Positions 1 to 33,110 of a stretch of 33,110 bases of DNA are shown one piece after another; the first letter of the stretch is position 1, and every line of letters begins with the position of its first letter. Below the pieces are notes generated by a model that was not told the DNA's origin, searched no databases, and was given only the letters and a program-made list of their open reading frames with translations. Made by a program: the position numbers and the translations under genes. Where the stretch lies: NCBI GenBank assembly GCA_902500745.1, contig CABVRS010000019.1:1-33110 (forward strand), in the 5' to 3' direction. This DNA is from an uncultured Nitrospira sp. (GTDB lineage: Bacteria; Nitrospirota; Nitrospiria; Nitrospirales; Nitrospiraceae).

Positions 1-818
1 AGAGCGGAGCCTGCCTGGAAGATTGCCACTATTGCTCACAATCATCGATTTCAACAGCACCGATCGAACGGTACAACCTCCTCCCACAGAAGCAAATGAT
101 CGAGGGCGCCCGGCAAGCCGCCGCCTCGAAAGCCCAGCGCTATTGCATCGTCATCAGCGGGCGCAGCCCGCTTGACCGGGAAATCGACGAAATCGCCGGA
201 GCTGTTCGCTCGATTAAGCAGGAAGTTCCGATTCAGATTTGCTGTTCACTCGGCCTGATGAACGAAGCCCAAGCCAAGCGGCTGAAAGCCGCCGGCGTCG
301 ATCGCGTGAATCACAACCTGAACACCAGCGAAGCCTTCCATGCGTCGATCTGCACCACCCACACCTTCCAAGATCGGTTGGCGACGATCAAGAACGCGCG
401 CGCGGCGGGATTGGAAATTTGCTCGGGCGGCATCGTCGGCATGGGCGAGAGCGACGAGGATCTGATCGAACTTGCGACAGCCTTGCGTGACGTCAAGCCG
501 GACTCCATTCCCCTGAATACTCTGCACCCGGTCGCCGGCACTCCGCTGGAGAATTGCGACCAGCTGACGCCCCAACGCTGTTTAAAAGTGCTCTGCCTCT
601 TCCGATTCCTTCATCCTCGGACAGAAATTCGAATTGCGGGTGGCCGAGAGCATAATCTGCGCAGCCTCCAGCCCCTGGCGCTGTATCCGGCCGACTCCGT
701 CTTCGTGAACGGCTACCTGACGACCCCAGGCGCACCGGCCCCCGAAGTCTGGGGCATGATCGAGGACCTCGGCTTCACCATCGAAGTGAATTATCAGCAG
801 CCTATGGCGATTTCGTAG
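1..818 (+). CDS. bioB: Biotin synthase, 3' part (5' end outside window)
   Basis: Radical SAM enzyme that inserts sulfur into dethiobiotin, the last step of biotin synthesis. The reading frame is open from base 3, so the gene starts before the window; about 271 residues are visible against roughly 320-350 for the family. The radical SAM cysteine motif CxxxCxYC is read at bases 12-35 (CLEDCHYC). Further BioB signatures follow: a YCIVISGR strand, QICCSLG with the cysteine of the second cluster region, NHNLNTS, EICSGGIVGMGE, LNTLHPVAGTPLE, and GGRE near the C-terminus. It ends with a normal stop at 816-818. The next gene begins 24 bases downstream on the same strand but is functionally unrelated. 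Other bio genes, if clustered, would lie to the left. Identification is firm from the motifs; only the N-terminus is missing. Confidence 0.96.
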   Translation, partial: SGACLEDCHYCSQSSISTAPIERYNLLPQKQMIEGARQAAASKAQRYCIVISGRSPLDREIDEIAGAVRSIKQEVPIQICCSLGLMNEAQAKRLKAAGVDRVNHNLNTSEAFHASICTTHTFQDRLATIKNARAAGLEICSGGIVGMGESDEDLIELATALRDVKPDSIPLNTLHPVAGTPLENCDQLTPQRCLKVLCLFRFLHPRTEIRIAGGREHNLRSLQPLALYPADSVFVNGYLTTPGAPAPEVWGMIEDLGFTIEVNYQQPMAIS

Positions 819-842
819 TTTCATCAAACACCCTTCGTTCAT

Positions 843-1340
843 ATGGAACGAGCCCTCCAAGTTCTCAATAGCCTTGAGCAAGAAGGGACTATCAGCCACT
901 ACGCAATTGCAGGAGCGATGGGGGCCACGTTCTACGCCGAACCATTGCTGACATTCGATCTCGATATCATCGTGCTGCTGCCTCAAACAAAGAGTGGCCT
1001 CCTTACTCTATCACCGCTCTACAAGGCTTTGCGCGCGAGAGGCTATACTGAAGAAGGAGAATGCGTTCTGATCGAAGGCATACCGGTGCAGTTTCTTCCT
1101 GCCTACAATGCACTGCTGGAGGAAGCACTACGGGAGGCTCGGACAATGCCGTATGAGATGACCACCACGCGGGTGCTTAGGCTTGAACATCTCCTCGCCA
1201 TTTGCGTGCAAACTGGTCGTGGGAAAGATCGTGAACGAGTGCGAATATTGCGGGAACAGGCACAGATAGACGATTCTTATCTTTTTGAAATTCTCCATCG
1301 TCACCGACTTGAGGAGACCTGGAAGATATGGACCACCTGA
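843..1340 (+). CDS. Nucleotidyltransferase-like protein (AbiEii/MNT-type fold)
   Basis: A 165-aa soluble protein. Residues 21-46 read AIAGAMGATFYAEP then TFDLDIIVLL. This glycine-rich turn followed by a DxD pair (Asp39, Asp41) resembles the core of minimal nucleotidyltransferases of the AbiEii/MNT type; here the usual GS/GG element is GAMGA. The middle and C-terminal parts are mostly helical and basic. The start is the ATG at 843; no strong ribosome site precedes it. The 3' end overlaps the next small gene by 13 bases, so the two are probably translated together. Proteins of this fold often act as the toxin or modifying partner in two-gene modules with a small protein, but that role is inferred from layout only. 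No second catalytic acid could be assigned with confidence. Confidence 0.6.
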   Translation: MERALQVLNSLEQEGTISHYAIAGAMGATFYAEPLLTFDLDIIVLLPQTKSGLLTLSPLYKALRARGYTEEGECVLIEGIPVQFLPAYNALLEEALREARTMPYEMTTTRVLRLEHLLAICVQTGRGKDRERVRILREQAQIDDSYLFEILHRHRLEETWKIWTT

Positions 1341-1519
1341 AACCAGAGATTGAGAAACTCTTTCGTGCGAAAGAGAAGCGCCGGAGCCGACTTGCGGGCA
1401 TGCCATTCCCGGATAAAGTACAAGCAGTCATACAATTGCAGCGAATGGCAGCGCCTGTCCTGCGCGCGCGCGGCAAGCAGGTCATCGTCTGGTCACTCAG
1501 CGACGGTTCAAATAGATGA
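1328..1519 (+). CDS. Small basic protein, partner of the nucleotidyltransferase-like gene
   Basis: A 63-aa protein rich in Lys/Arg and Glu (MDHLKPEIEKLFRAKEKRRS at its start), predicted helical, with no cysteine and no membrane segment. Its ATG lies inside the end of the preceding gene (13-base overlap), which argues for coupled translation and a shared job. I do not recognise a named family. The heptad-like spacing of hydrophobic residues in the first half would suit a protein-protein contact. A frame-shifted open frame exists across the same bases (1350-1538), but it lacks the coupled start. Role as antitoxin or chaperone for the upstream protein is an inference from size and overlap. Confidence 0.6.
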   Translation: MDHLKPEIEKLFRAKEKRRSRLAGMPFPDKVQAVIQLQRMAAPVLRARGKQVIVWSLSDGSNR

Positions 1520-1550
1520 CCTCCTAGACTTTCTTTAGACGTAGATCACA

Positions 1551-2081
1551 GTGACCAACCGACCGGTTCGACATCCTCGTTGCATCATCATTGCCGGGCC
1601 CAACGGCTCGGGGAAGACTACGTTTGCGAAAGAATTTCTACTTCGCGAGGCTGGAGTTATCCATTTTGTGAATGCCGACCTCATTGCCGGTGGACTATCA
1701 CCACTTCGCCCAGAGTTAGCCGCAAGACAAGCAGGACGGCTCCTCCTAGTGGAATTGTCCAGACTGGCCAAGTCACGGAAAAACTTTTCTTTTGAGAGCA
1801 CCCTCAGCGGAAGAACATACATGCATCTCTTGCAGAGCTGGAAGGCAACAGGGTATACGATCAGAATCGTCTTTCTTTCACTGACCTCATCCCAGCTCGC
1901 ACTTCAACGTGTTGCCGCCAGAGTTGAACAAGGCGGACACGATGTCCCTCGTGTCAGTGTGATACGCCGTTTCCAGCGGAGCTTCCACAACTTCCAGACG
2001 CTCTATCGCCCACTGGCTGATACCTGGTCGGTCTATGAGAATTCAGGTGATGCTCCACGACTGCTGGAGGAGGGACCATGA
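1551..2081 (+). CDS. Zeta-toxin-like P-loop kinase
   Basis: A 176-aa P-loop protein starting at GTG 1551 (no clear ribosome site). A Walker A motif GPNGSGKTT sits at about residues 15-23, after the strand CIIIA. It is followed by FVNADLIAGGLSP and FSFESTLSGRTYM, which match the substrate-binding and kinase motifs of zeta/PezT-type toxins; these phosphorylate UDP-N-acetylglucosamine. A later RVIRRF segment could supply arginines for phosphate contact. The protein is much shorter than streptococcal zeta (about 287 aa) but typical of the small chromosomal 'zeta toxin family' proteins, whose true substrate is mostly unknown. The stop overlaps the ATG of the next gene (ATGA), so the pair is co-translated. 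Family call is good; toxicity is unproven. Confidence 0.82.
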   Translation: MTNRPVRHPRCIIIAGPNGSGKTTFAKEFLLREAGVIHFVNADLIAGGLSPLRPELAARQAGRLLLVELSRLAKSRKNFSFESTLSGRTYMHLLQSWKATGYTIRIVFLSLTSSQLALQRVAARVEQGGHDVPRVSVIRRFQRSFHNFQTLYRPLADTWSVYENSGDAPRLLEEGP

Positions 2082-2236
2082 GAAAAGCCAAAAGGAAGAA
2101 AGAGACAAAAGCATTTTCGGAAGCCGTCGGCCGTGCACTCCGCCGAGCGGCTAAAGCGGCACGCAAAACCGCCAAGATGTACGGCACACCGATCTATGTG
2201 TGGGAACACGGTAAAGTAGTGGCAAAGGAACCGTGA
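2078..2236 (+). CDS. 52-aa basic protein coupled to the zeta-like kinase
   Basis: A small ORF that begins at the ATG overlapping the kinase stop (ATGA, 2078-2081), with GGAGGAGGG just upstream as a strong ribosome site. The product starts MRKAKRKKETKAF, continues with an Ala/Arg-rich helix (RALRRAAKAARKTAK), and ends with a short beta-like tail (GTPIYVWEHGKVVAKEP). The tail resembles the C-terminus of small proteins that accompany zeta-like kinases. It may be the antitoxin or a cofactor; if so the order is toxin then antitoxin, opposite to epsilon-zeta and PezAT. No known family is named with confidence. Confidence 0.68.
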   Translation: MRKAKRKKETKAFSEAVGRALRRAAKAARKTAKMYGTPIYVWEHGKVVAKEP

Positions 2237-2398
2237 ACTTTCCGACCTTACCGACTTGATCTCTCTCAGACTCATAGCGTGAACTCAGCAATCAGGGCCC
2301 GGTTGACATGCAACGCACGGAGAATTGTGAGTTGAGCATCCCTCGTGCTTTCTTCAAGTAGTCATTGGTTATGACCTATAACGGTGATTGAGGTAACG

Positions 2399-2887
2399 AT
2401 GTTCCGCTGTCTATTGCGTGTTCATGGGAAGAATCTTGATGTGAATGAAGTGGCCAAGAAGATCAGATTGCCGTATCACCGTGTTTACAAAAGAGGGGAA
2501 CTTAGGTGGCCATCTCGAAAAAAATCTCGCTTGAACTCACCAAATCGAGTTTCTGGCTTCTCCTGTATGGTTGGCCAAAGTAGTGACAAGACAATGAAAC
2601 AGCATGTAAAAGATGCTATCAGATTTTTGGATCAATATCGCTCCAGCTTGGCAAGGCTCAAAAAGCGACCTGATGTTGATAGCATAACAATCGATTTTGG
2701 ATTGGAATCGAGGCTCAGCGAAACAATCGCGGCACAATTTGACTATATCCCACCAACACTTGTGAAATTGGCTGCCAGGCACAACATAGGATTTGAGATT
2801 TCTAACTATTCTGGTGATGCTATTGATCGCGCGGTTAACAGTGCTGCAATGACTACGAAGTTAAAACGTAGACGTGTCAAATCCTGA
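2399..2887 (+). CDS. DUF4279-like protein
   Basis: A 162-aa soluble protein. The frame is open from a GTG at 2384, but GAGG at 2390-2393 sits five bases before the ATG at 2399, so I use the ATG. The N-terminus MFRCLLRVHGKNLDVNEVAK, followed by a basic YHRVYKRGE stretch, resembles DUF4279 proteins: a strand, a 'LDP-D-I' helix and a 'kGd' turn. The rest includes a helical segment (VKDAIRFLDQYRSSL), a strand (SITIDFGLES), and a C-terminal half ending in basic residues (KLKRRRVKS). Base composition is more AT-rich than the flanking genes, as expected for an acquired gene. DUF4279 members are often immunity-like or of unknown role. The family call is tentative. Confidence 0.55.
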   Translation: MFRCLLRVHGKNLDVNEVAKKIRLPYHRVYKRGELRWPSRKKSRLNSPNRVSGFSCMVGQSSDKTMKQHVKDAIRFLDQYRSSLARLKKRPDVDSITIDFGLESRLSETIAAQFDYIPPTLVKLAARHNIGFEISNYSGDAIDRAVNSAAMTTKLKRRRVKS

Positions 2888-2919
2888 CATCCAAACAAAG
2901 CCAGATTATTCTAAGCTCC

Positions 2920-2962
2920 GGCACTCTCGATACTGAAATCGAGATCCATGCGCTGGAGTGCC
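2920..2962. other. Nested inverted repeats between convergent genes
   Basis: GGCACTC (2920-2926) pairs with GAGTGCC (2956-2962), and TCTCGAT (2925-2931) pairs with ATCGAGA (2938-2944) over a six-base loop. The two hairpins overlap and exclude each other. They lie between the convergent ends of the DUF4279-like gene and the TPR gene. No T-run follows on either strand, so this is at best a weak bidirectional terminator. Confidence 0.3.
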
Positions 2963-3013
2963 ATACAATCTCGCTATTGCCTGAAATGAATGAGAGTAGG
3001 AATGACCGTGTCC

Positions 3014-4768
3014 TTAAGGCTGTCCGTCTTTGACAATCCGAAACCTCACCTCATCTACATACGAGTAAGCCGAAGTCTGCTCCCCGGCAAACAAGCCGCA
3101 GCGGTAGAAACCGGGTAGCCAGCCGGTTTTCGGAGGGGTGAGGAGAAAATAGCCGGAGCGGTCGTTCATGGCGGTGATGACTCGATCTTGAACGGTTCCT
3201 TGCGGGTCTTCCGTCATCTCGCGTGTTTCCGGAACACATCGTGCGGTCAGTGGTACAGCCTCGAACGAATCCGACACCAGCTTAAACACTAAATAAACGT
3301 CTGGCTGTGTGGTAGGAAAGGTATCTCTAGGATTCAACGGGATGAACTCGTGGGCGCCGGTGGGAAAGTCATCCCGCACCACTTTCCTAGCCGGAATCAC
3401 ATACCGAAACCAGCTAAAATCCGCGTCACGCCCGGCAATGGCCACACCGGTATCCAGCGCCTTCTGCGGCTTTACCTTTTCGATTGCCTTGGCAAAGAAA
3501 GCTTCTTCCGATCGAGTGGGAGTGCGCGCTTTCAATTCCTTCTCTCGTTTCGCCTCTTCTTCTTTCAGTTTCACCAGTTCAGGAACGTGAGGCGTTACTT
3601 TGTCGAGCCAACGGGCAATCTTATCCTTCGCCAACACGCGGGTCCCGGCTGGGAAAGCAATCCCCTTGTTGGCCTCTTCAAATTCAACCGCCGCGTCATA
3701 CAGCATCTGGAAGTGAACGAAGGCGTCTTCCCACCGTTCCAACTCGACATAGCACTGACCCATCCGATAGGTCGTGTCCGCGAAATCTTCCTCTTTTGGA
3801 TTGAGGTTCGACATATTCCCGAACACATCTATCGCTTCTTCACACCGGTTCAATTGCATGAGGGTGAGTCCGAGCTGCTGGGTAGCAACGGGGTCGCTGG
3901 GGTTGAGTTCCAGTAACTGGCGATACACCGGTTCAACCTCTTGATAGCGACCGGCTTCGAACAGCTTCCACGCATCCGACCGAAGAGCAGCCCATGCTTT
4001 CAATTGATCTGCCGTGGCCTCAGGGGTCAGCACTCGCGTGAAGCGTCGCCCTCGATCCATTGATTCATAGAGTTGCGCAAGTTGATTCTTGGCCGGCAGC
4101 TCCAGCGGAGAACCTGGGGCCATATGCTGCAGGACATACTGCAAGTCGGCATCTGCGCCTGCATAATCCAGCACGTCAAACCGGGCACGAGCGAGGGCCA
4201 ACCGCCAGCCGAGTAACTCCGGCATCAGCTCCACCGCCCGTGTGTAGGATTCCAGTGATTCTTCCAAGCGATCGAGCTTTCGCAGCTCTTGCGCCAGTCT
4301 CCAGTGAATGAGCGGATTGTTCGCCTCGATCTTGGCGATGCTCCGCAACTCCGAGATTGCCTCGTCCTCTCGCCCCCACCGCACCAACACCCCCCATTTC
4401 GCCCAGCGGGCATCCAGCGCCGTGGGTTCGGCGGCAAGGGCCCGATCGTACGCTTGCACCGACTCCTGCGGGTCTCGAAATGTGGAGAGGATATCTCCGC
4501 GCAATGTGTGCAGTGCAGAGGCTTCAGGATGCTCCTGGATTCCCTGATCCAATAATTCAAGCGCGGCAGTCACGGCTCCACTATCCCAAGTGGACATAGC
4601 CTGTTCGAACACCTGTTCGACCGGGGAGACACCCCTCTCCTCGGCCAGCGCGGGAACCCCTATCACACATAGGAGCACCCATACACCCACAAGCCTGGTC
4701 ACAGAACAGAACCGGAACCAGTCCAAACGAGTTGTCGTGGGTAGCGTGAATGATCGAGTCAGGTGCAT
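3014..4768 (-). CDS. Exported TPR-repeat protein
   Basis: A 584-aa protein with an N-terminal export signal: a basic start, a hydrophobic stretch VGVWVLLCVIGVPALA at about residues 27-42, and AEERG after the likely cleavage site. Tetratricopeptide repeats follow, for example ALHTLRGDILSTFRDPQESV, LIHWRLAQELRKLDRLEESL, PVYRQLLELNPSDPVATQQL, and a later TYRMGQCYVELERWEDAF. A charged helical link (KLKEEEAKREKELKART) leads to a C-terminal beta-rich domain of about 140 residues ending SYVDEVRFRIVKDGQP. It probably acts in the periplasm or at a membrane surface as a protein-protein scaffold. It is divergent from trmL with 113 bases between. No enzyme motif is seen, so the function is unknown beyond scaffolding. 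Confidence 0.85.
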   Translation of the reverse strand: MHLTRSFTLPTTTRLDWFRFCSVTRLVGVWVLLCVIGVPALAEERGVSPVEQVFEQAMSTWDSGAVTAALELLDQGIQEHPEASALHTLRGDILSTFRDPQESVQAYDRALAAEPTALDARWAKWGVLVRWGREDEAISELRSIAKIEANNPLIHWRLAQELRKLDRLEESLESYTRAVELMPELLGWRLALARARFDVLDYAGADADLQYVLQHMAPGSPLELPAKNQLAQLYESMDRGRRFTRVLTPEATADQLKAWAALRSDAWKLFEAGRYQEVEPVYRQLLELNPSDPVATQQLGLTLMQLNRCEEAIDVFGNMSNLNPKEEDFADTTYRMGQCYVELERWEDAFVHFQMLYDAAVEFEEANKGIAFPAGTRVLAKDKIARWLDKVTPHVPELVKLKEEEAKREKELKARTPTRSEEAFFAKAIEKVKPQKALDTGVAIAGRDADFSWFRYVIPARKVVRDDFPTGAHEFIPLNPRDTFPTTQPDVYLVFKLVSDSFEAVPLTARCVPETREMTEDPQGTVQDRVITAMNDRSGYFLLTPPKTGWLPGFYRCGLFAGEQTSAYSYVDEVRFRIVKDGQP

Positions 4769-4881
4769 GCGGTAGTTTTCTGATCCTGCTCACTATATCA
4801 AGAAGCTCGACCCTGGTGAAGTGCGCGCGCGTCTCCTCATGTGCTTGACGGACAGGCAAGAGCAACGTAGGGTGTCGCGCC

Positions 4882-5346
4882 ATGTTCGATGTCGTTCTCT
4901 ATCAGCCTGAGATTCCCCCCAATACCGGCAACATCATCCGTCTCTGCGCCAACAGCGGCGTGCGGCTACACCTCGTCAAGCCGTTAGGATTCTCGTTGGA
5001 CGACAAACAACTGCTGCGCGCGGGGCTCGACTACCATGAGTTTGCCACGCTCACCGTCTACGAGAGTTGGGCTGAGTGTGCGGACCACTTCAAGGCTCAC
5101 CGCCTGTTTGCCGTCTCGACACGCAGCACGCAACGGTATGATCGCGTCGCTTATACCGAGGGCGATGCCTTTCTGTTTGGCCCTGAAACACGCGGCCTTC
5201 CGGCCGCACTACTTGAATCGTTTGCAGTGGAACGGCGCATCCGTGTGCCGATGCTCCCTGAGAGCCGCAGCCTCAACCTTTCGAACGCCGTTGCAGTGGT
5301 GGTGTACGAAGCGTGGCGGCAAGTCGGATTTACAAACGGGCTCTAG
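4882..5346 (+). CDS. trmL: tRNA (cytidine/uridine-34)-2'-O-methyltransferase
   Basis: A 154-aa SPOUT methyltransferase that uses SAM to methylate the ribose of the wobble base in tRNA-Leu isoacceptors. The length matches TrmL/YibK (about 157 aa), without an extra RNA-binding domain. Motif 1 is PEIPPNTGNIIRLCANSG at residues 9-26, motif 2 is FGPETRGLP, and motif 3 is MLPESRSLNLSNAVAVVVYE, which form the trefoil knot. The start ATG follows a run GTAGGGTGTCGCGCC with weak Shine-Dalgarno character. The next gene's open frame overlaps its 3' end, but the likely real start of that gene is 29 bases after this stop. Confident identification. Confidence 0.95.
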   Translation: MFDVVLYQPEIPPNTGNIIRLCANSGVRLHLVKPLGFSLDDKQLLRAGLDYHEFATLTVYESWAECADHFKAHRLFAVSTRSTQRYDRVAYTEGDAFLFGPETRGLPAALLESFAVERRIRVPMLPESRSLNLSNAVAVVVYEAWRQVGFTNGL

Positions 5347-5375
5347 CGACTGTTCATCATGCGACAGGCTTCTTG

Positions 5376-5966
5376 ATGGCATCGGCATTTTCCCATGCGT
5401 TCGTGGCCCTGGTATTCGGAAAGGCGTCCCGCCATCCGATCATGACTCGCCAGGTCTTGTTTCTTGGCATGGCCTGCTCGATTGTCCCGGATCTCGACGT
5501 CATCGGCTTCTCCTTCGGTATTCGTTACGGCGATCTCTGGGGTCACCGCGGCCTGACCCATTCTCTCTTTTTTGCGTGCCTCCTGAGCGCCGCCCTCGTG
5601 CAGTTCTTGTACTGGCGCGCATCGACATCCGCAAAGCTAACGCTATGTGTCTATTTCTTCTGCTGCACCGCTTCCCATGGTGTACTGGACGCCATGACCA
5701 ATGGAGGTCTAGGCATCGCATTTTTCTCGCCGTTCGATACAACCCGCTACTTCTTCACGTTTCGTCCCGTCGCTGTCTCTCCTATCGGCATTGGGGACTT
5801 CTTCACCGGTGACGCATTTCGAATTCTGGCCAGCGAAGCCACGTGGATCTGGCTCCCAACTATCATGACGTTCTTGATTCTGCGCGGGGTTCAACAAATG
5901 TGGTTCTGGAGACCATCTCGAAATGGTCACGGATCAGGGGGACCAGAAGAGGCAAAGAAAGACTGA
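5376..5966 (+). CDS. YdjM/DUF457-type membrane-bound metal-dependent hydrolase
   Basis: A 196-aa polytopic membrane protein. The open frame reaches back into trmL, but residues before MASAFSHAFVALVFGKA are not family-like, so I place the start at ATG 5376. Family signatures are an N-terminal SHAFVALVFGK, then CSIVPDLDVIGFSFGI, WGHRGLTHSLFFACL and SHGVLDAMTNGGLGIAFFSP. These histidines and aspartates are the conserved metal-binding positions of the DUF457/LexA-regulated YdjM family. Four or so hydrophobic segments are present. The C-terminus is charged and Gly-rich. It sits right after trmL, perhaps in the same transcript. The biochemical substrate of the family is unknown. Confidence 0.85.
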   Translation: MASAFSHAFVALVFGKASRHPIMTRQVLFLGMACSIVPDLDVIGFSFGIRYGDLWGHRGLTHSLFFACLLSAALVQFLYWRASTSAKLTLCVYFFCCTASHGVLDAMTNGGLGIAFFSPFDTTRYFFTFRPVAVSPIGIGDFFTGDAFRILASEATWIWLPTIMTFLILRGVQQMWFWRPSRNGHGSGGPEEAKKD

Positions 5967-5977
5967 GCCAGTGGCTG

Positions 5978-6937
5978 CTACATGATCAATTCTACGAGCC
6001 CATACACTGGTCTCTTCTCGCCCTCGTACTCCAGTTCACCGGCCACGACCGCCATTGAGAACCCTCCGACCGCCCAGTTCCCAATGCTGGTCCTGCTTAA
6101 CTGTTTAAGGATCACGACAGCCGGCCCCTTGGGCGCTGTCCAGGTCACCCGCCAGGCGGTCGGCCATCTATAAAAACCCCAGGCTAGCTCGCGGCCAAGC
6201 ACCTCCACGTTCATGTCCTTCATCACGTCGCTCTCGCTATGTAACGCCATAAATCCATCACGAAACCCCATCAACGGCGAAAGGCGTTCACTCTTCTGGC
6301 TATGGAAGTACAGATCGCCATCCAGACCCATCCTCAGATAAAAGCCTTGGTATTCATTCCACATGTCCCAGTACGTATGGGTCAGTCGATTGACGTTCGG
6401 CATCATGAAGGATTCATAGGTCACCCGCCCCGGGATTGTTCGTCCGTTCCAGGCCAAGACGGCCTGGGCTGTTCCCATAGAGACCACGGCGCCGTCATGC
6501 CGTGTGCGAGTTCGTCGTACGATTGGGGACATCTTCAACGACAGCCGATTGTTTTCGCTCACAATCGTCATACCGGTGTATGGCATGCCGGCAAATCTGA
6601 AGAACGGCGACTGCGGAATGGTCTTGAGCTGCTTGCCGGAATTGTCGTACCGCCCGCTCCCCTCGAGCTCTACCCAGCCCTGCCTGTCATCATGCAGGAG
6701 GACAAGGTGCTCGGCTTGATAGGTATCCCCGTCTCGACCACGACTGTTATCGAGCGCAAACGCGACATGTCCTTGGTGATCCTGTCCGATGAAGGGAAAA
6801 TAATCGGAGATGTAGATGAGTGTCGCACCAGGAAAATCATCAAGCGAGTGAACGGTCGGCGAGTCACTTTGCGCCGTCCTCGCAAGCAAGACCGAGGCAA
6901 TCCCCAGGCAGAGACCTATTCTTAGAATGGCAGTCAC
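5978..6937 (-). CDS. Exported protein of unknown function
   Basis: A 319-aa protein beginning at a GTG (6937) with a typical signal peptide: ILRIGLCLGIASVLLARTAQS, cleavage likely after AQS. The mature part is beta-rich and aromatic (SDYFPFIGQDHQGHVAFAL, YWDMWNEYQGFYLRMGLDG, ELAWGFYRWPTAWRVTWTA). The pattern of tryptophans and alternating polar residues loosely recalls AttH/CrtC-type double-lipocalin proteins, but I see no decisive motif. No cysteine lipobox is present. It converges with the YdjM-like gene (11 bases between stops) and is divergent from the mod regulator, sharing a 170-base intergenic region with it. Function is not assigned. Confidence 0.8.
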   Translation of the reverse strand: MTAILRIGLCLGIASVLLARTAQSDSPTVHSLDDFPGATLIYISDYFPFIGQDHQGHVAFALDNSRGRDGDTYQAEHLVLLHDDRQGWVELEGSGRYDNSGKQLKTIPQSPFFRFAGMPYTGMTIVSENNRLSLKMSPIVRRTRTRHDGAVVSMGTAQAVLAWNGRTIPGRVTYESFMMPNVNRLTHTYWDMWNEYQGFYLRMGLDGDLYFHSQKSERLSPLMGFRDGFMALHSESDVMKDMNVEVLGRELAWGFYRWPTAWRVTWTAPKGPAVVILKQLSRTSIGNWAVGGFSMAVVAGELEYEGEKRPVYGLVELIM

Positions 6938-7073
6938 GTGAACGCACCAATGGCTTCCACTCTGATCCAGAACTGCGGCAAAAGCAACTTCAGGTCGAGA
7001 TACCCGCCGAAAGCATGCGCGACGTTCCGTCTTGATCGAGCCTAATGTGAGTACCAGCTTGACGACATAATAC

Positions 7074-7103
7074 TTGACATATGCAATATATTATTGCTAT
7101 CAG
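7074..7103 (+). promoter_or_regulatory. Putative promoter and operator of the XRE-PBP regulator
   Basis: A consensus -35 hexamer TTGACA (7074-7079) lies 18 bases before TATCAG (7098-7103), a weak -10. Between them sits the inverted repeat GCAATA-TAT-TATTGC (7083-7097). A repressor bound there would block the promoter, so autoregulation by the downstream HTH protein is likely. The core AATATATT recurs before the barrel gene at 8310-8317. The element is AT-rich in GC-rich surroundings. Inferred, not demonstrated. Confidence 0.45.
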
Positions 7104-7109
7104 ATCTCC

Positions 7110-8294
7110 ATGGATCTTCCTGCACAGGCCGAGCGACCTCAGCCCCATTATGCTAATCACCTCAGAGTGTTTCGTACGCAAAGAGGCTTCTCTCAGGGAG
7201 AACTCGCCAGTCGGGCGGGGATTACCCGACAGGCTATATCGTCGATTGAGTCGAATCTGTACTTGCCGACGACCGCCGTTGCCCTTCAGTTAGCTTCAGT
7301 ACTGGCGTGCCGCGTTGAAGATCTGTTCAGCCTGACCCCGTCAGAAGAGATCATTGAAGGCACGCTGGTCGGCCGGCTTCCTTCTCAAGGAAAGACACAA
7401 CTTCACTCGATCCGCGTGAAAGTCTCAACCGTGGGCAAACGAACCGTTGTACGACCTGTCAGTGATCTAGGGGACCAACTCTCCTTCGCCGTTCCTGCCG
7501 ACGGATATCTCACCGACACACAGAGCACCTCGCCTGGCGCCACCGTCCGCGTGAAGCTCTCCCGCGATCGTGAGGCGATCCAACAAGAAATCTCCGTGGC
7601 AGGGTGCGATCCGGCGATTTTTCTCCTCGGTGAACACCTGCGGCGACAGAAAGATCAGACGTCTGTCGTAGGCTGGACCATGGGAAGCATGACCGCGCTC
7701 CAGGCCCTACAGCGAGGTGACGTTCATGTTGCCGGTATGCATCTGCGTGATCCGGCGAGCGGTGAATCCAATGTGCCATTCCTCAGACGGTCGCTGAAGG
7801 GATCCGGTTATGAAGTCGTGACCTTCGCAACCTGGGAGGAAGGATTCCTCGTTCGCCCGGGCAATCCACTATCGATTCGCACCGCCGCCGATCTTGCCTA
7901 CCCGACTGTGAGACTGGTCAATCGTGAAAAGGGCTCTGGTGCCAGACTCCTTTTCGATCAACGATTGCAAGCAGCCGGAATCGCGGCGAAGCAAGTTCGA
8001 GGATATGACGACATTGCACTGACGCATTTCGAAGTCGCGAGGACAATTGCGACGGGTCAGGCGGACGTCGGAATTGGGATTCGGTCTGCTGCACAACACT
8101 TCAACCTGGATTTTGTGCCGCTCCAGGCCGCGCGGTACGATCTGGTGGTCCCAAAAGCTTATCTCAAGTCCCACCCCACGCTGACGCGTCTGTTTGAAAC
8201 ACTTGTCAGTCGCCCGTTTCGAGACGAGATCAACGCATTAGGCGGCTATGACACCGGCGAAACCGGAAAGGTGCATCCGCTCCGCTCTGCCTGA
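7110..8294 (+). CDS. XRE-family regulator with PBP-like (molybdate/tungstate-type) sensor domain
   Basis: A 394-aa one-component regulator. The open frame extends to 7074, but that stretch holds the -35 element and operator, so I start at ATG 7110. Residues about 17-70 form an XRE helix-turn-helix (LRVFRTQRGFSQGELASRAG, then ITRQAISSIESNLYLPT). Residues about 165-385 form a PBP-like domain with the family signature VNREKGSGARLLFDQRL, a GYDD.ALTHFEVARTIATG segment and QADVGIGIRSAA. Such HTH-PBP fusions are related to ModE-type and TupR-type oxyanion sensing. Here modABC lies directly downstream, so molybdate or tungstate is the probable ligand. It would bind the operator in its own promoter and perhaps the similar site at 8308-8320. 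Domain calls are firm; the ligand is inferred from context. Confidence 0.88.
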   Translation: MDLPAQAERPQPHYANHLRVFRTQRGFSQGELASRAGITRQAISSIESNLYLPTTAVALQLASVLACRVEDLFSLTPSEEIIEGTLVGRLPSQGKTQLHSIRVKVSTVGKRTVVRPVSDLGDQLSFAVPADGYLTDTQSTSPGATVRVKLSRDREAIQQEISVAGCDPAIFLLGEHLRRQKDQTSVVGWTMGSMTALQALQRGDVHVAGMHLRDPASGESNVPFLRRSLKGSGYEVVTFATWEEGFLVRPGNPLSIRTAADLAYPTVRLVNREKGSGARLLFDQRLQAAGIAAKQVRGYDDIALTHFEVARTIATGQADVGIGIRSAAQHFNLDFVPLQAARYDLVVPKAYLKSHPTLTRLFETLVSRPFRDEINALGGYDTGETGKVHPLRSA

Positions 8295-8307
8295 AATTGA
8301 ACACTCA

Positions 8308-8320
8308 GGAATATATTGCC
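8308..8320. promoter_or_regulatory. Second putative operator, before the barrel-modABC genes
   Basis: GGAATATATTGCC lies in the 31-base gap between the regulator and the barrel gene. Its reverse complement contains GCAATATATT, identical over ten bases to 7083-7092 in the regulator promoter. The core AATATATT is self-complementary, flanked by GG and GCC. This could let the regulator tune the downstream transport genes separately, or it could overlap the ribosome-binding region. Confidence 0.4.
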
Positions 8321-8325
8321 ATGTC

Positions 8326-9855
8326 ATGAGTCAAACCGAAGCGAATAAGAAGGTCGCTATTGTAAGTGCCGCCACCCCGACGATCGCAATGTGGCTTATC
8401 GTTGGAGTGGCCCTGGCCGAGAAGCCATCTGCATGGCCTCCGCCACCGCTGACGGCATATCTCTCCTCTCCATTAGAAATGGCCTCCGGCATCAAGCAAC
8501 GGGCAGATGCCGTGACAGGACAACACTGGATTGAACCGGCCGATGCCGTGCTCATCCGACATCGTGAGCTTGCGTGGAGCAGATACCTACGAAGCGCCGC
8601 GCATCTCCCCGACTGGCTGGATCTCGGTCTCGAACATCGGACCCGTTTTGAATCCTATGACCACCCCTGGCGAACCAGTCAGCACGCTGGGAACGGACAG
8701 AGAGACGCCCAAATCGCGCTTCGATCACGGGTTCGCGTCGGTGTGGGAGGAAACGGTCCCCTGCGATTTCTCTTTGAGGGCCAGGATTCCCGAGCGTATT
8801 TGGACGACACTCCCGGAAGCTTCCGGGATAGCACAACGGTCAACGAATTCGACATCGTGCAGTTGTTCGGGTCAGTGACGATGAACAATGTCTTGGGAAC
8901 CGGATTACGCACTGATTTTCATTTCGGACGGATGACGATGGATTTCGGCCGACGCCGACTGGTCGCACGAAACGATTTTCGGAATACGACCAACGCATTC
9001 GACGGGTTCCATTGGCAGCTCAATCACGGTCAGATCTGGCGATTCAGAGCCTTCATCGTAGAACCGGTTATTCGCGACGAGGTGAGACTCGACACACAGA
9101 GCAGCAAGTCGCTCTTCTGGGGGACCTATGTGGAGAGCCGTCATCTCTCTTGGCTCCAAGCCGAAGCCTACTACCTCGGTTTGAACGATAGGCAAGTGAC
9201 CAATGCGGCAACCCGCCGCACCTACTCCACGTTCGGAGGGCGCTTATATAAAGATCCCACGCCAGGAGAACCGGATTACGAAATGGAGAGTTCCTGGCAG
9301 ATCGGAACACGCGGAGACACGGATCACTTCGCGCATTTTCAGCATGTGGATCTCGGCTACACCTTCAACCTCCCCTGGACACCGCGACTGGTCTTCCACT
9401 ACGACTACGCCAGCGGGGATCGCCAGCCTGGCGATAGCCAAAGCGAAGGCTTCGACACATTGTTCGGAGCTCGCCGATGGGAATACGGGCCGACCGGCAT
9501 CTGGGGTCCGTTTTTTCGGACAAATCTGAGTTCGCCGGGCTGGCGACTCATCGTCACGCCGTCACCGGGCTGGATTCTGCAGGTCAAACACAGGCTCTGG
9601 TACCTGGCCCAGGCGACAGACTCCTTCGGCAGTTCCGGTCTACAAGATCCCACCGGGCAGGCCGGCACCTCCCTCGGACATGACATGGAGCTCCGCGCGC
9701 AGTGGGCACTCAACACGAACTTGGACGTTGATGTCGGATACGTGCACTGGTTTAAAGGATCGTATTTTGATCGTCTCCCCTCCTCCGCCGGTCTACCGGC
9801 AGGAGGGAACAAAGATAGCGATTATGTGTATGTTCAGATGCGCGTCAGGATCTAG
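8326..9855 (+). CDS. Outer-membrane beta-barrel, alginate-export (AlgE-like) family
   Basis: A 509-aa outer-membrane protein. The frame opens at 8248 inside the regulator gene; the likely start is ATG 8326, giving a signal peptide with hydrophobic core (TIAMWLIVGVALAEKP). The mature part has a short N-terminal helical region (IEPADAVLIRHRELAWSRYL) and then barrel strands with the family start LDLGLEHRTRFESYDHPWR. Other strands include RFLFEGQDSRAYLDD, DFHFGRMTMDFGRRRLVARN, PRLVFHYDYASGDR, and the last strand DYVYVQMRVRI ending in an aromatic/hydrophobic pattern. Such AlgE-like porins are widespread in Nitrospira-type bacteria and rarely linked to alginate. Its place between a molybdate-type sensor and modA (9 bases apart) suggests it lets oxyanions cross the outer membrane. 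Family call good; substrate inferred. Confidence 0.85.
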   Translation: MSQTEANKKVAIVSAATPTIAMWLIVGVALAEKPSAWPPPPLTAYLSSPLEMASGIKQRADAVTGQHWIEPADAVLIRHRELAWSRYLRSAAHLPDWLDLGLEHRTRFESYDHPWRTSQHAGNGQRDAQIALRSRVRVGVGGNGPLRFLFEGQDSRAYLDDTPGSFRDSTTVNEFDIVQLFGSVTMNNVLGTGLRTDFHFGRMTMDFGRRRLVARNDFRNTTNAFDGFHWQLNHGQIWRFRAFIVEPVIRDEVRLDTQSSKSLFWGTYVESRHLSWLQAEAYYLGLNDRQVTNAATRRTYSTFGGRLYKDPTPGEPDYEMESSWQIGTRGDTDHFAHFQHVDLGYTFNLPWTPRLVFHYDYASGDRQPGDSQSEGFDTLFGARRWEYGPTGIWGPFFRTNLSSPGWRLIVTPSPGWILQVKHRLWYLAQATDSFGSSGLQDPTGQAGTSLGHDMELRAQWALNTNLDVDVGYVHWFKGSYFDRLPSSAGLPAGGNKDSDYVYVQMRVRI

Positions 9856-9864
9856 GCATTCTGC

Positions 9865-10632
9865 ATGAAACGACTCGTACTCTTCTTCTGCTTGATCATG
9901 ATGCTGACCCCAGACATGGGGCGCACGGAAGAGATCACAATTGCCGCCGCGGCTGATCTGAATTTCGCCTTTAAGGAACTCGTCCCGCAATATGAGCAGA
10001 TGACCGGCCGGCACGTCACCGTCTCGTTTGGATCATCAGGAAACTTTTTCGCACAAATTCAGCACGGCGCCCCTTTCGACCTCTACTTTTCCGCCGATAT
10101 CAATTATCCACACAAATTGGAAGAAGCCGGTTTGACCGTTCCAGGATCACTCTATCGCTATGCGGTGGGGCGGATCGTGCTGTGGGCTCGTCAGGACTCC
10201 CCTCTCAACGTCACACAAGGATTCCCGATACTCCGCCAATCTTCTATCAAAAAGATTGCCATCGCAAACCCCAAACATGCGCCCTACGGCCGGGCGGCAG
10301 TCGCCGCGATGGAATATTTCAACACCTACGACGAAGCCAAAAACCGGTTGGTCCTGGGAGAAAATGTCTCTCAGGCCGCACAGTTCGTTGAGTCCGGGGC
10401 CGCCGATATCGGCATCATTGCACTCTCATTGGCGCTTGCACCCGTCATGAAGAATAAAGGGATGTACTGGGAGATCCCCGCAGAAGCTCATCCGCCGCTC
10501 GAACAAGGAGCCGTGATGCTCAAGTCATCGAGGCATCAAGAATCCGCGAAACGGTTCCTCGAATTCATGAAAAGTCGACCAGGACAGCTCATCATGACGC
10601 GATATGGGTTCACCGTTCCGGAGTCCCGATGA
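9865..10632 (+). CDS. modA: Molybdate ABC transporter, substrate-binding protein
   Basis: A 255-aa periplasmic protein with a signal peptide (MKRLVLFFCLIMMLTPDMGR, cleavage before EEITIAAAADL). The ModA pattern is clear: AAAADLNFAFKELVPQYEQ, then VSFGSSGNFFAQIQHGAPFD, DLYFSADINYPHKLEEAGL, IAIANPKHAPYGRAAVAAME, and the C-terminal FLEFMKSRPGQLIMTRYGF. These form the two lobes that bind molybdate or tungstate through backbone amides and side-chain hydroxyls. Length is normal for the family (about 250). The stop overlaps the ATG of modB (ATGA at 10629-10632), marking an operon. Discrimination between molybdate and tungstate cannot be made from the sequence. Confidence 0.93.
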   Translation: MKRLVLFFCLIMMLTPDMGRTEEITIAAAADLNFAFKELVPQYEQMTGRHVTVSFGSSGNFFAQIQHGAPFDLYFSADINYPHKLEEAGLTVPGSLYRYAVGRIVLWARQDSPLNVTQGFPILRQSSIKKIAIANPKHAPYGRAAVAAMEYFNTYDEAKNRLVLGENVSQAAQFVESGAADIGIIALSLALAPVMKNKGMYWEIPAEAHPPLEQGAVMLKSSRHQESAKRFLEFMKSRPGQLIMTRYGFTVPESR

Positions 10633-11303
10633 ATTGGACAGCCATTGGGGTGACATGCCAACTCGCAAGCCTGACATCGATCGCGTTGCTGGTCATCGGC
10701 CTCCCTATCGCCTATTGGCTGGCCTATTCCACATGGCGTTGGAAGTTTCTTATCGAATCGATCGTGGCCTTGCCGTTGGTGTTACCTCCGACCGTACTGG
10801 GGTTTTACATTCTCGTGGCCATCGGACCACATAGCCCGATCGGGCACTTCTACACACATATCGTCGGGCACCCACTGCCGTTCAGTTTTCAAGGGCTGCT
10901 CCTCGCCTCGATCCTCTATAGCTTGCCCTTTGCCGTTCAGCCCTTCGCCGCCGCCTTCGAACAGGTGGATCGGAAACTGATCGAAGCATCCTGGACACTG
11001 GGGCTGTCCAAACTAACAACCTTCTTTAAACTCATCCTCCCGCTCTCGACAGCTGGACTCATTACAGGTGTCGTACTGAGCTTCGCCCATACGCTTGGCG
11101 AGTTCGGCGTCGTCCTGATGGTGGGAGGCAACATCGAAGGCGTTACGCGTACGGTATCGATCGAGATCTACGACAATGTGCAGGCCCTCGACTATACCGC
11201 AGCGGCAAAGACGTCTGCGTTTCTCCTGGTTGTATCCTATGGGGTGCTGTTGCTGGTCTATGCCGTCAATAGGCGCGTGTGGTCGATATGGCCGCAGAAA
11301 TAG
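10629..11303 (+). CDS. modB: Molybdate ABC transporter, permease
   Basis: A 224-aa inner-membrane permease with about five to six transmembrane segments (for example SIALLVIGLPIAYWLAYST and AFLLVVSYGVLLLVYAVN). The coupling-helix EAA-type loop is EASWTLGLSKLTTFFKLILP at about residues 118-137, which docks on ModC. PLVLPPTVLGFYILVAIG is a typical ModB signature. Length equals E. coli ModB (229 aa). Starts within the modA stop and its end overlaps modC by 25 bases, so translation of the three is coupled. Confidence 0.95.
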   Translation: MNWTAIGVTCQLASLTSIALLVIGLPIAYWLAYSTWRWKFLIESIVALPLVLPPTVLGFYILVAIGPHSPIGHFYTHIVGHPLPFSFQGLLLASILYSLPFAVQPFAAAFEQVDRKLIEASWTLGLSKLTTFFKLILPLSTAGLITGVVLSFAHTLGEFGVVLMVGGNIEGVTRTVSIEIYDNVQALDYTAAAKTSAFLLVVSYGVLLLVYAVNRRVWSIWPQK

Positions 11304-12376
11304 CGTTGAACTTCCAGAAGACCTTTGTCGGTCGGGCTTCCATTACGGCCCAGCTCAGGTGTGCTCTCGATCCGCCCTCTGTCACGATCCTGTTCGGCCC
11401 TTCCGGCTCCGGGAAAACAACAATTCTCCGCTGCTTGGCTGGTCTCGAACAGCCTGAAGAAGGAACCATTTCGGTCGGAGAGGAGCTGTGGTTCGATGCC
11501 GCCAATCGTGTGACGGTTCCTCCACAAGCCCGCCGGCTCGGCTATATGGCGCAAGACTATGCGTTATTCCCCAATTATACCGTGGAAGGGAACATTGCCT
11601 ATGGATTGACCGGCTTATCCGCGCAGGAGAAGAAGGCACGGGTGGACGAAGTTCTTCATCTGTTGCAGATCGAGTCCATGGCTCAACAGAACCCCACTCA
11701 ACTCTCCGGCGGACAACAGCAGCGGGTCGCCCTCGCCCGTGCGATCGCTCGACGGCCCCGACTGTTGCTGCTTGATGAGCCATTGTCAGCACTCGATACA
11801 CCGATGAGGGCTCGGCTATGCAAAGACTTGCGCACACTTCTCACACAACTAGCCATTCCCTCCGTCGTAGTGACACATGACTGGACCGAAGCGCTCGTGC
11901 TTGGTGACCACATGGCCGTGATCGATAACGGACGTATGCTGCAGACAGGTACGCCGCAGGACGTGTTTAGCCGGCCCATCAATGCCGAGGTCGCGCACGT
12001 GGTCGGGATCGAAACGGTTGTCCAAGGAACCATCACGGAGGTGCGAGATGAGTTGGCGACGGTTCAAATCGGCACCGTCACGGTAACAGCTCTCGCGTCG
12101 CCACACTTCGGACCCGATGTGTTCGTCTGTCTCCGAGCCGAAGATGTAACGCTTGAACTGACCGGCTCTGCGGACACAAGCGCCCGCAATCACCTGAAGG
12201 GAACCGTACAAACCATCATATCACTGGGCGCCCTTGTGCAAGTGACTCTCGACTGCGGATTTCTTCTGACCGCTCTGATTACACAATCAGCACTGCGAGA
12301 GCTGAACCTGCGCCTCGGCAGCGCTATACGGGCTGCGTTCAAAGCGGGCGCTGTGCATCTCATTCCACGCCGCTAA
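11279..12376 (+). CDS. modC: Molybdate ABC transporter, ATP-binding protein
   Basis: A 365-aa ATPase, taken from GTG 11279; an ATG three codons later (11288) is equally possible. Walker A GPSGSGKTT is at residues 40-48, the Q-loop at Gln92 (YMAQDYALFP), the ABC signature LSGGQQQRVALARA from residue 142, Walker B RLLLLDEPLSALD at 161-173 with catalytic Glu167, and the H-loop in VVVTHD. The C-terminal part (about 235-360) has two TOBE/MOP-like stretches, for example NHLKGTVQTIISLGALVQV, which bind oxyanion in ModC regulatory domains. It overlaps modB by 25 bases and ends the operon; the next gene is 284 bases away. Confidence 0.94.
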   Translation: MVDMAAEIALNFQKTFVGRASITAQLRCALDPPSVTILFGPSGSGKTTILRCLAGLEQPEEGTISVGEELWFDAANRVTVPPQARRLGYMAQDYALFPNYTVEGNIAYGLTGLSAQEKKARVDEVLHLLQIESMAQQNPTQLSGGQQQRVALARAIARRPRLLLLDEPLSALDTPMRARLCKDLRTLLTQLAIPSVVVTHDWTEALVLGDHMAVIDNGRMLQTGTPQDVFSRPINAEVAHVVGIETVVQGTITEVRDELATVQIGTVTVTALASPHFGPDVFVCLRAEDVTLELTGSADTSARNHLKGTVQTIISLGALVQVTLDCGFLLTALITQSALRELNLRLGSAIRAAFKAGAVHLIPRR

Positions 12377-12423
12377 TCCCATTCCTTCACAACCTTGCTG
12401 ACGAATTTCCTCTCCCCAGTTTC

Positions 12424-12432
12424 TGTGGATAA
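12424..12432 (-). promoter_or_regulatory. Perfect DnaA-box match
   Basis: TGTGGATAA reads TTATCCACA on the minus strand, the strong DnaA box consensus. It lies alone in the 284-base gap between modC and the LexA-like gene; no cluster of boxes or AT-rich unwinding region is seen. It could tie the downstream repressor gene to DnaA, but a single 9-mer can also occur by chance. The same gap shows TTGACT at 12622-12627 and an ACCAATGGT palindrome at 12646-12654 just before the LexA-like start, which may be that gene's promoter and operator. Confidence 0.3.
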
Positions 12433-12660
12433 GGCTGTGAACTTGCTTCTCTCCAGCGTATGAATGATCGACATACATGGACGGCGAGCGTTCTGCCTAG
12501 TTTTTAGTCATTGCGCCAAGTCAACCGTGAGGCACCATATCGTGTGTCGTGCAGTTATCGTAAATATTTCCACCACGTTGAATGGGTTCTGTAAAAATAC
12601 GCTCGAGTATCTGTCTCGCTCTTGACTGGAAGAAATAAGCATGATACCAATGGTTACATC

Positions 12661-13206
12661 ATGAAGCCTCAAGACATCAAACGCTGTCGAGAAGAATTGG
12701 GCCTCACACAGCAACAACTGGCCGAGGCACTCCACACTACTCGCGTATCCGTGGCGCGTTATGAGGCCGGCATGCGGAAAATTCCCGGTGTTGTGTCGGT
12801 CGTACTCGATCAATTACGACGGAAGACCGAGATTCCCATGGCCGGCCTCGTGGCGGCCGGCTCCCCAATTGACCCGATTCCGCAATCGGAACTCGTGGAT
12901 GTCCCCCCGAGCATGTTGCGTGGAGGAGAGACCTTCGCCCTCAAGGTCAAGGGAGAATCCATGAAGGATGAAGGAATCTTGCCGGGCGATGTGGTGGTGG
13001 TGCGAAAACAGGAAACGGCCAAGAACGGACAAACCGTCGTCGCACTGGTCAATCGTGAAGCGACGATCAAGACATACTTCAAAAAAGGGACACATATTGA
13101 ACTGCATCCGGCCAACGAGACGATGCAGCCGATCATCGTCCAACCATCGGACGAATTTCATATCGAAGGGCTCGTCATCGGCGTCATTCGACATTGCGCC
13201 GTCTAG
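12661..13206 (+). CDS. LexA-like S24-family self-cleaving repressor with XRE-type HTH
   Basis: A 181-aa protein. The frame is open to 12622, but ATG 12661 gives the natural HTH start. Residues 1-55 are an XRE helix-turn-helix (KRCREELGLTQQQLAEALHT, then RVSVARYEAG). Residues about 58-180 are the S24/LexA peptidase domain. The scissile site looks like Ala66-Gly67 in GLVAAGSPI, the catalytic serine is Ser100 in KVKGESMKDEGI, and the lysine is Lys137 in REATIK. All parts of the self-cleavage machinery are therefore present. True LexA has a winged HTH, so this is closer to phage CI/HdiR-type repressors in its head. It may be the SOS regulator of this lineage or a prophage-like or stress repressor. 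Downstream small genes start 23 bases later and may be co-regulated. Confidence 0.88.
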   Translation: MKPQDIKRCREELGLTQQQLAEALHTTRVSVARYEAGMRKIPGVVSVVLDQLRRKTEIPMAGLVAAGSPIDPIPQSELVDVPPSMLRGGETFALKVKGESMKDEGILPGDVVVVRKQETAKNGQTVVALVNREATIKTYFKKGTHIELHPANETMQPIIVQPSDEFHIEGLVIGVIRHCAV

Positions 13207-13229
13207 ATCACCGAAAGGAGGAAGAGCTG

Positions 13230-13475
13230 ATGCCATCCGAACAAACACTCGTAACAAAAGAGCGCCTCATGGATTTGGAAAAGACGGTAGCCGCTTTGGA
13301 CAGCCGGCTGCGGACCCTCCAATGGGGGTTGCAGCGAAGCCATCCCGGCTCATTGACTGAACGTTTTCTCAGCTTCATGAAACCCAAATCGAGGGCCGAG
13401 TTTATGTCAGGCGTCTGCAACCAACGAGCACGCTCGAATATGAAGCTGGAGACTCATGATAGCCCAAGAGCATAG
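13230..13475 (+). CDS. Small protein of unknown function downstream of the LexA-like gene
   Basis: An 81-aa protein with an excellent ribosome site (AAAGGAGG at 13214-13221) eight bases before the ATG at 13230. The first half is a coiled-coil-like helix (KERLMDLEKTVAALDSRLRT), and the second half is basic (ERFLSFMKPKSRAEFMSGV). No signal peptide or membrane segment is seen. It begins 23 bases after the repressor and overlaps the following Cys-rich gene by 20 bases, so the three genes probably form one transcript. No family is recognised; a DNA-damage-related role is a guess from position only. Confidence 0.65.
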   Translation: MPSEQTLVTKERLMDLEKTVAALDSRLRTLQWGLQRSHPGSLTERFLSFMKPKSRAEFMSGVCNQRARSNMKLETHDSPRA

Positions 13476-13638
13476 CCTCCTACCGGTTATAGCAAGGCCC
13501 TGTTGCGACTGTGGCGTAGTCGTCGAACGGCGAATGGAATTGATTGATGGGTTTACCCACTCCACGGTCCATCTCTGTATCGCCTGCTGGAGCGCCCACA
13601 GACAACAGCAAGCCTTCGCCGGTGGGTGCTGTGGATGA
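13456..13638 (+). CDS. Small Cys-rich (zinc-ribbon-like) protein
   Basis: A 60-aa product starting at ATG 13456, with GGAG at 13446-13449 six bases upstream. It holds two cysteine clusters, CCDCG at residues 16-20 and CIAC at about residues 41-44, which could coordinate one zinc ion as a small ribbon, and a C-terminal GGCCG. It overlaps the preceding gene by 20 bases. The good ribosome site and paired CxxC-like motifs argue that it is real, but there is no family match that I can name. Confidence 0.5.
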   Translation: MIAQEHSLLPVIARPCCDCGVVVERRMELIDGFTHSTVHLCIACWSAHRQQQAFAGGCCG

Positions 13639-13706
13639 CAGAAAACCAAAGAGTTGGCTTTCTCTCCTCTTCCAATCTTCATGTCAGTGCGCTACAGTTC
13701 CGCCAT

Positions 13707-13783
13707 GCCCCCGTAGCTCAGTTGGATAGAGCAGCGGTTTCCTAAACCGCGGGTCGTACGTTCAATTCGTATCGGGGGCACCA
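13707..13783 (+). tRNA. tRNA-Arg (anticodon CCT)
   Basis: A full cloverleaf: acceptor GCCCCCG pairs with CGGGGGC, the D arm is GCTC-AGTTGGATA-GAGC, and the anticodon stem GCGGT/ACCGC encloses TTCCTAA with anticodon CCT (reads AGG). The T arm is GTACG-TTCAATT-CGTAT, and discriminator A plus an encoded CCA end at 13783. The 3' half recurs in mutated form at 17259-17303, marking this gene as a past integration site. Confidence 0.96.
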
Positions 13784-13829
13784 ATTTTTCAACATGTTAC
13801 CTTGTTCACTTCTCAACTCCTTCCTCTCC

Positions 13830-13851
13830 TGTGCTCGAAATTGTGCTCGAA
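13830..13851 (+). repeat. Direct repeat TGTGCTCGAA, 12-base period
   Basis: TGTGCTCGAA occurs at 13830-13839 and again at 13842-13851, just inside the island end next to the tRNA gene. Paired short direct repeats beside an attachment site are typical of integrase or excisionase arm-binding sites, but this pair is short and untested. Confidence 0.35.
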
Positions 13852-13881
13852 CCAGGGCCTACTACTCGGTAGTCAAACCGA

Positions 13882-14304
13882 ATGAACGATTATTGGGAAA
13901 TAGAAGAAGGTAACGTCGATAGCGCCCGTTTCTTTCAGGCCCTACTGAAATTCTTTCCTGAGACTACAACGTTCTATGCCGAGGGGACAGCGATAGCTGA
14001 GGACGTGAGAACATGTTACGAGACCCACAAGGAGGAGGGCGCGTTCCTCCCTCAAGCCTAGACTCTCTTCCCGGTATCAAAAAAGGTTCGGTGCAGATTT
14101 TCAACAAGCTTCATGAATCAACTTGCCCAGCTCGCAGACCACCATGCCGAGCCCGAACTGCTCAATCACCTGTCGTTACACAAGCAGACCGACGCTCTAG
14201 TTTGTTGGCATGATGCGTTTGCAAATGTACTGCTCGTTTCACGTTCGATTCCGGAACGCGTCGTCTCGCAACTTGCGTCGGAACTAGGCCTTGGATACCA
14301 GTAG
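13882..14304 (+). pseudogene. Hypothetical protein gene interrupted by an in-frame amber codon
   Basis: Two segments lie in one frame. The first runs from ATG 13882 for 59 codons (MNDYWEIEEGNVDSARFFQA at the start, EEGAFLPQA at the end) to TAG at 14059-14061. The second continues at once with TLFPVSKKVRCRF and runs to a stop at 14304. The joined product of about 140 residues has even composition and reads as one protein, with the segment LPQA-x-TLFP bridging the stop. A C-to-T change in CAG (Gln) would create this TAG. Translation could restart at ATG 14113 (NQLAQLADHHAEPELL). The family is a conserved unknown; I recall related hypothetical proteins with a similar LP..QTLWP segment. Nonsense decay fits the other damage in this region; amber readthrough is less likely. 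Confidence 0.6.
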
Positions 14305-14315
14305 TGAGAAGTCGG

Positions 14316-14701
14316 CTAATGGGTGGCTAGATGCCTAGCGTAAGCACCCAGGCAAATCATGTCACCGTGGTCGGTATCGACACAATATTCGGCAGCCTCC
14401 AACTGAGCCTGCGCGGTTCTTACATAGGCTTCATTCACGATATCGTATCGGTCAAACACTGATCGGGTCTTGTGCCCTGAGATTGCCATCGCCACTCGTT
14501 CAGAAATCCCAGCCCGCACCATGTTCCGAACCGCTGTTCTTCGCAGATCGTGAAATAGCTTCCCCTTGAGCCCCACCTGTTCACACACCTTCTGCCAGGT
14601 GGTCTTCGGCACACGTTCCAGACAATTTCTCCAGCCTGCATACCGGTCCAGTAGGAAATTTCCACGTACAGAGTTGATCCCTCTTTCCATCGACCAGACA
14701 A
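14316..14701 (-). pseudogene. Tyrosine recombinase (integrase) remnant with internal deletion and frameshift
   Basis: The 3' part (14316 to about 14630) encodes the end of a phage-type integrase: [17 protein letters not shown], box [22 protein letters not shown], then [20 protein letters not shown] with the His/Arg/His residues and the nucleophile Tyr. Upstream, in a different frame, [14 protein letters not shown] resembles box I (TGMRxGEI), with Arg changed to Gln. Normally about 60-70 residues separate these; here they are nearly adjacent, so an internal segment including the catalytic lysine is gone and the frame has shifted near 14620. The N-terminal DNA-binding domains are absent, and another small gene begins at 14797. 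It reads toward the tRNA-Arg gene, as island integrases usually do. It cannot be functional. Confidence 0.8.
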
Positions 14702-14720
14702 AATTGTGCAGAGAAAATTT

Positions 14721-14748
14721 TACTCACAGCACAAACTCTGCTATACCA
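14721..14748 (+). promoter_or_regulatory. Putative promoter of the Lys/Ala-rich peptide gene
   Basis: TTACTC (14721-14726), a 16-base spacer, then TATACC (14743-14748) preceded by TGC, an extended -10. It lies 48 bases before the ATG of the 19-aa peptide and has no competing gene on this strand. Match quality is moderate. Confidence 0.35.
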
Positions 14749-14796
14749 CACATAGCCAATCACCATATTTTGAAATCGAAAGGGGGTGGAGTGCTC

Positions 14797-14856
14797 ATGG
14801 CAACGAAGAAAGCAGCGAAGAAGCCTGCCAAGAAGGCGGCCAAGAAGAAAAAGTAG
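14797..14856 (+). CDS. 19-aa lysine/alanine-rich micropeptide (histone-H1-tail-like)
   Basis: A complete tiny ORF with a strong ribosome site (AGGGGGTGGAG at 14781-14791) before ATG 14797. The product is MATKKAAKKPAKKAAKKKK: eleven lysines and five alanines, a single proline, no acid. This looks like one unit of the AKKxA repeats of bacterial histone-H1-like proteins (Hc1, AlgP) and would bind DNA or RNA by charge. A longer frame through it (from 14566) has no supporting start. A stable hairpin follows at 14866-14893. The strong ribosome site, upstream promoter-like element and downstream hairpin together support a real gene. It is much smaller than known H1-like proteins. Role is unknown. 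Confidence 0.6.
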   Translation: MATKKAAKKPAKKAAKKKK

Positions 14857-14865
14857 TCGTACCAT

Positions 14866-14893
14866 GAGGAGGCGTCGGCCACGTCGCCTCCTC
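14866..14893 (+). terminator. Stem-loop after the micropeptide gene
   Basis: GAGGAGGCG (14866-14874) pairs perfectly with CGCCTCCTC (14885-14893) over a 10-base loop, nine bases after the stop codon of the micropeptide. No T-run follows, so it may protect the RNA 3' end or act as a weak terminator. Confidence 0.5.
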
Positions 14894-15183
14894 ACCATTC
14901 CACATCCTCGATCGTCCGCGGTCTCACACCCTATTGCACGAGTCGCTGGCCGAACGAACACTTCCTCGGTACTGCTTCCGAAAGACTCGATCACCAGAGA
15001 GAACCCACGTCACTGACGAGAGCTCCCTTTCACGAACCAACCCTCCATCGGAATGGAATCGGCGACGGCATCAAGATGCGCCAGGGTACCCCGACGAAGC
15101 GTACCTCATGAGATGAAGAATAGGGCAAAAGGGGACGGAGCGACCGGCAGGCTGAGATCACGACCACGAAGAAGCGACACGAC
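14894..15183. other. Stretch without a recognised gene
   Basis: I see no convincing coding frame here on either strand. Open frames exist but lack start signals, family motifs and sensible composition. The gene-free zone continues beyond the minus-strand terminator (15184-15218) to the DUF2934 gene at 15466. It probably consists of decayed island DNA plus the 3' untranslated region of the DUF2934 gene. Confidence 0.4.
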
Positions 15184-15218
15184 AAAAAAAGGGGAGGTGA
15201 CGTCCGCATCACCTCCCC
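15184..15218 (-). terminator. Rho-independent terminator, minus strand
   Basis: GGGGAGGTGA (15191-15200) pairs perfectly with TCACCTCCCC (15209-15218) over an 8-base loop. On the minus strand the stem is followed by seven T (the A-run at 15184-15190). This is a textbook intrinsic terminator for transcription coming from the DUF2934 gene, about 250 bases upstream. Confidence 0.8.
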
Positions 15219-15465
15219 AACTTCCCTAGCACCAGGAGAGACTCCATGGCGTAAAGAAAGCAGCAGGTGAATCTTAGCATGAACATTCCCCTGAAAACAG
15301 AACAAAGATGTCAATGTAATCAATGGCTTGATAAATAAAATCTGGAGATGAGAAATGAAAAGCCATGGGGATGGGAAAGGATATTCACTACGCGAGGCCA
15401 CGCCCGATTGAGGTACAAGGCCTGCCGACGGACCCACCACAATCCCGCACATCACCATTTCGTGT

Positions 15466-15726
15466 TTACTGACGACCGAGGATCTCTTGCTCCGCCTGAA
15501 GCCAGTCATCCAGTGGGCCTTGACGGATGCGTCGTTCATAGTTCTCGAAGGCACGTGCGGCGATCCGTTCATGAAGTGTTGCCGACACAGAGGGGGGGTA
15601 CGACTCTGGTGTCGTTCGCCGAGTAGGTTTCTGACGCGTCGTCTTCGATTTGGTCGAAGGTTTCGGTTTGGTCTGGATTTTCGGTTTGGCCGAGGCCTTC
15701 AGCTTGATTGGCTTCTTCGATGTCAC
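15466..15726 (-). CDS. DUF2934 protein with basic N-terminal tail
   Basis: An 86-aa protein from GTG 15726, with GGAAGGGA just upstream. Residues 1-45 are a Lys/Pro/Thr-rich disordered tail (KKPIKLKASAKPKIQTKPKP and more). Residues about 50-84 match DUF2934: HERIAARAFENYERRIRQG then LDDWLQAEQEIL, with the typical 'DDWLQAE' ending. DUF2934 proteins are short helical proteins of unknown function, common in Nitrospira and proteobacteria. The basic tail suggests nucleic-acid contact. A strong minus-strand terminator lies downstream and an inverted repeat (15746-15770) lies 20 bases before the start. Family call is good; role unknown. Confidence 0.8.
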   Translation of the reverse strand: MTSKKPIKLKASAKPKIQTKPKPSTKSKTTRQKPTRRTTPESYPPSVSATLHERIAARAFENYERRIRQGPLDDWLQAEQEILGRQ

Positions 15727-15745
15727 GAGTCCCTTCCCATATCAT

Positions 15746-15770
15746 CCATCATAAATCAGATTGATGATGG
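15746..15770 (-). promoter_or_regulatory. Inverted repeat before the DUF2934 gene
   Basis: CCATCAT (15746-15752) is matched by ATGATGG (15764-15770) across 11 bases, ending 20 bases upstream of the DUF2934 start. It could be an operator or a 5'-UTR hairpin. No partner regulator is evident. Confidence 0.3.
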
Positions 15771-15940
15771 CAAAGCTAGGCCATCCCTAGGGAGATGTCA
15801 AGGCGAGACCATCACCGTGGCATGGCTGCACCTCGCGTAGCGATTGAAACGGCGTATCAGGACTATGGTGATTGCTGAAATTCGAGAGCTTGTTGAGGTC
15901 TTTTGCGTTGATCGGACTGAATGAGTTGTGAGGGCTCGTG

Positions 15941-16408
15941 TTAGCCGGGAGGTGGTGACACCCCTTCGTTGGGCCCTGAGCTCCTCGGTTGAACCGAAGC
16001 GTCTTGAGCCATTACTGTCGGTGTGAATGCTCCCCATTCTCGGGGCAACTGCTGCAACTCAGAATGAACCACCTGAAGCAGAGCCTGGAGGTCCAGCGGT
16101 TTGGGAAGGGTCCGCCGAGCCCCGATGAGCGTGGCCTGCTGAAGCTCCTCGCCGGAGAGCCCGCTCATGGCGATAACCCTCACATCCACGCACAAGCGGA
16201 TTAATTCCACGATGACCTCTAGACCGTTCATCTCTGGCATCTCCAGATCTGTGATGACCAGATCCACGGGGTGCACACGGAACCGTTCAAGTCCCTCTCG
16301 GCCATTAGCTGCTTCCCAGACCTGATATCCAGCATCCTCAAGAACCCGTGCAAGCAAGGTGCGCACGGCAGCATGATCATCAATAATCAGAATCGTGGCT
16401 GGCCTCAT
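15941..16408 (-). CDS. Single-domain CheY-like response regulator
   Basis: A 155-aa protein, almost all receiver domain. The acidic pocket is Asp10/Asp11 (ILIIDDHAAV), the phosphoacceptor Asp54 (DLVITDLEMPEMNG), the switch Ser82 (AMSGLSG), and Lys103 (LPKPLD). The C-terminal 30 residues are polar and Pro-rich (QPRSSGPNEGVSPPPG) with no output domain. It should therefore act by protein contact, or relay phosphate. No kinase is adjacent; the nearest is at 23668-24864 and is paired with its own regulator. It lies within the tRNA-bounded region. Confidence 0.92.
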   Translation of the reverse strand: MRPATILIIDDHAAVRTLLARVLEDAGYQVWEAANGREGLERFRVHPVDLVITDLEMPEMNGLEVIVELIRLCVDVRVIAMSGLSGEELQQATLIGARRTLPKPLDLQALLQVVHSELQQLPREWGAFTPTVMAQDASVQPRSSGPNEGVSPPPG

Positions 16409-16754
16409 CGGATCCCTCTCTCACTCCGGCGGTCGCATGTGAGGATTCCCGCCATTCTCTGGACCGCATAATCAACTACCCGACCCAGAGAGTCTGATCG
16501 TCGCTCGACCTGAATGAAATACGTCCAAAGAGGGGGTAGCTGAGGAATAGACGATTCCGACACGGCACCGCACACAGCCAGCTCGGTTCAATGAACCAGT
16601 CGAGAGGCACATTGGGCCAGCTGTGAAGATCCCTCAGAAGCTACCGGAAGAACCTGGAACAGTCCCACTGGTAATTCGGGCGATGAGCGAGATACGGCAA
16701 GCCGAGCAAAGAAGCCCCAGCTGATGGCTTCTTGTGAAAGAAGCAGGCACCGTC
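16409..16754. other. Stretch without a recognised gene
   Basis: About 345 bases between the response regulator and the membrane-protein gene. I find no credible coding frame; the open frame at 16634-16843 (-) overlaps the membrane protein and has no family character. The left end should contain the promoter and ribosome site of the response regulator (AGAGAGGGATCC precedes its start on the minus strand). Confidence 0.45.
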
Positions 16755-17189
16755 CTATGGGTTTCGCCGTGCTCGAGGCATGCGGTGAACATGGCTTGAA
16801 TCGGAAGACTGGGCTGGCGGTTCAAGTTCGCTGAGGCGGACACGCAGCAAAAGCCGACCGAGGATCACGGTCGTCACGATGAAGCCAATACTGTTCAACC
16901 ACCCAACGAAAGACTGTGTGCCCGCGATCACGTTGCTCACGTTGAACAACCAGAGCCCCAGCCCCAGCGCCACAAGGTACGTAGGGCGCGTGGTCTCCGT
17001 CACATGCAGGGCCATTGCCACTCCAATCGACTCTGCCAGCAAAGCGAGAAGGAGGGACAACCCAGGATCGGTCTGAGACGTAATCCCACTGGCGGCAAAT
17101 ACGATACCCGCCATAAAGGTGATGCCATACGCTATCGCAACACCCCGCACAAGAGCTCGCCATGGGAACGGCTGAAGACGATCAGACAT
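16755..17189 (-). CDS. Small four-helix membrane protein
   Basis: A 144-aa integral membrane protein with four hydrophobic segments: VRGVAIAYGITFMAGIVFAA, LSLLLALLAESIGVAMAL, TYLVALGLGLWLFNVSNVIA and LNSIGFIVTTVILGRLLL. The C-terminus is cytoplasmic-looking, polar and basic (SHVHRMPRARRNP). There is no catalytic motif and I do not recognise a family. It is the last gene before the tRNA-like remnant at 17259, so it lies at the right end of the putative island. Confidence 0.7.
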   Translation of the reverse strand: MSDRLQPFPWRALVRGVAIAYGITFMAGIVFAASGITSQTDPGLSLLLALLAESIGVAMALHVTETTRPTYLVALGLGLWLFNVSNVIAGTQSFVGWLNSIGFIVTTVILGRLLLRVRLSELEPPAQSSDSSHVHRMPRARRNP

Positions 17190-17258
17190 ACGGCGCAGGG
17201 TACGAGCCGCATTGCGATCTTTCCCATCCTACAAAAGCCGGGGTTATGGAATAGAACG

Positions 17259-17303
17259 TTCCTAAGTCACAGATCGCACATTCAATTCGTATCGGAAACA
17301 CCA
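17259..17303 (+). repeat. Decayed copy of the tRNA-Arg 3' half (att-like remnant)
   Basis: Aligned without gaps to 13739-13783 of tRNA-Arg(CCT) at a constant offset of 3520 bases, 35 of 45 positions match. TTCAATTCGTATCGG (17281-17295) is identical, and the terminal CACCA is kept. All ten differences are transitions, mostly G to A, the pattern of slow decay rather than random similarity. The 5' half (17227-17258) aligns only poorly. This fits an attachment-site duplicate left by integration at the tRNA gene, or a dead tandem tRNA copy. The acceptor stem can no longer pair, so it is not a working tRNA. Confidence 0.75.
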
Positions 17304-17649
17304 GACCAATCTTCGGCTAGCCCGTGCACTTTTTATCGTCGCATCGTCACTGAGCCTATGAATACACACCGCACACACACCTTCCGCATCTTCCTCGTTT
17401 GATACCGCCCGTCATACGCCTCACCGGCTCTTCTGAGTTCTTAGGCAATTGATGCTGCCCTCGGTATCCATCCCACCTCACCGTAGCACATAGACCGTGT
17501 AAGGTTTTGTCGTCGACACAGACTACCGTCCATGTAACCGGATGAACAAGATGCTCTCCTTACGATGAGACACGAATGAGAGAAACTCTCAGACATCCGG
17601 TGAACGCAAGCAACGAAACGTGCCAACCATTCACCAAAGGAGATCAACG
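17304..17649. other. Stretch without a recognised gene
   Basis: About 345 bases between the tRNA remnant and the secreted small protein. No coding frame is convincing; the open frame at 17441-17665 (-) is antisense to the start of the next gene. It should hold the promoter of the 17650 gene, but I cannot fix hexamers. A good ribosome site, AAAGGAGAT (17636-17644), ends the stretch. Confidence 0.45.
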
Positions 17650-18147
17650 ATGATGCCGACAACAATCAACAAGGAATCACAGAAGAAGAGTGACGTACTC
17701 CGTGCTCCCCTGGCCGCAGCGCTGATACTGGCATTTGCCGTACCGGGATACGCAGCAGACTTGCCCGCCTCGGTCGCTGGAAAGGCTTCGGACGCCCTGG
17801 TCACCCTTGCCACCACAGGCAATCCCGAGCCCTTGCACGCGGAGCTTGGGGGCACAGTAGTCTCTTCTGAAGACCTGCAGAAGAAAGCCAACGCCCTGAT
17901 GAAGCTGAATCAGACAGAGCATCTTGCACCTAAGGCCCTCATCGCCCCGAATGGGGATGTGTACGCCATGGTTGCGCCTACCCTGACCAAGGACAACTTT
18001 ATTCTGGCCGATAGCCAAGGAAATATTCTGCGAGTGGACGTCGGCGACACTGAAGGACATCACATGCCATTTGTCGTTGAGAACGTTGTGGAGGATGGCG
18101 GAACTCCTTGGTATGTCGAGTTCTGGCGTTGGATTACCCGTCAATAG
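17650..18147 (+). CDS. Small secreted protein of unknown function
   Basis: A 165-aa protein. The frame is open to 17620, but AAAGGAGAT stands six bases before the double ATG at 17650/17653. The first 42 residues form a long signal peptide with a polar N-region (NKESQKKSDVLR), a hydrophobic core (APLAAALILAFAVPGYA) and cleavage before ADLPASV. The mature part is mixed alpha/beta, with a beta-rich end (DGGTPWYVEFWRWITRQ). No cysteine or repeat is present. It lies 50 bases before an FG-GAP lipoprotein gene on the same strand and may be co-transcribed. Family not recognised. Confidence 0.75.
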   Translation: MMPTTINKESQKKSDVLRAPLAAALILAFAVPGYAADLPASVAGKASDALVTLATTGNPEPLHAELGGTVVSSEDLQKKANALMKLNQTEHLAPKALIAPNGDVYAMVAPTLTKDNFILADSQGNILRVDVGDTEGHHMPFVVENVVEDGGTPWYVEFWRWITRQ

Positions 18148-18197
18148 ATCCTGTCACCGGACAAAACCGTACGTGCCGCCCACTAAAGGTGAATGAA

Positions 18198-19772
18198 ATG
18201 GGAGCCAGTTCAATGTCTATCAATCTCGGGTTCCGTATTACGATCAGTCTGGTTATCTGCCTGTTCTTGCTGAGTGGATGTGCCTCACGGTCTGCCGTCA
18301 TTCCTGTGCTGGCACCATTCACCCAAGTTCCAGTAGACTTTACACATGTATGGACGAAAGGCGCCCATCCATTCACCGGGGCTTCGGTCATCGACATCGA
18401 TGGCGACGGACAGTTCGAGATCTTTGTCGGTGGCGGAGCAGGACAGCACGACGCATTGTTGAGCTATCGCCATGGTCGCCTGGTGAATATCGAACATGGG
18501 ACCGGCCTCTCGAATACCAGCGCAACCTACGGAAGTACGGCCATCGACATGGATGCCGATGGTGACACCGATTTGATTGTCGCACGCGACAACGGGGTCT
18601 ACTTCTATCTCAATGACAGGGGACGGTTTCAGGAACGACCGATCCCCGTCAATCTTCCTGTAGATTCGGTTCCGTTTCACGTCGCGGTCTCGGATATCGA
18701 TCATGATGGGGACGGGGACCTGTATGTCAGCGTGTTTGTGAATGCCAAGGCGTTCAGAAGCGCGACATTTAATGATCCGATGCATGCCAAACCGAACCGC
18801 ATGTTGCTGAACAACGGTGATCTGACATTTGTGGACATCACCGAATCGTCCGGCACGGCCAGCAGACAGAATACCTTCCTCTCCGTGTTCGTCGATTTGG
18901 ATTCCGACGGCTGGCAAGACCTCGTTGTGTCCCAGAACACCGGGGCAGTCGAAGTATTCCGCAACATGAAGGATCGCACGTTCCAGCCCGTCGCCACAAA
19001 ATCTGAGTTTGGTTTTTGGATGGGCTTAGCGGTCGGTGATATCGATAACGATGGCGATCAAGATCTGTTTTTCACGAACGTCGGAGAATCGATTCCCCTC
19101 TTCCTGACGTCAGGCGATCTACAAGACGGCCAGCGCCACACGCACGAATGGATGCTATGGCGAAACGACGGGGCCTTTCACTTTACGGATGTGACCAAGA
19201 CGTACCGGCTCACTGGGGAAGGATTCGCCTGGGGTGCCGTGTTCGAGGACCTCAACCTAGACGGGCGACTCGATCTGCTTGTGGCGCAAAACTACATCAA
19301 ATGGCCGGTCCATAAATTATTCAAACTCTCAGGGCGTACGTATCTGCAATCGAACGAACACGGTGCAGAGGCGTTTCGCCACAGTTCCAGCCTGGGAATG
19401 GGGAACACCTACTTCGGCCAATCCCCATTGATCGTCGATCTTGACGGCGATGGCAGACAAGATCTTCTCTGGATCAATATGGACGGCCCGGTACGAGCCT
19501 TTCTGAACACGACTCGCAACAACTACGTCACACTCGTCATCCCAGACACTGTCTCTGCTCTCGGAACCCGTGTCAGCATTGAGACCGAGAACGGGCGGAG
19601 TTATACCCGCGCCGTGGTTGGCAATGTGGGTATGTTGACCGATCAAACTCCGGAACTGACGTTCGGACTGGGGAACCTCGAACGGGTCCGGCGCGTGCTC
19701 ATTCATCGCCCGAATGGGCAAACGGAGATTCTTTCCTCGCCACCCATCAACACGAAGATCATGCTCAATTAG
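18198..19772 (+). CDS. FG-GAP/VCBS-repeat lipoprotein with C-terminal ASPIC/UnbV domain
   Basis: A 524-aa surface or periplasmic lipoprotein. The frame opens at 18108, but ATG 18198 (AAAGGTG upstream) or ATG 18213 gives a clean lipoprotein signal: a hydrophobic core and lipobox LLSGC, with Cys28 from the first start. Seven calcium-loop repeats of the FG-GAP type follow, e.g. DIDGDGQFEIFVGG, DMDADGDTDLIVARD, DIDHDGDGDLYVSVF, DLDSDGWQDLVVSQN, DIDNDGDQDLFFTN, DLNLDGRLDLLVAQN and DLDGDGRQDLLWIN, forming a beta-propeller. The last 75 residues (ALGTRVSIETENGRSYTRAV onward) match ASPIC/UnbV. Such proteins usually bind other proteins or sugars at the cell surface. The domain call is firm; the partner is unknown. 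Confidence 0.9.
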   Translation: MGASSMSINLGFRITISLVICLFLLSGCASRSAVIPVLAPFTQVPVDFTHVWTKGAHPFTGASVIDIDGDGQFEIFVGGGAGQHDALLSYRHGRLVNIEHGTGLSNTSATYGSTAIDMDADGDTDLIVARDNGVYFYLNDRGRFQERPIPVNLPVDSVPFHVAVSDIDHDGDGDLYVSVFVNAKAFRSATFNDPMHAKPNRMLLNNGDLTFVDITESSGTASRQNTFLSVFVDLDSDGWQDLVVSQNTGAVEVFRNMKDRTFQPVATKSEFGFWMGLAVGDIDNDGDQDLFFTNVGESIPLFLTSGDLQDGQRHTHEWMLWRNDGAFHFTDVTKTYRLTGEGFAWGAVFEDLNLDGRLDLLVAQNYIKWPVHKLFKLSGRTYLQSNEHGAEAFRHSSSLGMGNTYFGQSPLIVDLDGDGRQDLLWINMDGPVRAFLNTTRNNYVTLVIPDTVSALGTRVSIETENGRSYTRAVVGNVGMLTDQTPELTFGLGNLERVRRVLIHRPNGQTEILSSPPINTKIMLN

Positions 19773-19883
19773 CCATATGCTTTGACCCCACACCCATTGC
19801 CGCTCATGTTGCTCGTCTTATCGTGACCATGAGGTTTTTCACTCGATGGCCCAACCCGCACAAACCTGCTGTTTTCTTGCCAG

Positions 19884-21353
19884 GTGTCTGCCCCTCAGTT
19901 AGACTTTTTTCACACAGCCATGGCACGAGCACGCGCAGCGGAACAACAACGGTCTCGATCGAAAACTGCTCTCATCGAGGAGATCACGGTTGGAATTAAG
20001 AAATTTCAGGAAGTGGTGGCTGCGATCAATGATATCGGACAAGACGGATTTCCCTATCGCGATGCAGCACAAAGCAAAGCTGAGCTACAGTTTCGTGAAT
20101 GTCTGCGACACACATTCGGTGAGCGCTCTCAAGAATTTCAGGCACATCGGAACTTCAAAATTCGGACGGCGGATAAGGCCGAAGTCACACAGAGCCTCAG
20201 GGTCATTAAAGGTCTGATACACACCCTGGAGGACAAAAAGCTTGAACTGCAAGGGTTGAAACCACCACCAAAATCCGAGCCAGCGCCAGAGGCCAATCCC
20301 AGCAACACTGCGCGCATGGTGCTGGTTCCGCCCACGCCGCCAACCACCGTAACCACACAAACAACTTCACAGATGCCTGTTGCTGTGGCCATGCCGGCCA
20401 ACGTCGGGCCTTGGAGTGCCCAGGTCACACCCACACCTGACGTACAACCGGCTACTCCAACTCCATCAATTCCAGCTCCAATGCCGATGCCTGCACCGAA
20501 TCCAGCTCCGATTCAGACACTATCCCCCACACCCGCACCGGCTCCTGTTCCGACTCCAATTCCCACACCGATGCCAACGGCCCATCTTGTTCCTCCAATC
20601 ATCGCCTCAACACCTCCCTCTCTCACACCGGCCTTACCCCCGGTTACCCAGCCAGTACCCTCGACGCCTGATAAACCAGTGGAGAACGCACAAACACAAC
20701 CCACACCAATGCCGGCTCCAGCTGTCCCCGCGACACCCGCTCAACCAAACGTCAATTCCTCAGCCTCTGTCGCGACAAACCTATCGACGCCCTCAGAAGC
20801 CTCTGATCCCATCCCGGTTACCATTCAAAACTCGCCGTCGGTTAAGGCTTCGACTAGTCCAACCCCGATTCGGGCGAGTGAGCCAGTACTGGATCAGGAT
20901 CCGCTCCAGCTCATTCGAAAAATTTGCCTGCGTCTCCATTCCGTCGCCCGCCAACTGCGGCTTCGACGAGACTATCGTCCAACACTCGAGATCGACGACG
21001 ACCATGACTTACAAGATCTGTTGTGCGCATTGCTGAAGGTGGAATTCGACGAAGTAGCTACCGAGGAATGGACCCCACCCTACACAGACGGCGCGCCACG
21101 AACGATGCTCCTTGTCAATCGAGATCAGATCGCCATCGTCGCAAAAAAGACCAGATCCGGACTGAGCGCAAAGGAACTGGCCGATCAGGTCACAGCGGAC
21201 TCTGCCTATTACAGAGCGCAGGGACGAGGCTCGACCTTGTTTTGCTTTATGTACGACCCAGAGGGTCGCATCGGAAGCCCGAAGCGACTCGAAACAACCC
21301 TAACCAGCGTCAGTGAGCACTGTCGGGTCGAAGTGCTTGTTGCGCCAAAGTGA
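19884..21353 (+). CDS. DpnII/MboI-type nuclease-fold protein lacking catalytic acids, with Pro-rich linker
   Basis: A 489-aa protein taken from GTG 19884 (ATG 19920 is an alternative; neither has a good ribosome site). Residues 1-125 are helical and charged. Residues about 126-335 form a very Pro/Thr/Ala-rich, probably disordered linker. Residues 339-489 match the PD-(D/E)xK domain of the DpnII/MboI family: LLCALLKVEFDEVATEEWTP, QIAIVAKKTRSGLSAKEL, and TLFCFMYDPEGRIGSPKRLE. In active members the core reads RxDFLL...VVEAKKTR. Here it is RTMLLV...IVAKKTR, so Asp is Met408 and Glu is Val419, while Lys421 remains. The domain should not cut DNA but may still bind it or another protein. The gene is followed 4 bases later by an Lrp/AsnC-type protein, so the two likely work together. 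Confidence 0.78.
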   Translation: MSAPQLDFFHTAMARARAAEQQRSRSKTALIEEITVGIKKFQEVVAAINDIGQDGFPYRDAAQSKAELQFRECLRHTFGERSQEFQAHRNFKIRTADKAEVTQSLRVIKGLIHTLEDKKLELQGLKPPPKSEPAPEANPSNTARMVLVPPTPPTTVTTQTTSQMPVAVAMPANVGPWSAQVTPTPDVQPATPTPSIPAPMPMPAPNPAPIQTLSPTPAPAPVPTPIPTPMPTAHLVPPIIASTPPSLTPALPPVTQPVPSTPDKPVENAQTQPTPMPAPAVPATPAQPNVNSSASVATNLSTPSEASDPIPVTIQNSPSVKASTSPTPIRASEPVLDQDPLQLIRKICLRLHSVARQLRLRRDYRPTLEIDDDHDLQDLLCALLKVEFDEVATEEWTPPYTDGAPRTMLLVNRDQIAIVAKKTRSGLSAKELADQVTADSAYYRAQGRGSTLFCFMYDPEGRIGSPKRLETTLTSVSEHCRVEVLVAPK

Positions 21354-21357
21354 GACC

Positions 21358-21774
21358 ATGGCAAAACCACACTTAAAATCACTTCCGTCCGTTACCGCGC
21401 CCACCAAGCCCTTGAAAGCAAAACCCGTGTTGACAGGCCAGACGGACTTTGCTATAAAGCAGCCCACTTCCGGGACGATTCAATATACGATTCACGGTCC
21501 GGCCCCCGGAGATCATGGCATGTCGGATCGGGCTTACGTGCTGATTAACGTGCTCCCAGGGCAAACATCAGCCGTTACTAAAGCGCTTGCGGACATTAAA
21601 GAGATCAAGACAATCGATCCATGTTGGGGCAAGCCTGACATCATTGCCATCGCGGACATTCCTGATCAGGACGCCTTAACCCAATTGGTATTGAGCCGTA
21701 TTCATCGTATCGAGGGAGTGACGCAAACCGACACCCACCTTGTTTACCGGCTGAAGGAGGCCAGAACAAAATGA
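21358..21774 (+). CDS. Stand-alone Lrp/AsnC ligand-binding (RAM) domain protein
   Basis: A 138-aa protein from ATG 21358. The first 55 residues are polar and Lys/Pro/Thr-rich, not an HTH. Residues about 57-135 match the Lrp/AsnC effector domain, an alpha-beta ferredoxin-like fold: SDRAYVLINVLPGQTSAVTK, IKEIKTIDPCWGKPDIIAIA, and a last strand VTQTDTHLVYRLKEA. Stand-alone RAM domains form rings that bind amino acids or other small molecules, or serve as assembly modules, and cannot by themselves bind DNA. It starts 4 bases after the nuclease-fold gene and its stop overlaps the next start (ATGA), so it sits in the middle of a three-gene operon. Confidence 0.8.
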   Translation: MAKPHLKSLPSVTAPTKPLKAKPVLTGQTDFAIKQPTSGTIQYTIHGPAPGDHGMSDRAYVLINVLPGQTSAVTKALADIKEIKTIDPCWGKPDIIAIADIPDQDALTQLVLSRIHRIEGVTQTDTHLVYRLKEARTK

Positions 21775-22256
21775 TCCGAAAGGACTGTCTCGCCATTGTC
21801 GCCCTTACCGCCTTTGCCTTTGGATGTAGCAGCGTTCAGCGTCCTGTCGAACCCAATGTCGTCGAGGTAACCTTGCCCGCACCTGCGGATCAGGTGAAAG
21901 CTGCCGTCTCAAAAGTCCTGAAAGACGACAACTATGATGTGGACTGGAAGGACGGAGCACAGCTTAGTACAGGCTACAGGGATGAACAGCCCAGTATCTG
22001 GGACTGGCTCGTGAGAGGGCGTCTTGGCGTCGTCCGCAGCCGAGCGGAAGCTTCGGTCACTCCTGAAACAGACAAATCCACCAGACTACGCCTGCAAGTG
22101 TCGTCTGAAGGTAAACAGACCATGTTCGACAGCTGGGGCCCCACAGAACCCCAAGTTCCTCAAAGTGCCGAAAACAAACTTCGCTTGATCAAGAACGAGC
22201 TGAAGATCGTCCCCAGCACCTACACGACTGAAACGTTTTACGGGGCGAAGAACTAG
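21771..22256 (+). CDS. Small lipoprotein
   Basis: A 161-aa protein with a lipoprotein signal: LAIVALTAFAFGC, with the modified cysteine at about residue 19, followed by SSVQRPVEP. The mature part has a helix (ADQVKAAVSKVLKDDNYDVD) and beta strands (RSRAEASVTPETDKSTRLRL, a VSSEGKQ segment), a layout common in lipid-anchored BamC-like or DUF3568-like folds; I cannot name the family. Its start overlaps the AsnC-like gene (ATGA), and its TAG shares the CTAG at 22253-22256 with the stop of the convergent regulator. It implies that the operon has an envelope-facing component. Confidence 0.72.
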   Translation: MIRKDCLAIVALTAFAFGCSSVQRPVEPNVVEVTLPAPADQVKAAVSKVLKDDNYDVDWKDGAQLSTGYRDEQPSIWDWLVRGRLGVVRSRAEASVTPETDKSTRLRLQVSSEGKQTMFDSWGPTEPQVPQSAENKLRLIKNELKIVPSTYTTETFYGAKN

Positions 22257-23671
22257 GCAGGCTCTTTCTCAGACAGCCCCTCTGCGTCCTCACCAAGATC
22301 GAGGCCGAACCGTTCGGCCATTCGATAGAGAGTCCGTCTATCGATCCCAAGGATTTTTGCCGCCTTCACTTTATTGCCCTTCATTTCCTTCAGCACCCGC
22401 ATCAGATGACGTTTTTCTACTTCCTCTAGCGTGAGGTAGGCCTCATCCGGATGATTGATGAGCTGATGCTGGGCATTGACCTCCGCGGTCGCGCCTCGAC
22501 GAATCGCTTCAGGCAAATCTTCTGGTGTCAGCAAGGGTCCATGACTCAACGACACGGCCCGCTCAATGGCGTTTTCAAGCTCTCGCACGTTGCCCGGCCA
22601 TCCATAGTCGGTCAAAAGCGCCATCGCGTCCGGCAACACACCCCGCACCGCATGGTCGGCCCCTGCCGCGCACTTCTGCAAGAAGTGATGAACCAACATC
22701 GGAATATCTTCCCGCCGTTCCGACAATGACGGTAAGGTAATGGGAACGACTTTTAGACGATAGAAGAGATCATCCCGAAACTTTCCTTCTTTCACGAGTT
22801 GTTCAAGATCCCGATTGGTCGCGGCAATGATCCGAACATCCACCTTGGTGGAGGCCGTGCTCCCGACTCGGCGCACTTCTTGGTCCTGCATCACCCGCAA
22901 CAACTTCACCTGTAACGCCTGCCCTAGTTCACCGATCTCATCGAGAAACAGCGTCCCTTCGTTGGCCGATTCAAAGAGCCCCATCTTGGTTCCCACCGCC
23001 CCAGTGAAGGCTCCCTTCTCATACCCAAACATCTCCGACTCCAACAGCGTATCGGGCAACGCCCCACAATTGACCGGGATGAACGGTTTCTCACGACGCG
23101 GGCCGTTGGTATGAATGGCACGGGCAATCAGCTCTTTCCCGGTTCCGCTTTCCCCCTGCAGCAAGACCGTGCTCTTGCTGTCGGCGACACGCGCCACCAG
23201 CTTGTAGACCTCGAGCATCGCCGTACTGCTTCCGACCAACGGAGACCATTCGTCTTTGCTTTTCAATTCTTGTCGGAACCGTGCGTTCTCTTGGAGCAAT
23301 CGACAGTGATCCAGACCGCGTTTGACGACCAGCTTGATGTCCTCTTTCTTAAACGGTTTCGCCAAATAATCGTATGCACCCTGCTTGATTGCTTCAATCG
23401 CTCCTTCCAGAGAGCCGAACGCGGTCAACACCACCACCACGGTATGTGGGTTCGTGCGCTTAAATTCCCGCAAGACGGTGAGCCCATCCACGGCCCCCAT
23501 GCGGATATCCGTCAATACCAAATCGACCCGGCCTTGTCGTCCACGCGCGATCACGGCTTCTCCGCTGGAAAACGCTTCCACGTGATAGCCTTCTTTTCGT
23601 AACGCGTCTGCCAAAAGTTCACGGGCGACCGCATCGTCGTCGGCCACGAGAATTGTCGCTGGTTGTATCAC
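22253..23671 (-). CDS. NtrC-family sigma-54-dependent response regulator
   Basis: A 472-aa three-domain regulator. The receiver (1-120) has Asp11/Asp12, phosphoacceptor Asp55 (DLVLTDIRMG) and Lys105 (YLAKPF). The AAA+ domain (about 145-380) has Walker A GESGTGKE (173-180), the sigma-54 contact loop GAFTGA (220-225) and Walker B LFLDEIGE (241-248). The C-terminal Fis-type HTH is NKVKAAKILGIDRRTLYRMA. It therefore activates sigma-54 promoters when phosphorylated. The start overlaps the stop of the kinase gene by 4 bases, so the kinase upstream is its partner. I did not find a clear -24/-12 promoter in the window, so its targets are not visible here. Confidence 0.95.
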   Translation of the reverse strand: MIQPATILVADDDAVARELLADALRKEGYHVEAFSSGEAVIARGRQGRVDLVLTDIRMGAVDGLTVLREFKRTNPHTVVVVLTAFGSLEGAIEAIKQGAYDYLAKPFKKEDIKLVVKRGLDHCRLLQENARFRQELKSKDEWSPLVGSSTAMLEVYKLVARVADSKSTVLLQGESGTGKELIARAIHTNGPRREKPFIPVNCGALPDTLLESEMFGYEKGAFTGAVGTKMGLFESANEGTLFLDEIGELGQALQVKLLRVMQDQEVRRVGSTASTKVDVRIIAATNRDLEQLVKEGKFRDDLFYRLKVVPITLPSLSERREDIPMLVHHFLQKCAAGADHAVRGVLPDAMALLTDYGWPGNVRELENAIERAVSLSHGPLLTPEDLPEAIRRGATAEVNAQHQLINHPDEAYLTLEEVEKRHLMRVLKEMKGNKVKAAKILGIDRRTLYRMAERFGLDLGEDAEGLSEKEPA

Positions 23672-24864
23672 ACGTCCTCCATCGAATGAGCGAGGTCCCT
23701 CTGTATCGCGGGTAACGTGATGATCACACTCGTCCCGCGACCGATCTCACTCGTCAGGGCCAAGCTCCCACCATGAGCCAGTACGGTTTCGCGACTCAAG
23801 AATAGTCCTAAGCCGGTCCCCTTTCCAATCGCTTTGGTCGTAAAAAACGGCTCAAAGGCTTTTTGCGTATCCGCTTCCGGCATCCCGCATCCTGTATCCT
23901 GAACCGCAAGGGTGAGCACCAGTGGAGGCATTCGGCCAGCGACCGTTGCGCCACGCTCTTGTTCTTCTGCCGTCGCATCGCGAGCTGCGGCAGAAATCGT
24001 GACCGCCCCCCCTAGAGGAGTCGCCGCCAGTGCATTGGCCAGGATATTCACCAAGACCTGATGCATCTTTTCTTTATCGGCCCAGACCAGCGGCAAACCG
24101 AGAGGAATCTGAACCGTCAATGAAATCCCTTTTGCGTGAAAGGCCGGCTCCATCAAGGTGGCAGCCGGACTGACGACGTCCTGTACCACCAGCCATTGAG
24201 GAGCCGGTTGGCGCTGCCGAGTGGAGGACAGCAAGTCCTGAATGATATTCACGACCCGAGTCAGTTGTTCATCGATAATCGCGATCCGCTTCTTCATGTC
24301 CGGGGTCACCCCAGGTTCTTCTTCCAGCGCCTGGACATGCCAGGCGATCGAGTGAAGTGGTGTCCCCACCTCATGGGCGACAGACGCGACCAGCTGTCCG
24401 ACGGCGGCTAACCGTTCCGACCGATTCAATTGATCTTTTGCCTGAACCAGTTGGGTATTGGCCTTGAGCAAACTTTCTGTTTCCTGGGCCAGAGCCGCAC
24501 GGGCGGCTTCTTCGCGTGCCTTCCGCTCTTCCCAACTCACACCCAAATACGCAACCAACAGCAAGACGCCGACCACGACGCTCCGATTGATGACGGCGGC
24601 TTGAAATCGCCCTGGCTTCGTCGGCTGGAGCAGCCCTGAATAGGTAGCGACCACACAGGCCAACACGGTCACCAACATGACGGTGCGATTACGCAGAGTC
24701 GTGACCAACAAGATCGGCAACACATACCCATAGGCGCCGACTACGTTGGCCGGGGAAAATTGTTCAATGACCAGGATAATGAGAAAACAGGCCCCAGCAA
24801 CCCCGAGCGCCAAACGGTCGCGAGGCGTCAGCGCGATCATAGACCCACGCCGCTCCGACGGCAT
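23668..24864 (-). CDS. Membrane sensor histidine kinase (NtrB-like partner)
   Basis: A 398-aa kinase. About four transmembrane segments cover residues 18-110 (for example [19 protein letters not shown] and [15 protein letters not shown]) with little periplasmic loop, then a coiled coil (115-150). The HisKA box has the phospho-His at residue 164 ([13 protein letters not shown]). The catalytic domain shows the N box ([11 protein letters not shown], 273-282), DTGCGMP (323-329), FEPFFTTK and GTGLGLFLS (G2). The lack of a large sensor domain suggests that it senses the membrane itself or a partner protein. It ends with a 4-base overlap into the NtrC-type gene. It lies 55 bases after malQ on the same strand. 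Confidence 0.94.
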
Positions 24865-24919
24865 GTACCATTATTTACCCAAGACAATGACGTACACACG
24901 GGGTCGCTCACAGACGCTC

Positions 24920-27172
24920 TCACACAGAAGGACGGATCTCACGTAGCTGCGCTGCCAGCCGTTCGAATCGAGAGTCTTGAGTCAACTCTTCGACGGGAAG
25001 GCCCAACTTTCGACGCCAATTGGGATGCTGATCCAACGTCCCAGGCAGATTGGCCTGGGCACGGGTCCCGATCACGTCATCAATGTTCGCTAACACCATC
25101 CAGGCCGGGCTTCGAGCCAAGTACTGGTGAAGAGCCTCTACCAGCTCGACCGTCATCGACGGCACCTGGGCTGGATCGTTCGAGACACCGGGAGGCAGGA
25201 GTCCTTCGGACTGCAGCGCGGCGAGAATACCGGCTTTCTCCCATTGCCGCTCAGACAACATCGCGGACCGTGCTTGTTCGGAAGGAACGAGACTGAGGCT
25301 GGATCGTGCCTCAATATCGGCCCCTTCCCAATATCCGCTGAGAGTCGCAAGATCGTGGGTCGTGACGACGGCGAGCGCTTGGGCTGGATAGTGAGCCGGC
25401 GGCTTCCAGTCTCCTGAATGAGTCCGTTCAAAATACAAGACTCGATACGACAAGACCCCTGCCGCCTCGAGCCGATGCCGCACCCAATCAGGAACCGTCC
25501 CAAGATCTTCCCCGATCACCACCGTATTGGCCCGCACACTTTCCAGCGCCAAGATCGCGAGTAGTTCCTCATCACGGTAATGGACATACGTCCCCATTGA
25601 AGCAGGAAGGCCACGCGGGATCCAAAACAGCCGAAAGAGCGCCATGACATGATCAAGTCGAATCGCACCACCGTAACGGAGGTTTTTGCGGAGCAGTTCG
25701 ATGACGTACTGATAGCCGCTCGCGCGAAGTCGGAGCGGGTCGAGCGGGGGGAATCCCCAATTCTGCCCTTCCGGAGCGAAGGCGTCAGGAGGAGCGCCGC
25801 AATCGGCATTCAACGCCAAGACGCCTTGAGATCGCCATCCGTCGGCGCCATAGCGATCGCTCCCTAATGCGAGATCGTGATAGAACCCGATCGGCATCCG
25901 GGCCTCTTGCGTCTGCTTCACCAACGCACACATCTGGTCGGCGGCCAGCCATTGCAGATACTGAAAAAATCGCACGCGCTGCATGTGCCGACGTCGAAAC
26001 TCCCCCACGGCTTCCGATGTCGGAATGTGATAGGACTCCGGCCAGTCCACCCACGTAGCCGATACTCCGTGCTCGGCTTGCTGCGCTTCTTCCAATGCCT
26101 GAAACAGCGCATAGGAGGTGAGCGATTCTCCTTCGCGCTCGGTGAATCGATGGAAGCTCCACCCACGCTCCGTCGTCGGCTGCAATGCCGGCTCGTCACC
26201 GTCAAAATGTTCTCTGAGAAACGCCTCATAGCAGAGCTCAAGCACCTCGCGTTTGATCGACGCAACCGCATCGTACTCGACCAATTCTCCTCGTTTGACC
26301 GCATCGAGCCGCGCACGAAACGATGGGTCAGCGAGCCGGGTGTTCATCTCCGGGGCCGTGCGATACTCCGCAACCTGTTCAAGATCGATATACAGATCAT
26401 TCAAAAATAGACGGCTGGTCGGTGAATAGGGACTGATGTGATAGGGCGTGGTATTTTTGAGTGCATGGAGCGGGTTGAGCCCGATGACGGCTGCCCCCAA
26501 CTGTCGCCCGGCCCATTCCACAACGGAAGCCAGGTCTCCAAAATCGCCGACCCCCCAATTCCGATCACTCCGCAGCGAATAGAGCTGCAGGGCAATGCCC
26601 CACCATCGCACGCCTTGCTGTAACTGAGCAGGAAGATAACAACGCTCCGGCGCCACGATGAAACGGCTGGTCGCATCAACCTGACTGCCGCCGGCTTTTG
26701 CACAGACCGTCAGGGAATGGTAGCCGATCGGGAGATCCAGCGGAACAGCCAGCGCCACGCGGACAAACCGACGTCCGTGAACCGTACGCGTCTCTTCAAT
26801 TCGAAGCCCCGGCCCCTCCGTTTGCTCACACTGCTGTTCCCCGGATTCTAACCGGAGCGACCAGTGCACGTGCAGGAGAGTCTCATCGGTGGTTTCACAG
26901 GGGACATAGCAAGACCATGTCCCTACTGCACGCCCTGACCGAATCACATGGACCGGTTCGCACCCTTGCAACCAGGGGCGATTGTCCCATCTCGTGAGTT
27001 CCTCGATCAGCTCCTCGCGGCTCGCAACTCGTAGCCCCATCGCGGAAAGAATCGCCTGGCGCGTTTCATCCGTCGTGACATGGCATACCCCGGCAATGTC
27101 ATGGTAATCGGCGACAATCCCTGCCCGATCGGCCAACATGCGCAGAAGATCGCGTTCAGACTGGTCGTACAT
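24920..27172 (-). CDS. malQ: 4-alpha-glucanotransferase (amylomaltase)
   Basis: A 750-aa GH77 enzyme that transfers alpha-1,4-glucan segments in glycogen or maltodextrin metabolism. It is of the long form with an N-terminal extension (about 1-190, helical then beta, holding carbohydrate-binding-like strands) before the catalytic barrel. Barrel signatures are QLYSLRSDRNWGVGDFGDLA, GLNPLHAL and YSPTSRLFLNDLYIDLE. The catalytic Asp lies in IRLDHVMAL (about residue 507), the acid/base Glu in VIGEDLGTVP (about 553), and a further Asp in TTHDLATLSGYW. It sits between a TolC-like gene (21 bases before) and the sensor kinase, an odd neighbour for an exporter. No other glycogen gene is in view. Confidence 0.95.
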   Translation of the reverse strand: MYDQSERDLLRMLADRAGIVADYHDIAGVCHVTTDETRQAILSAMGLRVASREELIEELTRWDNRPWLQGCEPVHVIRSGRAVGTWSCYVPCETTDETLLHVHWSLRLESGEQQCEQTEGPGLRIEETRTVHGRRFVRVALAVPLDLPIGYHSLTVCAKAGGSQVDATSRFIVAPERCYLPAQLQQGVRWWGIALQLYSLRSDRNWGVGDFGDLASVVEWAGRQLGAAVIGLNPLHALKNTTPYHISPYSPTSRLFLNDLYIDLEQVAEYRTAPEMNTRLADPSFRARLDAVKRGELVEYDAVASIKREVLELCYEAFLREHFDGDEPALQPTTERGWSFHRFTEREGESLTSYALFQALEEAQQAEHGVSATWVDWPESYHIPTSEAVGEFRRRHMQRVRFFQYLQWLAADQMCALVKQTQEARMPIGFYHDLALGSDRYGADGWRSQGVLALNADCGAPPDAFAPEGQNWGFPPLDPLRLRASGYQYVIELLRKNLRYGGAIRLDHVMALFRLFWIPRGLPASMGTYVHYRDEELLAILALESVRANTVVIGEDLGTVPDWVRHRLEAAGVLSYRVLYFERTHSGDWKPPAHYPAQALAVVTTHDLATLSGYWEGADIEARSSLSLVPSEQARSAMLSERQWEKAGILAALQSEGLLPPGVSNDPAQVPSMTVELVEALHQYLARSPAWMVLANIDDVIGTRAQANLPGTLDQHPNWRRKLGLPVEELTQDSRFERLAAQLREIRPSV

Positions 27173-27193
27173 GCCGGGAGTGTGAGTGAAGGG

Positions 27194-28594
27194 CTACTTT
27201 AAGTCAAGGTATCGTGATGCTCTTTGTTCTGCCCGAGAGTCTTCGTTCAGCCTGTGTAAACTACCCGTTGAACGGGCGAAATTGATTCGCGCGGCATTCA
27301 GTTGAAAGAGTGCGTTGACGAGGTTTTCTCTGGCGCGAGTCACGGCCGACAGTCCGTTCGTCAGCTCAAAATGACTGGCGGAGCTCATCACGGCGTATCG
27401 TTCCCGCGCCAGATCGAGCTCGGTCGTGGCCATGTGCAGACCAGCCTGCGCGATGCTGACTTGTTCGTTTGCCGAGGCTAAGGAAGCCAGCGCATCATGC
27501 ACTTCCATTTTCACGTGATTGAGCACCGATTTCAGACGAAGCGTCTCCTGCTGCAGTTGGCTTCGCGCTTGTGCGATGCGGCCTTCACGCTGCGCCCCAT
27601 CAAAGATGGGAATCTGAAGGGTCAGCGCCATATTGTAGGTATCGAGGGTATTATTCCAGCGGTTCCCGATGAGTCCGTACTCGCCCTGAGCTACCAACGA
27701 TGGTACCCGTTCCCCGGTGATGGAGGAATAGGTCAGCTCCGAAGCTTTCACGCGGATCGCCTGGGCCCGAACTTCCGGCCGTTGGCTCAACGCAGTATCA
27801 ACCGCTCCTTCTGGCGTGGGCATAGTAGGAACACCGATCATCCATTCATCGGTCAACGCCAACGCGCTCTCGATGGGAAGGGCCAGCAGATTGATGAGGG
27901 TCAGCTTGGCATGTTCGAGCTCATACCGGGCCGACGAACCCTGTTGCCGCTCCACCGCCAATTGCGCCTCAAGTCTGGCGAGATCGAGTCGCGTCGCGAC
28001 ACCTCCGCGCTGCCGCTGCCGGATAGTGCCGAGTAACTCATTCATCACCAGCTGATTGGCCTCGTGCATCTTGACCATCGCCATGGCCTTCAACCCTTCC
28101 ATGTAGGCAAGGCCTACGCTGGCCATCGTGTCCAACATGCGCGCTTCCGATTCCTGCTCAGTCACCTGCAGCGATTCCCGGGATGCCCGCCAGCGTTGAA
28201 TTAAGCTGAGGCTGAACAGGTGTTGTGTCGCGCTGATCCGTGTATCGAAAATACTAAACGGATCGGTCCGCACCGGGGACAGTCCGATCGTTCCAAGGAA
28301 TTGCGTTTGCTTGGTTTGCCGAATGTTGGCCGATAGCGTGGGCAACATCGCACCGAACTGGGTCCGCACGTGGCCCTGCGCCTCCTGTATACGTTCCTTG
28401 TACAGAAGCACATCGGGATTGTTGTTGAGCGCTGCGGTCAATGCCGCTTGCAGGGTGAGCGGCAGGAGGTGAGAGGCGGGTGCCGGTGGGGACGGAATCG
28501 GCTCTCCGCTTAAGACATCAGCGGACATGGAATCGGCAACCAGGATTCCCGTCGCCAACGCACACACACCAAGAGCGATGCGCCATGCGGTCAT
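27194..28594 (-). CDS. TolC-family outer-membrane channel of the type I exporter
   Basis: A 466-aa protein with a signal peptide (MTAWRIALGVCALATGILVA, cleavage near ADS). It has the two repeated TolC/OEP halves of long helices and strands: LTLQAALTAALNNNPDVLLY, TRLDLARLEAQLAVERQQGS, then VRAQAIRVKASELTYSSITG, NMALTLQIPIFDGAQREGRI, and ARERYAVMSSASHFELTNGL. These build the outer-membrane barrel and periplasmic tunnel. It starts 4 bases after the HlyD-type gene, so with that gene and the ABC transporter it completes a dedicated type I secretion system. Confidence 0.92.
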   Translation of the reverse strand: MTAWRIALGVCALATGILVADSMSADVLSGEPIPSPPAPASHLLPLTLQAALTAALNNNPDVLLYKERIQEAQGHVRTQFGAMLPTLSANIRQTKQTQFLGTIGLSPVRTDPFSIFDTRISATQHLFSLSLIQRWRASRESLQVTEQESEARMLDTMASVGLAYMEGLKAMAMVKMHEANQLVMNELLGTIRQRQRGGVATRLDLARLEAQLAVERQQGSSARYELEHAKLTLINLLALPIESALALTDEWMIGVPTMPTPEGAVDTALSQRPEVRAQAIRVKASELTYSSITGERVPSLVAQGEYGLIGNRWNNTLDTYNMALTLQIPIFDGAQREGRIAQARSQLQQETLRLKSVLNHVKMEVHDALASLASANEQVSIAQAGLHMATTELDLARERYAVMSSASHFELTNGLSAVTRARENLVNALFQLNAARINFARSTGSLHRLNEDSRAEQRASRYLDLK

Positions 28595-28598
28595 GTGC

Positions 28599-29993
28599 TT
28601 ACCGCTCTCTCAGACTTTCTTGCATGGATTTGAGCAATGGACTCAGCAAATATTCGACGATACGGCGCTGACCCGTTTTGATCTCAACGGTCACGGCCAT
28701 CCCAGGCGAAAGATGGACCTGTTTGCCTTCGACCTGAATGGTCCCTCGATCCATACTGACTCTTGTGGGATACACGAGGCCCACGTTTTCGATGGGCGCT
28801 GCGTCATTCGAGACCGTCACCACATGCCCAGGAATGGTGCCGTAGAGGGTGAATTGAAACGTTTCGACCTTAATTTCAACCGGCTGTCCTTCCCGTACAA
28901 ATCCCACATCTTTGTTTTCGACCTGAGCCTCCACCTCGACCGGATGATCCTTCGGCACCACAATCAACAACTGTTGAGCCGGTGTCACGACACCGCCCAC
29001 CGTATGCACGGCCAATTGCTGCACCACCCCGTCGATCGGTGCAACCAGACGCTGCAATCCGGCCTTTTGATCGGCTTTGGTCACCTCCTGCGCCAGTGAG
29101 GCGGCTTTGGTTTCAAGCGCCGAGAGCTCGGCCTGTTTCGTTTGCTGGAATTCGGACCGCATCGCCCGGTAGTGTGTGTCCGCCTCGGCGAGCGCCGCTC
29201 GGTCTTGTTGGAGTTTCTTCTTTTGACCGGCCAATTCCTGTGCCTTGTCGATTCGCTGCCCTTCCGCCTGAAGGAAGTCCATCTTGGTCACGGCACCGTG
29301 TTCAAGCAACTGCTTGTAGGCCTCGGCTCGTTCGACCTCCATCGGCACTGTGGCGTCCAACCGACGAAGATTTTCCTTCGTTTGGTCGACGACAGCCCGG
29401 CGTTGATCGATGAGATGCTGGGCCGCCGACACCTTGGCGTGATACTCGGCCAACTGGTCTCGCAGCAACTGCTGTTGCAACAGCACATACGCCTCTTCCG
29501 CATCGGCCGGTGCTTCGAACGTGGCCTGGTCTTGAATGAGAGCCCGCAAGCGAGCGGCGTCTACTTTTGCGGCTCGATACTCGTTGACGGCGCGAGTCCT
29601 GTCCGCGACATTGAGCGTCGAATCAAGTTCGATCAAGACATCGCCCTGCTTCACAACCTGCCCATCCTGGACATGAATGGATGCAATCACCCCGGCTTCG
29701 TAGGGCTGAATGATCTTTGAATATCCACTGGGAATGATCTTGCCTGGAGCCGTTGCGACAATATCGAGCTGGCCGAATATGGTCCACAACATCCCAGCCG
29801 TGAAGGCGGCCAAGATGGTCCAGAGCAGCGCACGACCGATCGGTGACGGAGGCGCCTGTTGGATCTCCAACACCGCGGGAAGAAACTCGGTGGCCCGCGT
29901 GCTCGGCATGGCATTCCCCATAGGTCGGTTTGATTCGGCCTCCCATGCCGCTTTCCACACCATCCAATGACGAGAAAGAGCCCCGAACGCCAT
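28599..29993 (-). CDS. HlyD-family membrane-fusion adaptor of type I secretion
   Basis: A 464-aa adaptor. A short cytoplasmic N-terminus is followed by one transmembrane helix at about 53-73 (GRALLWTILAAFTAGMLWTI), as in HlyD. A lipoyl half-motif (GKIIPSGYSKIIQPYEAGVI, then VQDGQVVKQGDVLIELD) precedes long coiled coils (about 105-300). Afterwards come the second lipoyl half (LQRLVAPIDGVVQQLAVHTV) and a beta-barrel (VEAQVENKDVGFVREGQPVE), ending in VEIKTGQRRIVEYLLSPLLK. It links the ABC transporter and the TolC-like channel across the periplasm. It starts 33 bases after the ABC gene. Confidence 0.94.
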   Translation of the reverse strand: MAFGALSRHWMVWKAAWEAESNRPMGNAMPSTRATEFLPAVLEIQQAPPSPIGRALLWTILAAFTAGMLWTIFGQLDIVATAPGKIIPSGYSKIIQPYEAGVIASIHVQDGQVVKQGDVLIELDSTLNVADRTRAVNEYRAAKVDAARLRALIQDQATFEAPADAEEAYVLLQQQLLRDQLAEYHAKVSAAQHLIDQRRAVVDQTKENLRRLDATVPMEVERAEAYKQLLEHGAVTKMDFLQAEGQRIDKAQELAGQKKKLQQDRAALAEADTHYRAMRSEFQQTKQAELSALETKAASLAQEVTKADQKAGLQRLVAPIDGVVQQLAVHTVGGVVTPAQQLLIVVPKDHPVEVEAQVENKDVGFVREGQPVEIKVETFQFTLYGTIPGHVVTVSNDAAPIENVGLVYPTRVSMDRGTIQVEGKQVHLSPGMAVTVEIKTGQRRIVEYLLSPLLKSMQESLRER

Positions 29994-30026
29994 TCGTTTC
30001 TCCCTGTCCTACGCTATGCGCTTGCC

Positions 30027-32198
30027 CTAGGCAGCTTGATGCGCGTGCAATCGCGCATACAACCCGCTGCCTCGCACCAGATCGTCATGCGTTCCCTGCT
30101 CGACGATCTCGCCCTTCTCGATGACGTAGATGCGATGGGCCTGCCGCACCGTACTCAAGCGATGGGCGATCATGAAGACCGTCCGTCCCTTGGAGATCTG
30201 TGTCATGTTCCGTTGGATCACCGCTTCAGATTCATAGTCCAGCGCGCTGGTGGCCTCGTCGAATATCAGGATACGTGGGTTCGCAACCAAGGCCCGGGCA
30301 ATGGCAATTCGCTGGCGTTGCCCGCCCGACAAGGTGCATCCATGTTCTCCGATCATCGTGTCGTACCCATCCGCTAATTCCAGGATGAACTCATGGGCTC
30401 CGGCGAGTTGTGCCGCTTGCATCACCTGCTCCATCGCCAATCCAGGATCGGTCAAGGCAATGTTGTCCCGCACGGAGGCGTTGAACAGAAAGTTTTCTTG
30501 GAGCACGACTCCGACTTGTCGGCGAAGCCACGCCGGATCAACCTGCATCAAATCTACGCCATCGAGCACAATTCGCCCTCGCTCAGGGACGTACAAACGC
30601 TGCATCAGCTTGGCGATCGTACTCTTTCCGGACCCGGACCGTCCGACAATGCCGATGATCCAACCTGGCTCCACTGCAAACGACACCTTCCGGATGATCT
30701 CCGGACCATCAGGCCGGTAGCGAAAGACGACGTCCTCAAACCGTACATGCCCCTTCACGTCAGGAAGTGTGGTTCGATTCGGATTGTATGAAGGCTCTGG
30801 TTGCGTATTGAGCACGTCGCCGAGGCGTTGGACCGAAATCCCCACCTGCTGAAACTCCTGCCACAGACTCACCAGCCGCAGAAGCGGGCCGGTCACTTGT
30901 CCGGACAACATATTGAACGCGATGAGCTGCCCAATGCTCAGATCGCCATCGATCACCCGATACGCACCCACCCATAAGACCGCCACGGTGGTGACCTTTT
31001 GAACACACGTGGCTGAGTGGCCGGCGATCGTCATCAGGCTGGTGGCTCGGAAACTCGCCCGCACGTACCCCGCCAGCTGCTCTTCCCATTTCCGCATCAA
31101 GGGCGGTTCAACGGCCATCGCCTTGACGGTCTGAACCCCACTGACGGCCTCCACCAAAAACGCTTGATTCTCAGCGCCTCGATTGAACTTTTCATGCAAC
31201 CGAGTTCGAATCGCCGGGGTAATGGCCACGGATAACAGCGCATAGATCGGCAGTGACGCCATCACAATGAGTGTGAGGGTCGAACTGTAGAACCACATCA
31301 CCGTCATGAACACAACGGTAAAGACGACATCCAACACCACCGTGACCGAATGGCTGGTCAAGAACTGGCGAATCTGCTCCAACTCACGGACACGCGCGAC
31401 CGTATCGCCGACCCGCCTGGCCTCAAAATAAGAGAGGGGCAGCGCCAAGATGTGGCGAAAGAGTTTAGCCCCCAGGGCGACATCGATGCGATTCGTGGTA
31501 TGCGAAAACAGATAGGTGCGAAGCCCTCCAAGAAGAGCCTCGAACACGGCCATCGTGATCATACCGACGGCCAATACATGGAGCGTCGTAAACCCCTTGT
31601 GCACGAGCACCTTGTCGATCACCACCTGGGTAAACAGCGGGGTCAACAGGGCAAAGAGTTGAAGAAACAAGGAGGCGATCAGCACTTCACCGAAAAACTT
31701 TCGATACTTGACGATCGCCGGGATGAACCACGTGAAGTCGAAGGGGAGATCGTGCAGCCGGAGATTCGCCCGCTTCGTGAAGAGCACCAGATCGCCGGTC
31801 CAGATCATTTCAAAGCGGTCTCGGGAAAGCACGAGAGGCCGCGTCTCGTCGGCATGTTGGACCAACACTTTTTCGCCTTGAACTTTTGCCACGACCAGAT
31901 AGCGTTCATCGACCAACTTCGCCATCGCAGGCAACGGCATCTCGTGCAACTTGCCCCATGTGGTCTTGACCACGCCGGCTTTGAGCCCAACATGCTTAGC
32001 CGCACGCAAGAGCGCGACGTCAGAAAGCGAGTGTCCGGACTGGCCAAACTGATGCTGGAGTTGCGTGCCGTTGGCAGGAAGATCATGGAATCGGGCGAGA
32101 ATCAGAAGACAAATGAGCCCGGTGTCGGTGGGACCGGCGGTCGTCTCTTCGGTAACGGAATCGGATTGCGGAGGCACCCGCGCGGCCTGAGCTGACAT
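30027..32198 (-). CDS. Type I secretion ABC transporter with C39-like (non-cleaving) domain
   Basis: A 723-aa exporter. Residues about 20-145 are a peptidase-C39-like domain; the position of the catalytic Cys (xCG) is Thr26 in DTGLICLLILARFHD, as in HlyB-type CLDs that bind but do not cut the substrate. Membrane domain covers about 155-450 with six segments. The ATPase has Walker A GRSGSGKST (519-527), signature LSGGQRQRIAIARAL from 623, Walker B RILIFDEATSALD with Glu648, and the H-loop IAHRLSTV (His679). The missing peptidase cysteine predicts an uncleaved substrate with a C-terminal signal, RTX-like. No such gene is in the window. First gene of a six-gene minus-strand run. Confidence 0.95.
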   Translation of the reverse strand: MSAQAARVPPQSDSVTEETTAGPTDTGLICLLILARFHDLPANGTQLQHQFGQSGHSLSDVALLRAAKHVGLKAGVVKTTWGKLHEMPLPAMAKLVDERYLVVAKVQGEKVLVQHADETRPLVLSRDRFEMIWTGDLVLFTKRANLRLHDLPFDFTWFIPAIVKYRKFFGEVLIASLFLQLFALLTPLFTQVVIDKVLVHKGFTTLHVLAVGMITMAVFEALLGGLRTYLFSHTTNRIDVALGAKLFRHILALPLSYFEARRVGDTVARVRELEQIRQFLTSHSVTVVLDVVFTVVFMTVMWFYSSTLTLIVMASLPIYALLSVAITPAIRTRLHEKFNRGAENQAFLVEAVSGVQTVKAMAVEPPLMRKWEEQLAGYVRASFRATSLMTIAGHSATCVQKVTTVAVLWVGAYRVIDGDLSIGQLIAFNMLSGQVTGPLLRLVSLWQEFQQVGISVQRLGDVLNTQPEPSYNPNRTTLPDVKGHVRFEDVVFRYRPDGPEIIRKVSFAVEPGWIIGIVGRSGSGKSTIAKLMQRLYVPERGRIVLDGVDLMQVDPAWLRRQVGVVLQENFLFNASVRDNIALTDPGLAMEQVMQAAQLAGAHEFILELADGYDTMIGEHGCTLSGGQRQRIAIARALVANPRILIFDEATSALDYESEAVIQRNMTQISKGRTVFMIAHRLSTVRQAHRIYVIEKGEIVEQGTHDDLVRGSGLYARLHAHQAA

Positions 32199-32209
32199 GC
32201 CGTCATCTT

Positions 32210-32237
32210 AGGATATGGATGACGGATGGCCAAACAA
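32210..32237 (-). promoter_or_regulatory. Weak putative promoter for the secretion operon
   Basis: On the minus strand TTGTTT (32232-32237) and TATCCT (32210-32215) are 16 bases apart and lie directly before the ATG of the ABC gene at 32198. The -10 would leave a very short leader. Matches are modest; no operator is evident. Confidence 0.25.
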
Positions 32238-32283
32238 TTTCGATGATCGACACAGTGCACAAGCCCCCTCACTGCTCGTGCGA

Positions 32284-32320
32284 TAATTCCTGATCGTATG
32301 CGTCGAAGGACGGGTGCTAC
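32284..32320 (-). repeat. Degenerate terminal CRISPR repeat
   Basis: The last 16 bases (CGAAGGACGGGTGCTAC region, ending 32320) match the array repeat with one change, while the left part is largely lost. It is separated from the first perfect repeat by a normal 35-base spacer (32321-32355). Degeneration at this end marks it as leader-distal, so the array is read on the minus strand with the leader to the right of the window. Confidence 0.8.
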
Positions 32321-32355
32321 CTCCATTTGATGGCATTTTGATGCGTTTCGCGCTG

Positions 32356-33109
32356 GTTTCAATCCTCGCCCGCCCCGAAGGACGGGCGCTACACGACATG
32401 AGCTTGCGGCTTCCGCTCAACATAGGTGTTTCAATCCTCGCCCGCCCCGAAGGACGGGCGCTACTGCGTACCGCTCACCACAGGGCAAGGCACATTTAGT
32501 TTCAATCCTCGCCCGCCCCGAAGGACGGGCGCTACTCAACGAGTTCGGCCGTGGCGTGGGCTACACCCGGTTTCAATCCTCGCCCGCCCCGAAGGACGGG
32601 CGCTACATTTGTGGAGCGTTGCGAAGAGGGTACGAAAGACGTTTCAATCCTCGCCCGCCCCGAAGGACGGGCGCTACTATTTTTGTGGGCGTGATGACTT
32701 GGCACATACAAGTTTCAATCCTCGCCCGCCCCGAAGGACGGGCGCTACAGAACGGTATTGGCCAGGTCAGCACAGTTGCGCTGTTTCAATCCTCGCCCGC
32801 CCCGAAGGACGGGCGCTACCTCCCCTTTTGCTCTCCGTATTCCCCAACGAGGAAGTTTCAATCCTCGCCCGCCCCGAAGGACGGGCGCTACGTCTCTGCT
32901 CTCGACGACCGAATATGAGATACGGAGTTTCAATCCTCGCCCGCCCCGAAGGACGGGCGCTACTGGCGAGGGCATGCGTGATATGGGCCAAGGCGTCGGG
33001 TTTCAATCCTCGCCCGCCCCGAAGGACGGGCGCTACTGGCGAGGGCATGCGTGATATGGGCCAAGGCGTCGGGTTTCAATCCTCGCCCGCCCCGAAGGAC
33101 GGGCGCTAC
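32356..33109 (-). CRISPR. CRISPR array, 11 perfect 37-base repeats, continuing past the window
   Basis: Repeats on the plus strand begin GTTTCAATCC and end GGACGGGCGCTAC, 37 bases, identical at 32356, 32428, 32499, 32570, 32641, 32712, 32783, 32855, 32927, 33000 and 33073. Ten spacers of 34-36 bases lie between them, plus one before the first perfect repeat. Read on the minus strand, the repeat ends ATTGAAAC, the usual 5' handle of crRNAs, and has a 9-bp stem with a UUCG loop and an 11-base tail. The spacers at 32964-32999 and 33037-33072 are identical. No cas gene is in the window, so the subtype is open; the handle resembles I-C and some type III repeats, but 37 bases is longer than the usual I-C repeat. 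Confidence 0.97.
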
Positions 33110-33110
33110 T

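Follow-up and report, generated by a model that had tools for sequence, protein, structure and literature searches.

We consider it probable that positions 7067-7103 of the window (the whole stretch of 33,110 nucleotides from an uncultured Nitrospira sp. analysed here) form a σ70-type promoter combined with an operator for the very regulator that this promoter transcribes, one site serving the whole operon, and that chance accounts for the ten-base match to GCAATATATT at 8310-8319. The operon lies on the plus strand and consists of the regulator (7110-8294, with HTH_3 and PBP_like domains and an ATG 6 nt past the -10 hexamer), an outer-membrane barrel of the Alginate_exp family (8326-9855), and the genes modA (molybdate-binding protein, 9865-10632), modB (permease, 10629-11303) and modC (ATP-binding protein with a TOBE domain, 11279-12376), of which modA and modB score above the cut-offs of TIGR01256 and TIGR02141, respectively, and modC just under that of TIGR02142. 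Since the regulator precedes both the barrel and modABC, the operon is likely to have a lone autoregulatory site ahead of it. A first-pass annotation had taken GCAATATATT, which it saw in the regulator promoter and again in the gap before the barrel gene, for a candidate operator; most likely, the predicted operator-promoter is real and conserved, the wrong repeat was chosen within it, and the second site is coincidental.

When considered across orthologous loci, the regulator promoters share a gapless element with the consensus TATAATTGACATATGACAAGTATAATTGCTATAC, composed of a -35 hexamer (TTGACA, 7074-7079, plus strand) that doubles as a left TTG half-site, a spacer of 18 bp, and a TTGC half-site running into an extended -10 (TGC-TATCAG; together 7094-7103, plus strand, hexamer at 7098-7103), with a dyad lying over the -35 and the spacer (7067-7094). 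Upstream regions of 89 of the 90 loci were scanned with a matrix extended from a manually entered seed, L007 being excluded because it has almost no upstream sequence, and 75 of the 89 promoters reached at least 20 bits; the 14 below that value belong mostly to distant relatives and are left out of all counts on 75 sites. The gap-free alignment A1 holds 61 of the 74 unique sites, the other 13, mostly weak, having been omitted by hand without a strict rule, and A3 holds 64 of 79 sequences, the window included. Measured against flank composition in 73 sequences, the information per column amounts to 0.06 bits in the upstream flank, 1.60 in the -35, 0.64 in the spacer, 0.68 in the right arm, 1.20 in the extended -10 and 0.20 after the -10; conservation is confined to the element, with low flanks, and the -35 and extended -10 are its best-conserved columns. 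A leave-one-out matrix gives 42.2 bits at 7069-7102, and no other place in the window scores above -3.7. With the dyad part alone, a single modest match (8.7 bits) is found elsewhere in the window, at 24755-24778.

Because RNA polymerase also needs the -35 and -10 arms, the operator is argued by the spacer and the symmetry only. The primary dyad, ATAATACTTGACATATGCAATATATTAT (7067-7094), stands in register in the orthologous promoters, and 10 of its 14 pairs are complementary in the window, compared with 12 in L002 and L004, 10 in L003, 9 in L006 and 8 in L005; in the consensus, 10 of 12 pairs are complementary. The 75 sites have on average 8.25 of 14 pairs complementary, compared with 3.92 in 3586 overlapping windows of the upstream flanks, and at least 10 of 14 pairs are reached by 23 of the 75 sites but by 0.08% of the flank windows. 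Two dyad axes, 10 bp apart, stand out: one passes through TTGACAT|ATGNCAA (0.58 of pairs complementary) and the other separates CAA from the TTGC at the -10 (0.51), the next full axes reaching 0.43 and 0.41. Judged by sequence, the outer half-sites, left and right, are inseparable from the contacts of RNA polymerase, and the middle one is separable. In the window, the right half-site of the dyad is degenerate, its GCAA standing one base out of register. A more speculative picture, which we put forward tentatively and hold to be somewhat doubtful, would be an operator of three half-sites (TTG.. / ..CAA / TTG..), equivalent to two dyads one helical turn apart and merged, within about 45 bp, with the -35, the extended -10 and the start codon of a leaderless message; such an operator would be the sole strong target of a Nitrospira-wide oxyanion sensor of Cro/C1 plus PBP_like architecture, the middle half-site having slipped by one base in the lineage of the window.

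The repeat singled out by the first-pass annotation, GCAATA-TAT-TATTGC (GCAATATATTATTGC), does occupy 7083-7097, and GCAATATATT is present letter for letter at 7083-7092 (plus strand) as well as at 8310-8319 (minus strand). Its proposal that the first of these sites is an operator of the regulator holds insofar as the site falls within the deeply conserved promoter/operator element, but the conserved dyad is another one, centred between 7080 and 7081, and the centre of the annotated repeat is at 7090, its axis half a base pair off the secondary dyad. The exact 15-mer is lineage-specific, occurring at one of the 75 promoter sites, namely that of the window; GCAA in the same register with TTGC is found in four of the 74 unique sites (L001, L029, L033, L077). 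Of 90 loci, 11 carry AATATATT in their promoter region and two carry GCAATATATT there, either strand being counted. This rarity in orthologous promoters rules out the motif as a conserved unit, and the repeat is best read, from the comparison of these promoters, as a drift of the middle half-site in the window's lineage.

As for the second site, the gap between the regulator stop and the ATG at 8326 does measure 31 bases (8295-8325), but the motif is not retained there in orthologous loci: of 90 loci examined for AATATATT over the 200 nt that follow the regulator stop (just 136 nt in L026), the window alone contains it. A matrix built without the window's own site yields at best -18.6 bits in the gap compared with the 42.2 at the promoter, and the dyad part alone -3.5 compared with 29.3, so that a second operator in the gap is rejected for the window. 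At the corresponding place the closest relative, L002, whose regulator is 88% identical, reads GACATGTTGCC, L005 and L006 read CCCATGTTGCG, and the other relatives with the same short gap have quite different letters. Another candidate, TTGACTCATGACA (minus strand, across the barrel start), was likewise discarded, its letters differing in L005 and L006 and its dyad score being -3.5. The co-occurrence of the two matches had been called unlikely by chance, which is nominally true of this pair: in dinucleotide shuffles (2000 trials for each of three choices of the promoter region), a stretch of at least 10 bases was shared by promoter region and gap, on either strand, in 0.35%, 0.6% and 0.8% of trials, making a second look at the gap reasonable; the pair was, however, chosen after the fact. 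A one-mismatch copy of GCAATATATT overlaps the second site at 8308-8317 (plus strand), and at least three matches with no more than one mismatch occurred in 4 of 100 shuffles of the window. The 2.66-Mb genome contains six copies of GCAATATATT, the four remaining ones lying inside open frames without a visible molybdenum link, and the match at 8310-8319 is most likely coincidental in this genome.

The second site adjoins an AGGA (8307-8310), 15 nt before the ATG at 8326 and 10 nt before the ATG at 8321 of a two-codon frame; this AGGA is a possible, though distant, ribosome-binding site for the barrel. The two-codon frame itself (ATG-TCA-TGA, 8321-8329) overlaps the barrel start codon (ATGTCATGA), with identical letters in L002, L005 and L006, and translational coupling and chance are both possible explanations for it.

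Targets of the regulator beyond its own promoter were searched with a sequence-only model made from 61 sites. In the window's genome, this model gives two matches, a strong one (E 1.2e-7) and a weak one (E 0.09), the latter in a glyQ-like promoter. The genus search covered 79 genomes and scored no more than 83 first-look candidates in each, under stricter filters, so that weak sites elsewhere may escape; 69 of the genomes have a match at E≤0.3. At E≤0.01 there are 75 matches, 60 of which (from 59 genomes) precede a listed regulator and share its strand; eight are on the opposite strand at the same places, as expected of a palindrome. The remaining seven fall at six places: at three, a regulator match follows immediately (one of these places accounting for two matches), and the other three are at contig ends, where tblastn for the regulator gave no match and the first codons resemble by eye the regulator start. 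The strong matches in the genus are thus all at this regulator's gene or its apparent start. Because the model was built from these promoters, matches at its source sites are partly so by construction, and it is the lack of further strong sites that carries information. Eleven places were inspected among the weaker matches (E 0.01-0.3). Nine of them (L121-L125, L127, L129-L131) are glyQ-like promoters, in which -35, spacer and extended -10 look conserved by eye and behind which lies a gene whose product we take to be glycyl-tRNA synthetase alpha. The other two are L126, where a match around position 1500 (E 0.22) stands ahead of what appears by eye to be a broken second copy of the regulator, and L128, with a weak match that lacks an explanation.

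Thirteen of the 80 named loci have a match above 7 bits at over 100 nt ahead of the regulator, 11 of them on the minus strand, and several look like a divergent promoter; in L141, L143, L149, L154, L169 and L181, promoter-like sequence is seen on the minus strand about 160-170 nt upstream, and L143, L154 and L181 carry TTGTTGACAA, perhaps the site of another factor. Downstream, dyad matches above 9 bits were found 1.1-6.5 kb past the regulator start in 12 of the 80 loci, part of which are chance at that threshold. In five of these 12 (L180, L195, L202, L203, L215), the matches on the two strands almost coincide, as in a palindrome, about 1.4-2.3 kb past the regulator start. A barrel match is absent from all five, and these distant relatives, as opposed to the window, may have a second operator or regulated promoter inside the operon.

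If the element were just a strong and conserved σ70 promoter with an extended -10, used without a specific factor, its best-conserved columns would be expected where they are, in the -35 and the extended -10, and the glyQ-like promoter, likewise conserved through its spacer, makes clear that conservation alone is no proof of an operator. This reading is nevertheless unlikely in view of the dyad in the spacer, the eight opposite-strand matches of the model at the same places and the palindromic copies elsewhere in the five distant operons. Binding of the dyad by a factor other than the adjacently encoded regulator is a further alternative, but the fact that the E≤0.01 matches in the genus sit at this regulator's gene or its apparent start renders it very unlikely. 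As to GCAATATATT being the operator at both places, with separate auto- and operon control, the exact ten-base match in each (nominal chance below 1%) and the palindromic matches within the operons of the five distant relatives can be cited for it, yet with a second site present in one of 90 loci, a closest relative that reads differently there and negative scores in the gap for both the full matrix and its dyad part, we regard it as highly improbable.

According to the reading that we prefer, a promoter-operator under the control of its own gene product, a dimer of the Cro/C1-type regulator would occupy the dyad that spans -35 and spacer and so exclude RNA polymerase, and its PBP_like domain would sense an oxyanion, most likely molybdate or tungstate (molybdate being suggested by the operon), and thereby switch binding. 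Transcription would start at or beside the ATG at 7110, and the transcript would continue through the barrel and modABC, placing the whole operon under a single site. At 71 of the 75 sites, 5-10 nt separate the -10 hexamer from the first in-frame ATG (0 nt in three, and no such ATG in one), and AGGA, GGAG, GAGG or AAGG precedes the ATG in one of 74, counted at regulator promoters only. Given the usual distance between the -10 and the transcription start, the regulator mRNA is probably leaderless.

Of 175 genomes belonging to the family, 151 encode an orthologue of the regulator, and the 80 named loci obtained by genome search are assigned to Nitrospira, Nitrospiraceae, Nitrospirae or Nitrospirota. 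Two gene orders are met: regulator-barrel-modABC, as in the window, and that of N. defluvii, in which the regulator is followed by an SBP_bac_11 protein, a protein without a Pfam hit, a Porin_O_P porin and modABC; the order in N. moscoviensis is similar to the latter. A barrel match is present in 40 of the 80 loci, within 200 nt of the regulator in 38, and a modA match lies downstream on the same strand in 69, the remaining 11 holding less than 2.5 kb of downstream sequence. The regulator combines a Cro/C1-type helix-turn-helix (matching HTH_3, HTH_31, HTH_26 and HTH_19 at E≤0.001) with a PBP_like sensor (PF12727, E 1.1e-63, residues 175-362). Its predicted structure (mean pLDDT 85.4, pTM 0.77) resembles many periplasmic-binding-protein folds, including those of ModA and phosphate-binding proteins, as well as LysR-type effector domains, matches that fit an oxyanion as the ligand without naming which. 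Nitrospira needs molybdenum for its nitrite oxidoreductase, and with a well-defined predicted site common to dozens of species, it can be tested directly how nitrite oxidisers control molybdate uptake, with the proposed motif corrected ahead of tests on the wrong site.

The closest known regulators, with comparable jobs, are TaoR and ModE. TaoR itself has an excisionase-type helix-turn-helix. The TaoR family is described as combining a helix-turn-helix with a PBP_like sensor (Rajeev et al. 2019, Environ Microbiol 21:784, via PMC11980592, PMC10102598), and thus shares with the window's regulator the sensor domain (PF12727) and the link to molybdate/tungstate transport, modA being downstream here in the 69 loci given above. 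TaoR-like proteins are ascribed there a type 17 helix-turn-helix (PMC11980592), in contrast to the Cro/C1 HTH_3 found here, where HTH_17 gave no match at E≤0.001, so that the likeness lies in the sensor domain and not in the helix-turn-helix type. ModE (PMC545781) regulates modABC from a site ahead of the mod operon, as proposed here; however, it has its own helix-turn-helix and molybdate-binding (TOBE) domains, neither of which was found in the window's regulator (TOBE: no match at E≤0.001), and its E. coli-type site, ATCGNTATATA-N6-TATATANCGAT, differs by eye from the consensus of the element. The portions consulted of the literature searched (including PMC545781, PMC7291052, PMC10783764, PMC11980592, PMC6147048, PMC10102598 and PMC11733289) contain no description of this regulator and operator in Nitrospira, nor of any molybdate regulator for the genus. 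A related DNA-binding domain occurs in the small Cro/C1-type repressor CylR2 (PDB 2xiu and 1utx, E 1e-8 and 2.5e-7), whose 66-residue chains, unlike the window's regulator, carry no sensor domain. A dyad overlapping the promoter of the repressor's own gene is known from autoregulated Cro/C1-type repressors and is also present here, where the regulator would presumably act by repression too.

Elsewhere in the window, a regulator with a LexA-like helix-turn-helix and a peptidase S24 domain is encoded directly past modC (12622-13206), and at the window's end (32556-33054) a short motif is repeated in overlapping-frame translations (FQSSPAPKDGRY / SARPSGRARIET), resembling a CRISPR array.
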